Shown here in pieces: positions 1-64,000 of a stretch of 64,000 nucleotides of DNA. The stretch spans positions 1 to 64,000 of the IMG/VR virus record IMGVR_UViG_3300036828_001020, one strand, 5' to 3'. How positions within the stretch are numbered: the first letter of the stretch is position 1; each line of letters begins with the position of its first letter. A program made the position numbers and the translations under genes. Under the pieces are notes generated by a model that had not been told where the DNA came from, ran no database searches, and worked only from the letters and a program-made list of their open reading frames with translations. The DNA comes from a virus.

Positions 1-1665
1 CTCGGCTACACCGGTCGAGATCGCGTAAGCGGGCGAGGTGTAGCCGAGGATGATCGGGTAGCTGACCGGGGGGTATCCGGCGGCCGCGCGGTCTTGATAA
101 ACAAAATTATCCGTGCCAAGCGTTCCGATATCGACATCAAAGGCATTGGTACTGGCATTATGAGCTCGGTAACTGGTGACGACCGCCGAGCCGCTCATGT
201 CGTTCGCTTGAAATACTGTTCCCCCGCTCGTCCCACTCTGGTATTGCGCCAAGTTGCGGAATACGAATTTATTGCCGCGCGCAGAATATGGCGGCGATGG
301 GGTCATTGGCTGCCACAGTAAAATAAATTGCCTATTTGTCGCGCCATCCGAGACAAGTACGTTATTTTGAGCATCGACAAAATTGCTAGGTAAGGGAGGA
401 ATGGGATTGCCGTCAGACGCAAATCTGATCGTATCAAAGCTATTACTGTTGTTCCAATTATCATTGGGCTGGTTACCGTTAATCAGAAGACTATTGCTGA
501 TGTGGAGAATGTATCCGTCGGTTTGGTCCATCACCTCGGAACCAGCGTAAACCGGATCGATGTTCAGCAAAATCATCGTATTAATGACAGTGGTCGAGTA
601 TGCCCTAGTCTTAAAGTCGTGTCCCTGACCGGCCGCTTGCTGAATAATGCTGTTCTTGACAGTCAGCGGCGACGTAAAGAGCCCCTGGCCCATGTAGAGG
701 ACATGCGCATTCCCCCCGGAGCCGGCTCGCGCAAGCTGGCTGTTGTAAATATTCAGACCACAATTGTAGTTATCCGCGGTTATTATCCCTTGAATTGTGT
801 CATGGATGTAGACGTTGCGCAGAGTAGTAAGCGCGCAATTCGGAGAAGCAAGCCATCCATTTATCCATGGTCCAAATTCTATGTTGTCGATCGTCAATTG
901 TCCTGGGCCATCGCACCCGATTAGCTTGCCGCCCGTCTGGTCTGTTCCGTGCAGGGTAGGAAACACAGTCCCATCGGTGCCACTGGAGCCAATAATGCCT
1001 TTGACCCAGAGGTGGGCAACCTTAGTCGTGTCGAGGCCGATAAATGCCCCAGGCAGGGTGTCGTGATTATAGTCTGCCACCTGCACAGTTACGAGCACAT
1101 TGTCCCACAAATTGTTTTGGGCAGTACTTATGGCGTCAAACGGAGAAGTAAATCCACAGCCGGAAGGGCAGACAGTCAGGGTGTGCGCCGGCACAAACGG
1201 ATCAGCGGCGACCGAGGCCGGCAACGCATTTGCGAGTGGCTGAACATAGGACGGCTTAACCATAAAGGCAGTTCCGCTTGCAACGTATCCCTCGCCACTA
1301 TTTTCAAATTGAATATTTATAGGCTGTGGTCGATCCGATCCGGCCAGAGGTATCGTCATGGTGTAGACGCCATCCCCAGAGATCACCACAGGATTATTAA
1401 ACCCTGTGTTCATCGAATAATAGTTGAACGACATGTAAACTGCCCCGCTGCCGGCCGTGCCGACCGCAGTGACGTGAATTGTGTCCCCTGGTGAGGGGTT
1501 TAGGTTATCCGGGCAAGCGTTTGGCAACGACCCGTTCGGCAGGCATGTCGGCGGGGGCAGCGCAAACGGGGTGCCGCCTCTTGCGTTTACCGCAAATCGC
1601 GCGGCTGCCGGGTCTGTCAAGAATAGAGCCAGCAACGTCACCCCACAGCAAAATAATTCCCGCAA
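1..1665 (-). CDS. Secreted right-handed beta-helix protein (tail-spike or pectate-lyase-like), 3' end cut off
   Basis: I translated this frame by hand; it is open from a TTG start at 1665 to the window edge (555 codons) and continues outside. A GGGAGGA Shine-Dalgarno lies just before the TTG. The N-terminus is a Sec signal peptide (hydrophobic LLALFLTDPAAARF after a short start). The mature part begins with a Cys-containing linker, then repeats short beta-strands typical of a parallel beta-helix, with TVCPSGCGF near the helix start. It is last in a row of four exported proteins downstream of the baseplate genes. Substrate unknown; a surface polysaccharide is a reasonable inference. The TTG start is well supported by the ribosome site, the fold assignment moderately. 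Confidence 0.75.
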   Translation of the reverse strand, partial: MRELFCCGVTLLALFLTDPAAARFAVNARGGTPFALPPPTCLPNGSLPNACPDNLNPSPGDTIHVTAVGTAGSGAVYMSFNYYSMNTGFNNPVVISGDGVYTMTIPLAGSDRPQPINIQFENSGEGYVASGTAFMVKPSYVQPLANALPASVAADPFVPAHTLTVCPSGCGFTSPFDAISTAQNNLWDNVLVTVQVADYNHDTLPGAFIGLDTTKVAHLWVKGIIGSSGTDGTVFPTLHGTDQTGGKLIGCDGPGQLTIDNIEFGPWINGWLASPNCALTTLRNVYIHDTIQGIITADNYNCGLNIYNSQLARAGSGGNAHVLYMGQGLFTSPLTVKNSIIQQAAGQGHDFKTRAYSTTVINTMILLNIDPVYAGSEVMDQTDGYILHISNSLLINGNQPNDNWNNSNSFDTIRFASDGNPIPPLPSNFVDAQNNVLVSDGATNRQFILLWQPMTPSPPYSARGNKFVFRNLAQYQSGTSGGTVFQANDMSGSAVVTSYRAHNASTNAFDVDIGTLGTDNFVYQDRAAAGYPPVSYPIILGYTSPAYAISTGVAE

Positions 1666-1680
1666 GAGGTCCTCCCTTGT

Positions 1681-2670
1681 TTAACAGCTTGGGAATACTG
1701 TTGGGTTGATGGCATGCGCAGCGGTGCAGACTCGGTTGTAGAGCGCCGTGACTTGCGCGTTGGTCAGCGGTCCGCCCATGGTGACAAAGGCAACCTGCGC
1801 ACCAGAGCCCGCGTCGCTACTTCCCGAGCCAACGTCTCGGCCTAAAATGAAGATTGGGTTGTCCATGCTGCCTAAGGTCGACACTGCATCAGTACCTGAG
1901 TTCGGACTCCCAGATACAATCCCCTGACCTGGCTGATACATTAATAATGTAGTAGAGTTAGACCTAACCGCTAAGTACATACCTGGGGTCCCTGCACTCG
2001 CAACGCTTAGCCCCGCGCCGGTTTGTGAGTTGACAGCGGCGGCAAAGACCCCGCTACTGTAGCGGGGAAAGATCTCCGTTAGTATTCCCGAGCTACTCGT
2101 ATCATAATATCCTAGAACGCCCCCACCCGAGGCGGTAGAGATAGGATTGGTCGCCATATACGCACTGACATGGGCAGCATTTAGAGTATAATTTGTCGAG
2201 TTTATGCCAAGCCTCAGTCCTGAACTTATGAAAATTCCCACGCCATACGAACTTGCATCGACCCCGGTAAATCCTGCGTTTGCAGTAAAAGTAGGATCAG
2301 GATTATTCCCGCTAGTAACAGTAAAGCTACCGTCGGCGCTGCCGCTGCCGGTCCCGCTGCCGCAGACATCAAGCAATGCGTCGGTCTTGTTGTCGAGAAA
2401 GAAAATAAACATCCGATCGAAGTGGGAGCCGCAACTATTGGCGCCGGACAGCAAGCCGTCGATAAGCAGATCGGTGGCCATCCCGCACAGCATGGCTTGG
2501 ATGTTATTTTGGGTCGCCGTCGCCTCGCCCGAGGTGCGCGCCAGAAAGTTCGTCGATTGCGTGCAGGGGCCGCCGCCGCTGCTTGGCGGCACGCCCCGCT
2601 GCACCATGTTCGCCTCGGCCGGGCTGCCGGCGATCGCCAGCAGGAAAAGCAGTGCCGCAAACCTATGCAC
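1681..2670 (-). CDS. Secreted LamG / concanavalin-like lectin-domain protein
   Basis: The chosen start is a GTG at 2670 with AAAGGGG upstream; it gives a clean signal peptide (HRFAALLFLLAIAGSPAEA). The frame stays open upstream to 2811, but that part is Arg-rich and looks non-coding. The 329-residue product has a beta-rich body ending in LTNAQVTALYNRVC, the typical last helix of LamG-like jelly-roll domains, and a C-terminal INPTVFPSC. I count six Cys in the mature part, an even number that fits disulfides formed outside the cytoplasm. Probably binds a glycan. It lies between two beta-helix proteins that also have signal peptides. Confidence 0.7.
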   Translation of the reverse strand: MHRFAALLFLLAIAGSPAEANMVQRGVPPSSGGGPCTQSTNFLARTSGEATATQNNIQAMLCGMATDLLIDGLLSGANSCGSHFDRMFIFFLDNKTDALLDVCGSGTGSGSADGSFTVTSGNNPDPTFTANAGFTGVDASSYGVGIFISSGLRLGINSTNYTLNAAHVSAYMATNPISTASGGGVLGYYDTSSSGILTEIFPRYSSGVFAAAVNSQTGAGLSVASAGTPGMYLAVRSNSTTLLMYQPGQGIVSGSPNSGTDAVSTLGSMDNPIFILGRDVGSGSSDAGSGAQVAFVTMGGPLTNAQVTALYNRVCTAAHAINPTVFPSC

Positions 2671-2705
2671 TCGTTTCCCCTTTGATCTATGACGAAAAAC
2701 GTGAA

Positions 2706-2807
2706 TTACGGCCCGATCCCAGCCCGACAAGTCGGCCCCCAGACAAGCATCGTCGTGGTGCCGTCGCCGGAATAGGTAAAGCCGCCTGAGCTCGCGCGGT
2801 GATCTGT
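2706..2807 (-). pseudogene. Orphan 33-codon frame, possible tail-protein remnant
   Basis: Between the 818-residue gene and the lectin gene one minus frame reads GGFTYSGDGTTTMLVWGP and ends at a TAA (2706-2708). It looks like the C-terminus of a beta-rich tail protein but has no plausible start; a TGA at 2808-2810 closes it upstream. It could be a leftover of recombination between tail-fibre genes or chance. Low confidence. Confidence 0.25.
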
Positions 2808-2811
2808 TCAA

Positions 2812-5268
2812 TCAATGGATGTGAATCCCATAATGAGCTGACGACACAAAGATGCGCTGAAGCTGAAGCGCAGTAACGCCAGGGGCCCCAGCGGTCGGCA
2901 TGGTCGGGCTCGTCGTCTCGAACAAATTCATCGAAGCGTTGATGAAACCCTGAGTCGCCGAAACCTCTGTGTAGTTGGTGACGCTGTATCCGAGGCCCGG
3001 CTGAAACTGAAAAGAATTGAGGAAGCCGGTCGTGCCGCCTGCCGCTCCAGAGGTGTTCCAAAAGGTCGAGTTTCCGACAAGGCCCCACCCGAGAACTGTC
3101 GCTCCGGCAGAAGTGCCGATGTCAATCGTCGGTGTGCCTGCGAAACTCACCGGAGTTACGTCCAAGCTACCGAGCTGCGCCGTTCCGGTAAAACCTGAAA
3201 GAGTGCCCGCCGTCGTCGGTAGGGTCACCCCATCGGTCCCGATGCCTCCATGTCCTCCCACCAGGGAAAACGTTCCCGATCCGCTCAGGGCAAATATCTT
3301 GTCCGCGCCGCCGTCGTTCCAGCACGAGTTGAGCATCATGCGCCCGGCGCCCGACAGATTGAAGACCCCGTTCGTCGCCGCGCTCGAACTCACGCAGCCG
3401 TAAACCGATAGGCTGTTGGCCCCCGCCATGACAATGTTCGCGTCGGTCGACCCAAAAAAATGGCTGTCGTGAACCTCGATCCCGACGTTGCTCAATGTGT
3501 TGTCGACGAAGAAGGTGCGCAGATTATTGTTCGCCAGGAGAAGCTGATCGGCCCAAATCTTCGCACCGGACTGATCGACCCCTGTTATCTCGATGCCGTC
3601 CACCCCGCCAGCAAGATCGCCGCTGACCTCGCAGTAACGCATGGCGACGTGGCTCGGGCCATTAATTTTGACCGTAGGCACGCCGCTGAGCCCGCTCGGC
3701 GTGATCTGCGTGTTGTACCCGTCGCAGATGAATTGAATGTCGGCGTTGGCCGGGAAAGAGAGAGTGGTGGAAATTGAGTAAGTGCCGGGGATCAGATGCA
3801 CGACGTTCCTGTTCGACGTCACGGTCCCGGTGCAGTTCCCCGCCGAGAAGCCGCTGCTTCCGGTTGCCGCCAGACAAACAGCCGTCTGTGGCGTGCAAGG
3901 CGAGCCCGCTGAACACGTGGTTCCCGATCCGGAAGGAGACGCCTCGAATATCGGGCGGCTCAGATTAGGCGGCACGCCGGGGAGCGTTGGTGGTGACGGC
4001 GGCGAGATCGTTGTTATCGTCTCGCCGAACTCCTGACACCTGCCACCGGCAAAAGCGGGCGTGGTCGTCGAGCAGGAGCCGGACGGCGAAACTCCTTTCG
4101 TGAAGAAGTTGGCCTTTGCCAGCAGGTCACCGCCGTTGAATATGACTGACGGCCCCGACGATGATGTTGATGTTGCCCCGCTCACCGTCGCCGGAGTGCA
4201 AGATCCCGAGGTAACCACGGTGTTGCCGACGAATAGGCCGGGGCCAATATCCGAGTCCAGTATTGACAGGCAATTCGCGGTGTTGACGATCGTGTTGCCC
4301 TTGATGATTGCAGGGTCAAACGCTCCGGTCCCGCCGCTGCTGATGAAACGATTCGCTCCCGAGGAATAGTTATCGATGAAGTTGAACATCGGGCCGTTGT
4401 TGCCCCAGGTAAGATCCTGGTTCGCGGTGTTCTGAAAGACGCTGGCGAAAGCGCTGAATTGCCCGGCGCAATCGTTGCTTGCGCACGGAGCCCCGGGAAT
4501 ACCCTTGGGGGTTCCGCCCGCGCTAATGGCAAAGCTGTTGCCTTGAAAACTACAATACCAACACCACACGTCAGCAGCGTTGGCTTGCGCAGTCTGAACA
4601 CCGACGACGTTGTTAATGAATTGATCCCGCAATAAAGTAACCTCGGAACATTGAAAGCCTTGCGTTCCGCAAAAGAAGGCAAATCCTATCCCTGTCGATG
4701 CGCCAGCGTTCTTAAACACCACATCGGTATATTCGTTGCCGACATCTGCAAATTGCCCGCCGCTGATCGGCCCGGTCCACCCCTGGCTGATAATAACCTT
4801 CGCACTATTCGCCGTGTTGGCATCGAGGGTCATCCGATTAATTGATGAGAACTGCACACCGTTCAAACACATCATGGTGCCAGCAGAGGCACCCACCCAC
4901 TTGATCGTCACCGTCGCTGGGTCAGCGCCGACCATCCGCCCGTAGGAAGATCCGACCGAGGGAGCTGTTGTGCATGTCTGCCCACTGCCCGGCCACACCA
5001 GTGTGCTCGATATGTTGTAAGCCCCAGCCGGGAAATAGACGACGGGAGTTGTCGAGTTTATTCCGTTTATGCAGGTTTGGATTGCTGCCGTATCGTCGGC
5101 GATGCCGTCGCCATGAGCGCCGCAGCCAGTCTCGACGTTTACCCAACTCGGGAACGGCCCGACAAATTCTTCCGGCGGCGGGTTCTTAGTACCGCCATGC
5201 CGGTGATTCAGACCGCCTTTAGCCTCGACCGACCCCGCTAACAGCGCGATGAGCAGCCAAAGCCACAT
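2812..5268 (-). CDS. Secreted pectate-lyase-superfamily beta-helix protein, 818 residues
   Basis: Starts with a compact signal peptide (MWLWLLIALLAGSVEA). Residues around 40-60 carry the hallmark of Pectate_lyase_3 proteins, GAHGDGIADDTAAIQ followed by VVYFPAGAYNISS, the N-terminal cap of phage tail-spike and polysaccharide-lyase beta-helices. A Pro-rich linker near residue 430 (SPPSPPTLPGVPPNLSRP) separates two beta-helix halves. I count 22 Cys, an even and very high number for a virion protein but normal for an exported disulfide-bonded one. Probably binds or cuts a surface polysaccharide. Exported rather than cytoplasmic assembly is inferred from the signal peptide. Confidence 0.8.
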   Translation of the reverse strand: MWLWLLIALLAGSVEAKGGLNHRHGGTKNPPPEEFVGPFPSWVNVETGCGAHGDGIADDTAAIQTCINGINSTTPVVYFPAGAYNISSTLVWPGSGQTCTTAPSVGSSYGRMVGADPATVTIKWVGASAGTMMCLNGVQFSSINRMTLDANTANSAKVIISQGWTGPISGGQFADVGNEYTDVVFKNAGASTGIGFAFFCGTQGFQCSEVTLLRDQFINNVVGVQTAQANAADVWCWYCSFQGNSFAISAGGTPKGIPGAPCASNDCAGQFSAFASVFQNTANQDLTWGNNGPMFNFIDNYSSGANRFISSGGTGAFDPAIIKGNTIVNTANCLSILDSDIGPGLFVGNTVVTSGSCTPATVSGATSTSSSGPSVIFNGGDLLAKANFFTKGVSPSGSCSTTTPAFAGGRCQEFGETITTISPPSPPTLPGVPPNLSRPIFEASPSGSGTTCSAGSPCTPQTAVCLAATGSSGFSAGNCTGTVTSNRNVVHLIPGTYSISTTLSFPANADIQFICDGYNTQITPSGLSGVPTVKINGPSHVAMRYCEVSGDLAGGVDGIEITGVDQSGAKIWADQLLLANNNLRTFFVDNTLSNVGIEVHDSHFFGSTDANIVMAGANSLSVYGCVSSSAATNGVFNLSGAGRMMLNSCWNDGGADKIFALSGSGTFSLVGGHGGIGTDGVTLPTTAGTLSGFTGTAQLGSLDVTPVSFAGTPTIDIGTSAGATVLGWGLVGNSTFWNTSGAAGGTTGFLNSFQFQPGLGYSVTNYTEVSATQGFINASMNLFETTSPTMPTAGAPGVTALQLQRIFVSSAHYGIHIH

Positions 5269-5269
5269 T

Positions 5270-5338
5270 TTAGCAGTTCGGCACAGCCGTTGGGTTTATC
5301 GCGATAGCGATCAAAGCCACCGCAAGACCCGCTCTCAT
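5270..5338 (-). CDS. 22-residue mini-ORF coupled by ATGA to the upstream gene
   Basis: An ATG at 5338 overlaps the stop of the 344-residue secreted protein (ATGA) and encodes MRAGLAVALIAIAINPTAVPNC before a TAA next to the following gene. The end INPTAVPNC resembles the C-terminal INPTVFPSC of the lectin-domain protein at 1681-2670, so it may be a truncated relative. Translation is plausible by coupling but unproven. Confidence 0.3.
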   Translation of the reverse strand: MRAGLAVALIAIAINPTAVPNC

Positions 5339-6369
5339 CGGGTGAACGCCTGGAGTTTGCCGCGTCCGGTACCGGTACATCCGGCCCCGGTGCACACGGC
5401 ATAAAGCTCGGAATTGGCGGGGATTTGCGCGGTACCGCCAACCACCCCCAAATCCTGAAAAGAAATGCCCCCAGCCCCGGCAGTTAGCGAATTGGCATTG
5501 CACGGCGCGTTGCTGAGTTTGGTCCCCGAGGTCGTGACACTCGCCGGCGCCACGGTGTTTGCCGCCACCCAAACATCGATCAACGCCGCAGCGTTCTCGA
5601 TAACCGCAATGATGCAGTTGAGATTGTAGAGAGTGCGTGCCCGGATATTTCCGCCGATCGGCAACGGAGTGCTCGACAGGTCAGTACTACTCGTCCAGGT
5701 CAGCGGAAGGGCGGCCAATGGCGGTAATGGCACATTGATCGCGTTGGCGCCGGTCGAGGTGATCGGCAGCAATGGCGTGTCCGCCGGGATCGTGACCGAG
5801 GCGCCGGCAGTGCCGCCGTTGATCGCATCGGGCGAGGTTGGGGTCACGGTGGCGGTGACCCCAATCGTCGTCACCGTGATGCAGCCGCTACCCGGCAGAC
5901 TCGCTACCAACGGGATCGTCAAAATCCGGCCGGCCGCGCTAAACATATAGCTCTGGCAGCTCGACCACTTGCCGACATCGATCGTGTCGGTAATCGTGAT
6001 CGGCGGTCCCGAGACGAGCGGAGACTGGTTGATAAAATTGGCGCCGTCATAGACCAGACACACCGTCGAGGGTCCGCGGAGATCTCCCAGCCCGACGGCG
6101 AGCGTGCCGACCCCGGTGTTAAAGGCGATCGGCTTAGCCGCACCATTGTTGACCCGCAGGGTAGGTGCCGCCCCGCTCGTCGTGGCGATCACCCCGCACA
6201 CGCCATGACCGGGCGACAGCGAGAACCCCGGTGCCGTCGCTGTGTAGGCGGTCGAGGTGCCGCCAAAGGTGGCGGCGAAGAGTGCGATATTTTCCGCCGA
6301 CACGCCCTGGCCGCGCGCCGGCATAGCGGCCAGCAAGATCGCTGCGGTCAGCGACAGAAGTCTTTTCAT
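5335..6369 (-). CDS. Secreted Cys-rich protein of the tail-adhesin cluster, 344 residues
   Basis: The start at 6369 gives a signal peptide (MKRLLSLTAAILLAAMPARG) preceded by AGGA; a longer frame upstream overlaps the previous gene and is rejected. The mature protein is Thr/Ser/Gly-rich and beta-strand-like, with eight Cys by my count including CTGAGC near the end. No enzyme motif recognised. Fourth exported member of the cluster at 1-6369; role in adsorption or host-surface modification is inferred from position. Confidence 0.65.
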   Translation of the reverse strand: MKRLLSLTAAILLAAMPARGQGVSAENIALFAATFGGTSTAYTATAPGFSLSPGHGVCGVIATTSGAAPTLRVNNGAAKPIAFNTGVGTLAVGLGDLRGPSTVCLVYDGANFINQSPLVSGPPITITDTIDVGKWSSCQSYMFSAAGRILTIPLVASLPGSGCITVTTIGVTATVTPTSPDAINGGTAGASVTIPADTPLLPITSTGANAINVPLPPLAALPLTWTSSTDLSSTPLPIGGNIRARTLYNLNCIIAVIENAAALIDVWVAANTVAPASVTTSGTKLSNAPCNANSLTAGAGGISFQDLGVVGGTAQIPANSELYAVCTGAGCTGTGRGKLQAFTR

Positions 6370-6379
6370 GCTCGCGGTC

Positions 6380-6856
6380 CTAGACATAGCTGACCAGCGA
6401 ATGCCGGGCGTAAAAATTGGCCAGCGTGGCGTCCAGCGCAGCGCCGCTCTGGTTAAAGGCCACGAGCGCCCAATAGCTCGGCATAAAGCCGAGGATCGAG
6501 TACACCGAGAACTCGGGGAAAATGTAATTGGTCGCGTTGGCGACAACCGGCAGTATCGGCTGCAATGGCGTCAGGCCGGCGAGCGCGAGCGACTGGTCGG
6601 TCGTGGCGTTGGGGTTGATGCCATTGGTCCAGTTGGTGCCGTCCTCGCTGCAAATCAGAAAAAACGACACCGTGCCCGAAGCGCTGACACCCGAGGCCCC
6701 CGACCGGATCGTGATCGGTGCGACATTGTCATCGTAATATTGCACAAGCGTCGTACCAACCGAACCCAAGCCTTTGGCCTGGGCGGTCGGCAAGGTCTGT
6801 AAATTGCTGACCAGCGGAAACGCCGCCAACGCGGCAACGCTCAGAGGATTGGCCAT
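6380..6856 (-). CDS. Hypothetical tail-region protein
   Basis: 158 residues, ATG start (MANPLSVAALAAFPLVSNLQ), no signal peptide or membrane segment. Beta-rich with conserved-looking FPEFSVYSILGF. It follows the baseplate J and fibre genes, so a tail-tip or fibre-attachment protein is likely. Family not recognised. Confidence 0.7.
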   Translation of the reverse strand: MANPLSVAALAAFPLVSNLQTLPTAQAKGLGSVGTTLVQYYDDNVAPITIRSGASGVSASGTVSFFLICSEDGTNWTNGINPNATTDQSLALAGLTPLQPILPVVANATNYIFPEFSVYSILGFMPSYWALVAFNQSGAALDATLANFYARHSLVSYV

Positions 6857-6859
6857 TCT

Positions 6860-7168
6860 CTACCTCGATCCCCGCGTGTCGAAATGCTCGACGGTGAGCG
6901 CCTGGTCGTAAGCGAAGACCCCGCGGCGCCGCCCGGTGCTGTCGTAATGCTGCATCAGCAATTCCTTGATGCGCCCAAAGTATTCGTCAAACGCCCGGCC
7001 GGCGCCCTCGCGGCGCTCGTGGTCCTGGCGCAGCGCATTGATGATCAGATTGGCCGCGGCCCCGATGACGTGGGCGCGCTGATACCCCATCGCCTCGTGC
7101 GACAGCGCTTCGAACAAGGCCCGCTCGCCGTCGCCGACGAGCCGCGGGTCGACGAGCGGATCGCTCAT
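6860..7168 (-). CDS. Small hypothetical tail-region protein
   Basis: 102 residues from an ATG at 7168 that overlaps the preceding stop as ATGA, which decides the start over the longer frame. Mostly helical, charged, with GYQRAHVIGAAANLIINALR. Sits between two tail-tip proteins. No family recognised; a chaperone or linker is possible. Confidence 0.65.
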   Translation of the reverse strand: MSDPLVDPRLVGDGERALFEALSHEAMGYQRAHVIGAAANLIINALRQDHERREGAGRAFDEYFGRIKELLMQHYDSTGRRRGVFAYDQALTVEHFDTRGSR

Positions 7169-7593
7169 AACGTGAATATTCCTGATGCGTTCCAGGTAAT
7201 TGTTATGTTCCCGCCGTTTGGCGTGACTGGTAGACCGGTCACACCCGTGTCCTCGAACAGCACCAGCCGCCAATTGGTATTGGCGAGCGAGTTGGACCGG
7301 TAAAGGATCAGCGCCACGATCGCCGGGCCGGTGGCGACCGCGTTGTAGGTTAAGAGGCCATTATTGGCGAAAGTGCCGTTGGTGATGGTGATCCCCGAGC
7401 CGCCGGTGATCCGCTGATCGGTCCCGGCCCGGCCGGTTATCGAGGTGTAAAACTGATGCGCCGCCGAATAGACATAGGTGGCGGTGACCAGCGCGCAAAA
7501 CACCCCGTCAACCGTCGTGTCAGTGTCGAGATTGACGTTGGTGTCGGCATGCATCAGTGCCTGCTTCCACAAGGGATACACAGCGTTTGCCAT
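7165..7593 (-). CDS. Hypothetical tail protein, 142 residues
   Basis: Starts at ATG 7593 (MANAVYPLWKQALMHADTN) behind AGAGGAG. The N-terminal pattern is common in small phage tail proteins encoded next to baseplate J or fibre genes. Beta-rich, no catalytic motif. Coupled by ATGA to the following 102-residue gene. Confidence 0.7.
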   Translation of the reverse strand: MANAVYPLWKQALMHADTNVNLDTDTTVDGVFCALVTATYVYSAAHQFYTSITGRAGTDQRITGGSGITITNGTFANNGLLTYNAVATGPAIVALILYRSNSLANTNWRLVLFEDTGVTGLPVTPNGGNITITWNASGIFTL

Positions 7594-7610
7594 GGCTGGT
7601 AAAGACTCCT

Positions 7611-8846
7611 CTATTGGCTCAGGTTGAGGGCGATGTTGCTGGGGTTGCACGAGGCCGCGGCGTTAAACGGCACCACGACGTCGGCGTTGCTTGGCGGGTT
7701 GGCCGCGAGCCCGATCCCGATATTGCGCACGACATAGGTCGCCGAGAGCCGGTCGAGCTGCATCTGGGTCAGGCCGGAAGCATTGATCGCCGCGTCGCCG
7801 GCGAGATCGGCGGCGGCATGGATCCAGCTGGCATAGACGTCCTGGCCGATCTCGAGGGTTGCGATAAACTCGGCGACCGCGGCGATGATCAATTGTCCGG
7901 TGGTGTCGAGATAGCCGAGCAATGGCTGGATGGTCAGCGCGACAAAGATCGGCTGCTCGATCAGGTAAAAGAAATCGATCGTCAGCGGCACCCCGGCGGG
8001 ATCCTGCACGACCACCTCGGTCGAGCCGTAAGTGCCGCACCCAGTATTCTTTTTGAGCGCGATCGTGGTGGCGATCGCGGTCGCGTCGCCGCCCTCGACA
8101 ACCACCGCGATCGAGTGCGGCGGCACGACATCCACGTCATAAAAGTCGCTGTCGTTGTCATAGACCTTGATGCGCCCGACCCCGGGCACATTGGCGACCG
8201 CGGCACGGATCGCCTCGAGCGGGGTGATCGCCGGCAAGCTGGTCGAGGCGGCTTGCCGCTTGCGCAGGGTGGCATCGCTCTCGAGCGGATTGCCGGGCTG
8301 GGCGGCCTGCGGGTTGCTGACACTCTGCCAGCCCGGCACCAGGGTGATCATCGTCGTCAGGCTGCCGGGGCCCGCGGTGACCGCACCCGGAACCTCGCAA
8401 ATGGCGGTGGCCGTGACCTCGCCCTCGACCGGGATCACCACTAGCGGCGGGAGATCCCAGTGGTTGCCAAAGCTGTCGGCGACGACCCCATTGCTGACCT
8501 GGGTCCCGGCCTGGCCGACCAAGACGACCGCGGCCGAGCTGTTCGACGGCACGAGCCGGCGCAGCCCGTTGATCTTGACCTCGCTGGAGAGCCCGGCGCC
8601 CTGCGCGGTCGACGGCGCGTAGCTCAAATAGCCAGCGATCAGTGCGGCGTTCATGTCGTAGACGATCTGCGACTGCACCGCGATCCATTGGCCGTCCTGG
8701 CTGTCGGGGGCGAGGTCGACGTCGGAGCCGTAGATCTGCTGATAGGCCGCCTGCAGCGATAGAAAGATGTCCTCAAAGGTCGGTGCGGTGATGCCTGACG
8801 CGTCGATCGCCGCCGCCAGGGTCGGCAGCGGATAGGGGCCGGGCAT
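7611..8846 (-). CDS. Baseplate J-like protein (Mu gp47 type)
   Basis: 411 residues. The N-terminal helix pattern (FEDIFLSLQAAYQQIYGSD), then WIAVQSQIVYDMNAALI, and the middle segment LESDATLRKRQAASTSLPAITPLEAI are diagnostic of the baseplate J / gp47 family, which forms the wedge around the tail hub. Length is in the usual range. It lies in the expected place downstream of gp46-like and fibre genes, although here the fibre and an HNH gene separate it from the gp46-like gene. Confidence 0.9.
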   Translation of the reverse strand: MPGPYPLPTLAAAIDASGITAPTFEDIFLSLQAAYQQIYGSDVDLAPDSQDGQWIAVQSQIVYDMNAALIAGYLSYAPSTAQGAGLSSEVKINGLRRLVPSNSSAAVVLVGQAGTQVSNGVVADSFGNHWDLPPLVVIPVEGEVTATAICEVPGAVTAGPGSLTTMITLVPGWQSVSNPQAAQPGNPLESDATLRKRQAASTSLPAITPLEAIRAAVANVPGVGRIKVYDNDSDFYDVDVVPPHSIAVVVEGGDATAIATTIALKKNTGCGTYGSTEVVVQDPAGVPLTIDFFYLIEQPIFVALTIQPLLGYLDTTGQLIIAAVAEFIATLEIGQDVYASWIHAAADLAGDAAINASGLTQMQLDRLSATYVVRNIGIGLAANPPSNADVVVPFNAAASCNPSNIALNLSQ

Positions 8847-8858
8847 GAGTGCCCCGTC

Positions 8859-9989
8859 TTAGGAGTAGACCCCGCCGGTCGTTGCATCGACGATTCCGGC
8901 GGTGTCGCCGGGCAACCAGGTCAATGCTTGCCCGTTGGTGTGAAGGAGGCTGCTGGTCTGCACGCGGAAACGCACGCCGGTCGCCGCCCCGGTCCAGGTC
9001 ATCAGCGGGCCGAGGCCATCCCAGAATTGGCACATCGACTGCTGATGAGCATTGCAGAAGACATCGCTAAAATGCGGAGCATTGTTTATAGTCACGTTAA
9101 ATAACGGAGAGTTCGTGGGGTTGTCGGCGCTTGTAACGGCGCCGACAAAGGTGGCATTTGCATTGGTGTCAAGGTGGCGTGCCGCCCCGCCGCTAATCGA
9201 ATACGATCCAGCCAGGCGCAACTGCGAATGTAGGCTCGAGGTCATGTGATAGCCCAGACACGTGGCAAAATCGCAGTTGGCAATACGGATGCGGCCGAGA
9301 TTGATGGTGGCGACAGCATGGCACGGCGCCCCGGTGAAAGGCGGCGTGATCCCGCTAAAGCGAACCCCCTGAATTTGCATTTGCGTGTTGTTGCGGGCGA
9401 GCGCACAAGTGCCGTTCGCCAGGCTTGGCGTGATCACAACATTGCCAGGACTGGTCATGTTGCCCTGAAAAATCAGCTGTGCCGGAGAAGCCAACCCGAG
9501 GATCGTGCTCGACAGCAAAAAGCCGGGGTATTGTCCATCGGCCAGCTGCACGACCACGTTCTTGTTGTTGACGTCGGTATTAAAGCACAGCACGTCGGCG
9601 GCATGCTGCGTGGTGAGCCACGCTGAGGTCGGGCTCTCGCCGTCAAAGCTGTCGCTGCCGGTGGTCCCGTTCACATAGAAAGTCGTGTTGGCATAGAGCA
9701 CCTCGCGCGGCTGCAACGCGGTCAACGCGTCGTGCAATTTGCCGGTGAAACCGGCCAGATCGCCATCGTCGAGCACGTCGACCCCGAGCTCGTTGACGAC
9801 GATCTGCGCCATCGCGGCCGAGATGAACGAGGCTTGCCGCCACACCTTGTTGAGCTTCTGGCTCTGCGCGATGCCGGCGCTAAACCCCGCCGAGGTCGAC
9901 GGATCCGAGGCATAGGATGCCTGGTTCTCGACATTGGCGCCGGCCCCGGTGGCAAAAGGTAAGAAATCGTTGGTGGGAATTGGCCTCAC
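8859..9989 (-). CDS. Tail fibre protein with beta-helix body
   Basis: 376 residues. The N-terminal segment (NDFLPFATGAGANVENQASY, then AGIAQSQKLNKVWRQASF) is the conserved baseplate-attachment domain of many contractile-tail fibres; the rest (FYVNGTTGSDSFDG onward) looks like a right-handed beta-helix. Unlike the four proteins encoded downstream it has no signal peptide. The only usable start is a GTG at 9989, with AGGGGA directly against it; an in-frame stop lies upstream. Confidence 0.8.
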   Translation of the reverse strand: MRPIPTNDFLPFATGAGANVENQASYASDPSTSAGFSAGIAQSQKLNKVWRQASFISAAMAQIVVNELGVDVLDDGDLAGFTGKLHDALTALQPREVLYANTTFYVNGTTGSDSFDGESPTSAWLTTQHAADVLCFNTDVNNKNVVVQLADGQYPGFLLSSTILGLASPAQLIFQGNMTSPGNVVITPSLANGTCALARNNTQMQIQGVRFSGITPPFTGAPCHAVATINLGRIRIANCDFATCLGYHMTSSLHSQLRLAGSYSISGGAARHLDTNANATFVGAVTSADNPTNSPLFNVTINNAPHFSDVFCNAHQQSMCQFWDGLGPLMTWTGAATGVRFRVQTSSLLHTNGQALTWLPGDTAGIVDATTGGVYS

Positions 9990-10002
9990 TCCCCTAAAAT
10001 GC

Positions 10003-10037
10003 GAACGGCACCAGCGTGATCAGCACTGGTGCCGTTC
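10003..10037. repeat. 12-bp perfect inverted repeat before HNH gene 1
   Basis: GAACGGCACCAG (10003-10014) pairs with CTGGTGCCGTTC (10026-10037) around an 11-nt loop, between the divergent fibre and HNH genes. There is no T-run, so a terminator is unlikely; it may be a protein-binding site or part of the homing-element boundary. Confidence 0.6.
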
Positions 10038-10067
10038 TTGACACAGCCGACGACAGGACCGTCAGCG

Positions 10068-10892
10068 ATGCCCGAGTTGATTGTATCCTTGGCAGAGGCG
10101 CGAGCCCGCGGGCTGACGCGCTACTTCACCGGCAAGCCGTGCAAGCACGGCCACATTGCCGAGCGACTCGTGTCAAACCGCCGCTGCAATGTGTGCGTGC
10201 AACTCGACAGAACGCAGTGGGGCAAAGACAACCCCGACAAACTGAGCCTTCGTGAGGCTCGCTATTACGTTGAACGGCTAGGATGTCGGGCAGTCAAGAT
10301 CGCGAACGCGGCTCGCTGGGCTGAGGCGAACCCGGGAGCGCGGAGCGAAATCACGGCTCGCTACCGTTCGAACAACCCGGAGAAATGCGTTGCCGCCAGC
10401 AAACGCTCAGAAGCCAAGAAACCGGATTACTACCGTGGTTTGCACACCGCTCAGAAGGACTTCCGCCGCGCCCGCATGGCTAATTTGCCCTGGGCCGATC
10501 GGCAGGCAATTACGGCATTTTGGATCGCCTGCCCGCCCGGCATGACGGTGGATCACATCGTGCCGCTTGCCCCCAAGCGTGCGGCGTTAACCGCAGAAGG
10601 CTATCGGATCAGCGGACTGCACGTGGTGTGGAACCTCCAATATCTGCCACGCGCCGAGAACGTCCGCAAAGGGGCCCGCATGCGCCCCGAGGATCAGGCG
10701 CTGTGTGAGTGGGGTGCGGTCAGTGCGCGCTGCGGTGCCGCTAGCGCTCGCGTGGCCGGCAGACCGGGTACCGTATTCATCGGCAGGGTCGGCACCGGGA
10801 GTGCCGTTGTGAATGTCGCCCGGCCAAACGCAGTGTCGATCGTGCAGCCCACTACCCAACTACGATCGGTGGGGTTCCACGCCGAGGCATAG
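10068..10892 (+). CDS. HNH homing endonuclease 1
   Basis: Encoded against the direction of the baseplate operon. N-terminal zinc-type motif (GKPCKHGHIAER followed by CNVC), basic middle, and a C-terminal HNH fold: DHIVPLAP, then GLHVVWNLQYLP and NVRKG, supplying His, His and Asn. It is closely related to the HNH protein at 13751-14359. Homology ends near codon 213 (RPEDQALCE); the last about 60 codons run antisense through the gp46-like gene and are probably an accidental extension. ATG 10068 follows AGGA; a GTG 39 nt upstream is less likely. Confidence 0.88.
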   Translation: MPELIVSLAEARARGLTRYFTGKPCKHGHIAERLVSNRRCNVCVQLDRTQWGKDNPDKLSLREARYYVERLGCRAVKIANAARWAEANPGARSEITARYRSNNPEKCVAASKRSEAKKPDYYRGLHTAQKDFRRARMANLPWADRQAITAFWIACPPGMTVDHIVPLAPKRAALTAEGYRISGLHVVWNLQYLPRAENVRKGARMRPEDQALCEWGAVSARCGAASARVAGRPGTVFIGRVGTGSAVVNVARPNAVSIVQPTTQLRSVGFHAEA

Positions 10893-11161
10893 TTGAGGAT
10901 GCGCAGCACAAAGGGGGTGCCACCGATGCGCGAGCGGATCGCTTGGTCAGGGGTGCCGGGACCGCGCGGCTTCCCGAGGATCTGCTGCAGCCAGGGTGTG
11001 CCCGCGGCGAGATCGAGCCACCATTCGCCCTGCCACAGATTGAGCCGGGTCAAGACCGACTGCGCGACCGCTTCGGGGGTGTCGATGATAAAGTTTGCCC
11101 GGCCTTGGCCGAAGGTCATGTCGAGATCGGGCTGGCTGAGACGACGATAACGGAAGGTCAT
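10694..11161 (-). CDS. Baseplate protein, Mu gp46-like
   Basis: 155 residues with the gp46 signature: DMTFGQGRANFIIDTPEAVA, then TRLNLWQGEWWLDLAAGTPW and ILGKPR. These proteins sit at the baseplate-wedge base next to gp47/J. The last codons (HSHSA-stop) lie inside the 3' end of HNH gene 1 read in antisense, so the homing gene supplies the stop codon. Start ATG at 11161 after AAAGGAG. Confidence 0.85.
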   Translation of the reverse strand: MTFRYRRLSQPDLDMTFGQGRANFIIDTPEAVAQSVLTRLNLWQGEWWLDLAAGTPWLQQILGKPRGPGTPDQAIRSRIGGTPFVLRILNYASAWNPTDRSWVVGCTIDTAFGRATFTTALPVPTLPMNTVPGLPATRALAAPQRALTAPHSHSA

Positions 11162-11344
11162 CGGCGCACTCCTTTAGGTTGTGCGCTGTGTGCGAAACTT
11201 GCGCGTGAACGCAAACCGCCCGATCTGCAGTGCAAAAACGCCCCGAAAGCGATTTTCGAGGCCGGTTTTGCCGAAACGGAGCGGCAGAGACGGATTAGCG
11301 GGGCGATTTAGCCCCCTTGGGGCGCGGATTACCCTCGGTTTAGG

Positions 11345-12553
11345 TCACGTCGCCTCGCCCGTGTTGCTGAGGCCAGACCTGACCAGCTGATGGAGATGCT
11401 CGAGCAGGCTGACGGAGCCGCGCTTGCCGGCCACGGTAAACGCGCCGACGACACCCTCGGCCATCTTCAGCGTTCTCGAGATGTCGGTGCCGACGCCGGG
11501 GATCGCGCTCAACAGGCTGACCGCCGAATTGACGCCAACCGTTCCGCTGGCCAGCGCGAAAACAGATTGCCCGAGCGCCTGCCAATTCATCGACGCGCCG
11601 GTCAGGCTTAGCGCATTGGTGATAGTGCTCGCCACACCATTGAGATCAGTGATGCTGTGAAAATCCAGCCCCGTGATCTGTTGGAGCGCACCATTGATCG
11701 AGACCTGGAAGGATCCGTCGTGGATCGCGTTCCAGACACTCATCGCCTGTTCCGCGTCGGACAGCACGGCGCCCACCGCCGCGCCCGGAGTGCTCGGAAG
11801 CCCGCCCGCGCCAGACAGCGGCTGCGCCCCAGCCGAGGATGAGGACGGCACCCCGAACCCTGCGATGACATCGCCGCCCGCGGTGATCTCGCCGGTGACC
11901 TCGAGCATCGGGCTGTTGACGTGAACCTTGCCCGAGGCCTCGATATCGACCGTCGGACTGGTGATCGTGACTTTGTCAGACGCCGAGACGTTGCAATCCT
12001 TGCAGGTGATGTTGACCTGGTTCGGAACGATGATGTTGACCGAGTCACCGGTCAGTTCGATGTAGCAATCGCCCTTGTCGGTGCGGATCTGCAACGTCCC
12101 GAGCGACACCTTGGCGGTCTGGTCGCTGCGCAAGTCGATCTCGAGCATCTGCCCGTTGGCTTGCGGATCGCCCCCGAGCTTGCGCGGCTTTGAGCGGATC
12201 CCCGGGATGTACATCGCGTCGGACAGGTTATGTCGGCGACCGTGCAGTTGTGGCTGCAGCCCGCCCTTGTCCCACCAGCCATCGATACAGCGCGCGCCAA
12301 AGACCGCGATCCCCTCGTCGCCTTTTTTGATTGGGTGGGTGATCGTAAAGCCGCCGCCCGAGCTGAACTGAATCGGCACCTCGGTGCAGACCGGCGGCTC
12401 GATGTCGGTTTGCTTGCCTTGCTGGTCGGTTTGTTTGCCCTTGATGACCGGCTGAACTTTGACGATGTGGCCTTCCGCCGTGTCCTCGGTGACGATCACC
12501 GGGATCGCTGTCCACACCCGCGCCAAGCCGCGCTCGACCCCGGCGCGGATCAC
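11345..12553 (-). CDS. Baseplate spike protein (Gp138/gpV-like) with a sheath-type C-terminal domain
   Basis: 402 residues. Residues about 50-110 (EVPIQFSSGGGFTITHPIKK and GIAVFGARCIDGWWDKG) are the Gp138 N-terminal / gpV OB-fold domain of puncturing devices. A central repetitive beta segment (VNITCKDCNVSASDKVTI) fits the spike beta-helix. From about residue 265 the sequence (LSDAEQAMSVWNAI... GVGTDISRTLKMAEG) matches, position by position, a domain of the DUF3383 sheath at 20327-21814. This fusion is unusual; see findings. Confidence 0.85.
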   Translation of the reverse strand: MIRAGVERGLARVWTAIPVIVTEDTAEGHIVKVQPVIKGKQTDQQGKQTDIEPPVCTEVPIQFSSGGGFTITHPIKKGDEGIAVFGARCIDGWWDKGGLQPQLHGRRHNLSDAMYIPGIRSKPRKLGGDPQANGQMLEIDLRSDQTAKVSLGTLQIRTDKGDCYIELTGDSVNIIVPNQVNITCKDCNVSASDKVTITSPTVDIEASGKVHVNSPMLEVTGEITAGGDVIAGFGVPSSSSAGAQPLSGAGGLPSTPGAAVGAVLSDAEQAMSVWNAIHDGSFQVSINGALQQITGLDFHSITDLNGVASTITNALSLTGASMNWQALGQSVFALASGTVGVNSAVSLLSAIPGVGTDISRTLKMAEGVVGAFTVAGKRGSVSLLEHLHQLVRSGLSNTGEAT

Positions 12554-12585
12554 CTGGCCGAGATCGTCCCACCGCTCGCGCGAGT

Positions 12586-13752
12586 TCAGGACGGGCTCCA
12601 GCCGCCGGCGCTCAGCGCTGCGTCAAATGGCTGATCGGGATTGATGTTGAGACAATTCAGCCGGGTGTACCAAGGCAACCCCCGGGTGTCGCCCGCATGG
12701 TCGATCACCAGAATGCAGTAGACGCCGTCCTGCGCGGTCGAGGCGAGAAACGGCTGCAATTGCGCAAAGCCAAATTGGCCGGAGGCACCAGGGGCTTCGA
12801 AGATCTGGCCCTGCGGATTAGCCCCGCCCGGCAGAAAGGTTTGGTTCAAGGTGCGATTGTCGAGCTGCACCCGGCCTTTGACATAGACATTCGGGTTGAG
12901 CAGCGTGGTTACATAGATCCCGTCCTGGGTGACTTCGGGCACGCCGACCATGCCGGTGCCCGAGTTGATCACGACGATGTCGCCGCGCTTGTAAGCCGTC
13001 GAGGCCAGCAGCTGCAGCTGGCCGTCTTGCACCGACCAGGTGGCGCCGGCGGTGCGCGCATGCTCGTACATCTCGTCTGCATTGCTACCATACAGCACCG
13101 CGCCGCGCGGCAAGACGCCGCCTGGGAATTTGGCGATTTCGCCCTCGCCGAGACCCGCCTGGTGCTTCATCGCATCGACCAGCGCTCGGGTGCGGTCGTC
13201 GGCGGTGTTCTGCGGCGGCAAGGTTTTGGCGATTGTCGAGTGATTGATCGCCAGATCGCCATCGGCGGCAAAAATGTCGAGATAGCTGTCGGTGGCGTTC
13301 TCGCGGCCGCGCTTGAACTGCTTGATCGTGCCTCGGAAGATGATGCCAAAGTGGCCGGTCTGATAGCCGGCCTCGAGGATGACCTGGTCAAACTCCTGAA
13401 TGACCGCCGCCGCGGTGGTGTTCGAGAGATTGTAGACCCGGATCTCGGCGGTGCCGGGTGTGCCGATATCGGCGTGGCGCACCTGGAACGTCATGCGAAA
13501 GTCGAACCCCGGGGTCTCGGTGGTGATGACCACGGCGTCACCTGACGGCGGGCCGGCCGTCGTGGCCGGTGCGGTCCCAAACGCCGAGCCCAGATTGGCG
13601 CTGCCGCCGGCGCTTGCCAGGGGTGCCCCCGAGCTCGTCAGCGTCAAGGTCCAGCGTCTTAAGTATTGATCATCGCCCTGGCCGAGCGTGCCGGTAATCG
13701 CGTTAGGATAGGTCGGCAGGCTGTAGCTAGGCTCTGAGACGTAGTCGACCAT
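12586..13752 (-). CDS. Baseplate hub / tail protein (Mu gp44-like role)
   Basis: 388 residues. Motifs FDFRMTFQVRHADIGTPGTA and AEIRVYNLSNTTAAAV are typical of hub proteins that carry the spike. Located directly upstream of the spike gene. Its ATG (13752) shares the four bases CATG with the start of HNH gene 2 on the other strand, so both genes start within one palindrome. Confidence 0.75.
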   Translation of the reverse strand: MVDYVSEPSYSLPTYPNAITGTLGQGDDQYLRRWTLTLTSSGAPLASAGGSANLGSAFGTAPATTAGPPSGDAVVITTETPGFDFRMTFQVRHADIGTPGTAEIRVYNLSNTTAAAVIQEFDQVILEAGYQTGHFGIIFRGTIKQFKRGRENATDSYLDIFAADGDLAINHSTIAKTLPPQNTADDRTRALVDAMKHQAGLGEGEIAKFPGGVLPRGAVLYGSNADEMYEHARTAGATWSVQDGQLQLLASTAYKRGDIVVINSGTGMVGVPEVTQDGIYVTTLLNPNVYVKGRVQLDNRTLNQTFLPGGANPQGQIFEAPGASGQFGFAQLQPFLASTAQDGVYCILVIDHAGDTRGLPWYTRLNCLNINPDQPFDAALSAGGWSPS

Positions 13753-14359
13753 GCAGCACCCGATTGTTATCCGCGCAAAGGCAAAAGCGCTTGGGTTGAA
13801 GCGCTACTTCACCGGCAAGGCTTGCCTGCACGGTCACATCGCGCTGCGGCAGACAAGCAACGGCACCTGCGTCGTGTGCTCGGCCGAACGGTCGAAACCG
13901 CTGATTGCCATCTGGAAGATCGACAATCGGGATCACGTGCTGGCCCAAGCGAGCGCCCGCGCCAAGGAACGATATTGGGAAAACACCGAGGACAGCCGAA
14001 CCTACGCCGCGCGCCAGCAGCGCAGATATCGGACCCTAAACCCTGACCGGGCGGCGGCAATGGTCAGGGAGGCGAAGAAGAAGAAACCGGGGCTCTACTT
14101 GTCCATTTTCCAGGCGCATCGTGCTGCCGAACAACTCCCGGCATGGTCAGACCGGGACGCAATTGCAGCAGTCTATCTGCGTTGCCCGCCGGGAATGGAG
14201 GTTGATCACATCGTGCCGCGCCGCGGTCGCACCGTCGAAAGCTATCGGATTAGCGGCTTGCACGTTTCGTGGAACCTCCAGTATTTGCCTAAACTAGCCA
14301 ATACCCGGAAGGGAAACCGCATGCGCCCCGAAGATCAGGCGCTTTGCGAAACAAAATAG
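13751..14359 (+). CDS. HNH homing endonuclease 2
   Basis: 202 residues, plus strand inside the minus-strand baseplate operon. Same architecture as HNH 1: GKACLHGHIALR then CVVC, basic helices, and HNH motif VDHIVPRRG, GLHVSWNLQYLP, NTRKGNRM. It ends RPEDQALCETK, only four codons after the conserved end, so this copy shows the natural length of the family. Start overlaps the hub gene start; its 3' end overlaps the end of the plug gene. Likely a free-standing homing endonuclease, not intron-borne, since neighbours are intact. Confidence 0.88.
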   Translation: MQHPIVIRAKAKALGLKRYFTGKACLHGHIALRQTSNGTCVVCSAERSKPLIAIWKIDNRDHVLAQASARAKERYWENTEDSRTYAARQQRRYRTLNPDRAAAMVREAKKKKPGLYLSIFQAHRAAEQLPAWSDRDAIAAVYLRCPPGMEVDHIVPRRGRTVESYRISGLHVSWNLQYLPKLANTRKGNRMRPEDQALCETK

Positions 14360-14655
14360 AGATGGCCAGTTACCCCGAGATCGGCCCAGCCGGGCACAGC
14401 GTCTGGTGGTTTTTGATCACTGATGACCAGCAATTGCCCACCAAAATTGAGGTAGGGGAATTGCCCCACCAGATCGGTGCCGGTGATCAGCGGGATGCCG
14501 CGCACCAGCGGGTTGCCGATCGTGTCGTAAATGTCGATCACCCAGCATTGCGCCGGATCGTTCCAAGCGAGCTTGATCTGATAAGGGATGCCGCCGAGGG
14601 TCACGCGAAAGACCTGCGGCCGCGAGGCGCTGAACGGGATCTCGACGATCGCCAT
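14335..14655 (-). CDS. Baseplate plug protein (DUF6983-like)
   Basis: 106 residues; the pattern VEIPFSASRPQVFRVTLGG, YQIKLAWN and GNPLVRGIPLITGTDLVGQ matches small plug proteins found next to hub genes in small contractile phages. Last codons (SQSA-stop) come from the antisense of HNH gene 2. TGATG overlap with the upstream gene suggests coupled translation. Confidence 0.7.
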   Translation of the reverse strand: MAIVEIPFSASRPQVFRVTLGGIPYQIKLAWNDPAQCWVIDIYDTIGNPLVRGIPLITGTDLVGQFPYLNFGGQLLVISDQKPPDAVPGWADLGVTGHLYFVSQSA

Positions 14656-15032
14656 CAGGCGGTTTCGTGCTCGACGACGTAAAAGCGGTCGCCGTCATTG
14701 ACCCAGCGGCCCTGCCCGCCGCGAAAGCGGATCGTCCGCGGCGCCACTGGGTGCCCCACCCATTGGTCGACACAACGCAATCCGTTCTCCTCTTCGGCTA
14801 TCAGGATCGCGGCATGCGAGCGCCCATCGGTGTGGTTGCCATAGCGGCCGTTGGGATCAAAGGTCGCGATGATCGTGCCGGGCTCCGCACCACTGCCGCG
14901 GGCCTTGGCGCCGCGCCGCCAGGTGGAGGTGTGGCCGAGGCCGCCGCAGGCCTCTTGTACAAGCCGCGCGCAATGCCCGTTATGGACGACCCTAGCGATC
15001 CAGCGTTCGGGGTTCTCGGCGATGTGCGGCAT
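14655..15032 (-). CDS. BPSL0067-family (NlpC/P60- or CHAP-like) peptidoglycan-hydrolase-like protein
   Basis: 125 residues. Conserved NGHCARLVQEACGG supplies a Cys and GNHTDGRSHAAI a His, the likely catalytic pair of this Cys-His family; the end VNDGDRFYVVE is also characteristic. In the tail operon it may be a virion-associated wall hydrolase; as no stand-alone endolysin was recognised it might also act in lysis. Activity is inferred. Confidence 0.75.
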   Translation of the reverse strand: MPHIAENPERWIARVVHNGHCARLVQEACGGLGHTSTWRRGAKARGSGAEPGTIIATFDPNGRYGNHTDGRSHAAILIAEEENGLRCVDQWVGHPVAPRTIRFRGGQGRWVNDGDRFYVVEHETA

Positions 15033-15066
15033 TTGGCGCCCCGCTATCGAAAGCAGCGTAGTCGAG

Positions 15067-15666
15067 CTACGCCAATATTGTTCCGCCGGCGGCGACGATC
15101 TGATCGGTCGTCAGGCTGGCCGGCAAGGTCGAGACCTGGCCGGTTTGCGTGGTCGGGGTGTTGAGCTGCGGCAAGGCGAGATTGTTGATATTGGCGCTGC
15201 CGCCGGCGAGCGTCTGGGTCGAGACCAGGATGATCTGGCGCAAGGTGACGTTGGTGAGGAACGTGTGCTCGAGCCCGGAATTGGTCTCTGTATGGACCGA
15301 GGCGACCAGCATGCTCTGGTAGGCGCGCTTGCCGGTGTAGACGTCAAACGGCTGGCGCGCCGCCTGGAGCTGCAGGATCTGCTCATAGACCATGCGCGAG
15401 TCGCCGATATAGGCGTCCGACCAGCCGACCCGCACACGCACCTCGGAAGGCCGCTTAAAGGCATGATCGGTGATCGCCGCGCCGTATTCGACCGGGTGCT
15501 CGGTGATCGTCAGATCGTCGTCATGGTCCTCGCTGACCGTGACCTCGGCCACCGGCAGGTTGCCGATCCGGCGGTTGGGGGCTTCCGGGCGACGCCCAAT
15601 CCCTCCCGAATATTGCGACAGATCGAGAAACGGGAAAAAAACCGCCGTCGGCGGCAGACCGCTCAT
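15067..15666 (-). CDS. Tail protein, Dit-like
   Basis: 199 residues. Pattern AEVTVSEDHDDDLTITEHPV, VRVRVGWSDAYIG and VYTGKRAYQSMLV is typical of Dit-like / gp41-like proteins that join the tube to the baseplate. Encoded directly after the tape measure with an ATGA overlap, the conserved position for this role. Confidence 0.75.
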   Translation of the reverse strand: MSGLPPTAVFFPFLDLSQYSGGIGRRPEAPNRRIGNLPVAEVTVSEDHDDDLTITEHPVEYGAAITDHAFKRPSEVRVRVGWSDAYIGDSRMVYEQILQLQAARQPFDVYTGKRAYQSMLVASVHTETNSGLEHTFLTNVTLRQIILVSTQTLAGGSANINNLALPQLNTPTTQTGQVSTLPASLTTDQIVAAGGTILA

Positions 15667-18653
15667 GAGAAGTTGGTCGCCAGATCGCGGCGCATGTCGC
15701 CGTAGAGCCGCCGCGCCGCCCCGGCATAGCGGCCGACCGTGTCGCCGCCGTCATTGCCGCTGATGTTGACGGTGTGCTGCACGTTCATCGTGAGGTTCTT
15801 GTCGCCCTGGTTTGTCGTGTTTGTCGTGTCGCCGCCGAGCTGGGTCGCCGAGATGCGGTCGAGCTGTGCCGAGGCCTTGCTGATCTGCTCCCACGGCAAT
15901 TGCTGCTGGGCAGCCTCAAAGTGCATCGGGTCTTTGCGACCGGCAAAGGTGCCGCCCCATTTGAGGCCCCACTTCGCGGCGATCTCGCCGATATTGGCTG
16001 GCAGGTTGGTGACCAGCTTATTGAGCAACATCGGGTTTTCTTCGGGGTTGATATCGATCGCCGCGCCAAAGGCGTGCTCGGAGGGTGTGGTTCCACCGCG
16101 GATCGGCCGGTTGGCATAACCGCCGCCCGAGACGATGTTTGGGAAGCTCTTGGAGAGATCGTTTAGAAAGCCTTGGAATTGCGGCGCCACCATGCGGTTG
16201 ACCTGAAACCGCGCGCCATTGGGTGCGGTGATCGTCACGAGGTTGTGCCCGGCCTCTCCGGGGGTTCCCAAGACTCCAGTGCGCGCTGCCCAATTGGCCT
16301 TGAGCTCGTCCTGCGTCAGTCCTCCGCGGCCGAGCTCGCCTGGCTGTAAGGCGTTTCCGGCGAGTGTCTGCGCGGCTTCGCGCGGAATGCGGCTATGCTC
16401 TTGCACGATGATCGCCTCGGTGAGCTTGCGCATGATCGAGGGGTCATGCAGATCGAGCCGTGCATTTGGATCAAGCCCGGTACGCTTGGCGGCGTTGCCG
16501 ATCAGTTCGGCGGTTGGATTCTCGTTAGGCGGCGACCAGCGATTGATAATCCCCGCCAGTGTGTTGATGCCGTGCTGTTCCTGGTACGACATCAGGTTTT
16601 GCTGCAGTGCCAGAAGCCCTTCCTGCGCTGAGGCAAAGGCTCGCTCGTGCCCGCCTGTGATGCCTATATTGCCATAATTAAAAGCGCGCGAGCCGCCGGG
16701 GCCATAGCGCGGGTCGGTAATTGGCCCGACCGACGCGCCGGTGCCCTCGCCGCCACTGAGCACTCGGTCGAGGGCCGCCCCAGCCCGCGCACCCGCTCGC
16801 GCCCCTCGTTCCGCGCCAGCGGCCGTCCCTTCCCCCGAGATAGCCCCGCCGATGCCGCCGACCACACCACCGATGACCCGGCCGGCGAGCTCGCCAAACC
16901 CGGCCTGCTCTTCATCAAATTTGGCGATCTCGACCTTGGGGACAAAACCTTGCCCGCTGAGCCAATCGCCGAGCAGACCCTGTGATCGGCGCTGCTCGCC
17001 TAACGCCTCATCGGCCCCGGCAAACCGCGCAGTCGCCGGCTGCATAAACAGCCGCTGCAGCCCGTGCGAGATCTCGGCCGGCAAGACCATCTCGCCGGCG
17101 TGCGCGTTGATCGGCACAATGCCGCCGGCTTGAAACCCCGGCACGATGCCGCCGTGGGTATAGTGAAAGACCTGCTCGCCGGGGGTGGCGGGGCCACCAA
17201 ACGGGGTTGCCTCACCCGTGGGCCGCGGTGGACCTGGGGGGCCCGGCGGCAATGGCGGCTGCTCCTGACCAGGCTTTGGCAGCCCCAGCAAAGCGCGGGT
17301 CCATTCATAGGTTTCCTTGACCCAGCCCAGCGCGGTTTTGAGCACATCGACGAATGGCTTCAGATTTTCTCCGAGCCGGTCGATCGCACCCCCCATCTGC
17401 TTGGAGAGATCGGTAAAAATTGTCACAAAGTCGCGCCAGTGCTCTGCCGCTTCGGCGATCAGCGTGGCGATCAACCCCCATGGGGTGGCAAACCGCGCCG
17501 CCAGCCCGATCATGCGCACCAGCATCGGGGCACGGCCGAGCAGCAATGCCAAGGCTGCATCCGCTGCAGTAATGCCGGCGGCGACGGCCACCCAGCCTTC
17601 GATCAGCGCCGCGCCTGGGACAAGATTGTTGATGACCTGCACCAACCCCAGGATTTTATCGAGCCCATCGATAACCGGCCCGAGCAGCGCTGCCGCCTGA
17701 GTAAAGACCTGGTTCCAGATCCCAGAGAAATCGGCCAGCAGGTTGTTCCAACGCCGCTGTAAATCGACCGCTTGTTGAGCGACTTTGGCTTGCTTTGCCT
17801 TGGCGATCTCCCATGCCGGATCGGTGCCCTCCCGGCGCGCTTTCGCCTCTGCGTCTGCCTGCTCTTGCAGCGATAGTGTGATGCCGCCATAGACCCGTTT
17901 GAGCCGCTCGCCGGCATCGATTTGACCTTGGATTAACGCGTCCTGGTTCTTGTAGGCGAGGATCGCTTCGTCGGTGCTGATGTGCAGCATGTCGGCCCAA
18001 GTCTTGGCTTGGAGCACCAGACCGGCATTGCCCGATGATGCCATTCTGCCGATGGTCAGCAGCGTTTCTTCGTATTGAGCGCGGGCATAGTCGACCATGC
18101 CGTGCATACGCTCTTGCAGTTTGGCGACCTCTGCCGGGGGCGCCAGGTAGGCGACCAACGGTTGGACTTCCGGATGCTCGCGCAACGTCCGCTGAAACTC
18201 GACAAAGGCTGCGGTGGCCTGGTCGCTGGCGATACCGATTTGCTTAAACCCGGCCTGCAATGCTTCGAGATCGGCAACCGAGGTGCGGGTCAGCTGTGCG
18301 GTGTAGTAGAGCTGCTCGAAATTCTTTGAGATTTGCAGGACGCCGGCGGCAAAGGTGGTCGCGACCGCGGCAGCCTTTAGACCGAGATCAACCGTCTCCT
18401 TTCTGACCCGGTCCACTGTGCCGATCAGCTTGCGTCCGGCCTCGTCGAATTTGCGGGCTGGCTCACCCGCCTGGCCGGCGAGCGTGTTGCCGAGCTGCGC
18501 CAGCGTCTTGCCGAGCTGGACGACTTGCTGGTTGAGCTGCCCAACCGTCGCCGCCGCGGCACTCGTTCCCTTTTGAAAGCGCTGTTGCGCGCCTTCGTCG
18601 ATCTTGTAGCCGAGGGCGACGAAAAATTCTTGGATGACCCCGGCGTCAGCCAT
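15663..18653 (-). CDS. Tape-measure protein with lysozyme-like and M15-peptidase domains
   Basis: 996 residues. The N-terminal half is helical (QLGKTLAQLGNTLAGQAGEP) with a hydrophobic stretch around residues 350-420. A glycine-rich EMVLP-type motif near residue 500 (FQAGGIVPINAHAGEMVLPA) is usual in tape measures. About 650-760 resembles the PRD1 P5-like lytic transglycosylase domain (YGNIGITGGHERAF, IINRWSPPNENPTAELIG). About 840-918 is a peptidase M15 domain with SEHAFGAAIDINP and DPMHFE, giving the zinc ligands and catalytic acid. Two wall-cutting activities would open the murein during DNA injection. Preceded by the chaperone genes, as expected. Confidence 0.9.
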   Translation of the reverse strand: MADAGVIQEFFVALGYKIDEGAQQRFQKGTSAAAATVGQLNQQVVQLGKTLAQLGNTLAGQAGEPARKFDEAGRKLIGTVDRVRKETVDLGLKAAAVATTFAAGVLQISKNFEQLYYTAQLTRTSVADLEALQAGFKQIGIASDQATAAFVEFQRTLREHPEVQPLVAYLAPPAEVAKLQERMHGMVDYARAQYEETLLTIGRMASSGNAGLVLQAKTWADMLHISTDEAILAYKNQDALIQGQIDAGERLKRVYGGITLSLQEQADAEAKARREGTDPAWEIAKAKQAKVAQQAVDLQRRWNNLLADFSGIWNQVFTQAAALLGPVIDGLDKILGLVQVINNLVPGAALIEGWVAVAAGITAADAALALLLGRAPMLVRMIGLAARFATPWGLIATLIAEAAEHWRDFVTIFTDLSKQMGGAIDRLGENLKPFVDVLKTALGWVKETYEWTRALLGLPKPGQEQPPLPPGPPGPPRPTGEATPFGGPATPGEQVFHYTHGGIVPGFQAGGIVPINAHAGEMVLPAEISHGLQRLFMQPATARFAGADEALGEQRRSQGLLGDWLSGQGFVPKVEIAKFDEEQAGFGELAGRVIGGVVGGIGGAISGEGTAAGAERGARAGARAGAALDRVLSGGEGTGASVGPITDPRYGPGGSRAFNYGNIGITGGHERAFASAQEGLLALQQNLMSYQEQHGINTLAGIINRWSPPNENPTAELIGNAAKRTGLDPNARLDLHDPSIMRKLTEAIIVQEHSRIPREAAQTLAGNALQPGELGRGGLTQDELKANWAARTGVLGTPGEAGHNLVTITAPNGARFQVNRMVAPQFQGFLNDLSKSFPNIVSGGGYANRPIRGGTTPSEHAFGAAIDINPEENPMLLNKLVTNLPANIGEIAAKWGLKWGGTFAGRKDPMHFEAAQQQLPWEQISKASAQLDRISATQLGGDTTNTTNQGDKNLTMNVQHTVNISGNDGGDTVGRYAGAARRLYGDMRRDLATNFS

Positions 18654-18918
18654 CGCGTGTCCTCCGGTAGAAGTCTTCGAGGCGGCGGCGGTTTTCGTGC
18701 TCGAGGTCGAGCAGCTCGTTCAGGGTCGCCAGGTCGGCCAGATCAAGGGTGCCGTCGAGCAGGCTTTCGTACCGGCACAGGTGGTGCACCACCGGGCGCA
18801 GGAGCCAGGCCTCGCCCGAGGCCAATTGGAGAAGCTCTACATCTGGCCGTTCGCCGTCTGGGACGACAGTAGCTTCTCTGGTGAAAAAGAACCGAGGTTT
18901 TCGACCAGCACCTCCCAT
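18646..18918 (-). CDS. Tail assembly chaperone, frameshift-extension part (T-like)
   Basis: 90 codons in the -1 frame relative to the preceding chaperone, overlapping its end by 82 nt and ending inside the tape-measure start. Helical, acidic C-terminus (LLDLEHENRRRLEDFYRRT). As a free gene its start is poor; in lambda-like order (G, GT, tape measure) this frame is expected to be reached by a -1 slip, giving a fusion of roughly 218 residues. A run of five T in TCT-TTT-TCA (minus strand 18888-18884) is the best slip site I see. Confidence 0.65.
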   Translation of the reverse strand: MGGAGRKPRFFFTREATVVPDGERPDVELLQLASGEAWLLRPVVHHLCRYESLLDGTLDLADLATLNELLDLEHENRRRLEDFYRRTRDG

Positions 18919-19304
18919 ACCAAACGCAGTTGCACGGCGAGGTCATCGGCCTGTTGCAGCATCAGGCCGCCACCGGGTGCGGTCAGCGGTGCCCAGCGTT
19001 CAGCCGAGCGGAAGCGCACCGCTTCGAGGCAGCGGTCCAGCACATAGTTGGCGTCGGTGTCGCTCATCATGCCGATCGTGTCGGTCAGTGCCGCAACCGC
19101 CTCAAAGAGCGTGATGCCCTCTGGCACCATCTGCCCACTCTCGCCGTCCCGCACCAGGGTGGCGCCGTTAGCGCCGTTCATCCGGCCAAACATCGGCACC
19201 AGGCCCTTGATGACCGGGGCCATGCGACGGGCCACGTGAAATTGCGTGCGTCCCGACATCTTGCCGATCAAGTAGCGCTGGCCGCCGAGCTCGACCTCGG
19301 ACAT
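18837..19304 (-). CDS. Tail assembly chaperone (G-like)
   Basis: 155 residues from ATG 19304 behind GGGGA; a longer upstream frame is antisense noise. Pattern RTQFHVARRMAPVIKGLVPM is typical of phage tail assembly chaperones that coat the tape measure. Lies just before the tape-measure gene. Probably also read into the overlapping -1 frame (see next entry). Confidence 0.75.
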   Translation of the reverse strand: MSEVELGGQRYLIGKMSGRTQFHVARRMAPVIKGLVPMFGRMNGANGATLVRDGESGQMVPEGITLFEAVAALTDTIGMMSDTDANYVLDRCLEAVRFRSAERWAPLTAPGGGLMLQQADDLAVQLRLVWEVLVENLGSFSPEKLLSSQTANGQM

Positions 19305-19315
19305 GAGGCGATCCC

Positions 19316-19723
19316 CTACTTGCTGGCGGCTGCCTGCCGCCGGCCGTTGCCGTTGGCCGGCGCAGCCGGGCGGGTGGGCAGCGCCACGTCGACCTCGCCG
19401 ACCTCTTGCTCGCGCTGTTCGAGGCGTGCGCGATGGACCGCGGCGACCGCGGCACTGGTCAGCGCGCGCTGGCGCAGTGCCGCGTAATCGACGGTCTGCA
19501 CGACCCCGATAAACCGCGAGGGCAAGGGCGGCGGCGCCTGGGATGCGGCCAGCTCGGCTGCCGCGATCTCGGCCCAGCGCTGCGCCAGAAGCGCATGCAG
19601 CGCGGCGAGAAAGTGCAGCCGCCAGCGGCGCTGGTGCAACGCCGCGGCCTCGGGATCGGCGGCCGCCTTGCCGGCGGCCTGCGCCGCCTTGGCCTCGGCC
19701 TCGTGAAATGCCTGGCTGCTCAT
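19316..19723 (-). CDS. Hypothetical Ala-rich tail-operon protein
   Basis: 135 residues from ATG 19723 behind GGAGGA. Predicted all-helical and Ala-rich, with RWRLHFLAALHALLAQRWAE. Located between tube and chaperone genes, directly downstream of an intrinsic terminator. Function unknown. Confidence 0.65.
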   Translation of the reverse strand: MSSQAFHEAEAKAAQAAGKAAADPEAAALHQRRWRLHFLAALHALLAQRWAEIAAAELAASQAPPPLPSRFIGVVQTVDYAALRQRALTSAAVAAVHRARLEQREQEVGEVDVALPTRPAAPANGNGRRQAAASK

Positions 19724-19738
19724 GGTGTCCTCCAAAAG

Positions 19739-19761
19739 AAAAACCCCGCATCAGCGGGGCT
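19739..19761 (-). terminator. Intrinsic terminator inside the tail operon
   Basis: On the minus strand CCCCGC-TGAT-GCGGGG is followed by TTTTTC. It lies between the tube gene and the 135-residue gene, whose Shine-Dalgarno follows immediately, so it should lower expression of the chaperone, tape-measure and baseplate genes relative to sheath and tube. Confidence 0.8.
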
Positions 19762-19836
19762 TGGTCGCCGTTGGATGAGCCGACTTCCACGGCTCGCCGG
19801 TTCTCAGAACACCGCAGCGCCGGTCCAGCCGCGGAA

Positions 19837-20310
19837 TTAATGGCCGTCGGGAGTGCCGGGCCCTAGATTAGAGTCAATGAGTGCTACGTCTAGCTCGAAT
19901 TCTAATACATTTCCTATTTTCGCGTAACTATTTGTCGGGAAGCGTTTCCAGGCGCAGCCGTCCAAGGTGTAGGCGTCGCCCCGCGCGGTGTCGCGAATAG
20001 TGATGGTGTTGCGCCCCCAAAACGCCGAGGACTGGTGCTGGAAAGTGATCATCTGGACCAATTGCTGCACCAGCGGCGAGGTCTTCATCAGCCGGAATGT
20101 GCAGGTCCCGGCGCGCGCCGAGTGCATCGAGTTCATCACGCTGCCGTCGGCGCCTATCGTGGCGGTGTTCATCTCCTCGCCCCAGGTGATCGTGATGGCC
20201 TCCTCGGCCGCCGCGGTTTCCGGCCCGGACAAGGTAAATTGCCCACCCGGCCCGGATATGGAAGCGACAACATTCTCAAAAGCATAGGTGCCGTAACGCG
20301 GTGTGGACAT
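19837..20310 (-). CDS. Tail tube protein (DUF3277)
   Basis: 157 residues. RYGTYAFENVVASISGPGG, ITITWGEEMNTATIGADGSV and GCAWKRFPTNSYAK match the DUF3277 tube family that pairs with DUF3383 sheaths. Immediately follows the sheath gene. ATG at 20310 behind GGAGG. Confidence 0.88.
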   Translation of the reverse strand: MSTPRYGTYAFENVVASISGPGGQFTLSGPETAAAEEAITITWGEEMNTATIGADGSVMNSMHSARAGTCTFRLMKTSPLVQQLVQMITFQHQSSAFWGRNTITIRDTARGDAYTLDGCAWKRFPTNSYAKIGNVLEFELDVALIDSNLGPGTPDGH

Positions 20311-20326
20311 CGTTCCGCCTCCTCTT

Positions 20327-21814
20327 TTACTGGTTTACAAAAACGACGACTTCGGCGGAATGAATCGCCCCGGCAGTCTTGGCGGCTATCTGTATTATCG
20401 GCGCTTTGCGCGCGGCCCGGTCGGCCGCGGTCTGCAACAGCATCGAGGGGGCGTATATGTAGAAGCCGAGCGATATCGGATCGCCTTGCTTTAAGGTGCC
20501 AAAGCCCGGCGCGTTCCAGACTCCCGAGGAGAGATAGCCGTTGGCGACATAGCCGGCACAAGTTCGCGTGGCCTCGGTGACCAACAGGCTCATGCCGGGA
20601 TCAGTCTGCGGGATCTTGGTCGGGCTGGTGTACAGCACGTTGAACAGACTGGTTTGCAGATCGAGTGCCAGCGCGTCGGCGCCGATGATCGTGTCGGTGT
20701 ATTCGCCCGAGCTCGACACCCCGTATTGGATCAGGGTCGCGCCATTGGCGTAGGGCACATAGACGTTGCAGTTCTTGCCCTGGATCGTGTCGGCCTGGCC
20801 CGAGCTGACGTTCTCCGGCGCCACCCCCGGCTCGTGCTTGTACATCAAGGTTATCGCGGTGTTCTGCCCGGTCCAATTGGTGGTCAGGATGCGCCCGAGG
20901 TAGGACATGATCGCGTAGGGGTTGGTCGTCGAATATTGCACCGCGGTCCGATTGAGCCCGAGGCTCTGCATCACCGAGGCGATGTCGGTGTGATCGGTGC
21001 CAATCAACACCTTGGGCTCGGCTGTCGTCAGCCCGTAATAGTGCGGCGGGTCGGAAGCCTCGCAGTAGAGCCCCAAATCATCGTGATCGAGATCGGCCGC
21101 CCCCGGGCAGACCACCCCGTAGAACTGGCTCGAATACATCGCATCGATGGCGGCGAGTGCGGCCAGCGGGGTCTCGGTGGCCTGGCCGGGGGCGGCAATC
21201 GCCCCCGATCCCGCGGTCATGCCGAGCATCGCCGAGATGTCGACACCGATCACGGGCGGGGTCAGAAAGCTGATCGATGAGGTGGGCCCGGTGGTGCCGC
21301 TGGTCATCTGAAAGACCGCCTGGTTGGCGTTCCACACCATCGTGCCGCCGGTGACCGCAGTGTCGATGATCGCGGCAACGGCGTTGAGATTGGCCGCCCC
21401 CGAGAAGTTGAGCGGCCCAATATTGGTCGGGGCGGCCCCATCGAGCGCCACGCGAAAGCTGCCGGTGGTGATCGATCGCCACAGCGTCATCGACTGCTCG
21501 GCGGCCGATAGCGGCCGGCCGATCAGCGCGCCGGCGGCCGGCACGTTGGCCCACCGGCCAATCTCGATATTGTCCGGGCTGGGCGATTGGGCGAACCACG
21601 TCGCGGCCGCCAGATACTCCTGCGCGGTGGTGCCGAAATCGCTCGCCACCTCGCTGATGTTGGCGTAACGGCGCATCCGCTCGGCGACCGAGATCACCGT
21701 CCCGGTGCCGATCACCAGACAGGTGTTGATCGCTGGTGCGATCACCGCCGGCGAGGTCAGCGCGACACTCACCTTGACAAGCCGAGATGCTGGCAATCCG
21801 GTAGTGAGCGGCAT
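20327..21814 (-). CDS. Tail sheath protein (DUF3383)
   Basis: 495 residues. The N-terminus SRLVKVSVALTSPAVIAPAI with NTCLVIGTG is typical of DUF3383 sheath proteins; the C-terminal part SLGFYIYAPSMLLQTAADRA carries the usual conserved helix. This defines the phage as having a contractile tail. An internal domain (about residues 105-210, LSAAEQSMTLWRSITTGSFR onward) recurs in the spike protein. ATG follows AAAGGGG. Confidence 0.92.
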   Translation of the reverse strand: MPLTTGLPASRLVKVSVALTSPAVIAPAINTCLVIGTGTVISVAERMRRYANISEVASDFGTTAQEYLAAATWFAQSPSPDNIEIGRWANVPAAGALIGRPLSAAEQSMTLWRSITTGSFRVALDGAAPTNIGPLNFSGAANLNAVAAIIDTAVTGGTMVWNANQAVFQMTSGTTGPTSSISFLTPPVIGVDISAMLGMTAGSGAIAAPGQATETPLAALAAIDAMYSSQFYGVVCPGAADLDHDDLGLYCEASDPPHYYGLTTAEPKVLIGTDHTDIASVMQSLGLNRTAVQYSTTNPYAIMSYLGRILTTNWTGQNTAITLMYKHEPGVAPENVSSGQADTIQGKNCNVYVPYANGATLIQYGVSSSGEYTDTIIGADALALDLQTSLFNVLYTSPTKIPQTDPGMSLLVTEATRTCAGYVANGYLSSGVWNAPGFGTLKQGDPISLGFYIYAPSMLLQTAADRAARKAPIIQIAAKTAGAIHSAEVVVFVNQ

Positions 21815-21840
21815 GAGGTTCCCCTTTCATGGAGTGGCCA

Positions 21841-22053
21841 ATGGATTGCCCGCACTGCCATCGCACCGGGTGGCTGATCGAGGGGCGGGTGCCCTGTTTT
21901 GAATGTCTTGGCGGGATTGCCAGCTGCTGCGATGCAGCCGGCTCGGCGGGCTATTCGGCTGGAGACACCTTGTCGGTGTCAAAGGATGCGGTGTACGTGC
22001 CGGGGTCGGCGGTCACCGTGCCGGCGGCTTCGAGGATATTGAGCACCGGATAG
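21841..22053 (+). CDS. Small CxxC zinc-ribbon-like protein on the opposite strand
   Basis: ATG 21841 has GGAG at ideal spacing (GGAGTGGCCAATG) and starts MDCPHCHRTGWLIEG with VPCFECLGGIASCCD following: three Cys pairs suited to metal binding. The first half occupies the gap between sheath and neck genes; the C-terminal half overlaps the end of the 226-residue gene in antisense and may be meaningless. Resembles small Cys-rich proteins of unknown function in phages. Confidence 0.5.
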   Translation: MDCPHCHRTGWLIEGRVPCFECLGGIASCCDAAGSAGYSAGDTLSVSKDAVYVPGSAVTVPAASRILSTG

Positions 22054-22631
22054 ACGCGCTGGATGATGCGGCGCAGCCACAGCGGCTTGTCGATGCGATC
22101 GAGCCACTGGTTCTTGATAAACTCGGGGGCACGCGTCCCCTCGCCGATCTCGACAAAGGCCATACCCACCGCGGCCAGCGCCGACTTGTTCTGCCAGATC
22201 ATCAGCCCGGAATGCAGGTTGGCGGCGTAATAATCGCACTGCGGCCCGTAAAAGCTCGCCAGGACGTCGATGTCCTCGTGGCGCTGCACCAGGTCATGGC
22301 CGTCATTGACCGGATCGTGGATGGTTGCGCCGTAGACGCCGATCGGCCGCTTGCGCACGATGCCGACGGCGCACCAGGTCACCGAGAAATCGGGCAGGTT
22401 GGGCGGCTCGGGCTGGTAGCGCGGGCGCACCAAAGTGCCGTCGAGCCCGGCGACCCCGGCGACAAATTGCTGAATGTAGTCTTCGAGCGCCGGGCCCTCG
22501 AGCTGGAGTGACGTCCAGTAGCCGTGGTCGAGCCCATAGGCGCCGCTCGTGTCGAGAACAAATTGGTCGGTGCGGCCCGGCTGCAGGTAGCCGGCCTGCG
22601 AGGAGTCGCGCGCCTGGTTGGGGATCGTCAT
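21951..22631 (-). CDS. Neck / tail terminator-like protein
   Basis: 226 residues. WCAVGIVRKRPIGVYGATI and QRHEDIDVLASFYGPQCDYY look like the tail-terminator (gp12-like neck) proteins that precede DUF3383 sheath genes. Position between head-completion protein and sheath supports this. Confidence 0.65.
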   Translation of the reverse strand: MTIPNQARDSSQAGYLQPGRTDQFVLDTSGAYGLDHGYWTSLQLEGPALEDYIQQFVAGVAGLDGTLVRPRYQPEPPNLPDFSVTWCAVGIVRKRPIGVYGATIHDPVNDGHDLVQRHEDIDVLASFYGPQCDYYAANLHSGLMIWQNKSALAAVGMAFVEIGEGTRAPEFIKNQWLDRIDKPLWLRRIIQRVYPVLNILEAAGTVTADPGTYTASFDTDKVSPAE

Positions 22632-23011
22632 TGCGACGGCGCGTCCTGCGCCAGGGTCGAAGAGAGCTGAGCCTCGACAAACCCGGCGCCATATTCGCCG
22701 AAATCTCTGACCTCAACGACGATATATCGGTTGCCGCGGTAGAGCACGACATCGGGCTGAAAGCCGGGCGAGGCCTGCTGCAATCGGTACGTGGTCACAC
22801 AGGTCAGCGTCTTGCGGCCATGCTCATAGTCGCTTTGCCGCACCAAGCGGTTGTCGCCGGTCGGATAAAACGTCCCGTACTTGCCGCGAGCGACGACCTG
22901 TTCGGTAGCCGAGCGGCCAAACTCGGTGATCGTCTCGGGCCGGCGCAGCACGTCGAAGCGGCTGGCAAACGGATCGCTGACCGGGATCGGAGAGACATCG
23001 AGGGTCGCCAT
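22628..23011 (-). CDS. Head-tail joining protein, putative
   Basis: 127 residues from ATG 23011 (MATLDVSPIPVSDPFASRFD) behind GGGAGG; a longer frame reaches 23071 without a ribosome site. Beta-rich, ends with an ATGA overlap with the next gene. Position suggests a connector or stopper; family not certain. Confidence 0.6.
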   Translation of the reverse strand: MATLDVSPIPVSDPFASRFDVLRRPETITEFGRSATEQVVARGKYGTFYPTGDNRLVRQSDYEHGRKTLTCVTTYRLQQASPGFQPDVVLYRGNRYIVVEVRDFGEYGAGFVEAQLSSTLAQDAPSQ

Positions 23012-23061
23012 CCGGCACCTCCCTTTTAATGACGGGATAAATATTATTTTGCCCGCGCGGC

Positions 23062-23096
23062 TTGTCAGCAACGGCCCCCGTTGATAAGGTTACCTT
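23062..23096 (+). promoter_or_regulatory. Shared phage promoter/operator, copy 1
   Basis: TTGTCA (23062-23067), exactly 17 nt, TAAGGT (23085-23090), with palindrome AAGGTTACCTT (23086-23096) overlapping the -10. Preceded by an AT-rich block GACGGGATAAATATTATTTT that recurs before copy 3. Drives the 23.1-24.1 kb genes. Confidence 0.75.
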
Positions 23097-23138
23097 GGCA
23101 AAGCCGGGTTTCCCGGAGCCACGAAAGTGGAGGAGAAG

Positions 23139-23309
23139 ATGATTTTGCCCGTGACCAAGGAGCAGCTCGACGAGATGGAGCAACAGCCGCTCACCAAGGC
23201 CGAGCTCGCGCGGCTGCGGCGCGAGTTCAAGAAGCAGGCCACCTTCTACGCTGATGGGTTGGGTGTGACGATCGAGTGTCGTGAGAATGATGGCCCAGGT
23301 ACGCGTTGA
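23139..23309 (+). CDS. Small hypothetical protein, 56 residues
   Basis: ATG 23139 has GGAGGAGAAG directly upstream. Helical, acidic N-terminal half (VTKEQLDEMEQQPLTKAELA), then RRREFKKQATFY. First gene after promoter copy 1, so probably early and strongly translated. Not recognised. Confidence 0.6.
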   Translation: MILPVTKEQLDEMEQQPLTKAELARLRREFKKQATFYADGLGVTIECRENDGPGTR

Positions 23310-23478
23310 ATGGCACGACGGCCAGCGCCGCCGCGTTGGAACCGCACTCGTCGCCGACGTAGACGCGTATCTTGAGGCCTCGCACCAGCGCGGCTTCTAT
23401 CTGATCACCGCGCCGTCTCTGGGTGTCGTGCGGGTGCCGCTGCGCGTCGCTCTGTTCGCCGTCGCTGAGCCAGTATGA
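23281..23478 (+). CDS. Small hypothetical protein, about 62-65 residues
   Basis: Overlaps the previous gene; GTG 23281 or ATG 23287/23290 could start it. Beta-type sequence VRVEWHDGQRRRVGTAL with no membrane segment. Ends ATGATG into the next mini-ORF, which supports translation. Confidence 0.5.
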   Translation: MRMMAQVRVEWHDGQRRRVGTALVADVDAYLEASHQRGFYLITAPSLGVVRVPLRVALFAVAEPV

Positions 23479-23546
23479 TGCATGAGGACTTCACGCCGCA
23501 TGATTATCCGGGGATCGCCGTCGCGTGTAACTGGTTCGCAGGGTGA
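23475..23546 (+). CDS. 23-residue coupled mini-ORF
   Basis: ATG 23475 overlaps the preceding stop and its own stop overlaps a GTG at 23543 (GTGA). It encodes MMHEDFTPHDYPGIAVACNW and three more residues. It is too short to assign; overlaps at both ends suggest a coupling relay for the membrane protein. Confidence 0.35.
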   Translation: MMHEDFTPHDYPGIAVACNWFAG

Positions 23547-24118
23547 TCGAGGCGGCGCTGCAGCTGGTCTCGGGGGCGGCGTCAATAGGGCGCACGATGA
23601 CTCCGGATTACCGGACATCACGCGCCCTCTCGGCCGCGGCTCTCGGGACCATTGCCGGCGATTTCGGCCTCAAATTCGCGGCTGACCCGAGGGCGACCCA
23701 CCTCCTGGTCGGCGCCGCGATGTATACGATCCCGACCGCGCGCACCCTCGCGATCCTGCTCGTTCCCCGCCTCGACCGCGACCGCGGACCCCGCGTCGCC
23801 CTGTGCGCTGCGGCCGGCGTGCTGCAGCTCGTTTTTGCGGTCGGGGCCGACATCGCGGCGACGGCCCCGGTCAATCTTCTGGCGCTCATCCCCCTGGCGG
23901 TCATCGCACTCGCCGCCGTCGGCGACGTGTCAAACGAGATGCGCACCCGGCGCCGGTTCATCTTTGTGATCGGGTGCCTGTCGGGGATCTTCGCATTTGA
24001 AACATCGGCATGGGGGTTGCTGGCAAAGGCCGCGATCTCGGATGTCGCGGCGTCCGTGTGGGTCATGTTGTGGGGACCGATCGGCTCCCAGCGGCTTGTC
24101 AGAAACCCGCGCCGTTGA
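23543..24118 (+). CDS. Multi-pass membrane protein, 191 residues
   Basis: Four to six hydrophobic segments, for example GVLQLVFAVGADIAATAP, LLALIPLAVIALAAV and FIFVIGCLSGIFAFE. The arrangement is loosely like YgjV-type inner membrane proteins, but this is only suggestive. GTG 23543 is favoured by the GTGA overlap; ATG 23597 is an alternative. Located in the cargo cassette, so a host-envelope role is likely. Confidence 0.6.
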   Translation: MIEAALQLVSGAASIGRTMTPDYRTSRALSAAALGTIAGDFGLKFAADPRATHLLVGAAMYTIPTARTLAILLVPRLDRDRGPRVALCAAAGVLQLVFAVGADIAATAPVNLLALIPLAVIALAAVGDVSNEMRTRRRFIFVIGCLSGIFAFETSAWGLLAKAAISDVAASVWVMLWGPIGSQRLVRNPRR

Positions 24119-24130
24119 TAAGGTTACCTT
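24096..24130 (+). promoter_or_regulatory. Shared phage promoter/operator, copy 2
   Basis: TTGTCA (24096-24101), 17 nt, TAAGGT (24119-24124), palindrome AAGGTTACCTT (24120-24130). The downstream GGCAAGCCGGGTTT and upstream GCGGCTTGTCAG blocks also match copy 1, so about 60 bp is duplicated. Confidence 0.75.
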
Positions 24131-24170
24131 GGCAAGCCGGGTTTACCGGAAAGATGCGGAGGTGATCAAA

Positions 24171-24383
24171 ATGGAGACTTCACGGCCCTTTGCTCGAGCC
24201 GCGAACCTTGCCGCCCGGGCCGGGCGCGCAACCGACCCTTGGGAAAGCCGACTCTTGCTCGACGAAGCCAATGAGGAGCTGGCCCGTGTCAACGCCGCGC
24301 TCCATCCGATCAAAGGGGAGGAGACTCGCAAGATACTCATAAACCTGGAGGGAACGTATTATGGCTGGCAAGAGATCCGGTAA
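24171..24383 (+). CDS. Small helical protein, 70 residues
   Basis: ATG 24171 behind a near-perfect GGAGGTGATC. Sequence METSRPFARAANLAARAGRA and ANEELARVNAALHP suggests a helical bundle. First gene of the operon under promoter copy 2 that leads to the MFS transporter. Not recognised. Confidence 0.6.
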   Translation: METSRPFARAANLAARAGRATDPWESRLLLDEANEELARVNAALHPIKGEETRKILINLEGTYYGWQEIR

Positions 24384-24732
24384 ACGTCAGCTGCTGACCT
24401 CCGCCGCCGTGGGCGTTGGGCTCGTCGGCATCCCGGCGCAGGCGGCGGTGTGGACCGAGGGCGATCGCGTCTACATGCGCGAAGCCGGAACCACGACCGA
24501 GGTCACCGCCACTCCCGAATTGCTTGCCGCCCTACGTGCGGTCGGCGGCAAGGCCAAGCTGCCGAGCGACCCCAAACTGATCATGTCGGGGGGCGGGGGT
24601 GCCGCTTTTAGTCTCGATCCGTTCGATCTTGTCGGCAAAGTCCGCGATGCATTGATCGGGCAAAAAGAAAAAAAGGGGCGACCCCAAACTGTGCCAACCA
24701 AAGACCCGCCAACCAATGAGGAACACAAATGA
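24361..24732 (+). CDS. Hypothetical protein with N-terminal export-like segment, 123 residues
   Basis: ATG 24361 behind GGAGGGA. N-terminus KRSGKRQLLTSAAVGVGLVG then IPAQAA is basic plus hydrophobic and could be a signal peptide, though weakly hydrophobic. The rest is a small beta/alpha domain with a Gly run and a charged tail. Second gene of the transporter operon. Confidence 0.55.
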   Translation: MAGKRSGKRQLLTSAAVGVGLVGIPAQAAVWTEGDRVYMREAGTTTEVTATPELLAALRAVGGKAKLPSDPKLIMSGGGGAAFSLDPFDLVGKVRDALIGQKEKKGRPQTVPTKDPPTNEEHK

Positions 24733-24962
24733 ACACAGCCACCTATGCCTTGCCGGGAACTCCGCTTGCCGCACATAGCGCGGTGATCAAGCGGGCTCTC
24801 GATCGCGCCGTCCAGGTGCGGGCTAGTGACATCAACCCTCCCGGAAACTGGATAACCGGCGCCATGCTGCCGCGCATCGACGGCAGGATGACCTATGACA
24901 AGGACGCCGTGATCCCCGTCAGCGGACCGCGCATGTTGTGGGTCGGCGGCAACGGCCCTTGA
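24729..24962 (+). CDS. Hypothetical protein, 77 residues
   Basis: ATGA overlap with the previous gene fixes the start. No Cys, no membrane segment; ends RMLWVGGNGP. Size and place upstream of a Cys-rich protein and a transporter would suit a small substrate peptide, but nothing in the sequence proves it. Confidence 0.55.
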   Translation: MNTATYALPGTPLAAHSAVIKRALDRAVQVRASDINPPGNWITGAMLPRIDGRMTYDKDAVIPVSGPRMLWVGGNGP

Positions 24963-25412
24963 ATGCCGACGACACTCTGCCCGAGCGCCCGGCCGGTCGA
25001 CGACATGCCGGGCGGCTTGGCGGTCTTTGCCGTGGCCGCCGGCACGCCAGAAGAACCGAGCGCTGAATACCTGCCCGAGGCGATCCCGATAACCGCCGCG
25101 ATGCTGGAAACGATGGCGCGCGGCCCGATCGAGGTCGGCGAGGTGTTTCGTTTCACCAAACAATGTCGCGAAGAAGCCTGTCGACAATGGGACGAGAAGG
25201 CTCATGCGTGCAGCCTGATCGACCGATGGGTTGCGGCACTCGACGTTCCCGCCGAGACCGCTTTGCCGCGTTGCGCTATCCGCCAGAATTGTCGGGCATG
25301 GCACCAACTCGGAGCGCGGGCCTGCCGCAGTTGTCACCGCGTGACTTCGCAATGGATCACCGGCCTCGATGAGCCTCTTGCAAAAGTCGACTTGGAAAAA
25401 CTGTATTTATAG
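24963..25412 (+). CDS. Cys-rich protein next to the transporter, 149 residues
   Basis: Starts two bases after the previous stop. The C-terminal half has a dense Cys pattern: KQCREEACRQW, HACSLI, LPRCAIRQNCRAWHQ and ACRSCH, eight Cys in about 75 residues, suited to an iron-sulfur cluster or zinc. Similar Cys arrangements occur in uncharacterised bacterial proteins near secondary-metabolite or peptide loci (memory, not checked). Overlaps the MFS gene by 44 nt, indicating a functional pair. Confidence 0.65.
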   Translation: MPTTLCPSARPVDDMPGGLAVFAVAAGTPEEPSAEYLPEAIPITAAMLETMARGPIEVGEVFRFTKQCREEACRQWDEKAHACSLIDRWVAALDVPAETALPRCAIRQNCRAWHQLGARACRSCHRVTSQWITGLDEPLAKVDLEKLYL

Positions 25413-26607
25413 AGATCCGCTGCTCGGCAACGGCAGTTATCGCATCTTGCTGTTGACCGGGCTGTTTTGGGGTACCGCGAGCAGTCAATTGACGTTGCTG
25501 GCCGTGGTGTTCCGCCAGCACGGGTTTAGCGACGCGCTAATCGGCTGGACCTTTACCGCGCAATTGGCTGGGCTCGTCGCCTCGAGCCTATGGAGTGGCT
25601 GGCTGATCACCCGCATCGGCGCCACCCTTGTGATGCTCGCTGGTCTGGCGACAGGCCTGATGTCGATGGTCCTGCTGCCGGTGAGCGGGATTACCCCGGG
25701 GCCGACACTCCTACTTAGTCTGATCCGCGGTGTCTCCGGCGGGTTGCTGCTCACGGCCGGTCTTACCCTGGCCCAAAGTGCCGCGGCCGAAGACGATCGC
25801 GTGCGGGCGCTCGGTCTGTTTAACGCATGCTTTCTGCTGCCCGCACTCTATGGCCCAGCACTCGGCGAGTGGACGTTGCGGGCGTGGGGTGATGCGGGAT
25901 TTTTTCTGGTTGCCTGCATTCCGGCAGCCATCGGTCTGCTGCTGATGTTGCGCTACCCGCCCAGCGATCGAGCCGCACCTAGCACGGTTGGATATCTCGC
26001 CTTGCTGCGCGATCGCCATATCTGGCTGCCCAGCGTGGCGATGGCGGCCGCCGGGCTCGGCTACATCTTTGCCTATAGCTTTTTGGCGCTGCTGCTGACC
26101 GATGCTTTGCAAACGCCGGTCGCGTGGTTTTTTGTGCCGTTTGCGGCCGGCATGTTTGGTACGCGGTTTTTCGGATTGCGCCATCTGCAGCGCTTGCCGG
26201 CGTGGTTGCTAACGGGCCTCGGGTTGCTCAGTTACGGGGTCGGGTTCGGATGCCTCGCAGCAGCCCCGGCTCACGCTATTGTCGTGCCGGCCGTGGCGGG
26301 CGCGCTGTTTGGTTTTGCCTATGGGGTGACGGGTCCAGCGGCGACGGCATGGGCCTGCGCCCCTTATCCTGCTGGCGAGGCGAGCCGGGCCCGGCCAATC
26401 GCGCTGACCGGTGCGAGTTTTCAATTGGGCGCGGTCATCTCGGTGCAGGTTGCCGGAGCGCTGTTGCCGATGATTGGTTGGTCGGGTGTCCTGACGGTCC
26501 TCGGCGCCCTGGCCGCCACGGTCTTTCTGGTCGTTATCTACCACGGTGTTTCCGGCATGCGCCGGCGATTTTCGCCGGGCGCTCTCGACCCCCGACCGGG
26601 CGTCTGA
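25369..26607 (+). CDS. MFS transporter
   Basis: 412 residues with about twelve hydrophobic helices and an MFS-type loop (SGWLITRIGATLVMLAGLAT) between helices 2 and 3. Length is right for the family and the frame is intact. Substrate cannot be read; drug or small-molecule efflux are common for such proteins. A full MFS carrier inside a phage structural region is highly unusual and marks 23.1-27.2 kb as cargo. Start ATG 25369 overlaps the Cys-rich gene. Confidence 0.85.
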   Translation: MSLLQKSTWKNCIYRDPLLGNGSYRILLLTGLFWGTASSQLTLLAVVFRQHGFSDALIGWTFTAQLAGLVASSLWSGWLITRIGATLVMLAGLATGLMSMVLLPVSGITPGPTLLLSLIRGVSGGLLLTAGLTLAQSAAAEDDRVRALGLFNACFLLPALYGPALGEWTLRAWGDAGFFLVACIPAAIGLLLMLRYPPSDRAAPSTVGYLALLRDRHIWLPSVAMAAAGLGYIFAYSFLALLLTDALQTPVAWFFVPFAAGMFGTRFFGLRHLQRLPAWLLTGLGLLSYGVGFGCLAAAPAHAIVVPAVAGALFGFAYGVTGPAATAWACAPYPAGEASRARPIALTGASFQLGAVISVQVAGALLPMIGWSGVLTVLGALAATVFLVVIYHGVSGMRRRFSPGALDPRPGV

Positions 26608-26702
26608 TCGGCTCGCATCCCCATACGTGCTAAGCTGTCGTCGGCGCCACCCCCCCCGGCGCCAAGCTGGCGCTGCTCCCGTAGCGGGGAGCGGTGCAGG
26701 CG

Positions 26703-26726
26703 CACCGGCGGCCCCCACCGCCGGTG
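26703..26726 (+). terminator. Hairpin after the transporter gene
   Basis: CACCGGCGG pairs with CCGCCGGTG around a 6-nt loop, followed by TTTC. A second hairpin (GCTCCC-GTAGC-GGGGAGC) lies just before. The pair could end the transporter transcript; the T-run is short. The stem runs into the parS site. Confidence 0.4.
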
Positions 26727-26740
26727 TTTCACGTGAAACA
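26725..26740. promoter_or_regulatory. Perfect parS (ParB-binding) site
   Basis: TGTTTCACGTGAAACA is an exact match to the 16-bp consensus parS palindrome bound by chromosomal ParB in most bacteria. It lies 25 bp upstream of the HTH gene. Chance occurrence of a given 16-mer in 64 kb is about one in tens of thousands, so it is very likely functional. Confidence 0.85.
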
Positions 26741-26765
26741 GTGCGCACCAGTTGCGGGGGGCAAC

Positions 26766-27230
26766 ATGCAATACACGATGATCCAGGCGGCCAAGGCGGC
26801 TGGTCTATCTAAATCGACGGTCACCCGGGCGGTCAAAAGCGGTAGGCTTTCCGCCACCCAGAACGAGCTCGGCGTGATGGTGATCGATGCCGCGGAACTC
26901 CATCGGGTCTATCCGCCAGTGACGCAGCGCAATGGTGCAGACGAGGAGCCGCCTGGTGCAGCCGGGCGAATTTGGACCGGTGCGCACCAGGTCGATCCCG
27001 CCCTCGAAGCCCTGTTGCGCGAGAGATCAGAGCGCATCGCCGAACTCAGTGCGCGCCTCGAGGAGCAAGACGCGACGATTCGGGCCGAGCGCACCGTGAC
27101 CGCCGAGACGATCCACGATTTGCGAGCCCGGCTGGATGCCGAGCAGGCCGAACGCCGCGAGCTGACGCTGACCTTGCGGATGATCGGAGCCCCCGCCAAG
27201 CGGCGCTGGTGGCGCCTCTGGCGCCCCTAA
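26766..27230 (+). CDS. Helix-turn-helix protein with coiled-coil tail (plasmid-type)
   Basis: Start ATG 26766 gives MQYTMIQAAKAAGLSKSTVT with RAVKSGRLSATQNELG, a MerR/excisionase-like winged helix common in plasmid-borne DNA-binding proteins of alphaproteobacteria. Residues about 75-140 form a long coiled coil (ERSERIAELSARLEEQDATI). 154 residues. The gene directly follows parS, and its stop overlaps the stop of the converging neck gene. A role in replication, partition or plasmid maintenance is inferred. Confidence 0.75.
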   Translation: MQYTMIQAAKAAGLSKSTVTRAVKSGRLSATQNELGVMVIDAAELHRVYPPVTQRNGADEEPPGAAGRIWTGAHQVDPALEALLRERSERIAELSARLEEQDATIRAERTVTAETIHDLRARLDAEQAERRELTLTLRMIGAPAKRRWWRLWRP

Positions 27231-27721
27231 CCCTCGTCGCGGATTACCCAGGTAATCGAGCGCAGCAGCGCTCCTGTGTCGATCAGCGGCGTCGCATCGG
27301 CCGGGGTCATCGCTTTGCGCCGGTAGCTGCTCCCCGGCGTGCGGCGTCGTCTTCGGGCCACTGTAGCGGGCGCCAGGGGCGGTGGGATGCCGGCCTGGAT
27401 CGTCGCCTGCACCGAGTTGACAGCGATGATGCCGGCGCGGCCCAAGGCGGTGTCGACCGCCGCCAAGTCGCCGGCAAACGCGGCTTGCCCGGCCTTGCGC
27501 AATTCCGCCGAGATCGCCGGCATCGCGGCCTGGACCCCAGGGGTCAGAAACGGCCGGGCAGGGATATTGCGCGCCGGCGAGCCAAATTCGTGGATATACC
27601 CCAAGGCGGCATTGCCGATCGGGTCGCCCGAACGCGGGTTCTTTTCTTGCGGAATGCCGATCAGCAGCCGCTTGCGGGCGAGCGCCTCGATTGCGCGGGC
27701 AATGTCGTCAGGACCCGGCAC
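27227..27721 (-). CDS. Head-tail connector, HK97 gp10 / virion morphogenesis-like
   Basis: The conserved core is LLIGIPQEKNPRSGDPIGNA, then YIHEFGSPARNIPARPFLTP, typical of gp10-like neck proteins. The start is uncertain: GTG 27721 is the best placed; the frame is open upstream to 27976 but Gly/Cys-rich there. About 164 residues. Lies between DUF4054 and the cargo cassette. Confidence 0.7.
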   Translation of the reverse strand: MPGPDDIARAIEALARKRLLIGIPQEKNPRSGDPIGNAALGYIHEFGSPARNIPARPFLTPGVQAAMPAISAELRKAGQAAFAGDLAAVDTALGRAGIIAVNSVQATIQAGIPPPLAPATVARRRRRTPGSSYRRKAMTPADATPLIDTGALLRSITWVIRDEG

Positions 27722-27831
27722 AGCAGCGCCTGCCGATCGGGTGCCTGCGCCGGCGGCGCCCCCGGATGATCCGCCGCCGCAGCGCTGACCGGCGGCCGCG
27801 CAGCCGCCCCCCTCTTTGGCGCAACCTGGGC

Positions 27832-28374
27832 TCAGAGAGCACGATACGCCAGCCCGGATGTGCCATAGGGGTAATATTTGAGCCCCGAGACCCCGTAGAA
27901 TGGGCGATAGCGGAAGAGGCGATATTGCGCGGTGGCCTGCCAGAAGCTGAGGCCATATTGGGTCTGCGCATACCATGCGGCACTCGCCGGCAGACCGTCG
28001 AGCCCGCCATACCCGACGCTGACCGGGCCCACCGCCTTGTTGGTCATGCGGCCAGGCGTCCCGGCCCCGGTGCCCGGCGGGCCGCCGATCTGGGCCAGGT
28101 GCGCGGTCATCATGTAGAGCAAGCGCTCGCGCTCGCCGCCGACCGAGGCGTCACAGACCGGGCTCGAGCAGCTGTTATCCAGGTAGATTGTCGCGTCGTA
28201 GAACAGCTCCTGTGCCAGTGCGGGTGAGACGGTGATCGTCCCCGACCCGGCAAATTCCGAGTAACGCGTGCTCCACCGGCCATAGTCGAATTGCACAACG
28301 CAATCGTCGACCGGCGGCACCGGGATCAGCGGCGGGCACTGGCACGGGGTGCAGCCACAGGCGCAGGTGCTCAC
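27832..28374 (-). CDS. Neck protein (DUF4054-like)
   Basis: 180 residues. YGRWSTRYSEFAGSGTITVS, LLYMMTAHLAQIGG and TQYGLSFWQATAQYRLFRY fit DUF4054 head-completion proteins. An odd N-terminal extension, MSTCACGCTPCQCPPLIPVP, puts five Cys in twelve residues, like a metal-binding tag. ATGA overlap with the upstream gene. Confidence 0.75.
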   Translation of the reverse strand: MSTCACGCTPCQCPPLIPVPPVDDCVVQFDYGRWSTRYSEFAGSGTITVSPALAQELFYDATIYLDNSCSSPVCDASVGGERERLLYMMTAHLAQIGGPPGTGAGTPGRMTNKAVGPVSVGYGGLDGLPASAAWYAQTQYGLSFWQATAQYRLFRYRPFYGVSGLKYYPYGTSGLAYRAL

Positions 28375-28829
28375 GTGTTGGTTGCCTTCTCGATCCGCAC
28401 GGCGCGTGTGCCGATCGCCCGGACCCGCTCATCGGAGGCCAGGTCATCCGGGTCGATCGGCTCCATCAGGGTCTTGATCCCGGCGAGCTCCCGAGCCTGA
28501 TCGCGCGCCTTGTTGGGATCTTCGTAGGCAAAGATCAGCTTGTTGCGGACCAGTGGAAGATCGGCGTTCTGCCGCATCCATTCCTCGAAAAAGTCGCGAT
28601 CCACATTGTGGGTCAGGCCAAAGCTATGAGTGATTTCAAAACCAGGCTGCACGCCAAACGCGACACGGTTGCCATTGAGCACCACGGTGCGCCCATCGGG
28701 GTGCGGGCGGGCGATCTTGACCTCGCGCATCCCGCCGCCCATCACCGGCTCCATGGTGTCGACCATCTGCCATAATTTGAGGATCAGCCCGTTTGGCAGC
28801 TTACAGGCAACCGTAACCGTGCCGGCCAT
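28371..28829 (-). CDS. Hypothetical head protein, 152 residues
   Basis: Directly downstream of the capsid gene. Beta-rich N-terminus (VTVACKLPNGLILKLWQ), then FGLTHNVDRDFFEEWMRQNA. Similar proteins occur between capsid and DUF4054 genes in related phages; probably a virion or head-completion component. Confidence 0.65.
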   Translation of the reverse strand: MAGTVTVACKLPNGLILKLWQMVDTMEPVMGGGMREVKIARPHPDGRTVVLNGNRVAFGVQPGFEITHSFGLTHNVDRDFFEEWMRQNADLPLVRNKLIFAYEDPNKARDQARELAGIKTLMEPIDPDDLASDERVRAIGTRAVRIEKATNT

Positions 28830-28840
28830 TGGCGCTGGTC

Positions 28841-29950
28841 CTAGATCCCGAGCATCGAAGAGATCGCCATCGGCATGCGGATTATCGCACCCCAGGTGCC
28901 ACCGACGATCTTCTGCTTGAACGAGCTCATCGCCCGGATGATCGGATGCGACCGCATCTTCTCATTAAACGCGCAATATCCAGTGTCCTGCCCCTCGACG
29001 CGCTCGGCGATGAGCTGGATCAGGTTGCCGACGGTGCCATTGCCCTGCGGGTTTTGCGGTGACCGTATGGCGTATTGCACAGCCGTTTCGATGCGCAGAT
29101 TAGCGAATTCGTCCTCGATCATCTTGCGGGCGATCAGACCAAATTGGTTGACAAACCCGAGCGCCACGGCACTCGCCGGATCGAGCGCCAGACACATCGG
29201 GGTTTCGCGATCGACCAGCCCCGCGGTTTGTTTTACCAGCTGACTAAACAACGCCAGGATGTCGTTATAGACCTCGTTGGCGGTCGCGTTGGGCGCCCCG
29301 GTCGGGGTGAACCACGCATTGGCATTGCCGCCCGCTTTGGTCGTCGGGGTCAGCGACGCGCTCAATGCTGGATCGTTGAGCAAACCGTAGTTCTGCAATC
29401 CGGCTAGCCCAAAGAAATACGTCAGGTTGCTGAATTTGTTGAGCACCAAGGCGGCTGCCTGATCGAGCTCACTTACCCAGTTGATCCGCCCGAGCCCGGC
29501 GCGCTCGAGTTCCAGATCGCCGTATTCTTTAGTCGTCTGAAACAGGTAGCTTTGGCGTTGGGGCCAATTTGTATTGGCTCCACTGTGCCCGCCTTCGTTG
29601 TAATCGCCGTAGGTCGTGACCTCGCCGACATGCTCGACGACCGGGAACATGATCGTCTGGTCGAGCCAGGTGCCTTTGCGCACCTCGCCAAAAATCACCG
29701 CCGCCTTGTTTGGAGCGAACAAGATCTTGTAGACCGCCGGGTCGGTCAGCAGGGTGAGCATGAAAGGCACCGCCGAGTTGATCCCGGTGGTCAACGCCGG
29801 CATCGCATCACGCGCCATCCGATAATCGTGTTTGAACTCCTCCGGCACATAGCTGGTCGGCGGGTCCATGCCTTCGGCAAATGAGACGCCGAGCGCCTCA
29901 AACCGCGCCCGGTCAGCCTGCCAGGCCGTCCGTGCTTCCATCAAATTCAT
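28841..29950 (-). CDS. Major capsid protein (DUF2184 family)
   Basis: 369 residues. Motifs GINSAVPFMLTLLTDPAVYK, TIMFPVVEHVGEVTTYGDY and the long helix region with FGLAGLQNYGLLNDP match DUF2184 capsid proteins (HK97 fold). Preceded by an intrinsic terminator and strong ribosome site GGAACC near the start; follows protease and decoration genes as usual. Confidence 0.9.
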   Translation of the reverse strand: MNLMEARTAWQADRARFEALGVSFAEGMDPPTSYVPEEFKHDYRMARDAMPALTTGINSAVPFMLTLLTDPAVYKILFAPNKAAVIFGEVRKGTWLDQTIMFPVVEHVGEVTTYGDYNEGGHSGANTNWPQRQSYLFQTTKEYGDLELERAGLGRINWVSELDQAAALVLNKFSNLTYFFGLAGLQNYGLLNDPALSASLTPTTKAGGNANAWFTPTGAPNATANEVYNDILALFSQLVKQTAGLVDRETPMCLALDPASAVALGFVNQFGLIARKMIEDEFANLRIETAVQYAIRSPQNPQGNGTVGNLIQLIAERVEGQDTGYCAFNEKMRSHPIIRAMSSFKQKIVGGTWGAIIRMPMAISSMLGI

Positions 29951-29964
29951 GGTGGGTTCCTCAT

Positions 29965-29989
29965 TAAAAAACCCCGCCGCAGCGGGGTT
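29965..29989 (-). terminator. Intrinsic terminator between decoration and capsid genes
   Basis: Minus strand CCCCGC-TGCG-GCGGGG followed by TTTTTT. Placed after the decoration gene and before the capsid gene, so either an attenuator or evidence for a separate capsid promoter nearby. Confidence 0.8.
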
Positions 29990-30007
29990 GCCATTAGGCG
30001 GCCGCGG

Positions 30008-30553
30008 TTAAACCGTACCGATCGGCCCCACGCTGACCGAGGTGGTTCTGACCAATTCGCCGGTCAGACCGTTGCTGACCGCGCGCCAGCGCGTCTCGAT
30101 CGACCCCGCCACAGTGGCCGCCGCAGCGGCAAAGCTCACCGTGCCAGTGGTAAGATTGGCAAAGGCTTTCTGCCCGATCGTCGCCGCCCCGGCCCCCGAG
30201 TTCAGCATCCAGAACCCGCCCGAATCCATCAGGGTCACACCCATGCCCGCGGGGATCACCATGCCAAACTCGCCCAGATACGCGGTGATCAGCCCCTGCT
30301 GCTCGCGATGGACAAACCCGGTAGGTTGCCCGGCACCCGTATTGTTGACGTAGATTGGCCCGGTCGAGGGGTCGACTCCGGTGGTGGTGTCCCACCACCC
30401 AAAGCACCCGATCGTCACCCCACTGGCTCCGGCGCGCAGGGCGCCCGGACCGGCATCGACCGATGATCTCGGGTTGGTATCGCAGAAATCTCCACTTACT
30501 GCGGGCGCCGGCTGCGTGGTGACAAGCCGCTGCATGCCTTGAGATACCGCCAT
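30008..30553 (-). CDS. Head decoration / structural cement protein, putative
   Basis: 181 residues, beta-rich and Gly-rich: FVHREQQGLITAYLGEFGMV and IPAGMGVTLMDSGGFW. Small beta proteins at this position, between protease and DUF2184 capsid, are decoration (cement) proteins. Assignment by context and composition. Confidence 0.65.
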   Translation of the reverse strand: MAVSQGMQRLVTTQPAPAVSGDFCDTNPRSSVDAGPGALRAGASGVTIGCFGWWDTTTGVDPSTGPIYVNNTGAGQPTGFVHREQQGLITAYLGEFGMVIPAGMGVTLMDSGGFWMLNSGAGAATIGQKAFANLTTGTVSFAAAAATVAGSIETRWRAVSNGLTGELVRTTSVSVGPIGTV

Positions 30554-30559
30554 GACTGG

Positions 30560-30997
30560 TTACCTCCTTCTGCTCGGTGGTTTGGCGCGCGAGTGCGCCG
30601 CGCGCGCCGGGCCGCCCCCATCATCCTCCTCGTCCTCGTCTTCCTCGGCAGGCTCGGGCTCAGGCTCGGGCTCCTCCGCGGGCTCTTCGACCGGGGTCGG
30701 TGGTGTTTCGACCGGCAGCGGTGGCACGGGAGTCTCGGGATGGGGCTCCGACGCGGACGTCGGACCTGCTGCGGCGTCGTGCAGCCGCCGCGAATGTTCG
30801 GGGCTGACGATCGCCATCAGCAGGTCACATGCGTGGCTGTATTCGTCGCTGGTCAGACCGGTCGGCAGTGGCTCTACCGGCGGCTTGTTGACCATCTCCT
30901 CGCGTTGGTCGGGTGGGGCCAGCAAGTACAGCAGCTCGTCGATCCGCGAGTGTGTTATGCCGCCACCTTCGGAAAACGCTCGGTGAACCTCGCTCAT
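30560..30997 (-). CDS. Hypothetical acidic Pro/Glu-rich protein
   Basis: 145 residues. N-terminal helical part (DELLYLLAPPDQREEMVN) and a very acidic C-terminal tail of PEPE and EDEDEEDD type. Could be a scaffold-like factor since it sits between protease and decoration genes; not proven. Confidence 0.6.
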   Translation of the reverse strand: MSEVHRAFSEGGGITHSRIDELLYLLAPPDQREEMVNKPPVEPLPTGLTSDEYSHACDLLMAIVSPEHSRRLHDAAAGPTSASEPHPETPVPPLPVETPPTPVEEPAEEPEPEPEPAEEDEDEEDDGGGPARAAHSRAKPPSRRR

Positions 30998-31011
30998 GGG
31001 CCTGGCTCCCT

Positions 31012-32658
31012 TTAAACTTGCCGAATGTGTTTGGTTTCGGGGAAGCGCTCGGCAAAGGATTTGAGCGCCGCGGCATCCATCGCTACTGGGGCTGATCCCA
31101 GCTGTGGAGCGCCGGCTTTGGGCTGGACCGCCAGCAATGCTGGATAGGCGCTCGGATGAATCGCCGCCGGGTCGACCCCGCGCATGCGCAGCGCCTGGGC
31201 GTAGACCTGATCCTTGCTGTCAAAGGCTTGGGTCAGCTCGCCGACATAAGGGAAGACCTCGCGCTCGGCCTCGCGGATTTCCCGTTGCGTGCGCGCCGCA
31301 GCGATTTGTGCCGCGCGGACCGCAGCGGCGATCGCCGCATCCATCGCGCCCTTGGTCACCAGGTCAGGTTGTGGGTTTTTAGTCTCGTCGGCGCTCGGGA
31401 TGATCGAACGCCTATCCTGTGCGTCCCAGGCCGCATCGGCCGCCTCGTCGTCGTCCTCGCGTTTCTTCTTTTCTTCATCGGTCTCGTCACGGCCCAGCCG
31501 GCGCGCCGCGTCGCGAGCACGGATCGCTTTGATGTCCTGCGCTTTCTCCTCCGGGGGACAGTCTGGGTCCTGATCCTGGTTGCCCATCGGTACCGCACTG
31601 TTCGGCGGCAGCATCGGCGGTTCATCAACAATCCCGCCATTCCCGGTGCCGGCCAGCACCGTTTCGATCAGCGGCAGGATTTCGTCGATATCGGCGTCCT
31701 GGGCGATCCGCTTGCCGGTCAGCGCCCGTTTGAGGGCGTCCTTCATGCTCATGTTAATCACCTCCGGTTGCATGGGTGGTTTGGCGTCGCCGATCACGAC
31801 ATCGTGGCCGGCACGGCCCTCGGCGACAGCGGCCACATGGTTGCCGACGATGTTCGTCATGATTCCGTCGTAGCGCTGGCCCTCGTAGACGCCCGGCGTC
31901 ATCACCGGCTGGTAGCGATAGGCGCAGCTGAGCTCACGCTTCTCGCCGCTCTCGATCGCGTCGATCGCCGCTTGCGGCCAGAACACCAGCGAGTTTTTCA
32001 GGTATGGCGGCTCAAACCGGGCGTGCGTGCCGGTCGAGCCGATCACCAGTTCGGGCGGATGATCCTGCGCGCTGATCGGCACGTGCTCGCTGAGGATCGG
32101 CAGATTGTTAAAAGTCGCGGTCCCCTTGGCGATCTCGTCGGGGTGGCGCAGCAGCTGATAGGTCTTTTCCGGATCGAGCCCGAGGCTTTCCCAATCGGGG
32201 ATCTCCTCGCCTTTGTAGGGGTTGACCGTGGCCTTGCTGATATTCGCCTCCTCGACGTGCAGCCGGCCGTCGGCGTCCTTTGAGCGCACCGAGTTCCGGT
32301 CGAGTGCCATGTCGTTGGCGGCGGTCAATTCGCGGGTCAGCAGCGGTCGGCTGCCCTCGGCATCGCAGTCCGCGTCTGCGCTGTGCTCCTCCTCGCCGCC
32401 TTCCTCGCCGACCCAGGCGAGCAGACCGCGCAGGAAGTTTTTGAGGGTGTCTAAAAAGGCCCCGGTGGTTTGGTCGTGGCCCTCGCCAACACTCTCGACA
32501 AACTCTTTACCGACCGACTGCGGAATGCCGAGCGTGGAGTGCCCGCTTGCCGCGGCATGCATCGCGCGGCGCTGCGGCTCCGAGGTCGGCGGATCGGTGG
32601 CGAGTTCATTATCGCCGCCGGCGCCAACCCCGGAAATCGGCCCTCCCACCTCTGGCAT
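31012..32658 (-). CDS. Prohead protease (DUF2213) with scaffold-like C-terminus
   Basis: 548 residues. From about residue 115: ALDRNSVRSKDADGRLHVEE, NLPILSEHVPIS, VFWPQAAIDAIESGEKRELS and NHVAAVAEGRAGHDVVIGD, the DUF2213 protease core. The C-terminal half is charged and helical like a fused scaffold. N-terminal RRAMHAAASGHSTLGIP is a conserved head-gene segment. Two copies of GGGAGGTA-ATGCCAG precede the gene; the nearer one matches this start. Confidence 0.85.
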   Translation of the reverse strand: MPEVGGPISGVGAGGDNELATDPPTSEPQRRAMHAAASGHSTLGIPQSVGKEFVESVGEGHDQTTGAFLDTLKNFLRGLLAWVGEEGGEEEHSADADCDAEGSRPLLTRELTAANDMALDRNSVRSKDADGRLHVEEANISKATVNPYKGEEIPDWESLGLDPEKTYQLLRHPDEIAKGTATFNNLPILSEHVPISAQDHPPELVIGSTGTHARFEPPYLKNSLVFWPQAAIDAIESGEKRELSCAYRYQPVMTPGVYEGQRYDGIMTNIVGNHVAAVAEGRAGHDVVIGDAKPPMQPEVINMSMKDALKRALTGKRIAQDADIDEILPLIETVLAGTGNGGIVDEPPMLPPNSAVPMGNQDQDPDCPPEEKAQDIKAIRARDAARRLGRDETDEEKKKREDDDEAADAAWDAQDRRSIIPSADETKNPQPDLVTKGAMDAAIAAAVRAAQIAAARTQREIREAEREVFPYVGELTQAFDSKDQVYAQALRMRGVDPAAIHPSAYPALLAVQPKAGAPQLGSAPVAMDAAALKSFAERFPETKHIRQV

Positions 32659-32708
32659 AGATACCTCCCTGCTCCTGGCATGGATTACCTCCCTTGAAAG
32701 CCCCGCCG

Positions 32709-33086
32709 ATGCGCTACCCGATGCCGAATTACCCTTGCGAGTTTGAAATCCCGGATGCCTGGCTCGCCGAGGCCGGCATCAATGGTTTCACTCGAACCAT
32801 GCCGGCGTACCGATCGACCCCGGCGGCGGTGCCGGTGTCATTGCGCGAGATCGAGCCGCCGTATCGCACGCCAGAAAAAGATTGGCGCGGTTTCGACCGC
32901 GGCCGACTGATCTCCGTTCTGAACGGCATTGCGACGGGGGCAGAGATCGAGCCGGTGCCGCTGCTCAAACTACCGCCCGGTGATTTCCTGCCGTCGCCGT
33001 ACGGCTATCGAGTGCGTAATGGATTTCATCGGTTCTATGCGTCGATCGCAGCGGGCTTCGAGTGCTTGCCGGCGGAGATCTCATGA
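32709..33086 (+). CDS. ParB/sulfiredoxin-fold-like protein
   Basis: About 125 residues (ATG 32709; TTG 32694 possible). FDRGRLISVLNGIATGAEIE, LLKLPPGDF and YRVRNGFHRFYASIAAGFEC follow the ParB N-terminal domain pattern with the NGFHR box in place of GERR. May bind or hydrolyse nucleotides. First gene of a plus-strand cassette, coupled by ATGA to the next. Confidence 0.65.
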   Translation: MRYPMPNYPCEFEIPDAWLAEAGINGFTRTMPAYRSTPAAVPVSLREIEPPYRTPEKDWRGFDRGRLISVLNGIATGAEIEPVPLLKLPPGDFLPSPYGYRVRNGFHRFYASIAAGFECLPAEIS

Positions 33087-33424
33087 GCACGCGAGAGGAC
33101 GGACTTGTCAGACAGTGGCTGGCGCTGCCGCGGGCTGAGCGGTTGCGGTACGTGCGCCACGATCCGGCCTATCAGCGAGCCAACGAGCTCGCCGATCATC
33201 TGATGGAGCTGCTGCACGCCGCCGTGCGCTCCGGCGAGGTTGGCCTCGAAATCTCAGGCATCGCGGCGCCGACAATCGTCGAGCGCAACCGCGCGATCCT
33301 CGCTCGCTATTTGAGCCCCCTCAAAGCGGCGGCGTGGATGGCCGAGGGGCCGATGGACCCGGACCTCCTCGAATATTGCATCTTGAAGCTGATCGCTGCC
33401 GGGGTGTCGATCCCGAAACCGTGA
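33083..33424 (+). CDS. Hypothetical protein, 113 residues
   Basis: ATG 33083 overlaps the preceding stop (ATGA). Mostly helical (NELADHLMELLHAAVRSGEV). Encoded with the ParB-like gene, so possibly its partner. No family recognised. Confidence 0.6.
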   Translation: MSTREDGLVRQWLALPRAERLRYVRHDPAYQRANELADHLMELLHAAVRSGEVGLEISGIAAPTIVERNRAILARYLSPLKAAAWMAEGPMDPDLLEYCILKLIAAGVSIPKP

Positions 33425-33428
33425 GCTG

Positions 33429-33456
33429 AAAAAAAGCGGCCCCAGGAGGAGCCGCC
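33429..33456 (-). terminator. Intrinsic terminator on the minus strand
   Basis: Minus strand GCGGCTCC-TCCT-GGGGCCGC followed by TTTTTTT. The stem needs a G-U pair that exists only in the minus-strand RNA, which fixes the direction. It would stop minus transcripts before the protease gene. Confidence 0.7.
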
Positions 33457-33571
33457 AAGGTCATGGGAGACGTAGGAATGCCCGGTCTTGGACGAGACCG
33501 GACACTCTTGTCTTGGCCCACAGCCCGACCACCGCGCCACCAAATAATTTGGCGTCAGCGCATTTTTATGT

Positions 33572-33600
33572 TTGACTTTGTTGGCGTCACGCCATATATT
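33572..33600 (+). promoter_or_regulatory. Strong sigma70-type promoter
   Basis: TTGACT (33572-33577), 17 nt, TATATT (33595-33600). Direct repeats TTGGCGTCA at 33549-33557 and 33581-33589, 32 bp apart, flank the -35 and could be an operator. The block with GCATTTTTATGTT recurs near 50.48 kb. About 110 nt of leader precede the first gene at 33719. Confidence 0.75.
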
Positions 33601-33718
33601 CTCATCATCAGAACAACGACACGCCAGCCCGGTGGAAGGCCCGGACCGAGAGCCAGAGCGCCTGTAAACGAGGGTCGCGCCGTACAAGTCGGCGCCTGAT
33701 GAGCAGGAGCGAAACCCA

Positions 33719-33988
33719 ATGTACACGATCGCGGTTGCCGGTAGCGAATTCGAGACCAGCGCAGATATCCGCGCCAAACTGCACCAGGCTGACGAAATCG
33801 AGGCACGGCACATCAAGGCGATCGATCGTATCGAACGCGAGGGGATCAAGTATTCGAACGAGGATTTCGACATTCTGTCGGGTGCGCGGCACGCGATTTG
33901 GCGCCGCGGAGAATGCGAGCGCCTTGGGCTACATACCAATTGCAGCGCAACGGAATTCTGGGGCGCTAAGGCAAGGGAAACCCAATGA
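33719..33988 (+). CDS. Hypothetical protein, 89 residues
   Basis: ATG 33719 behind CAGGAG. Charged, helical: RAKLHQADEIEARHIKAIDR. First gene after the strong promoter at 33.6 kb. Not recognised; likely an early phage factor. Confidence 0.6.
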   Translation: MYTIAVAGSEFETSADIRAKLHQADEIEARHIKAIDRIEREGIKYSNEDFDILSGARHAIWRRGECERLGLHTNCSATEFWGAKARETQ

Positions 33989-34119
33989 ACAAGCTGACAG
34001 ACAACAACGGATACCTGGTAGCGCGGGGATCAAAGGCGAAGCTGCTGGCCTTCGTCGAGAAACAGCGCCAGTTCGACCCGGGTTATGCCCTTTGGCTCAA
34101 CGGAGTGCGGGTGCTTTAA
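33985..34119 (+). CDS. 44-residue protein
   Basis: Found by hand: ATG 33985 overlaps the previous stop (ATGA) and encodes MNKLTDNNGYLVARGSKAKL to NGVRVL. Ribosome site AAGGGAAA. Mixed composition like a real protein; function unknown. Confidence 0.55.
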   Translation: MNKLTDNNGYLVARGSKAKLLAFVEKQRQFDPGYALWLNGVRVL

Positions 34120-34236
34120 GCACCCAGGAGCGAAACACGATGATGCGGCCGACCTAGAGCGGCCGCCCCTCCGGGATGGGGCACACCCGGCGGTGCCGCG
34201 GCCACTTCGAGCCGCGGGCCGGACAGTTCATAAAAT

Positions 34237-34261
34237 CGGCAATCCTGCCGGGCTCTTTTTT
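34237..34261 (+). terminator. Intrinsic terminator
   Basis: CGGCA-ATCC-TGCCG then GGCTCTTTTTT. It ends the 33.7 kb transcript just before the gene at 34273; the stretch 34120-34236 before it holds no convincing gene. Confidence 0.65.
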
Positions 34262-34272
34262 CGGAGGCTCTC

Positions 34273-34476
34273 ATGAGCGCTTCTCAAATCGCTGCGCGCC
34301 ACTTCGGCCGCCCGGCCGTTGCCACCCTCGCCCGCAAGGGCATTCGGGTGATTGGCCTGCAAGCCATCCCCGACGAGCGCGGCTCGTTCCTCAACTCGAC
34401 CACCGGTTACGTTGTCGACGACAACGGCTGCGGTCGGGTGTGGACCTTCCGCCAAGTAAGTGAGGCGGCGCGGTGA
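34273..34476 (+). CDS. Small hypothetical protein, 67 residues
   Basis: ATG 34273 behind GGAGG. Basic N-terminus (MSASQIAARHFGRPAVATLA), beta-rich end. Overlaps the next gene by four bases (GTGA). Not recognised. Confidence 0.55.
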   Translation: MSASQIAARHFGRPAVATLARKGIRVIGLQAIPDERGSFLNSTTGYVVDDNGCGRVWTFRQVSEAAR

Positions 34477-34718
34477 GCGCCGCCCGGGAGGATCCGCCGC
34501 TCGACTTGCGCGAGCAGATCGCCCGCATCGACCGGGCGATCATCGAAGGCGGCAAGCTGCGCGCCGAAACCGAAAAATTCGTCGCCGAGCAGCGCAAGCT
34601 GGAAGCCGAGGCCCGCAAGTTCGACCGCGAGCGCTGGCTGGCCCCCGCGCTGGCGATTGCCGCGGTGATCGGCGGGTTGCTCGGCACCGCCTCGTTTATT
34701 GCCAAGCTGATCCAATGA
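34473..34718 (+). CDS. Coiled-coil protein with C-terminal membrane anchor
   Basis: 81 residues from GTG 34473. Long charged helix (LRAETEKFVAEQRKLEAEAR) followed by one membrane segment (APALAIAAVIGGLLGTASFI). The layout recurs at 56483-56665 and, shorter, at 42254-42424. Could be a tail-anchored spanin-like or inner-membrane factor. Confidence 0.6.
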   Translation: MSAAREDPPLDLREQIARIDRAIIEGGKLRAETEKFVAEQRKLEAEARKFDRERWLAPALAIAAVIGGLLGTASFIAKLIQ

Positions 34719-34927
34719 CCGGGCCCGAGTTGCGCGCTTTCCGCAAGCGCTTAGGCCTCACCCAGGCGCAATTTGCCGAAACCCTCGGTATCTCGGCCAG
34801 CCAGCTTCACAACTATGAACACGAGCGCGACCGCCGCACCGGCGAACCCTGCCCGGTTCCCAAGCTCGTAGCACTCGCCTGCATCGCACTGGAAACGCCC
34901 GCCCAACATGAAAGGATCAACCGATGA
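34715..34927 (+). CDS. XRE-family helix-turn-helix regulator
   Basis: 70 residues. ELRAFRKRLGLTQAQFAETL followed by GISASQLHNYEHERD is a clear Cro/CI-type HTH with the usual LTQ-FA and S-NYE residues. ATGA overlap with the membrane protein gene. Probably regulates a phage operon. Confidence 0.8.
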   Translation: MTGPELRAFRKRLGLTQAQFAETLGISASQLHNYEHERDRRTGEPCPVPKLVALACIALETPAQHERINR

Positions 34928-35121
34928 TCGCGCTACCGTTTGACGATCACCTCGAGTTTGCCGAGGCGCTCTATTATGCGCACACAGCGGCCAAGCTCAC
35001 TCGGGTGGAAAATCCGCACGCCGAACCGCGCAGCCCGGAGTGGGAAGAGGTTAGCGAAGACGAACGCTCGATTTGGCGGTTGACCGCCAGACGGTTGTTG
35101 CAGCTGCATCCAACGAGCTGA
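34924..35121 (+). CDS. Small hypothetical protein, 65 residues
   Basis: ATGA overlap with the XRE gene. Acidic, helical: FAEALYYAHTAAKLTRVE. Possibly a partner of the regulator. Confidence 0.55.
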   Translation: MIALPFDDHLEFAEALYYAHTAAKLTRVENPHAEPRSPEWEEVSEDERSIWRLTARRLLQLHPTS

Positions 35122-35152
35122 ACTAATCCCGATTGCGACACCCTTATCGATG

Positions 35153-35389
35153 TCACCTGATCGGCAGCGGCACGATGCAGGCCAATAGCGCGAAGACCAC
35201 GACGATGACCGCGATGGCGACTGCCGCCCACAAGACGATGCGGACGACTTGGATCGCCACGTTGACCACCCAGGCGAACTCTGCCGGCGGGGCGGCCAGT
35301 GCCAGCAACACGCGGATGATCGCAAAGACCGCGAGCACCACGACGATCCAGATCAACAGATGCTCGATCGAGCCCAAGCCAAAGCACAT
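35153..35389 (-). CDS. Two-helix membrane protein, holin candidate
   Basis: 78 residues from ATG 35389 (MCFGLGSIEHLLIWIVVVLA). Two long membrane segments separated by a short loop, charged residues few. Small two-helix proteins of this type occur in phages and are often annotated as membrane proteins; holin function is only a possibility, since no lysis cassette is visible. Confidence 0.6.
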   Translation of the reverse strand: MCFGLGSIEHLLIWIVVVLAVFAIIRVLLALAAPPAEFAWVVNVAIQVVRIVLWAAVAIAVIVVVFALLACIVPLPIR

Positions 35390-35394
35390 GGCGG

Positions 35395-36237
35395 TTACTC
35401 CTCGAACACGGCCCCGGCCGTGTAGCCGGCATCGCGTAACGCCCGCAGGTATTCCGGATTGCGCGGAAGTCGAAGCGTTGCGCCGGGTTCCGGGGCTTCG
35501 CCGATCACCGATTCCGGCCAGCACCGACAGTTGATCCAAGCACCTGCGTGCGCCCGCACTTCCGGTTGTCCAGGCTCGGTGACGACCGGCGGATCGCTCC
35601 ATAGAACAAATTGGCCCTCGAGCTCTTTGTGACGCGGGCGAACGTCGGCGTCGCGGGCGGTGCGCCACCAGTAGCCCGGTGAGCCGACATGCTCGGCGCG
35701 CACCTGCGTCAGGTTGGTGGCGGCCCGCCCGGTCTCGGTGCGGGCGATCGTGTTGGCTCGGCTCCGGGTGACCTCGCCGGTGCGCATGATCTCCTTGGCG
35801 ATCTCGTTCCAGCGCTCGCCGCTGGTCAGCCCAAGGGTCGCCAATTCGTGCACGCGGTCGGCGGCCTCGCGCGGCAATGAGGTGATCAAGTCGACCTGCT
35901 CGGTCATCAGCCGCTGAAAGGTCAACCCGGTCGGCGCGGTGGCGATCTCGCGGCGCAATCGGCGGCCGATCTCTTTACCGAGCTCGTGCCACGCATTGGC
36001 GTCACGCCGCGCCACCTCGGCGAGCATCCGCTCGGCCTGGGTTTCGGCCCACGGCTCGAGGATCACCGCATAGGCTTGGAGTGTCTCCTCGAGCTGGCGC
36101 AGCCCTGCCGGGTCATCAGGCGCAAACCCGCGCACGATATCGTCAATGTGGCGCGCGATGCGGCGCAGGTTGCGGGCATATTCGGCCTCGGCGCGGCGCA
36201 CCGTCTCAAACGGCCGGCGGCGCCGCGAACGCGCCAC
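35395..36237 (-). CDS. Head morphogenesis protein (Mu gpF-like)
   Basis: 280 residues. Motif RSRANTIARTETGRAATN, then WRTARDADVRPRHKELEGQ and WINCRCWPE are the gpF-like minor head signature. Directly downstream of the portal gene as expected. Confidence 0.88.
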   Translation of the reverse strand: MARSRRRRPFETVRRAEAEYARNLRRIARHIDDIVRGFAPDDPAGLRQLEETLQAYAVILEPWAETQAERMLAEVARRDANAWHELGKEIGRRLRREIATAPTGLTFQRLMTEQVDLITSLPREAADRVHELATLGLTSGERWNEIAKEIMRTGEVTRSRANTIARTETGRAATNLTQVRAEHVGSPGYWWRTARDADVRPRHKELEGQFVLWSDPPVVTEPGQPEVRAHAGAWINCRCWPESVIGEAPEPGATLRLPRNPEYLRALRDAGYTAGAVFEE

Positions 36238-36240
36238 CGG

Positions 36241-37902
36241 TCACACCCCGCTGCGCGCGGCCCTGCGGGTTTCGGCCCGGCCGGCAAGCGGATCGCGGCC
36301 ACCACTGCCGGACGGCGAGGCGACCGAGGTAACGGTCTGGCCCTGCTGCGGCCCGCCGCCGGCGGGACGCGGTGGCCCGCCCAGCCGCTCGCTCGGCGCC
36401 ATCGGCGGCGGTGGCGGCGGCTCGGGCAAGTCGTCGGGGTCGAGCTCCAGCCCTGCATACGGGCTCTCGGGGTCGGTCGCCAATACCTGGCGCACCTCCT
36501 GGTTGGAGATCGCACCCATCTGCTCGTATTGATCGTGAATGTCGGCCTTGGTCTTTTGCACCGCTGCTTGTCCGGCCTCGTCGAGCTGCCACAGCGATTT
36601 GAAATCAAACGTGATGTCGGGATCGACCCGGCCAAACAACGAGAGTTGGACAAAGTCGATGACCCGGGTCAGCGGCTCGCGAAACAGCTTGTTCTGAACG
36701 GCTCTGATCCAGTCATAGAAAGATCTAATTTCCCCTTCGCTGCTGGCATTGAGACCTGACGGGGTAAGTCCGGTATATTTAATAAGTGGAAGGCCAGAAA
36801 TCGAGCAGATGTGCTCTTGACTTTGCGCCTGCAGCGCCTCGAGACCACCCAACGGTGTCGAGATGTTCTGAAACTCTTCGGTATCCTTGTTGAGGATCAA
36901 CAGCCCTCGGTTGTCGCGGAAAAAATTGTAGAGATCGGCGCGGTTCTCGACGATTGGCTGGCCGCCCCGGTTCAGCATCGCGGTCAGATCGGTCAGCATC
37001 ACGCTGGTCGAGAACGAGCGGATCAGATCGGCGACCGAGTCGCGGGTCTGCACCCATTTGTCGATGTAGGGCTTGGCCATCTGCGACAGCGGCAGACCAC
37101 CAAACATATAGGCGGGCTTTAACAGATCCCGGACCGGGCGCCCGACCAGGGTCAGCAGTCGCGTGGCGTGGATCTGCTTACCCATGACAAACCAGCTTTG
37201 CGGCTTGTACCAATCGGCGCGCAGCGGGTCAGAGCTGTTGTAATCGATCGGATAGGTCCACACCGGCTCGACGGTGCGCACCGCCTTTAGACCGCCCTTG
37301 CGGACCTTGGCGAGCGAAGTCTCGTCGCGGCCATGGCCGATCGAGGTCTTCAGCTCGTTGGGGTTATCAGTGGTGCCGAGATCAAGGTAGAGGTGCCCGC
37401 GGCCAAAAAAACAGTCGAGCTCGGCCAACTCATTACATGCATCCTGCACGCCAAGTCGTTTGAGCTCGTCATAGATCGCGTTGATTTCGAGGGTCTTGTC
37501 CTTGTCGCTTGAGCTTTTGAGCTCGATCCACTCGCGGGTCATCTCCGAGGCCATGACTTCCGCGAGACGCCGGTACTCGCCGCGCTGCGCCAGCTCGGAC
37601 AGCACCGGATAGCCGAGAAAGCTCAGCCCATCGGTATAGTAGACGGCGAGCAATTGCTCGGCCGCCCAATTGGTCGCGGAACCGAGATTGCTGTCCATCG
37701 CCATCGTGGAACGGTCCGGCGGCACGACCCCGGGCATTGGCGGCTTGACCGCAAAGGTCGGCTGTCGCGGTTTGCCGCTCGGTATCTCGCCGCGCCGGCC
37801 GGCATTGTGCAGTGCCGTGGCAAAGTCGATCACCGCAGCCGCTACACCCCGACGTTTGCGTGGCGGCGAGGGGCCGCCGGGCGGCATGTTGACGACAGTC
37901 AC
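36241..37902 (-). CDS. Portal protein (DUF1073 / Acb1-like N-terminal family)
   Basis: 553 residues. NWAAEQLLAVYYTDGLSFLG, LDCFFGRGHLYLDLG and the later SGLPLIKYTGLTPSGLNASS are typical of DUF1073 portals. Located between terminase and gpF-like genes, with an ATGA overlap with terminase. Confidence 0.88.
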   Translation of the reverse strand: MTVVNMPPGGPSPPRKRRGVAAAVIDFATALHNAGRRGEIPSGKPRQPTFAVKPPMPGVVPPDRSTMAMDSNLGSATNWAAEQLLAVYYTDGLSFLGYPVLSELAQRGEYRRLAEVMASEMTREWIELKSSSDKDKTLEINAIYDELKRLGVQDACNELAELDCFFGRGHLYLDLGTTDNPNELKTSIGHGRDETSLAKVRKGGLKAVRTVEPVWTYPIDYNSSDPLRADWYKPQSWFVMGKQIHATRLLTLVGRPVRDLLKPAYMFGGLPLSQMAKPYIDKWVQTRDSVADLIRSFSTSVMLTDLTAMLNRGGQPIVENRADLYNFFRDNRGLLILNKDTEEFQNISTPLGGLEALQAQSQEHICSISGLPLIKYTGLTPSGLNASSEGEIRSFYDWIRAVQNKLFREPLTRVIDFVQLSLFGRVDPDITFDFKSLWQLDEAGQAAVQKTKADIHDQYEQMGAISNQEVRQVLATDPESPYAGLELDPDDLPEPPPPPPMAPSERLGGPPRPAGGGPQQGQTVTSVASPSGSGGRDPLAGRAETRRAARSGV

Positions 37903-39269
37903 CGCCGGATCACGCCAACGACCGGTCGCCGGATCAGCATGTCGTTGGTGACGATCACCGGCGGCGGCGCCGGCTCGACCAGAAGCTCGCTAAAGGCCCA
38001 GACCAACGCGTCGACCCGGTCGGGCGAGCCGGCCATGTCTCTGTCGATATCGACGGTAAAGGATGTCATCTGAGCCTCCAGCTCGGGAAAATTCCCGACG
38101 TGGTGGATCCTTCGCTGCTCATAGAGGGCCGAGACCGGCTCGGCGCGGATCACCTTGCCGCGCGAGGCATGCACGGGCGTGTAGGCCACATTCGGGTCAA
38201 CCATGCGGATGGTGTTCTCGACCATCTCGCCACCAGCATTGATCTCGGCGACGATCCGGTCAGCCTTGCGCTCCGGGTTGCTGTATTGGGCAATTGCGGC
38301 GCGCGCCCATTCGATCGGCTGATAATGCCCGGAGACATCGGCCAGCACATAGCCGTGCCCGTTCCAATCCTTGCCGGCGACAATGATCCCGGTCTCATCG
38401 GCATCCTCACCCGAGGTCATCGCGGGGTCGATCGCCACCACGACGCGCTGCAAATTTGGCAATCTGTAACCATAGGGCAACCGATCGCGCTCGATGCTTT
38501 CGTGCGTCCATAGCGCGCCCGGCACATCCTCGAGCAGCTCGGCATAGATCTCCTGGCGACCGAGGCGCGTGCCTTCGTAGCGGCGCAGGATCTGGTCAAA
38601 AAAGCTGGCCGGCAAATTGGACTGGTTATCAAAGGTCGAGCCGCGGGTGACCGTGGTCGTCGAAGCGGTCAGCAACTCGCGGATCAGCTTTGTCGGACGC
38701 GGTGTGGTGGTTACACAAACCCGCGGATGCGGCCCGAGGCGCAGCCCGAACATCAGCATGTCCCAGGCCTCGGGATAGCGCCACGCGCCAATCTCGTCGC
38801 ACCACGCTGCGTCGTGTTGCGGTCCGCGCAAACGCTCCGGCTCATCGGCTGAGTAGGCAGTCGCCTGCGCGCCGTTGGACCACACGAGACGACGCTTGGA
38901 GGGCTCGTATTGCGGTCGCGCCCACGGCGGCGAGATCGCCAGGATGCCGCTTTGCCCCTCGATCATCACATCGCGCACATCGGCCGCGGTGGCGGCGACC
39001 AGCGCGAGCCTGCCGTGCCCGGCAGCGATCTGCATGCGGCACCATTCGGCACCCGCTCGGGTCTTGCCAAATCCGCGACCGGCGAGCATCAGCCAGACCA
39101 GCCAATCGCCCGCCGGCGGCAGCTGGTTGGCGCGTGCCCACCATTCGCCCCAGGCATAGGGAAATTCGGTCTGCGCCTTAGCCGACCACCTTGCCATTAC
39201 CGCGTGCCGCTGAGGCGGGCTCAGCTGCGCCAGCTGCTCGACTGGCGAGAGCGTCGATAAGCTGCTCAT
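37899..39269 (-). CDS. Terminase large subunit
   Basis: About 456 residues from ATG 39269; a longer start at 39290 is possible. Walker A LMLAGRGFGKTRAG, Walker B HDAAWCDEIGAW, coupling segment VCVTTTPRPTKL, and nuclease acids in VVAIDPAMTSGEDADE and VAEINAGGEM. An intact ATPase-nuclease that packages DNA. Overlaps the small subunit by about 90 nt. Confidence 0.93.
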   Translation of the reverse strand: MSSLSTLSPVEQLAQLSPPQRHAVMARWSAKAQTEFPYAWGEWWARANQLPPAGDWLVWLMLAGRGFGKTRAGAEWCRMQIAAGHGRLALVAATAADVRDVMIEGQSGILAISPPWARPQYEPSKRRLVWSNGAQATAYSADEPERLRGPQHDAAWCDEIGAWRYPEAWDMLMFGLRLGPHPRVCVTTTPRPTKLIRELLTASTTTVTRGSTFDNQSNLPASFFDQILRRYEGTRLGRQEIYAELLEDVPGALWTHESIERDRLPYGYRLPNLQRVVVAIDPAMTSGEDADETGIIVAGKDWNGHGYVLADVSGHYQPIEWARAAIAQYSNPERKADRIVAEINAGGEMVENTIRMVDPNVAYTPVHASRGKVIRAEPVSALYEQRRIHHVGNFPELEAQMTSFTVDIDRDMAGSPDRVDALVWAFSELLVEPAPPPVIVTNDMLIRRPVVGVIRR

Positions 39270-39639
39270 TGCGCTTACGGGCCTCCGCAATCGGCATTGG
39301 CAACGACAGCTCGACGGCCCCGCCGTCCTTGCCGGTCATCTCCAGGCGCCGGGTAAAGCCGCGGCTCTTGCCGAGCGTCTCCAGGTAGAACCGCGCCGCA
39401 TTCAGGTCTTTGTTCTGCAGCGCCTCGACCATGATCTGTTCGGCCATATCGACAGTAAAATCGCGAGCCTGCTCGCACGCCTCCTGCAGGCGCTTGGAGC
39501 GGTGCACCGCCATGGCGACGAGCTCGCGCGAGCATGATTTTCCGGTCTCGGCTTGCAATGCGCGTGCCGCAGCGGCTTTGATGCCGCCCTGCGAGCGCAA
39601 CGCCCGCTCGATTTGCTCGGCTGTAAAGATCCGTGCCAT
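39178..39639 (-). CDS. Terminase small subunit
   Basis: 153 residues. N-terminal helix-turn-helix-like AEQIERALRSQGGIKAAAAR with VHRSKRLQEA, then QIMVEALQNKDLNAARFYLE and GFTRRLEMTG, the pattern of small terminases next to this large-subunit family. TGATG overlap with the preceding mini-gene. Confidence 0.8.
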   Translation of the reverse strand: MARIFTAEQIERALRSQGGIKAAAARALQAETGKSCSRELVAMAVHRSKRLQEACEQARDFTVDMAEQIMVEALQNKDLNAARFYLETLGKSRGFTRRLEMTGKDGGAVELSLPMPIAEARKRNEQLIDALASRAAGAAEPASAARGNGKVVG

Positions 39640-39794
39640 CAGTTTGCCGCCTCGGGCGCGTGTAGAACCGTAACGGGTCGTAACGCTACCCGCTCGGCCG
39701 CGATCTCGGCGAGGGTTCGACCGTCGCCGTCCAGGTCAGCGGGCGGCTGTCGCCTTAGCGGCGGGTGCTGTCGGCTTTGCAGCGGGCGCGCCAT
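39639..39794 (-). CDS. 51-residue protein coupled to terminase
   Basis: ATG 39794 lies inside the end of the 79-residue gene; the stop TGA overlaps the small terminase ATG. Basic start MARPLQSRQHPPLRRQPPAD then DGDGRTLAEIAAERVAL. Overlaps at both ends favour a real coupled gene. Confidence 0.45.
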   Translation of the reverse strand: MARPLQSRQHPPLRRQPPADLDGDGRTLAEIAAERVALRPVTVLHAPEAAN

Positions 39795-39994
39795 TTCTCG
39801 ATCTCGCTGATGTTGCAGGCGTGGTCGGCGGGTCCGGTGCGGCATTTCTCTTGCCAGCTGTGGAGCTGCCGGCACGAGGGCGGCACACCCTCGAGCCCCT
39901 GGCGGTCGCCGGCGAGCGCTGATCCCCACCAGCACAACGCGACGAGGCAGCCGGCGAGCAAGAGCCTCGCCAACGTCAGCATAGCCCTGATCAC
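39755..39994 (-). CDS. Small secreted or lipoprotein-like Cys-motif protein
   Basis: 79 residues from GTG 39994 (GTGA overlap) or 75 from ATG 39982. Signal: MLTLARLLLAGCLVALCWWG with a possible lipobox LLAGC. Mature part CRQLHSWQEKCRTGPADHAC ... RARC shares a Cys pattern with the protein at 41594-41818 on the other strand. Likely periplasmic. Confidence 0.55.
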   Translation of the reverse strand: MIRAMLTLARLLLAGCLVALCWWGSALAGDRQGLEGVPPSCRQLHSWQEKCRTGPADHACNISEIEKWRARCKADSTRR

Positions 39995-40176
39995 AGCAAA
40001 CCGACCAGCAGCAGCACGAGCACGACCAACGCCACGACGCCGAGCAAGCCGGCGGGGTAATAACCCCATGTTGCGGGAGCCTCGTTGTAGGGCCAATGCG
40101 GCAATCCGGCGATGATCAGCACCACCAGCACAATCAAGAGAATAATTCCGGCGGGCGATAAATAGTGCTGCGCCAT
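39991..40176 (-). CDS. DUF3309-like small membrane protein
   Basis: 61 residues. GIILLIVLVVLIIAGLPHWP and PAGLLGVVALVVLVLLLVGLL-type second helix are the DUF3309 pattern (two membrane segments around a Trp-Pro-Tyr loop). DUF3309 proteins are common in alphaproteobacteria; function unknown. Confidence 0.7.
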   Translation of the reverse strand: MAQHYLSPAGIILLIVLVVLIIAGLPHWPYNEAPATWGYYPAGLLGVVALVVLVLLLVGLL

Positions 40177-40189
40177 CCCCGGAATTCCC

Positions 40190-40218
40190 TTGTGTTGAGG
40201 CATTTAATGCCTTATTGT
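40190..40218 (+). promoter_or_regulatory. Promoter with palindromic operator in its spacer
   Basis: TTGTGT (40190-40195), 17 nt, TATTGT (40213-40218). The spacer is entirely filled by AGGCATTTAATGCCT (40198-40212), a 6-bp inverted repeat. Drives the 40.3-43.7 kb operon; repression by a dimeric regulator such as one of the XRE proteins is inferred. Confidence 0.65.
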
Positions 40219-40229
40219 GAGGTCGTACC

Positions 40230-40268
40230 GAAGCGCTGCTCGAAACTTCGCTTCACCACACGAAAGGG
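40230..40268 (+). ncRNA. Hairpin leader element, copy 1
   Basis: GAAGCG pairs with CGCTTC; the loop contains GCTCGAAAC, and CACGAAAGG (the Shine-Dalgarno) follows. Same layout as copies 2 and 3. Possibly a translation-control element of the mRNA leader. Confidence 0.5.
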
Positions 40269-40278
40269 AAATTATCCG

Positions 40279-40524
40279 ATGCCAAAAGCCATTCGCGGCC
40301 TTCACGCGCACATCGCCGACATGCTGGGCGTTACGGAATCAGGCTTAGAGACCCTGTTCCGGATCAAAAGAGGCGACAACATCAGCGGCGGACAAGCGGG
40401 CGCGCGGCTACTGCGCCAGCGGTATGTCACTGACCCCATTCATGCGGGTGGTGGCTATTGGATGCGCAGCCTCACCCCCGCCGGGCTCGACATCTGCAAT
40501 CGCGCCCGCACTCTCGGCTGGTAA
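40279..40524 (+). CDS. Hypothetical protein, 81 residues
   Basis: ATG 40279 behind AAAGGGAAA. MPKAIRGLHAHIADMLGVTE and GYWMRSLTPAGLDICNRA suggest a small winged-helix-like fold, maybe DNA binding. First gene of the 40.3 kb operon, behind a hairpin leader. Confidence 0.6.
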   Translation: MPKAIRGLHAHIADMLGVTESGLETLFRIKRGDNISGGQAGARLLRQRYVTDPIHAGGGYWMRSLTPAGLDICNRARTLGW

Positions 40525-40537
40525 TAACGAACCCCGC

Positions 40538-40574
40538 CCGGCGCTCGAAACGCCGGCAAACCCCACGAAAGGAT
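40538..40574 (+). ncRNA. Hairpin leader element, copy 2
   Basis: CCGGCG-CTCGAAA-CGCCGG followed by CAAACCCCACGAAAGGA. Nearly identical to copy 3. Lies before the secreted 101-residue gene. Confidence 0.6.
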
Positions 40575-40580
40575 CTCACG

Positions 40581-40886
40581 ATGAAACTCTCGATCATCGC
40601 CGCCCTCACCACTGCCCTGGTCGCGACCGGCGCCAGCGCCGCCGAGGCCCAGATGACCTGCGAAGCGGGCATCGCGGCAATGCACCGGGGCGTCACCCCG
40701 ACCAACCCGCCGAACTGGTCAGAATGCCTACGCCAGGCCGCGCCCGCGGACGCTGTACAGGAGGAAATCAAACGCAACATTGCCAATGGCGACCCAGTCT
40801 TCATCGGCTGTGATGACTATGCCCGTATGAGCGGCTGTCGATACCTCTACCCGCCTTACCGCCCTTTTATCGACGTAAGGCCGTAG
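40581..40886 (+). CDS. Secreted small Cys protein, 101 residues
   Basis: Signal peptide MKLSIIAALTTALVATGASA. Mature part has five Cys (MTCEAGIAAMHRG, WSECLRQ, FIGCDDY, SGCRYL). Behind hairpin leader copy 2. Probably periplasmic; not recognised. Confidence 0.65.
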   Translation: MKLSIIAALTTALVATGASAAEAQMTCEAGIAAMHRGVTPTNPPNWSECLRQAAPADAVQEEIKRNIANGDPVFIGCDDYARMSGCRYLYPPYRPFIDVRP

Positions 40887-41008
40887 CCCCGCGGTGCCGC
40901 CCGCGATGCTCGAACACCCGGGCGGCGTGCCCGCTGCCGGCCCCTCGTCCCACGAAAGCAAAACGAGGGTGCGTAGCGAGACCACCAATTTAATCGAGGA
41001 GCCGGGCG

Positions 41009-41209
41009 ATGACACCCCAAGAACTGCGCGCCTGGCGTCTCTCACTCGGCTGGTCGCAGCCGCAAGCGGCCACCGCACTTGGTATGGCGACGCGCTCCTA
41101 TAGGTACCTCGAGGCCGGCGAAACCAGCACCCGGGCGAGCCGCCGCGAAGTGCCGGTTGCGATCGAGCTGGCAACCCATGAACTCACGCGCCGCCACAAA
41201 GAAAGTTAA
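41009..41209 (+). CDS. XRE-family helix-turn-helix regulator
   Basis: 66 residues. PQELRAWRLSLGWSQPQAAT then ALGMATRSYRYLEAG is a full Cro/CI HTH. ATG behind GAGGAG. The stretch 40887-41008 carries a degenerate fourth leader copy (GCTCGAAC and CACGAAAG). Could control the promoter at 40190 with its palindrome. Confidence 0.75.
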   Translation: MTPQELRAWRLSLGWSQPQAATALGMATRSYRYLEAGETSTRASRREVPVAIELATHELTRRHKES

Positions 41210-41220
41210 TTCCCAGTTAA
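41206..41220 (+). promoter_or_regulatory. Candidate CtrA box
   Basis: TTAA-TTCCCAG-TTAA matches the full CtrA site TTAA-N7-TTAA. It overlaps the XRE stop codon and lies about 55 bp before the lipoprotein gene, in the operon that encodes the SciP homologue. Confidence 0.55.
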
Positions 41221-41227
41221 TTCCCCG

Positions 41228-41263
41228 CCGGTGCTCGAAACGCCGGCAAACCCACGAAAGGAA
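41228..41263 (+). ncRNA. Hairpin leader element, copy 3
   Basis: CCGGTG-CTCGAAA-CGCCGG, then CAAACCCACGAAAGGA. Compared with copy 2 one base differs in the stem (C to T), giving a G-U pair that keeps the stem. Confidence 0.6.
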
Positions 41264-41273
41264 ACCTTCACCG

Positions 41274-41597
41274 ATGTTCGACGCAATCATTGCCGGTATA
41301 GCTTTAGGCTTGGCAATCCTCGCCCTACTGCTGCTCTCGGGCTGCACCGCCCCGGTTCCCGGCTACACCTGGAATAAGACCGCGGCCACCCAGGCCGATT
41401 TCGCCAGCGATAGCTTTGGGTGCAAGCAAACCGCGCGGGCGACCGTTCCCGGTGGCGGTGTGGCGGTCGGCGGGCTGGCGTTTGTCCTGATCGCCACCGC
41501 GGTGCGCGCCGAGAACACTCACAATGGCCAACAGCAAGTCTACAACGAGTGCATGGCGGCACTCGGCTACACCCCGACCCCGGCGGTCGCGCCATGA
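41274..41597 (+). CDS. Lipoprotein, 107 residues
   Basis: MFDAIIAGIALGLAILALLL followed by lipobox LLSGC gives a type II signal. Mature part SFGCKQTARATVPGGG and a hydrophobic segment (VGGLAFVLIATAV). Behind hairpin leader copy 3. Phage lipoproteins are often superinfection-exclusion factors or Rz1-like spanins; neither is proven here. Confidence 0.65.
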   Translation: MFDAIIAGIALGLAILALLLLSGCTAPVPGYTWNKTAATQADFASDSFGCKQTARATVPGGGVAVGGLAFVLIATAVRAENTHNGQQQVYNECMAALGYTPTPAVAP

Positions 41598-41818
41598 TGG
41601 ACGCGCCAACCACCGGTATGTTTTGGCTGGCGATCGGGTTATTCGCCAAAATCTTGCTGACCACGGCGGCCACCTTTGACGGTGGCGCCGGGAGCGAGCC
41701 GCCCTATTCCTGCCGGCTCCTCTACGACGAGCAAAAGAAGTGCGCGTTTGGCAGCTGCGACACGCGGGTCCTCGAGCGGCTGCGCAACGAGTGTCTGCGC
41801 GATGGCGGGCGGCCATGA
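41594..41818 (+). CDS. Membrane-anchored Cys-motif protein, 74 residues
   Basis: ATGA overlap with the lipoprotein gene. N-terminal hydrophobic segment (MFWLAIGLFAKILLTTAATF), then CRLLYDEQKKCAFGSCDTRV and RNEC. The pattern C-x2-L-x4-Q-x-K-C ... C ... R-x2-C is shared with the protein at 39755-39994. Confidence 0.6.
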   Translation: MMDAPTTGMFWLAIGLFAKILLTTAATFDGGAGSEPPYSCRLLYDEQKKCAFGSCDTRVLERLRNECLRDGGRP

Positions 41819-41991
41819 CTATGCCGCGTAGTCTCGACGGAACCTACTGCCACGCGTGCGGCGGCGAGATGTTCATCCAACCGGATGGCGTGTCGCACCA
41901 CGGCCGGCTTGGCGAGATAAGCCACGATGACGACGCCGACCACGTCGCGGTTGCCGATGTCGAGGGCGCCGCGCTGGGGGAGGGGTGCTGA
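41815..41991 (+). CDS. Small zinc-finger-like protein, 58 residues
   Basis: ATGA overlap. YCHACGGEMFIQPDGVSHH offers a CxxC and His pair; acidic C-terminus. Not recognised. Confidence 0.5.
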   Translation: MTMPRSLDGTYCHACGGEMFIQPDGVSHHGRLGEISHDDDADHVAVADVEGAALGEGC

Positions 41992-42257
41992 TGGGCTATC
42001 ATCAAATGCCCGATCTCGAGACCCTGGCGGGTGAGTTACCCGATCCACTCCAGCGATGGACGGCACGGCGCAAGGCGGCAGTGGTCGCGGCGATCACGCT
42101 GCAGCGGATCAGCCGCGAGGAGGCGTGCCGCCGTTATCAGGTGACCGAGGAGGAATTAACGGACTGGATCGCCCGGCTTGAGCAGCATGGCGTCCGCGGG
42201 TTGCGGACCACGCGGCTCCAGCAATTCCGACCAGTCGCAAAGGCTGACTTAGCATGA
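41991..42257 (+). CDS. SciP-like protein (DUF1153), CtrA antagonist homologue
   Basis: 88 residues from ATG 41991 (TGATG overlap, GGGAGGGG upstream). LPDPLQRWTARRKAAVVAAI, then EEACRRYQVTEEELTDWIAR and HGVRGLRTTRLQQFRP follow the DUF1153/SciP family across its whole length, including the conserved RW..RRKA and LRTTR-Q blocks. SciP in Caulobacter binds CtrA-controlled promoters and blocks CtrA from activating them. A phage copy could reset the host cell cycle. Function by homology only. Confidence 0.85.
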   Translation: MGYHQMPDLETLAGELPDPLQRWTARRKAAVVAAITLQRISREEACRRYQVTEEELTDWIARLEQHGVRGLRTTRLQQFRPVAKADLA

Positions 42258-42424
42258 GCAACGACATGGTCGACATCGCGACCGCGGCCACCAAAGCCGA
42301 CGTTCATAGAGCGCTGGCCGAGCTGCGCCTCGACCTGCTCAAATGGAAGGTGGTGCAAACCATGGTGATCATCACCGCGCTCGGCGGGTTGATCATCTTG
42401 CTGCATTTCGGGACTAAGCCATGA
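42254..42424 (+). CDS. 56-residue coiled-coil membrane protein
   Basis: Found by hand. ATGA overlaps at both ends. TKADVHRALAELRLDLLKWK then a membrane helix VVQTMVIITALGGLIILL. Similar layout to DUF1640-type small coiled-coil membrane proteins. Confidence 0.65.
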   Translation: MSNDMVDIATAATKADVHRALAELRLDLLKWKVVQTMVIITALGGLIILLHFGTKP

Positions 42425-43023
42425 CCGACGACAAGATCCAGCGCCTGCCGATCGCCAGGGATGAGCTCGACGCGACCTTGCGCGCGACGCTGGCGCGCGA
42501 TGAGATGACCCGCATCCAACTCGGGGAAGGTCCCGAAGCCATCATCGTCGCCGATGCCTACCCGCGGCGGCAATGCGGGCAATGCACATTTTGTTGCACC
42601 GCGGCCGGGGTCAACGAGCTCGAAAAGCTGCCGATGAAGCGCTGCCAACATCTGCGCGACGGCGGCTGCGGGATTTACCCGGATCGCCCCTCGAGCTGCG
42701 CCAAATTCTCTTGCGGCTGGCTGATCGGCAATTTCGACGAGCGCTTCCGGCCCGACAAGATCGGTGCCTACGTCGCATTTTTCATGACCGAGGAGTTCGG
42801 CTTTTACGCGGTGGTGCAGATGATGACTGCCCGCGCCAAGCCCAAACGGATCGCGCAGATGATCAAGCGCCTGTTGGTGTGGGTGCCCGAGGTGCGTGTC
42901 GTTGTCGACGACGCGCACGGGACGATCTACCGGCATGACAAGCCGCCCTGCCGATTTATCAGGCTCGACCGCGAGCCCGGTGACTACGAGACGCTTATTT
43001 ACCGACTGCTCGATCCACGATGA
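42421..43023 (+). CDS. YkgJ-type Cys-cluster protein
   Basis: 200 residues. CGQCTFCCTAAGV, then RCQHLRDGGCGIYPDRPSSC and FSCGW give the YkgJ family cluster (CxxCxxCC ... C ... C), thought to bind zinc or an iron-sulfur centre. Frame intact. Coupled on both sides by ATGA. Role in the phage unknown. Confidence 0.8.
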   Translation: MTDDKIQRLPIARDELDATLRATLARDEMTRIQLGEGPEAIIVADAYPRRQCGQCTFCCTAAGVNELEKLPMKRCQHLRDGGCGIYPDRPSSCAKFSCGWLIGNFDERFRPDKIGAYVAFFMTEEFGFYAVVQMMTARAKPKRIAQMIKRLLVWVPEVRVVVDDAHGTIYRHDKPPCRFIRLDREPGDYETLIYRLLDPR

Positions 43024-43148
43024 CTCTGTCGATGCTGGCGATCTGGGCCGCGGCCTTTGCGATAGGGGCGATCATTGGCTGGCTGATTGCCGCGTGTTGG
43101 GAACGCCGGCTGAAGGCGCGCGGTAAATTCTGGTCGGGTTTATGGTGA
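43020..43148 (+). CDS. 42-residue membrane protein
   Basis: Found by hand; ATGA overlap with the YkgJ gene. MTLSMLAIWAAAFAIGAIIG then WLIAACWERRLKARGK: one membrane helix with a basic cytoplasmic tail. Confidence 0.55.
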   Translation: MTLSMLAIWAAAFAIGAIIGWLIAACWERRLKARGKFWSGLW

Positions 43149-43158
43149 TATGCATAGG

Positions 43159-43272
43159 ATGAACCACGTGCGCGAGTATCTCATCGATCTGCATCGATCC
43201 ACCCCATCGGGGTTCTGGTATGGGCTTGCCTTCGGGATAACGTTCTCGTGGTTGCTCATCATCTCGTTGTAG
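43159..43272 (+). CDS. 37-residue membrane protein
   Basis: Found by hand; ATG 43159 after a weak TAGGATG context. FWYGLAFGITFSWLLIISL is a single C-terminal membrane segment. Continues the run of membrane miniproteins. Confidence 0.45.
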   Translation: MNHVREYLIDLHRSTPSGFWYGLAFGITFSWLLIISL

Positions 43273-43369
43273 AACAACCACTGCCAGTCCGGAGAAACGG
43301 CGATGCTTGAATGGATGATCGTCATTTACGAGATGAATACCCACCGTCTCGTTATAGAACAGCCACTGC
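43262..43369 (+). repeat. 23-bp direct repeat pair
   Basis: TCTCGTTGTAGAACAACCAC (43262 on, 23 bp with TGC) recurs at 43347-43369 with two mismatches, 85 bp apart, one copy at the end of the 37-residue gene and one inside the next gene. Confidence 0.55.
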
Positions 43370-43521
43370 ACTTCCCGACGCGCGAAGCATGCGACCGCGC
43401 TCGAGAGGGCTATAACGGCTGGCCATCACGAACCTACGCGCTGTGCCGACCAATTCAGACACCCAAGGTAGGAGCCAGCCCTGACCTCGACCCGGCTCCG
43501 GCTCGGCCCTTATTTTTATAG
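43303..43521 (+). CDS. Small hypothetical protein, 72 residues
   Basis: ATG 43303 behind CCGGAGAAA. WMIVIYEMNTHRLVIEQPLH and a Pro-rich tail; no membrane segment. Its 3' end contains repeat A1. Not recognised. Confidence 0.5.
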   Translation: MLEWMIVIYEMNTHRLVIEQPLHFPTREACDRAREGYNGWPSRTYALCRPIQTPKVGASPDLDPAPARPLFL

Positions 43522-43540
43522 CCTCGAAAAACCCGATCCC
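43508..43540 (+). repeat. Repeat A, copy 1
   Basis: 33 bp identical to 43695-43727 (begins CCTTATTTTTATAGCCTCG). It is followed directly by repeat B1. Confidence 0.8.
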
Positions 43541-43585
43541 CGGCGGCTCTCATGTCGTGGTTCCGAGGGTCTTCTCGTTGACCGC
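43541..43585 (+). repeat. Repeat B, copy 1 (fossil of a gene end)
   Basis: 45 bp closely matching 44013-44057, which in the minus direction is the 3' end of the gene 44022-44267. Copy 1 lacks the gene body, so it looks like a leftover of a duplication with deletion. Confidence 0.65.
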
Positions 43586-43588
43586 ACG

Positions 43589-43708
43589 ATGATTTCGAAA
43601 AGTCGAGGGGCTGTGATCAGGATGATTGGCCTGGCGCTGATCTGGGCCGGGACTGTGATCACGATGATTGGCCTGGCGCTGATCTGGACCGCGGCCTTAT
43701 TTTTATAG
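43589..43708 (+). CDS. 39-residue membrane protein with internal duplication
   Basis: Found by hand. The product is MISKSRGA followed by two 14-residue units, VIRMIGLALIWAGT and VITMIGLALIWTAA, then LFL. The duplication is exact in DNA phase (42 bp). No clear Shine-Dalgarno. A hydrophobic helix-repeat of this size could be a small membrane effector or junk made by repeat expansion. Confidence 0.4.
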   Translation: MISKSRGAVIRMIGLALIWAGTVITMIGLALIWTAALFL

Positions 43709-43727
43709 CCTCGAAAAACCCGATCCC
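43695..43727 (+). repeat. Repeat A, copy 2
   Basis: Identical to 43508-43540; here it ends at the stop of the minus gene 43729-44025. Confidence 0.8.
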
Positions 43728-43728
43728 A

Positions 43729-44025
43729 TCACAGCGGATCGATCCCCATGTCGATGGCCCGGGTCAACCAGCTGGCGATTGCCTCGCGGCTGGTCAGCCC
43801 ATCGACGGCGGCCCGCATCTCGGCGAAATTGGCGTTTGTCTTCGGCGAGGCGTGCGGGTTGCGGTCCCAGGCCGAGGCCATGATCCACTGCCGCAGATAG
43901 GCCCGCAGCGCAGCGATCTGCTGGCCAGTCAGCGGCTCGTGGTTGAGGTAAGCCTCGACTGCCGGGCGCAGCACACCCGAGGTCTCGTACATCCAGTAGC
44001 CGGGCGCTTCGTCGGCGGCGTTCAT
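43729..44025 (-). CDS. Hypothetical protein, 98 residues
   Basis: ATG 44025 with ATGA overlap, which sets the start inside a longer frame. MNAADEAPGYWMYETSGVLR, then RQWIMASAWDRNPHA and a C-terminal helix. Not recognised; pairs with the gene upstream. Confidence 0.6.
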   Translation of the reverse strand: MNAADEAPGYWMYETSGVLRPAVEAYLNHEPLTGQQIAALRAYLRQWIMASAWDRNPHASPKTNANFAEMRAAVDGLTSREAIASWLTRAIDMGIDPL

Positions 44026-44267
44026 GTCGTGGTTCCGAGGATCATTGCGTTGACCGCGACCAGCGCATCGACCGCGATGATATGCTCTGCCAGCACGCCG
44101 GCGCGCAGTTGGCTGGTAGCCTCGCGGTCGCCGGCAACGTGGTGCCCGGCCAGCCAGATCGCCAGACAATCGGCCAGCGCCGCCCCTTGAATATCCGGTG
44201 GATGACCGGCGAGCAGCGGCTTGATGCGCTCGACAAGCGCCGTGATCGTCTCGGTCTGATTGTTCAT
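44022..44267 (-). CDS. Hypothetical protein, 81 residues
   Basis: All-helical, Ala-rich (GAALADCLAIWLAGHHVAGD). Coupled to the next gene by ATGA. Its 3' end is duplicated at 43541-43585. Function unknown. Confidence 0.6.
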   Translation of the reverse strand: MNNQTETITALVERIKPLLAGHPPDIQGAALADCLAIWLAGHHVAGDREATSQLRAGVLAEHIIAVDALVAVNAMILGTTT

Positions 44268-44318
44268 GCCGCAGTATAGCGGAAGGGCGGCACGGGCCGC
44301 CCCTCCAGCCGCGCGGGA

Positions 44319-45461
44319 TTAAAAGAAGCTCGTCGACGACGCCGGCAGAAACCGGGTCGGCACCGGGACGCTGCTGTTAAACAGGTTGCTAAACGATCCG
44401 CGAGCCAAGGGTGCGGCGACGCCGCCCTCGCGCACCTCGGACAGACCCAAGAGCGTGGTCGGCCCGATCTCGTCGATGATCCCGAAAATCCCGACCTTGC
44501 TTGCCGGGGCCGAGACAACCACACCCTTGCGCCCCATCAGCGAGGTTACCAGGCTGGGGTTGATCGAGGTCAGCGACACCTCTTCCCAGCAGATAAATTC
44601 GGTCGAGGTCGACAGGAGGTTTTCGTTGCCGAGCGTGCTCGGGTTGCCGCCAAAGAAATCGAGATCGACAAACACCGGGTTGTTGGGGCGGTTTGATTTG
44701 ACGTCGAGCGTGAGCAGGGTCAGCGAACCCTGACTAACAACCGGGCCGGCGGTGTTGGTGTACCTGACGTCGCCAAGCACCTGCCCGGTGACCGCCTGGT
44801 AATGCCCGGCCGCACCATCAAAGAGCAGCGCGCCGTTGCCGTTGGTGGTGATTGGCGCGGCGTTGGCCAGCCGCGGGTCGGCTTGGATCGGGATGGCGTT
44901 GTAGCTCGCCTGCGCGGTCGGGCTCGCACGCACCACCGCATCCCCGATCAGCCCGTCGAACTTGATCGGGCTGTCGCTCGCCGGGGTGATCACCCAGCCG
45001 ATCAGATAGCCGCCCGAGCACGGAGCCGCGGGAACGGTCTTTGTCGGCAAACCGCTGGCATAGCCGTTTTGCTGGGTGCCGTCAGGCACCAGCACGATCT
45101 TTTCAAACACCGTGGCGGTGACGTCGAAATCGGTTTCCTTGCAGATAAAGCTACCGGCGAGATCGGCCTCGGAGGTGCCACATACCCAATGAAAGCGGAT
45201 CTTGACCGGCTCGTGCTCAGGGCACGACACCCCTTTGGGGCAAACCACGCCAACCTCGATCTCGGTGACCGGGGCAGCGGCACCCTCGGGCAGTGTGAGT
45301 GGGGGGGCGTTGAGGAATTTGGGAAACACGATGACGCTGCCGGGTTCGGTGGCGTCGTTTAAGGTGGGGCTGCGCACCTGGGCGGAAGCCGCTCCGGCCA
45401 AGGCCAATAGCGGGAATATCCACCCGGCGGTCCGAATGGCCCGTTTAATAATAAACCGCAT
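44319..45461 (-). CDS. Secreted 380-residue protein
   Basis: Signal peptide around AGWIFPLLALAGAASAQ. Mature protein is beta-rich with even Cys pairs (VGVVCPKGVSC, WVCGTS, FICKETD, APCSGG, FICWEE), and LTLDVKSNRPNNPVFVDLDF. Resembles uncharacterised exported bacterial proteins rather than virion proteins. Likely cargo acting in the periplasm or outside. A Phe-terminated end (SSTSFF) is typical of outer-membrane proteins but a barrel is not evident. Confidence 0.65.
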   Translation of the reverse strand: MRFIIKRAIRTAGWIFPLLALAGAASAQVRSPTLNDATEPGSVIVFPKFLNAPPLTLPEGAAAPVTEIEVGVVCPKGVSCPEHEPVKIRFHWVCGTSEADLAGSFICKETDFDVTATVFEKIVLVPDGTQQNGYASGLPTKTVPAAPCSGGYLIGWVITPASDSPIKFDGLIGDAVVRASPTAQASYNAIPIQADPRLANAAPITTNGNGALLFDGAAGHYQAVTGQVLGDVRYTNTAGPVVSQGSLTLLTLDVKSNRPNNPVFVDLDFFGGNPSTLGNENLLSTSTEFICWEEVSLTSINPSLVTSLMGRKGVVVSAPASKVGIFGIIDEIGPTTLLGLSEVREGGVAAPLARGSFSNLFNSSVPVPTRFLPASSTSFF

Positions 45462-45586
45462 GTTTTGAATTTCCTTCTAAAGCCTCTTGATTGAGGCCCC
45501 GCACTATCGAGCAATCCCTATACCAACTGCCATTGTCTCGCGTTTTGCTTATTCTTGAAGAACTTAAGAGAAAGGCCCGAGGCATC

Positions 45587-45644
45587 CGAATCCGAAGATC
45601 CGGACTCTGCGCCCCAAGCGAATCCGGAAATCCGGACTATATTA
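45587..45644. promoter_or_regulatory. Tandem operator-like repeats with TATATT
   Basis: GAATCCGAAGATCCGGACT (45587-45605) and GAATCCGGAAATCCGGACT (45620-45638) are 33 bp apart, next to TATATT (45639-45644). They lie between two minus genes; the minus-strand reading gives TAATATAG upstream of the secreted-protein gene. Probably a regulated promoter region; direction unsure. Confidence 0.45.
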
Positions 45645-45710
45645 ATTTCGGCTGCGCGGTGGCGATAAAATATCAATATCTAGCAGACCTGGCGCAGCTC
45701 GGGACGTTAT

Positions 45711-46310
45711 TTAGGCGTGTACGATATTCGGTAACGCCGCCCGTTCGTCAAGCGATTGTTCTACGCCACGGTTTTTTGACCAGCTGCGGGCCACCTGATC
45801 GAGCCCGCGGCGCAGCCGGCGCACGGTCACCGGGCGGGCGCCGCCGGCGAGCACGACATAAAGAAACGGCAGCCATTGGCCCTCGGCCACGGCAAAGGTC
45901 AAGGCCACGAGCTCGGGAGCCAAGCGGCCGCTCAGGCGCTCGAGCACGCGGCGGGCAAACTCGGCGCCGCGGTCCTCGCTGGGCCCGATGCCGCGCGCGC
46001 CAAAGATCGCCATCCATGAGACTTGCGGGCTCGAGCGGCCGAGATCGCGCCGCGCCACCTCGAGCAGATCACCCAGATCGCGCCCCGCCAGATAGTGGTC
46101 TTTGTCGATCAGCCCGCGGCCGTAAAGGATGCCCAGCGGATCCACCGGCAGATCGGCTGACCCGGTCGCTGACACCCGGTGCGCTTGCAGCTCGCTGGTG
46201 CCGCTATCGTGGACGATAACGCCGCGGCGGCCGGCGCGGGTGGTCTGCCGGCGGCGGGCATGGAGCAGGCGTGGACGACCTCGCCGGCGCCCGGTCTTGC
46301 GTCTGGTCAT
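45711..46310 (-). CDS. Hypothetical phage protein, 199 residues
   Basis: Basic N-terminus (RRKTGRRRGRPRLLHARRRQ), then SELQAHRVSATGS, LPVDPLGILYGRGLIDKDHY and a helical rest. The Arg-rich start may bind nucleic acid, or translation may begin later at VIVHDSG. Conserved-looking but not identified; divergent from the ParB-like gene at 46447. Confidence 0.6.
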   Translation of the reverse strand: MTRRKTGRRRGRPRLLHARRRQTTRAGRRGVIVHDSGTSELQAHRVSATGSADLPVDPLGILYGRGLIDKDHYLAGRDLGDLLEVARRDLGRSSPQVSWMAIFGARGIGPSEDRGAEFARRVLERLSGRLAPELVALTFAVAEGQWLPFLYVVLAGGARPVTVRRLRRGLDQVARSWSKNRGVEQSLDERAALPNIVHA

Positions 46311-46446
46311 TGCAGATTGATACCAATCACCCCCTCAGACGGCATTCCTACAAGACAAACATCGACTTGGCGACGATTTCTCTTAATCTGTCGACGGTGT
46401 CGGCGGGGCCGTCGTCACGATATGCTGAAATAATGAGGGGGTAGGG

Positions 46447-47436
46447 ATGCGAGACTCGAAAACCGAGCAATTTCTCGATCACGGACAATATAAATATTCC
46501 TATCAGGAAAGGGTCGAATTTTCTGACATCGCCCTCGACGCGAGTCAGGAAAATCCTTCACGTCTATTACGCCGGCTCAATGAGGATTTGGCGATCAGCT
46601 ACGGGCTAGCGATGCAAGACGGTGACAAATTTCCCGCAATCGTGCTGTTGCAGCTGGCTGCGGACCAGCCCAAAAAATACCTGATCGCAACCGGGGTGCA
46701 TCGGGTCAAAGGGGCCGAGCTAATCGAGCAGCACTATTTTGACGCTTACGTGGTGATCGAGCCCGATGTCTATCGTGAAGAAGTGCTGATCCGGCAGCTC
46801 AACACGATCGAAGGCCAAGGCGTATCAATCACCGATCGCATCGCCCAGGTTCTGCTCTTGCATGAGAAGTATCCCGACAAGACGCTGACCACCCTGGCGC
46901 GGGAATGGCGACTTAACGAAAAATCGGTCAAGCTGTCGCACAGTGCCGAGCAGGCGTTGAAGCGTGGCCTGCGGTTTGGCTACGATTTTAGCAAGGCCAA
47001 GCTGTCGCGCACGATCCAGGTCGGGTTGAACGGTATCCACTCGGATGTGGTCTTTCAGCGTGCCGCGCAATTCGCGTTGACCCCGTCGGTCAGCCCCGGC
47101 GATATCGAGGCCATGATCAAGGAAATCAGAAAGGCGCCACGCGAGGAATCTGCCGGGCTTGCCATCATCAATCAACGCATGGACGAGCTGGTGCAGCGCA
47201 CAATCCACGCCAAGGCGCGGCACGGCCGGATCTCGCCAACCGCCGCGACAAATCTGATCGCCAATTGTCGCCGCATCCTCTCGCAGATCGAGAAAGGTGT
47301 CGAAAACCTGCACCTAGCGGCACTAAACAACCCGGCCGACGCGCTGATCGTCGTCGACGACACTGTGAAGTGGTTAAAAAGTGTGGCGACCGAGCTTGAT
47401 CGGATCCGCCGTCTCGGGGCGTTGGCGGCCGCTTGA
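46447..47436 (+). CDS. ParB-like nuclease-domain / HTH protein
   Basis: 329 residues. N-terminal domain with YLIATGVHRVKGAELIEQHY and VLIRQLNTIEGQGVSITDRI corresponds to the ParB box regions, followed by a HTH (LTTLAREWRLNEKSVKLSH) and a helical C-terminus. GAGGGGGTAGGG precedes the ATG. Likely a phage partition-like or regulatory DNA-binding protein. Coupled to the next gene by TTGA. Confidence 0.75.
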   Translation: MRDSKTEQFLDHGQYKYSYQERVEFSDIALDASQENPSRLLRRLNEDLAISYGLAMQDGDKFPAIVLLQLAADQPKKYLIATGVHRVKGAELIEQHYFDAYVVIEPDVYREEVLIRQLNTIEGQGVSITDRIAQVLLLHEKYPDKTLTTLAREWRLNEKSVKLSHSAEQALKRGLRFGYDFSKAKLSRTIQVGLNGIHSDVVFQRAAQFALTPSVSPGDIEAMIKEIRKAPREESAGLAIINQRMDELVQRTIHAKARHGRISPTAATNLIANCRRILSQIEKGVENLHLAALNNPADALIVVDDTVKWLKSVATELDRIRRLGALAAA

Positions 47437-48218
47437 GCTGGCAATCCGACCTTTTTGATCTGATACGGGATCGCCAGTGGTATCAGGTCGGCGAGCTGTT
47501 TGAAATCTGCGAGAGCCAGATCCCGTTACATTTAGCGATGCGCCGCGCGATGGCGCCCAGCCGCTATCGCACCGAGCTGCCAACCAATTTTGAAGCCCGG
47601 TTGTTAGCATTTCGCATGATATTGTCGGTGTTTGGCGTTGAGACCGAGACGCCGCCGCGAGGGCGCCGGTATGGCACTCCCAAGTTCCAATGGAATACGC
47701 GGATCCGTCTGCGCTACCTGGCCAACCGCAGCTGTCCGGTTTGTCGCGGGCCGGTAATCAAGGCCTCTTGGTCAATCAGGGCCGCTGATTATGGCGCCTG
47801 CGCAGCCAGTTGTCTGGCCTGTGAAAAGCCACCCGCACCGGTAATCACCTTCCCCGGTTTACTCGAACAACGACGGCGGTTGCTCACACTCATTGACATA
47901 ATCCACAAGCCGATCGTTACGGCGGCACCGGCAGCCGTGCTCCCGCAACGCGGCTGGGTGAGCCTGGTGCACAATCCCATGGTGGACGCCCCCAACGTGC
48001 ATCGATTGCTATTTCACAATCACCGCGATTTGGCTCGGGCGATCAAGCGCACGCTGGGATTTGGCTCGATCAACGGCTATGAACGCGAGCTTGATCGAAA
48101 CCAGGGTGATGGCGGCGCCATTCTCCACAAACACGGCATGACTATTACGGATTTATATTATCGGTTGATCGGAATGCCCTGGCGTGGTGCTCGAAGAATT
48201 TCACCAGGCTCCAAATGA
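47433..48218 (+). CDS. Partner of the ParB-like protein, zinc-ribbon containing, 261 residues
   Basis: TTG start at 47433 overlaps the preceding stop. N-terminal wHTH-like DLFDLIRDRQWYQVGELFEI, then CPVCRGPV with CAASCLAC about 30 residues on, a four-Cys zinc site. Family not recognised; constant pairing with the ParB-like gene suggests a joint role. Confidence 0.6.
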   Translation: MSWQSDLFDLIRDRQWYQVGELFEICESQIPLHLAMRRAMAPSRYRTELPTNFEARLLAFRMILSVFGVETETPPRGRRYGTPKFQWNTRIRLRYLANRSCPVCRGPVIKASWSIRAADYGACAASCLACEKPPAPVITFPGLLEQRRRLLTLIDIIHKPIVTAAPAAVLPQRGWVSLVHNPMVDAPNVHRLLFHNHRDLARAIKRTLGFGSINGYERELDRNQGDGGAILHKHGMTITDLYYRLIGMPWRGARRISPGSK

Positions 48219-48250
48219 TCAGCGGTCGCCGCCCCAGCACTCAGCCGGGA

Positions 48251-48418
48251 TCAGATCAGGCTCACGAGCTTGACGATGCCCCAAATGATCAACGCCCACA
48301 AAATCGTCGACGGCAGCAAGGCGCGCTGGATGCCGCGGAATAGGCGCAGATCGTCGTCGTCAGGCTCGCAGGCGTCCTCGGCGCTGACCGCCCAGCGGCG
48401 TGGGGATTTGGCGCCCAC
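48251..48418 (-). CDS. 55-residue membrane protein
   Basis: Found by hand: GTG 48418 to TGA 48251-48253. Acidic start (AVSAEDACEPDDDDL) then RLFRGIQRALLPSTILWALI and IWGIVKLVSLI, one membrane helix. In-frame stop just upstream leaves GTG as the only start. Last gene of the minus operon. Confidence 0.5.
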   Translation of the reverse strand: MGAKSPRRWAVSAEDACEPDDDDLRLFRGIQRALLPSTILWALIIWGIVKLVSLI

Positions 48419-48424
48419 CGGCCG

Positions 48425-48682
48425 CTAACAGTCACGCTCGCGAGCGAAGACCGCGAGCCAGATATCCAAAACAGCGACAAACATCTCGTAATTGTCTGCG
48501 ACCGATCGATCGCCGTTCTGCATGACACGGGCAGCAACCCGGGCAAGTGCGGTAAGAGAGGCGCCGAGCGACACCATGGACAGCGGCTGGCTGGTGATAA
48601 CCGAATAGAGAAGCCCAGTCAGCGCCTCGCTTTCAGCTTCAACCGCCATAGCGAAATGGTCGTCGTCGTCGTCATTTCCCAT
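48425..48682 (-). CDS. Hypothetical protein, 85 residues
   Basis: MGNDDDDDHFAMAVEAESEA and an Ala-rich helical body (MVSLGASLTALARVAARVMQ). An AT-rich gap upstream (48683-48817) may hold its promoter. Not recognised. Confidence 0.55.
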   Translation of the reverse strand: MGNDDDDDHFAMAVEAESEALTGLLYSVITSQPLSMVSLGASLTALARVAARVMQNGDRSVADNYEMFVAVLDIWLAVFARERDC

Positions 48683-48817
48683 GTCGCAGCCCCGGGGAAG
48701 ACAACACCAGCGCAGTCTTCGCGTTTACCCACTCTGTTGCAAGCGAACGTTTGCCAACATTGCAGGCTAATATTTTAAGTTTTAGTTTTTAACGAGTGTA
48801 ATATTTCATGGGGTGGC

Positions 48818-49396
48818 TCATTCCGCCGCCTCGGGGGTTTGTCCGCTTTCTTCACGGACGCGCACACCCAACTCGCGCGCCAATTCGTCCAGGTCGACAT
48901 CGTTCTCAGGCGGCCCAAAGATGCGCCGTGTGCTCTGCTGCCAGCGCTCCTGCCAATGGCGCGCGAAGTCGCCGGCCGCGGTCGCCCAGGCGAGTGCCTC
49001 GGGAGTGCGCTCCCCATTGGGCAGCCGGTCCGGTCCCGCCCAGGCGATCCTGCGCAGCCTCTCGACCTCGTCGGCCTGCGACCACCAGAGCTTGCGCTCC
49101 TCATCGCTCAAGCCGGGCGGCGGCGTCATCGCGGCGCGTTCGGGTTGTTTGGGCTCCGGGTGCGCGCGGCGCCACATCGCTTCGGCCTGGCCAATCAAAT
49201 ACGGATCGAACCAGCGGCCTTCCTGGTCGATCGGCGATACTCGTTTGGCATCGTCCAGCACCACCCGGCGCCAGCCGTAATCGTAGGCGTGATATTGCGA
49301 GCGCTCTGGATGGGTCAGCGCCGACCAGGAATAGCCGCCCGCCTTGAATTTCTGCTGGAGGCTCTCGCGGTGCTCCAGGCTCGGGAAGGTGCTCAT
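48818..49396 (-). CDS. Hypothetical protein, 192 residues
   Basis: ATG 49396 overlaps the preceding stop (ATGA). Trp-rich and charged: HPERSQYHAYDYGWRRVVLD and LWWSQADEVERLRRIAWAGP. Downstream of the winged-helix replication-type gene. Unknown function. Confidence 0.6.
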   Translation of the reverse strand: MSTFPSLEHRESLQQKFKAGGYSWSALTHPERSQYHAYDYGWRRVVLDDAKRVSPIDQEGRWFDPYLIGQAEAMWRRAHPEPKQPERAAMTPPPGLSDEERKLWWSQADEVERLRRIAWAGPDRLPNGERTPEALAWATAAGDFARHWQERWQQSTRRIFGPPENDVDLDELARELGVRVREESGQTPEAAE

Positions 49397-50115
49397 GGCG
49401 CGATCCCGCTCTGGATTTTCCACTCGCGCATGTCGTCCCACCGTTCCGACCGCATCCGGTGGTCGGTCTCGTCGAGCATGCGCTGGGCAGCCGCGGGGTC
49501 GTCCCCGAGCATGGCGGCCCAGTAGGCCGCGAGACCCTCAAAGCGGCGGCGGGCTGTCAGAAAGCGGGCCAGTTTCTGGACCAGCAGATCGCGCCGCTTC
49601 TTGCGCAGCGCTGGGCTGCTGGGCGGCCGCCACCGCCGCGGGGCAGTATTCCGGCTTAGAGGGGCGAAGGGTGTGCCAGGTCGGTGTTCAACCTTGATGC
49701 CAGCAAAGGGCGCATCGCGCCCATCTTCAGGATTCGTGTCCGTTTTTTCCTCTTTTCCCTTCGCGCGCGCGGCGTTAAGGGATTCAGACTTATCAACAGA
49801 TTCTGAATCCTTTTTGGCTATGCCTTTCGTTCCAACGGTGGAGCAGCGCGCGACGCGATAGCCATCGGCGATCTGATACACGTTTGACTTGCTGCCGCCG
49901 CGGCAGTCGATCGTGATCGCGCCGCGAATTCGTAACTTTTTGAGCGCTCGATTGAGGGTCCCGATCGTCATGCGAGCGACCAGCGCGAGTCGGCGCTGAC
50001 CAGGCCAGCAGCGGCCGAATAAATCGGCGAAACGATGCAGTGCGGCGAGCGCTTTGAATTCTGTCGGATCGAGATCGAAAGCCGCGTCGTTAAGCTGGAC
50101 AAACGGGAGCGTCAT
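49393..50115 (-). CDS. Winged-helix protein, replication-initiator-like
   Basis: 240 residues. N-terminal LDPTEFKALAALHRFADLFG, then ALVARMTIGTLNRALKKLRI is the helix-turn-helix used by lambda O / RepA-type phage replication proteins. Low-complexity linker, then a helical C-terminal part (LARFLTARRRFEGLAAYWAA). Encoded close to the candidate origin at 50.7-50.9 kb, which supports a replication role. Confidence 0.6.
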   Translation of the reverse strand: MTLPFVQLNDAAFDLDPTEFKALAALHRFADLFGRCWPGQRRLALVARMTIGTLNRALKKLRIRGAITIDCRGGSKSNVYQIADGYRVARCSTVGTKGIAKKDSESVDKSESLNAARAKGKEEKTDTNPEDGRDAPFAGIKVEHRPGTPFAPLSRNTAPRRWRPPSSPALRKKRRDLLVQKLARFLTARRRFEGLAAYWAAMLGDDPAAAQRMLDETDHRMRSERWDDMREWKIQSGIAP

Positions 50116-50408
50116 GGCCGGCCCCCGCGCTGGAGCTCGCGCCAGGCGGCGGCGACCGCCTTGACGGCCTCGGTGACGGTCGGCGTCGAATATTCACAAT
50201 CGACCGATCGGCCGATCTCGCGCGGGGTCATCCCATAGCCGAGCGCCCAGCAAACGTGCTCGAGTGCGACGTCGGAGGCCTCGGTGGCGGCCATGTCGGA
50301 AAATAATCGGGCGGCATCGGCGCGATTTTTCCGGCACCAATCGAGAAACGAATCAGCAACGACGAAGGGTGGAACAAAGCGGGTAACGCTAAGGTTTTCT
50401 AGGCTCAT
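50112..50408 (-). CDS. Hypothetical protein, 98 residues
   Basis: First gene of the minus operon, coupled by ATGA to the winged-helix gene. SFLDWCRKNRADAARLFSDM and YGMTPREIGRSVDCEYSTPT, the second perhaps a HTH. Unknown. Confidence 0.55.
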   Translation of the reverse strand: MSLENLSVTRFVPPFVVADSFLDWCRKNRADAARLFSDMAATEASDVALEHVCWALGYGMTPREIGRSVDCEYSTPTVTEAVKAVAAAWRELQRGGRP

Positions 50409-50502
50409 CGGGTCCTCTCAGGACCCGCCTGAAAACCGCCGCTGGCAGGGGCTCTCAAATTAAATATTGGTGACGCTGCATTTTTATGTTGCGGCGGCAC
50501 CA

Positions 50503-50613
50503 TATATTTCGGAGAGTCGCGGCTGTAACCGACGACTCACCGTGAGAGCCTCTGGTCAGGAGGGCATCAGACGGGTGGTTGAGAAGGCCCCTCGCCAAAG
50601 GGGCCTTCGGTTT
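50503..50613 (+). ncRNA. Candidate phage small RNA (promoter to terminator, about 100 nt)
   Basis: TATATT (50503-50508) is embedded in a block (GCATTTTTATGTT, then GGCG and CACCATATATT) shared with the strong promoter at 33.6 kb. From about 50515 the sequence runs without an ORF to a terminator hairpin at 50584-50607. The -35 is weak (ATTTTT). Confidence 0.45.
50584..50613 (+). terminator. Intrinsic terminator
   Basis: AAGGCCCCT-CGCCAA-AGGGGCCTT followed by CGGTTT. Nine-bp stem; the T-run is short. Ends the candidate small RNA. Confidence 0.65.
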
Positions 50614-50641
50614 AAGTGGGTTTAATCGATGTGACGTCCTT

Positions 50642-50677
50642 CCGGGACCGGGGCTGTAAAACCGGTCCCGGTTTCAT
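50642..50677 (+). terminator. Second hairpin, perfect 10-bp stem
   Basis: CCGGGACCGG pairs with CCGGTCCCGG around a 10-nt loop, then TTTCATT. A terminator or a structured replication element. Confidence 0.5.
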
Positions 50678-50718
50678 TCTGGCTCGCACTCTTGGCGCCT
50701 GGCGAGTCAGAAATTCAG

Positions 50719-50893
50719 TTTTCCACAGCTCTTTTCGATTGACCGCTCGACGAGGCCTTCGCGCGGCGTTTGTCAAAAAATAATGTTGGTGTGATCCGTT
50801 GCCGGCCATCTCGGCGGAAGGAAATATACTTATCCACAGAAATTCGCGTGCTAAGGCGGCCTTTTCAGCGTTGCTAAGGCGGCCTTTTCAGCG
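50719..50893. other. Candidate replication origin: DnaA boxes and iterons
   Basis: TTATCCACA at 50830-50838 is a perfect DnaA box; TTTTCCACA at 50719-50727 is a close variant. Direct repeats of TGCTAAGGCGGCCTTTTCAG (+CG) lie at 50849-50870 and 50872-50893, 23 bp apart. AT-rich stretches intervene (AAAAAATAATG, GAAATATACT). No gene is seen in 50614-50996. Close to a replication-type winged-helix gene and a nuclease gene. Confidence 0.55.
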
Positions 50894-50996
50894 GCGCCCG
50901 AAAATTTATTGCGCGGGCCCGGTGATTTTCCGAGAATGCGCGCGGGTCGGAGAACCGCGGCACCGCCGCGGCAAAGGTCTCCCGGATCTCTCCGGC

Positions 50997-51497
50997 TTAG
51001 CCTGGCCTCCCCGGCTGCTCATGGTCGCGGGAGGCCTCTTTTTGCGAAGGCGAGCTTAGTGCCACCTGGTGCGGGCGCAGCGGCAGACCCCAGACCCGCA
51101 GCTGGGCCAGCATCTCGTCGACGCTGTGGATAACCCCGATCGCGGCGAACCCGCCCGAGGCGATCAGCAATGGGAACATCTCTTCCTGACCGACGAGGAT
51201 CCGTGGTGAGCCACGCTTGGTGCGGCCGATCCGGGTCTTTGAGAGCTGACCGCCGCGCCGCTTGACCTCGAGCCCCCAGGTGCCGTGGTAGAAAATGAAG
51301 ATGTCGGGAAAGCCGCGCTTGAGCCCGACCTCGGCAAAGCGCGCGAATTGCTGCGGCGACAGCTGGGCCGCCCCGGCCGGGTAGCAGCACCACAACGCGG
51401 GTGGGAAGAGCAGCTTGTCGAGCGCCGAGCCGCAGGCCTTGTGAATGTCGAGCTCGTAGGGCTCGGGTGCTGTCAGCCGGAAGTGGCGACTAGCCAT
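50997..51497 (-). CDS. VRR-NUC domain nuclease
   Basis: 166 residues from ATG 51497. RGFPDIFIF, WGLEVKRRGGQLSKTR and a following Gln/Arg segment give the PD-(D/E)XK residues of VRR-NUC (Asp, Glu, Lys). These are common phage DNA-metabolism nucleases, possibly for Holliday-junction or flap cutting. Overlaps the small gene upstream by eight bases. Confidence 0.8.
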   Translation of the reverse strand: MASRHFRLTAPEPYELDIHKACGSALDKLLFPPALWCCYPAGAAQLSPQQFARFAEVGLKRGFPDIFIFYHGTWGLEVKRRGGQLSKTRIGRTKRGSPRILVGQEEMFPLLIASGGFAAIGVIHSVDEMLAQLRVWGLPLRPHQVALSSPSQKEASRDHEQPGRPG

Positions 51498-51672
51498 CTG
51501 CCGGTTCTTTGCTGGCGGCTGCTGCCTGGGCAGCCTTGGCGCAGATCTCGCAGCCCGGGCCTTCGCAGCACACCGAGAGGATCCCCAGACCAGGGACGCG
51601 GATGTCGTGCATGCGGCCGGCGAAGACCCGCGGCTCTCTGACGCTCGAGCGGCGCGGTGTGGGTTTCGGCAT
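51490..51672 (-). CDS. Small Cys protein, 60 residues
   Basis: MPKPTPRRSSVREPRVFAGR then SVCCEGPGCEICAKAA: four Cys in 11 residues, a likely metal site. Basic N-terminus suggests nucleic-acid contact. Translated ahead of the VRR-NUC gene. Confidence 0.55.
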   Translation of the reverse strand: MPKPTPRRSSVREPRVFAGRMHDIRVPGLGILSVCCEGPGCEICAKAAQAAAASKEPADG

Positions 51673-52088
51673 GGCAGCCCTCGCGGGGGGTCGAGGCTCG
51701 AAATCATTTTTAGGACAAAAGGCGAGCTTGTCAGCCGAAAAAATATTCCCGCCCGCCGCGAGTCGGCACCCACTAAATATTGATTATTTCCAAAAATTGG
51801 CCCGGGAAATTCGCCGGTCTTCGCTACCCTGGCGGGTGTGTTGAAACTGCTGCCGGATTTCCGGCGGATCGGCTCGGGTCACTTTCCACAATTTTTTATT
51901 ATGCGACAAATCCGGCAACCGCCGCGCGAGGTTAAATCAACCGGTGCAATATTGTGCCGGCACCGGGTCACCATCGCGTCACGGCACCTCGTTAATAATT
52001 AATCGGGTTGACGCAGGGGAGATTATGTCAGGAATATTACCCGGGACCGCTTCTCAGGAACGACAACAAAAAAGGGGGCGATCGGGGA
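51673..52088. promoter_or_regulatory. Divergent intergenic region with AT-rich and palindromic elements
   Basis: No gene seen. Contains CTTTCCACA (51882-51890, DnaA-like) next to ATTTTTTATTATG, a palindromic CCGGTGCAATATTGTGCCGG area near 51940, and TTAATAATTAA near 51990, followed by TTGACG. Suits a divergent, regulated promoter for the nuclease and XRE genes. Confidence 0.45.
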
Positions 52089-52766
52089 GTGACCACGACG
52101 CGCAGTGGTGGCGGCACGTTCCGCCGCGTCGAGATGATCCGCGCCGAGCTTGGGATGTCGCCGACCGAGTTTGCCCGGGCGATCGGGCTGTCGCCGCAGC
52201 GCTATGCTCGGATGATGCGCGAGGGCTCGATGCCGCAGCTGATCAAATTGGCGGCGCATGGTTTGGCCGCCCGCCGCCGCTTTGAGCCCGACCAGACATT
52301 TTTGGTGCGGATCATTGGAGGGCTCCCCTCGGTGATGATGCTCCAGCAGCTGCACACGACGACGATCCGCGGCATGCTCTATGCGCTGGTGCCGCTCGTT
52401 CATAGCCTATCGGAAGCGGCCGAGCAGGCCGCCCCGGAAACGGTCGGCCAAACCCGCGACAGCCCCGCCGCCGGCTCGCGGCACAAGCAGATCATCGATC
52501 GTGTCGTCGGTCTGCTGCGCTCCCATCGTTGCGACGGGGGCGAGCAGCGGCCGGCCGAGCTGCTCGACGCGCTGGAGGCCGAGGGCGGCTGGTTTGACCA
52601 GGCTCAGCCGCGGGCTCAGCGGCTGACCTATTTGACCGGGATCTTGTGGCATGAGCAGCGCCGCCCCGATGCCCGGCTGGCCGTGCACCAGCGCGGTCAC
52701 TATAGGTTGGCCAATGGCGAGCTCGCCGGCGACGACGACGATGACGACCTCAGCGAGGAGGACTAA
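52089..52766 (+). CDS. XRE-like helix-turn-helix protein, 225 residues
   Basis: VEMIRAELGMSPTEFARAIG and LSPQRYARMMREGSMP form a HTH near the N-terminus; a helical middle and an acidic Asp tail (DDDDDDLSEED) follow. GTG 52089 chosen after GGGGAG; the frame is open further upstream. Likely a regulator of the right-hand operons. Confidence 0.65.
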   Translation: MTTTRSGGGTFRRVEMIRAELGMSPTEFARAIGLSPQRYARMMREGSMPQLIKLAAHGLAARRRFEPDQTFLVRIIGGLPSVMMLQQLHTTTIRGMLYALVPLVHSLSEAAEQAAPETVGQTRDSPAAGSRHKQIIDRVVGLLRSHRCDGGEQRPAELLDALEAEGGWFDQAQPRAQRLTYLTGILWHEQRRPDARLAVHQRGHYRLANGELAGDDDDDDLSEED

Positions 52767-52972
52767 TGGGCGAGCTGGTCACCGCGGCGCTGGGCCCGTG
52801 GGAACATATCTGGAGTTGCCCCGATTGCGGCAAGCGCGATTGGCATTTTGGCCTTTCTCTGCCTTCCGCTGGTCGCCGAAGCGAGCGAGCGCCTCCCGCA
52901 GGCTTAACCGCAGCGCCAGATCGTCGTCTCGTGTCAGAACCTCAAGAATTCTGGCGATCTGCTCTCGCGTAA
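52766..52972 (+). CDS. Small zinc-ribbon protein, end overlaps the next gene
   Basis: TAATG overlap with the XRE gene. ALGPWEHIWSCPDCGKRDWH is a convincing CPDCG start; later residues are antisense to the minus gene 52779-53006 and look random. The real protein may have been truncated by recombination. Confidence 0.45.
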   Translation: MGELVTAALGPWEHIWSCPDCGKRDWHFGLSLPSAGRRSERAPPAGLTAAPDRRLVSEPQEFWRSALA

Positions 52973-53006
52973 GCTGGATTGAAACGCGCTTTCGTCTGCT
53001 GCTCAT
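52779..53006 (-). CDS. Small ribbon-helix-helix-like protein
   Basis: 75 residues. MSSRRKRVSIQLTREQIARI and LALRLSLREALARFGDQRKA resemble a CopG/RHH DNA-binding protein. Its last 25 residues are antisense to the plus gene above. ATG behind GAGAG. Confidence 0.5.
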   Translation of the reverse strand: MSSRRKRVSIQLTREQIARILEVLTRDDDLALRLSLREALARFGDQRKAEKGQNANRACRNRGNSRYVPTGPAPR

Positions 53007-53192
53007 CTCTCTGCCTCCAGCAAGCGGCGCAGCATTTCCTAGAGTTCGACCTTGGGGGCGTCGGTGACGGAGCCCCGATCTTCGCCATTACGCCGTCGAT
53101 GTAGGCGTTGAACTTCTCAAGTTCAGCCGCAAGCTTTTCGATGTAGCCGACTTTGGCGCCGGCGGGATGATCCAGCGGCCGCCCAAGCGCGA

Positions 53193-53975
53193 TTAAGCGG
53201 CTGGTCGGGGATCTGCGGGCGGCGGCGGTGGTGCGTCGTCGCGCAGATCAAAGATCAGCTTGGTTCGATCACCGGACGCCCGATCAATCAGCCAGGCCAG
53301 CTTCTCCTCCTCGCCGCTCGCGGCACTGTCGGCGCGGTTGGCATTGACGCGCTTCATGCCGACATGCAGCTCATACTGGCGGATCGTGCAGAAGCGGGCA
53401 TAGACGCTGCGGCTCTTGCCGGGCACGCTGGCGTCAGGGAAGGCGACTATTCCATCGATCTTCTTGCCGCCGGCAAAGGTGAACAGCATCAGCTGGCCGT
53501 CGTCATCCTCGAGCTCGACGCCGGTTTCCTCGATGTCGGCATGGGCACAAAGATCACTCAGCGCTGTTTTGTCGGCCTCCGGCCGCAGATGCCATGCGAA
53601 ATCGCTGTCGGCAGCTTCACGCATCCGCCCCAACAGCTCGCGAGCCTGGCGCTGCTCGCCGCCGGACAGCACGTCGATATAGCCTGTCAAATCGTCGAGC
53701 ATTGCGATCCGCGCGGCGGCGCGGGCCGCAGCCCCCTGCTCGTCATGGACCGCCCGCCAAGCGGAGCGCCAGAGCACTGTAAGCAGTTCGTCGGCAGCGT
53801 TAGCGACACCCCAAGTAATCGGATCGCCATGGGCCAGATCAAGAAACGAGGTGAGACCTTCCAGCGAAAAGCCGCCTCGACCGTCCTTGCCTTTGATGTA
53901 TTTCCGAACTTCGGTTTTGACCCGCGGCAATAGGCGGGTGGAATAGCTAGGTAGTCTGCCGCGGCCTCCGCTCAT
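53193..53975 (-). CDS. Hypothetical protein coupled to ParB-like gene 2, 260 residues
   Basis: Start ATG 53975 (MSGGRGRLPSYSTRLLPRVK) inside the 3' end of the ParB-like gene, 29 bp overlap. Helical with TGYIDVLSGGEQRQARELLG and VYARFCTIRQYELHVGMKRV; Pro-rich tail. Probably acts with the ParB-like protein, in the position of a replication or partition partner. Not recognised. Confidence 0.6.
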   Translation of the reverse strand: MSGGRGRLPSYSTRLLPRVKTEVRKYIKGKDGRGGFSLEGLTSFLDLAHGDPITWGVANAADELLTVLWRSAWRAVHDEQGAAARAAARIAMLDDLTGYIDVLSGGEQRQARELLGRMREAADSDFAWHLRPEADKTALSDLCAHADIEETGVELEDDDGQLMLFTFAGGKKIDGIVAFPDASVPGKSRSVYARFCTIRQYELHVGMKRVNANRADSAASGEEEKLAWLIDRASGDRTKLIFDLRDDAPPPPPADPRPAA

Positions 53976-54936
53976 GGTTTTTTCTCCGTGGAAATTTGAT
54001 CGATTTGAGGATGTTGACTGCGTTTTGACCGGTGGCGATGCTCGCTGCCAGTTCTGCGACGCCGCCCTTGAAGTATTTTCGGAAGGCCTCATCGATTTCG
54101 GGATCGCCGAGCCAGTTCGGCACTTCGCAGACCAGCGGGGTATTGGTGATCGCGTCGCCTAGCCGAGCGTAATCGGCGAGCATCTGAAAGACTGTCTGGC
54201 GCTGCTGCTCCTGTTGTTTGTCGCTATCGGCGAGTAAGGTGCGGGCTTCTTCAAAGCTGATCTCGGCGCGATCGACTCGCTCGGCCATTTCAGGAGCCTT
54301 CTGACGCAACAGCGCCATGCCCTCGGTGCGCCACTCTTTTTGCCGCTTGCGCCCCTGCGCGGTTTTGTAGGCGGTATCGAGCGCTTGGCTGTTGGCCATG
54401 ATCTCATCGACCAGCTCCGGCGCGTACTCGATGACCAGCTCGGCTTCGCTGATCCGCTGATGAGGAATGCCACCAGCGCGCGCCAGCCCGGAATGGCTGA
54501 ACGGATTTTGGGGCGGCCCCTTACGGGCCTTCTCTGCCGGATCCGGCAGAGTAAAGGCCGAGGGTGCATCGCGCCGCATCAACGCGAGCGTCATGGCGAT
54601 CTGGCCGGTCGACATATGCCGGCGTGAGATGTTCTCCGAAATCGCCAACCGCACGATCTTGGTCAGGTCCTCGATGCGCTCAAAGCGCGGCTCTATCCCC
54701 GCGAGCTGGCACGCCCTAAATCGGCTGCGTCCGTCGATAATGCCCTCGACCACGTCCTCCTCGCTGATCATCTCGGCCAGCAAGATCGGATGTCGCAGCC
54801 CATTGGCTTTGATGTCCGCGGCCAGATCGGCGAGTTCGGGCTCGGTCATCATCGGGAACAGCGCGGCAATCGGATGCACCGGCAGATCGGCGACCTCTGC
54901 CGGCGGCTCGGCTAACAACGCAGGCTGATCGTTCAT
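53947..54936 (-). CDS. ParB-like partition/regulatory protein 2
   Basis: 329 residues. LPVHPIAALFPMMTEPELAD, LRHPILLAEMISEEDVVEGI, IIDGRSRFRACQLAGIEP and LAISENISRRHMSTGQIAMT are ParB N-terminal boxes 1-3 plus the start of the HTH domain. The catalytic-type GRSRF box replaces GERR. Similar plasmid-type proteins handle replication or partition. Whether it binds the canonical parS at 26.7 kb is unknown. Confidence 0.8.
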   Translation of the reverse strand: MNDQPALLAEPPAEVADLPVHPIAALFPMMTEPELADLAADIKANGLRHPILLAEMISEEDVVEGIIDGRSRFRACQLAGIEPRFERIEDLTKIVRLAISENISRRHMSTGQIAMTLALMRRDAPSAFTLPDPAEKARKGPPQNPFSHSGLARAGGIPHQRISEAELVIEYAPELVDEIMANSQALDTAYKTAQGRKRQKEWRTEGMALLRQKAPEMAERVDRAEISFEEARTLLADSDKQQEQQRQTVFQMLADYARLGDAITNTPLVCEVPNWLGDPEIDEAFRKYFKGGVAELAASIATGQNAVNILKSIKFPRRKNHERRPRQTT

Positions 54937-54942
54937 CGCCGA

Positions 54943-55524
54943 TCACGCCACATGCGGCTGGCCGCCTTTGGGCCGGTTGCGGCTACCTGGCGGGCGGCCG
55001 CGCGGGCGTTTGCTGCCCGGTTCGGGAACCCGGCTCTGGGCCAGCATCTCGGCACCTTGGTGCCAGCCGCTATCCCACACCTGATAGAGCAAGGTGCCGG
55101 GCGACCACGGGTTGCCATCGCGGACGTAGCCATGCAATCCGGCGGTGTGCCCGGCGTCGCTGACCCGGCGTCGCTGGTGCTCGCTGACCGCGGCGGTGTC
55201 GTGCCCGTTGGGCGCACCACCGGCCGGCGCCTCGGCCTCGGTGAAGATCGTGGTCTGAAAGCCGACGGGCTTCCCCAGCCACTCCATGTTGCGGCGAAAT
55301 TCGGCGTCCTCGGCCTCGCGCATGTCGCCCGATTTTTCGGCCTCCTTGCGGGCGCGATCAAAGGGCCCGAGCAGAAACCCCGCCCCCTTGATGCGGGCGC
55401 GCAGATCCTTACGAGCACCAACCGCCTCGGCGACCAGCGCGTCGGCGGCGGCGTAGGCGTCGTAAAATTCGAGATAGGTAGAGCGAGTGACGTTGCCGCC
55501 ACCGGATGAAGTTGGCTCTGGCAT
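54943..55524 (-). CDS. Hypothetical phage protein with RMF-like region and AT-hook tail
   Basis: 193 residues. SGAGHTAG-type segment (SDAGHTAGLHGYVRDGNPW) and SPGTLLYQVWDSGWHQGAEM resemble ribosome-modulation-factor/CrpP-like sequences; the end KRPRGRPPGSRNRPKGG is an AT-hook. Coiled N-terminus. First gene of the ParB-like operon. Nucleic-acid binding likely. Confidence 0.6.
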   Translation of the reverse strand: MPEPTSSGGGNVTRSTYLEFYDAYAAADALVAEAVGARKDLRARIKGAGFLLGPFDRARKEAEKSGDMREAEDAEFRRNMEWLGKPVGFQTTIFTEAEAPAGGAPNGHDTAAVSEHQRRRVSDAGHTAGLHGYVRDGNPWSPGTLLYQVWDSGWHQGAEMLAQSRVPEPGSKRPRGRPPGSRNRPKGGQPHVA

Positions 55525-55673
55525 GAGGTCGGAAAGCTCCCCGGAGTGGCAGGTGGTTCGCTACCGTTACCCAAGACTAGAACCGCGCCGGGTCGGGCGA
55601 CAAGCTGAATTTATCCCCAGCTTTGCCAACAGGGACTTATCAGCGGCAGGCGACGGCAAGCAGGCCGCTGATC

Positions 55674-55688
55674 GAATATTTAATATTC
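55674..55688. promoter_or_regulatory. 15-bp AT-rich palindrome
   Basis: GAATATTTAATATTC, perfect around a central T, between the divergent operons at 55.5 and 55.76 kb. Likely a protein-binding site. Confidence 0.45.
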
Positions 55689-55725
55689 TAATGGGTGACG
55701 GAATAAATATTATTTGCCCGCCGGC

Positions 55726-55760
55726 TTGCCCGGGGAATCCGGCTTTGCTAAGGTAACCTT
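55726..55760 (+). promoter_or_regulatory. Shared phage promoter/operator, copy 3
   Basis: TTGCCC (55726-55731), 17 nt, TAAGGT (55749-55754), palindrome AAGGTAACCTT (55750-55760). The upstream GACGGAATAAATATTATTT block matches copy 1. Read in reverse, it also matches the downstream half of copy 1. The ATG of the next gene follows at once. Confidence 0.75.
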
Positions 55761-56099
55761 ATGATGGCGATGGTCAAAAGGGTATGGATCGCGCAGTGTT
55801 TGTGCCCGGCGCGGCACTGCATCATGGCGACCGCAGGCGAGGCGATGACGCCGGCCGAGGTCGAAGAGCGGGTCACCCGCCCGCTGCGCGACAAAGTCAT
55901 GAGGTGGTTGCTAGACGGTACAATAAACCCGTGGTGCGCGCTGTGCGACGCCAAGGCCGAGACCTGGCATTTCGAGACCGGGCGCACCCGCTGGGCCTCG
56001 CTTGACGACGCCCGCCCCGAATTGGAGAAGAACCAGGCCGAGCAAGCGGTGACCCGCGCGATGTGGGGCGACACCCATCGCCGGAAGCCCGATGCCTGA
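55761..56099 (+). CDS. Hypothetical Cys protein, probably leaderless, 112 residues
   Basis: ATG 55761 begins seven bases after the -10 hexamer, so its mRNA likely has no leader. MMAMVKRVWIAQCLCPARHC and NPWCALCDAKAETWHF give two Cys pairs. Unknown function; first gene of the right-hand early operon. Confidence 0.55.
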   Translation: MMAMVKRVWIAQCLCPARHCIMATAGEAMTPAEVEERVTRPLRDKVMRWLLDGTINPWCALCDAKAETWHFETGRTRWASLDDARPELEKNQAEQAVTRAMWGDTHRRKPDA

Positions 56100-56490
56100 T
56101 GAATCTTCTGACGCAGAAAAGGATGCGAGAATGCGTGTGTACACCGCTATCGGAGAGGAACTTGATCTCGTCGCTGCTGACTTATTCGGAAAAGATTTCG
56201 TTCGAAGTGATGGCGAAACTGATGCCGCGTTCCGGCATCGCATGATCCGCCGCATGGCGGCGCGGTCAGCTCGGGAAATAACCTGCCCCAGATCCGGGGA
56301 GGCGTGTCGAGAGGAACTGTGCGCGACATCGGGCTGGTGTGTGGCCGCTGGTTGGCCAAATGCGGAAATGAAGACAATTCCGCCTTTAGACCATTACCCG
56401 GAACCGCCGTCCGCGCCCGACAAAAAATACAGTTTCTCGGATGTGAACCCTTGGGTTCAGCCGGCACGGCGCCGCCGGCACGATGCCTGA
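56092..56490 (+). CDS. Hypothetical protein, 132 residues
   Basis: Overlaps the previous gene by eight bases. Acidic N-terminus, then ITCPRSGEACREELCATSGW with Cys residues and an Arg-rich end. Not recognised. Confidence 0.55.
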   Translation: MPDESSDAEKDARMRVYTAIGEELDLVAADLFGKDFVRSDGETDAAFRHRMIRRMAARSAREITCPRSGEACREELCATSGWCVAAGWPNAEMKTIPPLDHYPEPPSAPDKKYSFSDVNPWVQPARRRRHDA

Positions 56491-56665
56491 TGACGAGGAG
56501 CGGCAGCTAAGGATTGACCTGATGACGATTCAAATCGAGCGGTTGCGCCAGGAGTTGCGCATGGAGAGCCGCAAATTCGCGGTACAGGCGCTGCTCGCGG
56601 CAGCGGCCCTGCTGATCGCCGGCATCGCGATCGGCCGCTTTACCTGCGTGTTGTTCCATCCCTGA
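56483..56665 (+). CDS. Coiled-coil membrane protein, 60 residues
   Basis: MPDDEERQLRIDLMTIQIER ... then KFAVQALLAAAALLIAGIAI: charged helix plus one membrane helix, same layout as 34473-34718. Confidence 0.6.
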   Translation: MPDDEERQLRIDLMTIQIERLRQELRMESRKFAVQALLAAAALLIAGIAIGRFTCVLFHP

Positions 56666-56678
56666 TGCCGGCAGCCGA

Positions 56679-56912
56679 TCAGCTGTTGCGCGGGCGCCCG
56701 CGATGCGGCGGCTCCCAGACATCGGGGCGCAATTCATAGCACGGGATCTTGTAGAGCTTTTCGATGGTCAGGGCATGCCGGACCGGCACCTTTTTCCACT
56801 GGATGACGGCCGCCGCGGAGATCCCGAGCTGTCGGGCGAGCTTGGCAAAGCTGCCGGCGGCGGCGACGGCGATGGCGACGCCGGGATCATCGCGCGGTTT
56901 GGCTTTGGGCAT
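56679..56912 (-). CDS. Cro / YdaS-like repressor
   Basis: 77 residues. AVAAAGSFAKLARQLGISAA then AVIQWKKVPVRHALTIEKLY is the YdaS/Cro HTH with the typical WK.VP turn; the end YELRPDVW is also characteristic. Minus strand between plus operons, divergent from the gene at 56951. A plausible ligand for the AAGGTNACCTT operators. Confidence 0.8.
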   Translation of the reverse strand: MPKAKPRDDPGVAIAVAAAGSFAKLARQLGISAAAVIQWKKVPVRHALTIEKLYKIPCYELRPDVWEPPHRGRPRNS

Positions 56913-56950
56913 GCGCTCGGCAAATAAAGTAGCAAGGCGAGCTTAGCAAG

Positions 56951-57397
56951 ATGCCGCGTCAGCCCGCCCTCAAACCAACCATCGCCGAGCTCCGGCGCGG
57001 CGGCAAAGTTGCCCATTTACCGGAGCCCGGCTATTTCCGGCTAAAGCGGATCCGCGGCGGGCCGTGGATTCCGGCGCTGATCTGGGCCCCGTGCCCGATG
57101 GTGCTCGCCGAGCCGCGCGGCGAGCTCGTCGCCATCGGCGAGAACGAATTTACCGAGCCACCCGAATATTGGTGCCGGCCGGCCGATCCGTGGCGCGGGC
57201 CGCGCTGGCTGCGCGCGACGATCGGCGACGACGAGGTCGACCCCCTCGACGTGTGGCAATGGGGAAGCCGCATCACCGCGGCCGAATATCACCATCGCAT
57301 GGCGCTGCGCGAATGGGCGATCCGCCACGCTCCGCAGCAGCCCGAGGCACTGCCGCGGCAGCGCGTCAACCTGACCCGCCAGCCATCGCTGCTGTGA
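56951..57397 (+). CDS. Hypothetical phage protein, 148 residues
   Basis: Trp-rich: YFRLKRIRGGPWIPALIWAP and PPEYWCRPADPWRGPRWLRA. Divergent from the Cro-like gene. Not recognised. Confidence 0.6.
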   Translation: MPRQPALKPTIAELRRGGKVAHLPEPGYFRLKRIRGGPWIPALIWAPCPMVLAEPRGELVAIGENEFTEPPEYWCRPADPWRGPRWLRATIGDDEVDPLDVWQWGSRITAAEYHHRMALREWAIRHAPQQPEALPRQRVNLTRQPSLL

Positions 57398-57498
57398 GCC
57401 GCCAGACTTAATATTTTCGCCGCGCGCCTGACGCATAAATAAATATTCCGCGGCCCTCGAAAAACTTCAAAAAACGCTGAGTTTCCCGAGGTTTCGGT

Positions 57499-57533
57499 TT
57501 ACTGTTATCCCCCGATTATGATAAGGTCACCTT
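57499..57533 (+). promoter_or_regulatory. Shared phage promoter/operator, copy 4
   Basis: TTACTG (57499-57504), 17 nt, TAAGGT (57522-57527), palindrome AAGGTCACCTT (57523-57533). Drives the recombination genes; the ATG follows at 57559 after GGGGAG. Confidence 0.7.
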
Positions 57534-57558
57534 CTCAAAAAGGGGAGATCACAGAAGC

Positions 57559-58389
57559 ATGCCAGACACCCTGGAAAGACAGGACCAGGCGGAATTTCCG
57601 CGGATCCACAACCAGCCGCCCGAAGTCATCGACATCAATGATCCAGATGTCTTGGCCTCGCGGCTCGCCCGTGATTACGCCGACCAGGTCCGGCGCTTTG
57701 TCGAGCTCGAAATCGCCGCCAAGGCGTTCCCGCCGGGCGAGATCACGACCGAGGAAGCGGCCACGCGGATTGTCGACTGGGTGGCCCAGCAGGTGCGGCC
57801 GCTGACCGCCGAGGCCAGGGAGGATCACGACAAGATCAAAAAGCCCTACTGGGACTGCGGCAAGGTGGTCGACGCGTTTTTTCTAAACCGCATCAAGCAG
57901 CTCAACAACGCGGTCGGCCCGGTGCAGCGCCGCGCCGATTTGTACCGCCAGCGCAAGGAGGCCGAGCAGCGCCGCCGAGAGGAGGCGGCCCGCCGCGCCG
58001 CCGAGCAGGCCCGCCAGAAGGCGGCTGACGAAGCCGCCCGGCTGGCCGCCGACGCTCAGCGCAAGGTCGACGAGGGCGACCGCCCGGCGGCGATCGAATT
58101 GCAAACCCAAGCCGACCAGCAGGCCGACCAGGCCGCGGCGGCCGAGAAGATCGTCAACGCCCCGCCAGCCCCGGTGCACCTGCATGGCGACTATGGCGCG
58201 ACCGGGTTTTCGGTTGAGAAGTGGGCCTTTGAATACGACGACTTGACCGAGCTGCCGCCGCGCTACTGGAAGCCCGACGACGAGCTGGTCCAGGCCGACA
58301 TCGATGCCGCGGCCAGAAAGGGCGAGACCCCATCGATCCCCGGTGTGCGGATCTGGCGCAACGACAAGTTCATTATCAGAAAATGCTAA
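57559..58389 (+). CDS. RecT-operon protein with Ala/Arg/Glu coiled coil
   Basis: 276 residues. PEVIDINDPDVLASRLARDY at the start, a long charged coiled coil at about 130-215 and a C-terminal domain (VEKWAFEYDDLTELPPRYWK, PGVRIWRNDKFIIRKC). Such proteins often precede RecT genes in phages; exact function unknown. Confidence 0.65.
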   Translation: MPDTLERQDQAEFPRIHNQPPEVIDINDPDVLASRLARDYADQVRRFVELEIAAKAFPPGEITTEEAATRIVDWVAQQVRPLTAEAREDHDKIKKPYWDCGKVVDAFFLNRIKQLNNAVGPVQRRADLYRQRKEAEQRRREEAARRAAEQARQKAADEAARLAADAQRKVDEGDRPAAIELQTQADQQADQAAAAEKIVNAPPAPVHLHGDYGATGFSVEKWAFEYDDLTELPPRYWKPDDELVQADIDAAARKGETPSIPGVRIWRNDKFIIRKC

Positions 58390-58413
58390 CCCCCCATTCC
58401 CAAGGAGTTCCCC

Positions 58414-59928
58414 ATGCCTGACGATACCGCTGTCATCGAACGCACCGTTGCCCCGCCAGCCCCGCCAGCGCCGCCGGCTCCCGTGGCGGCGACCGGCTTT
58501 GGCGCGTTCTCGATCGCCCACCTGCCGCTGTCACTGCAGATTTTGTTTAACCCGGAGCTCAACCGGCAATGCGTCTCGGTGGCCAATTATCTGTCCAAGG
58601 CCGAGGGCATAACGCCGGCGCATTTGCTGGGCAAGCACGAGGCCTGCTTTGCCGTCGTCGCGCGCTCGCTGACCTGGCAGCTGGACCCGTTCGCGGTCGC
58701 CGGCGCGACCTACCAGACGCCCGACAAAAAGGTCGGCTATTACGGCTCGCTGTGCCAGTCGATTATTGAGAACTCGGGCCGCCTGGAGGGCGGCGTGAGA
58801 TACGCCCATTATGGCGATTGGGCGCAAGTGCGCGGCCGGTTCAAGATCGTCGAAAGGCCCAGCAGTCGCGACAACAACCGGGTGGTCAGGGCACCCGAGC
58901 AGCAATGGACCGACGAGGACGAAATCGGGATCGGTGTCACGGTCAGCGCGCTGATCAAAGGCGAGGCCAGCCCGCGCGAGATGAATTTCGACATGGCGCA
59001 GGCCTATCCACGGTACTCAACCCTGTGGATCACCGACCCGATGACGCAGATCCAATATACGGCGGTCAGGCGGTTTGCGACGTCGGTGGTGCCCACCCTC
59101 TTTATGGGCGTGCCGTTTGACCGCGAGGATTACGACGATTGGGCCGATACACTGCGCGATGTTACCCCGGTACGCCCGCAGCTCGGCGAGTATGGGCCGC
59201 AAGGCAAGACCGAGCCATCACCCCGCCAACGAAGCCGTCGCCGGCAAGAGGCCGATGCGCATTTTGGCAATGACGGCGAGGATCCGCCGCTCGATCAGAA
59301 CCCCGCGGCGCGCGCGGAGACTAGCAAGGTCAACCCGCCGCAATTTTTCTTCGCCGACGCCGACGGCATCGTGCATGAGGATTTTGCCTCGTTTGAAGAG
59401 GCGGTGGCCGACTATGCGAGCTATCTCGAGGCGGCTGCCAAGCAGGGTGAGAAGCCGCTGATCACCGCCTGGGACAGTGGCGCGCAATTGCTCGCCAATC
59501 TGCGCGAGACCGGGCACGACAGCGCGGCCGATGCACTCTCGCGGGAATATTCAAAGCTGGTCAGCGATCTCGACAAGCCTGCCCCTGGCGGGGAACAGGG
59601 GCCGCCAGCCGGGGGCGGGGCGACCAAGCCGCCAGCGGCAAGAGCACCGTCGCCGGCAGCCAAGAGCGCACCCGGCGAATTGCCGCTCGCCGACCAGGCG
59701 GGCGGTGACCCTGCCGATGTCGAGGTGCCGCGCGGCATCCTGACCTCGCAGGGCTGGTTCCCGCTGGCCAAGGCCAAACTAAAGGCGATGAGCGAGGCCA
59801 AGCGGCCGCCGACCGAGTTTGCGCTGTTCCGCAGCAAAAACGCCGAGGCGCTGCAGAAGCTCGAGGACGAGCTGCCAAACTGGTGGAAGATCCTCGATAA
59901 CGCGATCAAGGCCGAGTTCCGGCCCTGA
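58414..59928 (+). CDS. RecT-family single-strand annealing recombinase
   Basis: 504 residues; homology about 30-255: QCVSVANYLSKAEGITPAHL, ARSLTWQLDPFAVAGATYQT, GYYGSLCQSIIENSGRLEG and WITDPMTQIQYTAVRRFATS. The second half (Pro/Ala linker, then LTSQGWFPLAKAKLKAMSEA) goes beyond the usual RecT length and may bind a partner. No RecE-like exonuclease seen here. Under promoter copy 4. Confidence 0.85.
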   Translation: MPDDTAVIERTVAPPAPPAPPAPVAATGFGAFSIAHLPLSLQILFNPELNRQCVSVANYLSKAEGITPAHLLGKHEACFAVVARSLTWQLDPFAVAGATYQTPDKKVGYYGSLCQSIIENSGRLEGGVRYAHYGDWAQVRGRFKIVERPSSRDNNRVVRAPEQQWTDEDEIGIGVTVSALIKGEASPREMNFDMAQAYPRYSTLWITDPMTQIQYTAVRRFATSVVPTLFMGVPFDREDYDDWADTLRDVTPVRPQLGEYGPQGKTEPSPRQRSRRRQEADAHFGNDGEDPPLDQNPAARAETSKVNPPQFFFADADGIVHEDFASFEEAVADYASYLEAAAKQGEKPLITAWDSGAQLLANLRETGHDSAADALSREYSKLVSDLDKPAPGGEQGPPAGGGATKPPAARAPSPAAKSAPGELPLADQAGGDPADVEVPRGILTSQGWFPLAKAKLKAMSEAKRPPTEFALFRSKNAEALQKLEDELPNWWKILDNAIKAEFRP

Positions 59929-60023
59929 CCCCGGCAATGGCGCTGGCGCATGGCGGGGCGGTCAAGCCACCGCGGCGGCGGCGCCCGCGCTGGCGCCAGT
60001 GGTTGCGGTGCTGGCTGTGGTGA

Positions 60024-60137
60024 TCAGTTCGGCGGCTGGGTGGGCTCGTCGGGTGCCGGCGCCGGCGCCTCATCGGGAGCAGGCTGGTTCGGCGGCTGCG
60101 GTTGCGGCTCGGGTTCCTGGTGCGGTTCCTGGTGCAT
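60024..60137 (-). CDS. 37-residue Pro/Glu-rich mini-protein, tentative
   Basis: MHQEPHQEPEPQPQPPNQPA then APAPAPDEPTQPPN. Biased composition; start weakly supported by TGGAAAG. Rest of 59929-60162 shows nothing else. Confidence 0.3.
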   Translation of the reverse strand: MHQEPHQEPEPQPQPPNQPAPDEAPAPAPDEPTQPPN

Positions 60138-60162
60138 GGCGATGCTTTCCAGACAAGAGAAA

Positions 60163-60192
60163 GGCCGCGCCCCTCCAGGAGGCGCGGCCCGG
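60163..60192 (-). terminator. Intrinsic terminator after the Pro-His repeat gene
   Basis: Minus strand GGCCGCGCC ... GGCGCGGCC (9-bp stem, 9-nt loop) then TTTCTCTT. Directly downstream of the gene at 60203-60775. Confidence 0.7.
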
Positions 60193-60202
60193 AACATGCT
60201 TT

Positions 60203-60775
60203 TTAGGGGCGCCGGACGGGGGTTCCCGATGGGGTCGGATGCGGGACGGTCGGCACGCCGACAACTACCCAGCCGGTGCGTATTGTCCAGGCAATTTTCC
60301 ATTCCACGAGCGGCCGGAGGCCTCCCTCGATCGGTGGCTGCGGGCCGGGAGGCCCTTGATCGGGATACGGGTCGATAGGTCCTCCCCATATCTCCAAGGG
60401 CGGCAGCGGCGGCAAGTAAATCGGATGTGTTGGGACACCAGGCGCTATAGCGTCCGGTGGGATTACTATGGGATGACTTGGGGATGGCGGCAAGTAAATT
60501 GGATGTGTTGGGACACCAGGTGCTATAGCATCCGGTGGGATTACTATGGGATGACTTGGGTACACCGGTATATATATCGGATGACTTGGGACCGGCGGCG
60601 GTCCGGGCTCAATCGAGCCCGGCGGAATAATGACAATCGGGTGACTTGGGACCAGCGGCGGGCCGCCGGGCGCGATCGGGTGCTCAGGCCGGGGGCCGCC
60701 AGGCAGCGGTCCGCCGCCGACCCCCAACCCCGTCAAAAACGCCTCGCCTACGATTGTTACAGGTACTCCTGCCAT
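60203..60775 (-). CDS. Pro-His-Ile repeat protein, 190 residues
   Basis: Repeats of PSHPIVIPPDAIAPGVPTHP with PIYLPP. The central repeat is 26 codons (78 bp), two near-identical copies from about 60411 to 60566. N-terminus MAGVPVTIVGEAFLTGLGVG and a non-repetitive C-terminus. Extended Pro-rich fibres like this occur in phage structural or surface proteins; function unknown. Confidence 0.65.
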   Translation of the reverse strand: MAGVPVTIVGEAFLTGLGVGGGPLPGGPRPEHPIAPGGPPLVPSHPIVIIPPGSIEPGPPPVPSHPIYIPVYPSHPIVIPPDAIAPGVPTHPIYLPPSPSHPIVIPPDAIAPGVPTHPIYLPPLPPLEIWGGPIDPYPDQGPPGPQPPIEGGLRPLVEWKIAWTIRTGWVVVGVPTVPHPTPSGTPVRRP

Positions 60776-60798
60776 AGCAAGTTCCTCGTTGTGGGAAA

Positions 60799-60866
60799 GC
60801 GCGGGGCCCCCCGCGCGGAAGTACTCCCAACCCAGGCACCTACAGGGGCCCGCAGGTGCCGCCCTA
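60799..60866. repeat. Cluster of strong hairpins in a gene-free gap
   Basis: GCGCGGGGCCCCCCGCGC (60799-60816) and GGCACCT ... AGGTGCC nearby, plus CGCCGCACTTCGGCG at about 60958. In 60776-61011 no gene is seen. They could be terminators for the minus gene upstream leader or a packaging/structural element. Confidence 0.4.
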
Positions 60867-61011
60867 CCCTCTGCCAGACGGGGACCCCCCGCCGGGCATA
60901 CTCGGGTTCAAAAGGAATTAGGAAAACTGTGAGCCGATTTGTTGGCGCGATCAAGTAACGCCGCACTTCGGCGGAATGAATTTTTTGGGAAAAAACAATA
61001 TCGGAGGCGAG

Positions 61012-61233
61012 ATGACTGAGGAATTTATTATCACCGGGCTGGTGCTGATCTATGCGACCGGGTGCATGGCCACGATCGCCGAGATCTACGACCAGCAGAA
61101 AACCGGTATGGCCCCATCGGGAGCCGCGCTGGCGGTGCGCCATCCGGCACTGAGTGCGCTGGTCACGGTGGCGGCGATCGCCAGCTGGCCGCTGGTGCTG
61201 ACGTGGTGTGCAGTCCGAAAGGGGTGGCGATGA
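61012..61233 (+). CDS. Small membrane protein, 73 residues
   Basis: ATG 61012 behind GGAGGCGAG. Two membrane segments: FIITGLVLIYATGCMATIAE and ALVTVAAIASWPLVLTWCAV. Unknown. Confidence 0.6.
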   Translation: MTEEFIITGLVLIYATGCMATIAEIYDQQKTGMAPSGAALAVRHPALSALVTVAAIASWPLVLTWCAVRKGWR

Positions 61234-61673
61234 GTTACGGATTGAAGGACCTGGCGCAGGAAGTCAGCCAGGTGATCGAGGAGGCGATCGCCGGCGGCCG
61301 CTCGATGCCGGCGACCGAAATCGTCGCCCTGGTGCTCGAGCGGCACCCGTTGCCGCCGCCCTATGATGCCGCCGGGGTGCGTGATTTTGTGACGCTGGCG
61401 TGCACCTGGATGGTGCGCGAGCAGGTCCACAAGATCCTCGCGACCTTGAAGCGCAAAAACCTGCGCGGGCAGGCCCAGCTGCCCGGCTTCGCGCGGCTGT
61501 TGCCGGCTTACATTGTGATCCGCAATGACGTCGAGATGATCGTCGTCACCCCGCAATTGACCGACGCCGAGATCGAGACCAAGGCGCTCGAATACGAGGC
61601 GATGGCCGAGGGCTGTCTATTGCACGCCGGCGAATTGCGCCGCTATGCGCTCGAACGCCGCGAGGCCGCGTGA
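61230..61673 (+). CDS. Hypothetical protein, 147 residues
   Basis: ATGA overlap with the membrane protein gene. SYGLKDLAQEVSQVIEEAIA, VALVLERHPLPPPYDAAGVR and MVREQVHKILATLKRKN. Helical; perhaps a wHTH DNA-binding protein. Not recognised. Confidence 0.6.
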   Translation: MSYGLKDLAQEVSQVIEEAIAGGRSMPATEIVALVLERHPLPPPYDAAGVRDFVTLACTWMVREQVHKILATLKRKNLRGQAQLPGFARLLPAYIVIRNDVEMIVVTPQLTDAEIETKALEYEAMAEGCLLHAGELRRYALERREAA

Positions 61674-61855
61674 TGCGCACGGCTAAGGAAAAAGCCGCCG
61701 CGGCGATGGAGCGGCAATTGATCGTCGGCGAGCTGCTGGCCGAGATCTATGCGCTCGACGGCGATCCCGAGTGGTGCCAAATCGCCGCCGCATTGCGCGC
61801 GACGCATGATCATGTCCGCCGGGCGATGCACCCCGACGACCGCGAGGAGGCGTGA
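61673..61855 (+). CDS. Small hypothetical protein, 60 residues
   Basis: TGATG overlap. MRTAKEKAAAAMERQLIVGE and AAALRATHDHVRRAMHPDDR; helical, single Cys. Unknown. Confidence 0.55.
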   Translation: MRTAKEKAAAAMERQLIVGELLAEIYALDGDPEWCQIAAALRATHDHVRRAMHPDDREEA

Positions 61856-62100
61856 GGGCACGGGATCTGCGCCGGCCCGACGCCGCCTTTCGCCGGCTGT
61901 GGGGCCGACTATTGGCGATCGAGGATTGGCGGCCATGGGTGCTCGCCCCGGAAGCGATGAATTACGACCAGGCCGAGGATTGGGCCGCCAAGCACGGCGC
62001 CCGCCGGGTGATCGCGCTGTCGAGCGGCGACACGCTAGCCGAGGTGGTGCTGGTCGAAGTGTCGGAAAACTTTACAGGTGAGACCGAATGCCCCGAATGA
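61852..62100 (+). CDS. Small hypothetical protein, 82 residues
   Basis: GTG 61852 overlaps the previous stop (GTGA). Trp-rich (FRRLWGRLLAIEDWRPWVLA). The end carries repeat 1 of the TGTCGGAAAA motif (VSENFTGE). Confidence 0.55.
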   Translation: MRARDLRRPDAAFRRLWGRLLAIEDWRPWVLAPEAMNYDQAEDWAAKHGARRVIALSSGDTLAEVVLVEVSENFTGETECPE

Positions 62101-62338
62101 CCCGCTTTATCTCGGTCGACGGCCACGTCTACAAAATCGCCGAGGATGTAGATCTGTTCAATGTGACGATCATCAACAGCAAAGGCCTGGTGATCGCAGG
62201 GAAAATCTTAGAGCCAACGTCCCCCGACAACGTGTCGGAAAATCTTACAGGTTCGGGCGACCCTGCTGATGACGCATCAACGGCTTAGAATAAAGCGACA
62301 AGGGCTTAGGCAAAAAGCGCCTGTCGGAAAATTTTACA
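62059..62338 (+). repeat. Three copies of a TGTCGGAAAA-TTTACA motif
   Basis: GTGTCGGAAAACTTTACAGG at 62059, GTGTCGGAAAATCTTACAGG at 62232 and TGTCGGAAAATTTTACA at 62322. Two lie at the 3' ends of genes, one between genes. Confidence 0.65.
62097..62288 (+). CDS. Small hypothetical protein, 63 residues
   Basis: ATG 62097 overlaps the previous stop (ATGA). MTRFISVDGHVYKIAEDVDL and NVTIINSKGLVIAGKILEP; ends VSENLTGS..., similar to the end of the previous protein. Confidence 0.5.
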   Translation: MTRFISVDGHVYKIAEDVDLFNVTIINSKGLVIAGKILEPTSPDNVSENLTGSGDPADDASTA

Positions 62339-62433
62339 CTCGGTCTTTGCCGTGTCCGCCGACCCCGCAGAAACTCTATGGTGGCTCGTTTCTTGCTCAT
62401 AAAGCAATTAAATCAATTACCCAGGAGCTTGCC

Positions 62434-63141
62434 ATGATCAAAGAATTTCTCGCCGGCGTTGCCCTGACATTTGGCATTTTCACACTTGCCGGTGCGGCGC
62501 AAGCCGTGCCCTGCAGCGGCACCACGACAACCCTTGCCAATGGCAATTCGGTGGCCGCCTCGTTTCTGGTCGGCGCGGGCGGTGCCTCGACCGGCAATTG
62601 CGTGGCCGCGGGCGACAAAATCTTTGGCGCCTTCTCGACCTCGGGGGCCATCACCAACACCGGGAGTGCGAGCTTCTCGTTCTTTATGACGCCGGGCAAT
62701 GTGACGATCGGCTTTGCCGGGGTCGTGGCACCCAGCTCGGTGGGCGGTATAGACTATGCGGTGGCGGTTGATCCGGCCTTGGCCAACGGCTTTCAAATCG
62801 ACGATTTGCAAAAGGACTTCACGCTCAACGCCAGCGACGGCGGGCTCGCAGCCAGCGCCACCTTGACCGGGTTCACCACGCCGGCCTCGATCGACTTTAG
62901 CTGCACGCGCACGGTCAATCCGACAACCTCGAGCTGCCCGCAAACCGCATCCTTTAGCCCGGTTACCGGCGATCTCGACGTCAACCAGACGATCACCACC
63001 GGCGCCAATGCGATCGTTACCGCATTGACCGACACGATCTCACAGACCCCAGCGGCGGTTCCCGAGCCGGCCTCGCTGGCGATCCTCGGCTCGGCACTGG
63101 CCGGCATGGGATGGCTGCTCCGACGCCGGCGGCAAGTCTAA
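62434..63141 (+). CDS. PEP-CTERM secreted protein, 235 residues
   Basis: Signal peptide FLAGVALTFGIFTLAGAAQA and a C-terminal VPEPASLAILGSALAGMGWL plus LRRRRQV: the VPEP motif, membrane helix and Arg cluster of PEP-CTERM sorting signals, processed by an exosortase in EPS-making bacteria. Middle is a Gly/Ala/Ser/Thr-rich beta domain. ATG behind CAGGAG. A phage-encoded PEP-CTERM protein is unusual; presumably uses host exosortase. Confidence 0.85.
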   Translation: MIKEFLAGVALTFGIFTLAGAAQAVPCSGTTTTLANGNSVAASFLVGAGGASTGNCVAAGDKIFGAFSTSGAITNTGSASFSFFMTPGNVTIGFAGVVAPSSVGGIDYAVAVDPALANGFQIDDLQKDFTLNASDGGLAASATLTGFTTPASIDFSCTRTVNPTTSSCPQTASFSPVTGDLDVNQTITTGANAIVTALTDTISQTPAAVPEPASLAILGSALAGMGWLLRRRRQV

Positions 63142-63473
63142 AGCGGCGCCCGCGCGGCGCGCGCAGTCCGCAGCGCCTGCTCGTCCTCGAGGCGCTCGCG
63201 GCGGCGGCCGAGGCCGCGACGCCGCCGCCCGGCTGGGTCAAGCCCGAGGGTCTGGAACGCGCGGCCGGGCTCGACCCCGATGTTGCCGGCGGGCTCGAAT
63301 TTCTCGCCCTGCTCTACAACCATCTGCTCGGCATGGAGGTGCGCCTCTACACGGCACAGCGGCGGCTCGAGCGGCTGACCGATCAGGTCAAGAAATCCAG
63401 CAGCGAGGTCAAAGCCGGACTCGATGAGCTGGCGCAACGGCTGGCCGCGCTCGAGGTGCTGATCAAGGGGTAG
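63111..63473 (+). CDS. Hypothetical protein with coiled-coil C-terminus, 120 residues
   Basis: Overlaps the PEP-CTERM gene by 31 bp. Basic N-terminus, then GGLEFLALLYNHLLGMEVRL and a coiled coil (RLERLTDQVKKSSSEVKAGL). Unknown. Confidence 0.55.
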   Translation: MAAPTPAASLKRRPRGARSPQRLLVLEALAAAAEAATPPPGWVKPEGLERAAGLDPDVAGGLEFLALLYNHLLGMEVRLYTAQRRLERLTDQVKKSSSEVKAGLDELAQRLAALEVLIKG

Positions 63474-63693
63474 AGCGCAGCAATTCTTCGAGCTCTTCGA
63501 GGTGCAGGCGCAATTCGAGGCTCATCCATTTGCGGCCGATCTCGTGATAGAGCAGATCGAGCAGCACCCGGCATTCGGTGCGCAACGCCGCGTCGGGGAG
63601 CCCGCTGAGGTCGACGGCAGGGATATCGGCGGCCGGCGGCACCGGCTTAGCGGCTCGGCGGCGGCGTGTTTTGGTAGAGCTCGGGGCGGTCAT
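63463..63693 (-). CDS. Small hypothetical protein, 76 residues
   Basis: ATG 63693 (MTAPSSTKTRRRRAAKPVPP) then TECRVLLDLLYHEIGRKWMS and an acidic helix. Converges with the plus gene, overlapping by 11 bp. Unknown. Confidence 0.55.
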   Translation of the reverse strand: MTAPSSTKTRRRRAAKPVPPAADIPAVDLSGLPDAALRTECRVLLDLLYHEIGRKWMSLELRLHLEELEELLRSTP

Positions 63694-63850
63694 GATTGGC
63701 AAAGCCGCGGGATTGCGGCTCGGTTTTTAATCGACGCAGCAATTGCCCGGCGTATTCCGGGCTCGGCACCCCGCCGCGGATGCACAGCTCGAGATGGGCG
63801 GCGAGATCGGCAAACAATTCGCCCGAAACCCGGTAGGATGAGATCGCCAT
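63647..63850 (-). CDS. Small hypothetical protein, 67 residues
   Basis: MAISSYRVSGELFADLAAHL, ELCIRGGVPSPEYAGQLLRR. ATG behind AGGAGA. Overlaps the next gene. Unknown. Confidence 0.55.
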   Translation of the reverse strand: MAISSYRVSGELFADLAAHLELCIRGGVPSPEYAGQLLRRLKTEPQSRGFANHDRPELYQNTPPPSR

Positions 63851-63858
63851 GTGGTCTC

Positions 63859-64000
63859 CTAGTTCTTCCGGCTCAATTGTTTTAGCGCGATCTCTATGAC
63901 ACCCTGCACGACAGCCTGCTCGTAGTCTTCGGGGAACGGTTTTTTCCAGCCGATCGCGATCAAGGCCAGCAGCAATTCGCGCCGCTCGGGCGGCACCGGC
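63859..64000 (-). CDS. C-terminal part of a gene running in from outside
   Basis: Frame open from the window edge to a TAG (63859-63861); the visible end reads RRELLLALIAIGWKKPFPED then VIEIALKQLSRKN. Only 46 residues seen, so no function can be given. Confidence 0.5.
   Translation of the reverse strand, partial: PVPPERRELLLALIAIGWKKPFPEDYEQAVVQGVIEIALKQLSRKN

Follow-up and report, generated by a model that had tools for sequence, protein, structure and literature searches.

Why should a tailed phage carry a perfect copy of a bacterial centromere? ParB-parS is the best conserved bacterial centromere system, and an exact 16-bp palindrome, TGTTTCACGTGAAACA, with no mismatches to the universal (i.e., chromosomal-type) parS, lies within the phage DNA that we analysed (the window, bases 1-64000 of a 69,179-base IMG/VR record classed as linear). 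A preliminary description had placed an exact consensus parS at 26725-26740, 25 bp before a gene, and we found that position, sequence and spacing all agree, with the palindrome ending 25 bp ahead of the ATG at 26766. It is the sole match at up to 3 mismatches in the 64-kb window, the whole record holds one copy, and about 0.8-4.5e-6 exact copies per window are expected under Markov models of order 0-4. The window parS is a real, non-random feature. The site and the features that bear on it are as follows:

23072-27230, no strand: cassette of about 4.1 kb, between a tail-side gene (22628-23071) and a head-side gene (27227-27976)
25369-26607, plus strand: MFS transporter gene (PF07690, phrog_2034), upstream of parS in the same cassette
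26703-26726, plus strand: GC-rich hairpin CACCGGCGG-CCCCCA-CCGCCGGTG, its last 2 bp being also the first 2 of parS
26725-26740, no strand: exact universal parS, by sequence match; the same 16-mer occurs in genomes with related prophages
26741-26751, plus strand: GTGCGCACCAG, directly 3' of parS, a possible operator of the HTH protein
26751-26765, plus strand: inverted repeat GTTGC-GGGGG-GCAAC, abutting the start codon and covering the presumed ribosome-binding site; a possible autoregulatory operator
26766-27230, plus strand: 154-aa protein with a MerR-type winged HTH, a disordered linker and a 64-residue coiled-coil helix (AlphaFold model, Foldseek and profile searches)
52008-52766, plus strand: HTH_3 (cI-like) candidate repressor, by profile match
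53947-54936, minus strand: ParB-like protein P0002, with a ParB_N-type domain and a DGRSRFRA box, by profile search

The window encodes a contractile-tailed, myovirus-type phage, with a portal, large terminase (TerL), head maturation protease, major head protein, sheath, tape measure, and baseplate J and hub genes, together with RecT, an O-like replication protein and the HTH_3 protein, whose presence as a candidate repressor suggests a temperate or carrier lifestyle. No tyrosine (PF00589) or serine (PF00239) recombinase was recognised in this possibly incomplete record, and an integrase could be missing from the contig because the 69-kb record is classed as linear. A near-identity search of the phage collection with window 20-34 kb returned no match. 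We also observed that the product of 62269-63141 ends in a C-terminal PEP-CTERM sorting motif (PF07589, over the cut-off), which is unusual for a phage, and that a 193-aa ORF beside the ParB-like gene (54943-55524) weakly matches ribosome modulation factor (PF04957) towards its C-terminus.

Does the phage bring its own proteins to this site? The preliminary description had seen no obvious ParA, which a search for ParA-type ATPases bears out: PF13614 was absent from the phage and matched the control in 14 of 14 cases. It had also counted three ParB-like proteins, of which we could recover one, P0002, lacking a recognisable ParB HTH domain. Its ParB_N match is weak (24.9 bits, under the Pfam cut-off), HTH_ParB (PF17762) had no match in the phage (a divergent HTH being possible), and a single-sequence fold prediction of the protein reached a pLDDT of 45. 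As far as sequence can tell, the phage appears to have no complete P1-type ParABS, with neither ParA nor canonical ParB recognised.

The site is, on the other hand, at home in the likely hosts. Using the major head protein we gathered relatives from 137 loci in IMG/VR and 14 in GTDB genomes, mostly those of Rhizobiales and other Alphaproteobacteria. Since 13 of the 14 genomes with related prophages carry parS (at most 1 mismatch; reversed control 0), often at several sites per contig, parS is a chromosomal site in plausible hosts, as judged from relatives. At such sites ParB-CTP loads and then spreads (PMC12704722), and plasmids can be stabilised by a single parS plus par genes (PMC7022226).

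Among 50 whole viral records of relatives, parS (up to 2 mismatches) was present in 7 and the reversed palindrome in none, while 15 permuted palindromes gave one match in 1.3 Mb, a rate that predicts 0.14 for the relatives' 2.79 Mb. One additional prophage is positive as well. Absence of the motif from close relatives, which the preliminary description had named as counting against its reading, was therefore not what we saw, though most relatives (43 of 50, many of them fragments) have no site. The positions are mostly non-homologous. In G099 an exact parS lies between a stop codon and a terminator; in the closest relative, G051, it follows a stop codon and is directly followed by a GC-rich hairpin, whose loop is CCCCCA as in the window; in G062 it falls within a primase-like gene, where it is read as VSRET; in G088 it lies between genes; and in G050 (locus L134) a 1-mismatch site sits inside that phage's own copy of the HTH-coiled-coil gene, which is 34% identical to the window's and occupies a different genome position. 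Finally, G096, G098 and a Bradyrhizobium oropedii prophage contig (the prophage with an exact parS) have parS or near-parS at one shared locus, with TGTTTCACGTG intact, about 40-60 bp before an orthologous gene (31-37% identical). This repeated gain, together with conservation of the core, points to selection.

The same 16-mer recurs well beyond these relatives. Exact parS was found in 286 of 50,697 isolate-phage records, kin included (e.g., 87 Listeria records), so that related isolates represent few events; a reversed palindrome of the same composition was found in none. It also occurred in at least 120 IMG/VR stretches (control palindrome, 1), which we weigh less than the isolate data because IMG/VR contains some host DNA. 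We do not claim that the sites on all such contigs are viral centromeres, given G035 (L089), a 117-kb 'viral' record with 24 parS-like sites, mostly TGTTTCACGTGGAACA, which is possibly an actinobacterial chromosome misfiled as a virus, or a provirus flank. Positive isolates include Ruegeria DSS3P8, Gordonia Hello (Woes group), Arthrobacter Nubia, Lactobacillus Harbinvirus, the phi29-like phages B103, Goe1, BSP11 and Chedec 11, Clavibacter CMP1 (site close to its left end), Vibrio phi 3 (site within the terminal repeat), Bacillus vB_BcoS-136 (four sites within 1 kb) and Microbacterium Shotgun (site in an HTH protein's linker). Isolate records with an exact parS include NC_073370.1 (L213), KT870145.1 (L214), GQ241246.1 (L218), KP280063.1 (L221), MH884508.1 (L222) and PQ006099.1 (L255). 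Some isolate phages have 3-6 sites, some of them in terminal repeats or early regions, and an inovirus has about five.

The examined stretches of isolate parS phages showed no ParAB annotation, and 45 of 49 unrelated exact-parS viral contigs encode no ParB_N protein and would therefore rely on the host. Escherichia and Klebsiella, whose phages are numerous in isolate collections and whose chromosomes are not known to have ParABS, are absent from the ten commonest genus names among parS isolates, a pattern that would fit ParB as the cause of viral parS. Within the literature that we searched, no paper describing host-type parS across phages was found, and its breadth is apparently undescribed so far. 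Two further groupings were observed among the viral contigs. At 11 loci (L021, L029, L031, L044, L068, L085, L095, L099, L103, L121 and L122) an intergenic parS precedes, by about 20-140 bp, a gene whose product has 482-488 aa, and these loci probably belong to a single viral lineage that keeps parS at a conserved promoter; three small contigs (L019, L046 and L055) carry 3 to 5 exact parS within about 1 kb, as centromere-like clusters.

Because of the enrichment over controls, the presence of the 16-mer in likely host genomes, the failure to find ParA or a canonical ParB in the phage, and the repeated gain, a host-ParB site is well supported, and we consider it very probable that the window parS would be bound by host ParB. 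This part of the earlier reading stands; the choice it offered between hitchhiking, a switch and a decoy is not settled by sequence.

The surroundings of the site bear on that choice. Measured between the matches to the flanking tail and head genes, the gap is about 260-330 bp in relatives L132, L135 and L138 but 4.1 kb in the window, which is why we regard the MFS gene, parS and the HTH gene as an acquired cassette. The downstream gene had been described as a plasmid-type HTH/coiled-coil gene, and both halves of that label were upheld: an HTH plus coiled coil is predicted, and full-length homologues occur on small plasmids, most of them alphaproteobacterial (mainly Paracoccus, Sulfitobacter, Sphingobium and Phaeobacter), usually adjoining rep in the eight plasmids that we opened. 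NCBIfam likewise gave a weak match to a 'plasmid replication DNA-binding protein', while a single-protein search of viral_contigs found no relatives. The AlphaFold model has the layout of RacA and pSK1 Par (proteins of segregation or anchoring), i.e., a coiled coil after a MerR-type winged HTH, and in Foldseek its HTH matched BldC, RacA, NmlR and pSK1 Par. However, the matches are confined to the HTH domain and membership of either group is not established: those to 5i44 and 8csh span 45-50 residues of HTH (E 0.005 for RacA, 0.18 for pSK1 Par), PDB profile matches to the two are weak (E 0.36 and 0.85), as is the NCBIfam RacA match (E 0.018, residues 7-39), and the PDB profile and NCBIfam searches revealed no full-length homology to either. 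One further copy of GTGCGCACCAG exists in the window, at 26980-26990 within the linker of the HTH gene, which is the region where L134 has its parS-like site. The idea that parS generally accompanies this gene was rejected, as the site is absent, within 3 mismatches, at the eight plasmid homologues; such a rule is also contradicted by the other parS-bearing viral contigs that have no such gene.

Our preferred reading, held tentatively and at somewhat less than even confidence, is that the main purpose of the site would be that of a functional parS, loaded with host ParB and maintaining an unintegrated phage genome. The host's ParB, rather than a phage ParB, would load on the 16-mer as a CTP-dependent clamp; spreading clamps would link the phage DNA to the host's ParA gradient and/or SMC; and the unintegrated genome (a plasmid prophage or carrier state) would thereby be positioned in the cell and divided between the daughter cells. 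The neighbouring RacA/pSK1-Par-like protein may contribute a further partition or copy-control function to the acquired maintenance cassette. Against this reading, the parS is single in the window and the 43 relatives mentioned above have none. For many parS-bearing isolate phages segregation seems pointless, since we take these phages to be lytic. Nor is stable hitchhiking obviously tolerable in an alphaproteobacterial host, because plasmid-borne parS is toxic in Caulobacter, cutting viability 100-1000 fold, with a harm from extrachromosomal parS that scales with ParB affinity (PMC5815017).

Maintenance through host ParB would have a precedent in phi29, which Spo0J (ParB) carries into spores (Meijer et al. 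2005, as cited in PMC9437464). In both cases a phage genome would exploit host ParB to travel with the chromosome (for phi29, into the spore), and we found here a host-type parS on a phage without its own ParA/ParB pair, as the phi29 type implies. The two differ in that phi29 is a podovirus of a spore former, whereas the window phage is myovirus-type with a probably non-sporulating proteobacterial host, and its parS sits within an acquired cassette, next to the gene for a plasmid-type DNA-binding protein. By analogy, the window case may work like phi29/Spo0J, in a different phage type and with a RacA/pSK1-Par-like neighbour. The phage-plasmids P1 and N15 and mycobacteriophage parABS bring both ParA and ParB of their own, and their centromeres are phage-specific. 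They share with our proposal the partition of an unintegrated phage genome, but the window phage has neither ParA nor canonical ParB, and its parS is of the universal host type. SGI1, which exploits the parABS of an IncC plasmid, is similar as a mobile element using another replicon's ParABS; unlike the window phage it targets a plasmid rather than a chromosomal system, and it is not a virus (PMC10954446).

Alternatively, the site could act as a transcription switch, in which ParB at parS represses the HTH-coiled-coil gene until it is titrated by replicating phage DNA or until CTP or ParB levels change. We think this unlikely, though it draws on several observations: the promoter-proximal position of the window site, the three relatives with a conserved core ahead of one orthologous gene, the bias of viral parS towards intergenic positions (38%, compared with 7% for random positions of the same contigs), and Pseudomonas aeruginosa, where ParB represses the genes adjoining the intergenic parS3 and parS4 (PMC7022226). 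However, sites inside genes or past stop codons by terminators, as in other relatives, are a misfit for an operator, and no promoter-like match was found near the window parS.

It is improbable, in our view, that the site is a decoy, i.e., that many parS copies on replicating genomes titrate ParB away from oriC, so that segregation or division of the host suffers to the benefit of the virus. This reading stays alive because extrachromosomal parS kills or impairs Caulobacter, and it would suit presumably lytic isolates with sites in early or terminal-repeat regions; it sits poorly with a phage that has a candidate repressor and plasmid-type genes, and disrupted segregation offers little evident gain within one burst cycle.

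A similarly slim chance attaches to the phage's own ParB-like protein as the ligand, in a phage ParB-parS pair. In its favour is co-occurrence, with ParB_N proteins encoded by 4 of the 7 relatives that have parS and by none of the 43 others (Fisher p 1.5e-4); moreover, in G098 a complete canonical ParB, the sole canonical one among those read, is encoded about 2.4 kb away from parS. Yet these proteins are heterogeneous (one is a large fusion and others are ParB_N-only), most unrelated parS contigs have none, and in the window the protein, with no detectable HTH_ParB domain, lies 27 kb from parS. Finally, the palindrome is very improbably an operator of the neighbouring HTH protein with an accidental likeness to parS: plasmid homologues do have their own repeat motifs just upstream, and L134, a second phage homologue, has its near-parS inside the gene, but those plasmid homologues have no parS, no HTH-coiled-coil homologue was found near the site in the other six parS-bearing relatives, the GTTGC/GTGCGCAC repeats by the ATG are better operator candidates, and the chance of an exact parS is about 1e-6.

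Many viruses, then, probably borrow the host chromosome-sorting machinery. Whether host-type parS is widespread and convergently acquired in tailed phages, inoviruses and microviruses, most of them without a recognisable ParB, with the ParB-CTP clamp broadly recruited across lytic, temperate and chronic lifestyles for positioning, protection or takeover, we regard as an evenly balanced question, here judged from sequence. If phages do repeatedly evolve an exact parS without ParA or ParB, chromosome segregation machinery would be a general viral host factor, an idea that could be tested in the window phage and its relatives as well as in Ruegeria DSS3P8, Vibrio phi 3, Clavibacter CMP1, the Gordonia Woes group and Lactobacillus Harbinvirus. 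If true, parS would be a sequence marker for unintegrated maintenance, and the use of parS on a contig as a label of chromosome origin would be a questionable assumption.

Follow-up and report, generated by a model that had tools for sequence, protein, structure and literature searches.

Does a phage that carries a relative of SciP behind a CtrA box act on the cell-cycle circuit of its host? SciP is an alphaproteobacterial protein that restrains the cell-cycle master regulator CtrA. A gene of this type lies in the window analyzed here, which takes in the initial 64,000 bases of a virus record (G000) of 69,179 bp, and the preliminary description took it for a phage SciP homologue by which the phage answers to CtrA sensed through an upstream TTAA-N7-TTAA box. 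The first part of that claim stands, in that the gene belongs to the DUF1153 family and recurs in many phages; the sensing of CtrA through the box is not supported.

A small-gene operon beside the terminase

The phage origin of the DNA is clear from the record, which is myovirus-like and contains terminase, portal, major head, tail sheath, tape measure and baseplate genes, together with a replication-initiator-like gene, a CI-like HTH gene and RecT; the genome has a GC content of 63%. A bacterial-flank artefact was considered for the window and rejected, since phage structural genes are present in the record and no bacterial flank was seen. From the known range of the DUF1153 family and the loci found, the host is presumably alphaproteobacterial.

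The coordinates of the features are collected in Table 1. Six plus-strand genes (41274-43023) have stop and start codons that abut or overlap throughout, which supports the earlier assignment of box-proximal genes and DUF1153 gene to the same operon. The XRE gene lies directly upstream of the operon and its stop codon falls inside the TTAA-N7-TTAA box. The nearest relative of the phage (L088) encodes a homologue of the first operon gene (37% over 91 aa), and the final gene of the overlapping run has a Pfam CxxCxxCC match below the cut-off. The operon leader ends in GAAAGGA, which is ribosome-binding-like. The leader repeat GCTCGAAAC...CACGAAAGG precedes three successive small genes in the window (40238-40267, 40533-40572 and 41223-41265). 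Elsewhere in the window, an exact 33-bp direct repeat, its copies 187 bp apart, is found around a 42-bp tandem repeat (43508-43727), and the C-terminus of a phage gene product (62269-63141) scores 24.4 bits for the PEP-CTERM sorting motif, above the cut-off of 20.7.

Table 1. Coordinates of features in the window and in phages carrying shortened DUF1153 genes
Feature	Record	Position	Strand	Remarks
Terminase large subunit	window	37899..39290	-	Terminase_6N/6C; PHROG 979; divergent from DUF1153 operon
XRE-type HTH gene, 66 aa	window	41009..41209	+	HTH_3 25.2 bits, cut-off 23
Perfect 11-bp tandem duplication (AGTTAATTCCC x2)	window	41204..41225	+	contains box 41206-41220
Operon leader	window	41223..41265	+	repeat of 40533-40572 leader, partly of 40238-40267; repeat families D5, D6, D11
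Small lipoprotein-like gene (operon gene 1), 107 aa	window	41274..41597	+	LLLSGC lipobox
Small membrane-type protein gene, 74 aa	window	41594..41818	+	no Pfam/PHROG family match
CxxC-containing gene, 58 aa	window	41815..41991	+	no Pfam/PHROG family match
DUF1153 / SciP-like HTH gene, 88 aa	window	41991..42257	+	Pfam PF06627
Membrane-type gene, 56 aa	window	42254..42424	+	overlaps DUF1153 stop codon
Cysteine-cluster protein gene (CxxCxxCC-like), 200 aa	window	42421..43023	+	PHROG 9155, E 2.4e-8
Exact CtrA boxes	XM05	78203, 84518, 84977, 96521, 96551, 96613, 97793
GcrA homologue	G068	49289-49747
GcrA homologue	G063	47614-48054
GcrA homologue	G054	33862-34311
GcrA homologue	G055	2647-2946
GcrA homologue	G066	6880-7209

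Relation of the 88-aa protein to SciP

The open reading frame starts with ATG and shows coding-type GC by codon position. Its product matches Pfam PF06627 (DUF1153) with 82.3 bits (E 2.8e-23), well above the gathering threshold of 23.5. Of the 87 profile positions, 20-87 are matched, less than the whole profile; the unmatched positions 1-19 correspond to the N-terminal arm of SciP (IGPDG-type). The protein had been called a full-length DUF1153 protein: the family name is right, the length is not. The best NCBIfam match is NF051866, "CtrA inhibitor SciP", with 82.9 bits. Because this score is below the curated equivalog cut-off of 100 bits, the window protein is, by the curated rule, a DUF1153 homologue and no SciP equivalog. 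The same run gave 141.8 bits for the S. meliloti protein and 140.9 for a viral full-length copy (L004). In whole genomes, chromosomal copies range from about 99 to 146 bits, besides a small number of weak matches (31-77 bits) and trailing HTH matches near 20 bits that fall below the cut-off. The phage copies (31-82 bits) lie between chromosomal SciP and most chance HTH matches. A transposase HTH identity was rejected: IS3/IS66/IS630-type scores are 18-28 bits as against 82 for DUF1153, and the window protein shares with these transposases a weak HTH-level similarity but lacks their catalytic domain.

The protein is 50% identical to S. meliloti SciP over 70 aa. In a gapless alignment, T11 falls on the T of LTIADLP and T52 on the T of LTVEEF. 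The full-length copy L004 has a single pair of T residues 41 positions apart, the spacing of T24 and T65 in Caulobacter SciP, and this pair is the one aligned to T11 and T52; we therefore infer that T11 and T52 are the equivalents of T24 and T65, both of which were sought and found in the window protein. The Caulobacter alleles sciP(T24I) and sciP(T65A) relieve the action of SciP, and over-expressed T65A SciP has little effect (PMC4241560). An AlphaFold model of the protein (mean pLDDT 75) gave as best Foldseek matches in the PDB the DUF1153 NMR structures 2jrt (probability 1.00, E 0.09, TM 0.56) and 2oa4 (probability 0.98, E 0.17, TM 0.47). The likeness to SciP (NF051866, PF06627) extends to the HTH core, the T24/T65 equivalents and the predicted DUF1153 fold; the differences are the N-terminal arm, the score and an RWT motif in place of RWV. 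The genes also differ in setting: that of S. meliloti lies beside ctrA/fliJ, whereas the window gene is phage-borne and lies beside the terminase.

The TTAA-N7-TTAA box at 41206

The feedback proposed earlier was that host CtrA binds the box and drives the operon, and that the phage SciP then shuts CtrA-dependent transcription. The exact motif, TTAATTCCCAGTTAA at 41206-41220, was confirmed, and it is the sole copy in the window and in the 69,179-bp record. Its end is 771 bp from the DUF1153 ATG, in agreement with the distance of about 770 bp given before, and the first of the overlapping operon genes starts 54 bp after it. This is a plausible promoter position and favors the circuit; no sigma-70-like promoter was found near it, which does not. 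The box is part of the only exact 11-bp tandem duplication in the window, and one duplication of the TTAA-containing 11-mer alone yields the motif. By chance, 0.07 boxes are expected in the window, and 7 of 100 dinucleotide-shuffled windows had at least one, i.e. a chance of about 7% per window.

CtrA sites control genes of other alphaproteobacterial phages (PMC9437464), a point in favor of the circuit. In phages these sites can be clustered, and lytic deferment has been proposed (Mascolo et al. 2022, PMC9437464). Unlike such phages, the window phage has one exact site in 69 kb, derived from the tandem duplication; clustered intergenic CtrA sites were looked for and not found. Nor was the site found to be conserved in relatives: i) no TTAA is found in the gap before the homologue of the first operon gene in the nearest relative, whose terminase is 79% identical; ii) the exact box is absent from all 50 terminase-related records (about 1.4 Mb); and iii) no box with one mismatch or less is found in the upstream 1 kb, or the available part of it, of the 17 other phage DUF1153 genes. 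The box as a family trait was rejected on the last two counts. Within the window itself, no TTAA precedes the leader copy at 40533-40572, 690 bp upstream of the operon leader. The box could bind CtrA; most likely, judging from these comparisons, it is an accidental small duplication outside any conserved feedback circuit, and the proposed circuit finds no comparative support.

A phage subfamily of shortened DUF1153 proteins

A scan of IMG/VR with the window protein alone gave no close relatives. A seven-row alignment was too variable for scanning, so a degenerate DNA pattern of the conserved residues was used, in addition to other scans. DUF1153 matches above the Pfam cut-off were present in 25 viral records besides the window. 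Seven or eight of these have full-length copies, often near contig ends, which are probably bacterial flanks or captured host genes; the full-length hits near contig ends (G051, G058, G072 and G065, host flank likely) were kept apart from the shortened copies, which were found in 17 records and in the window. The Terminase_6N domain is also present in 9 of the 23 viral records tested.

The 18 shortened phage rows were aligned with 103 bacterial rows. Nearly all of the former lack the N-terminal arm (Caulobacter positions about 13-23) and nearly all of the latter have it, and position 37 is T (RWT) in 15 of 18 phage rows as against V (RWV) in 102 of 103 bacterial rows. On a tree, 3 changes (bootstrap 3-6) account for the phage rows, compared with 16 when the labels are shuffled. 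The phage rows may have a single origin; the tree was built on 85 columns only, too few to place that origin or to settle most of the forks.

The position of the gene also recurs. In four phages (G000, G010, G066 and G071) it belongs to a small-gene array on the strand opposite to the terminase, at a distance of about 2.7-3.5 kb. A conserved small gene precedes it in G066 and G062, and in G071, as in the window, an XRE gene is upstream. Since the terminase-side position and neighboring genes are shared by several phages, the gene appears to be a maintained phage gene. Two different DUF1153 genes were seen in G055 (11950-12156 and 49700-49879) and in G061 (9439-9621 and 53466-53654).

These comparisons suggest a phage-specific subfamily of shortened DUF1153 (SciP-type) HTH proteins that is recurrent and apparently undescribed. 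No published description of a phage-encoded SciP/DUF1153 member was found in the literature searched, and within that literature the novelty claimed for such a protein holds. The known cargo of this kind consists of GcrA homologues in phiCbK-like Caulobacter phages and CcrM analogues in Sinorhizobium phages (cited in PMC9437464), next to the use of CtrA sites. The window phage is like these phages in carrying a relative of a host cell-cycle regulator, and unlike them in that the regulator is of the SciP family.

CtrA boxes and GcrA homologues in carrier phages

A DUF1153 match was found in one of 50,697 GenBank phage records, that of the cultured Erythrobacter phage XM05 (PV416404). The gene, XM05_97 (79914-80108, minus strand), is annotated "hypothetical protein" and encodes a minimal copy of 64 aa, beginning at the RYTARIK motif. 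All seven exact CtrA boxes of XM05 (loci L003, L223) are intergenic and lie between 78 and 98 kb of the 152-kb genome, a stretch in which 0.08 are expected; four share one non-coding gap of 1.5 kb (96391-97910) next to the terminase. A metagenomic phage, G053 (IMGVR_UViG_3300043640_000137), also encodes a minimal copy (78136-78315, minus strand); its two dense TTAA arrays, in the non-coding gaps at 5655-5686 and 85270-85317 (loci L224, L225), contain four exact CtrA boxes in all. XM05 and G053 resemble the phages with clustered CtrA sites described before (PMC9437464). Because both join CtrA-box clusters to a shortened DUF1153 gene, the general idea that phages act on the CtrA/SciP axis lives on in another form. 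The remaining 16 of the 18 carriers of shortened copies have no exact box or the duplicated window site only.

GcrA homologues above the cut-off are present in 5 of 18 records with shortened copies and in 2 of 46 related records without DUF1153 (Fisher P 0.016; not significant, P 0.11, when weighted by record length), a co-occurrence that is only suggestive. No GcrA match was found in the window phage.

Possible roles of the phage protein

It is quite possible, and tentatively preferred here, that the phage SciP-like protein acts on host transcription controlled by CtrA and SciP. The gene, as a member of the shortened subfamily in a small accessory gene cassette beside the terminase, would be expressed during infection; its product would regulate transcription by binding SciP-type DNA sites and/or CtrA, and would damp CtrA-activated host genes while the phage replicates. 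SciP binds GCGNC-type sites and represses CtrA-activated promoters (PMC4287350). SciP-type sites were taken as GCGNC or GCGNC-N5-GNCGC, and GCGNC is too short to inform in a genome of this GC content. The DNA target of the protein could equally be a phage promoter. Counted in favor of action on the host are the Pfam score, the recurrence of the subfamily, its clustering on the tree, RWT, the T24/T65 equivalents and the predicted fold, as well as the CtrA-box clusters in two carriers, GcrA in five and the similar terminase-side position. Counted against it are the missed equivalog cut-off, the missing N-terminal arm, the 16 carriers in which exact boxes are absent or merely duplicated, and the lack of significance of the GcrA co-occurrence by record length.

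Rather doubtful, though a serious competitor, is a SciP-descended HTH protein that regulates the phage's own genes only and has ceased to act on CtrA and on the cell cycle of the host. Its long branches, the loss of the arm and the sub-equivalog score fit such a regulator, as do the XRE regulator co-located in the window and G071, the small conserved partner gene in G066 and G062, and the presence of DUF1153 copies at two places in G055 and G061. The retention of the T24 and T65 equivalents, and the fact that some carriers also have CtrA boxes or GcrA homologues, argue the other way. Improbable is a dominant-negative or decoy that would sit on CtrA or on the DNA sites of host SciP without repressing and in this way relieve host SciP, leaving CtrA genes, e.g. 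those for pili or flagella, switched on: the HTH core is kept and the arm lost in nearly all phage copies, as a decoy would have it, but in the window copy part of the arm, with the T24 equivalent, is retained. The circuit through the 41206 box is very improbable on the evidence given above.

The preferred action on the host can be extended to a broader proposal, which we consider unlikely as it stands: alphaproteobacterial phages would have evolved a minimal SciP subfamily that shuts down or retunes the host CtrA program, joined in XM05 and G053 with CtrA-site arrays that read the cell-cycle state of the host, so that the phage would supply both a sensor and an inhibitor on one axis. Should the minimal phage proteins inhibit CtrA, they would define the smallest active SciP core and provide a tool for switching off a CtrA regulon, and phages would be acting on the CtrA circuit from both sides. 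The lasting result is the recurrent phage SciP-like family; one of its members is carried by a cultured phage, XM05, which makes the question testable without metagenomic material.

Two minor observations concern the range of the genes. One phage contig with a DUF1153 gene, L185 (G064, IMGVR_UViG_3300029914_000111), has 42% GC compared with 60-69% in the others. Apparently chromosomal DUF1153 genes on two contigs of peat alphaproteobacterium MAGs (L028 and L033) are also without the N-terminal arm; they fall near the window protein on the tree and are a possible source of the phage gene.
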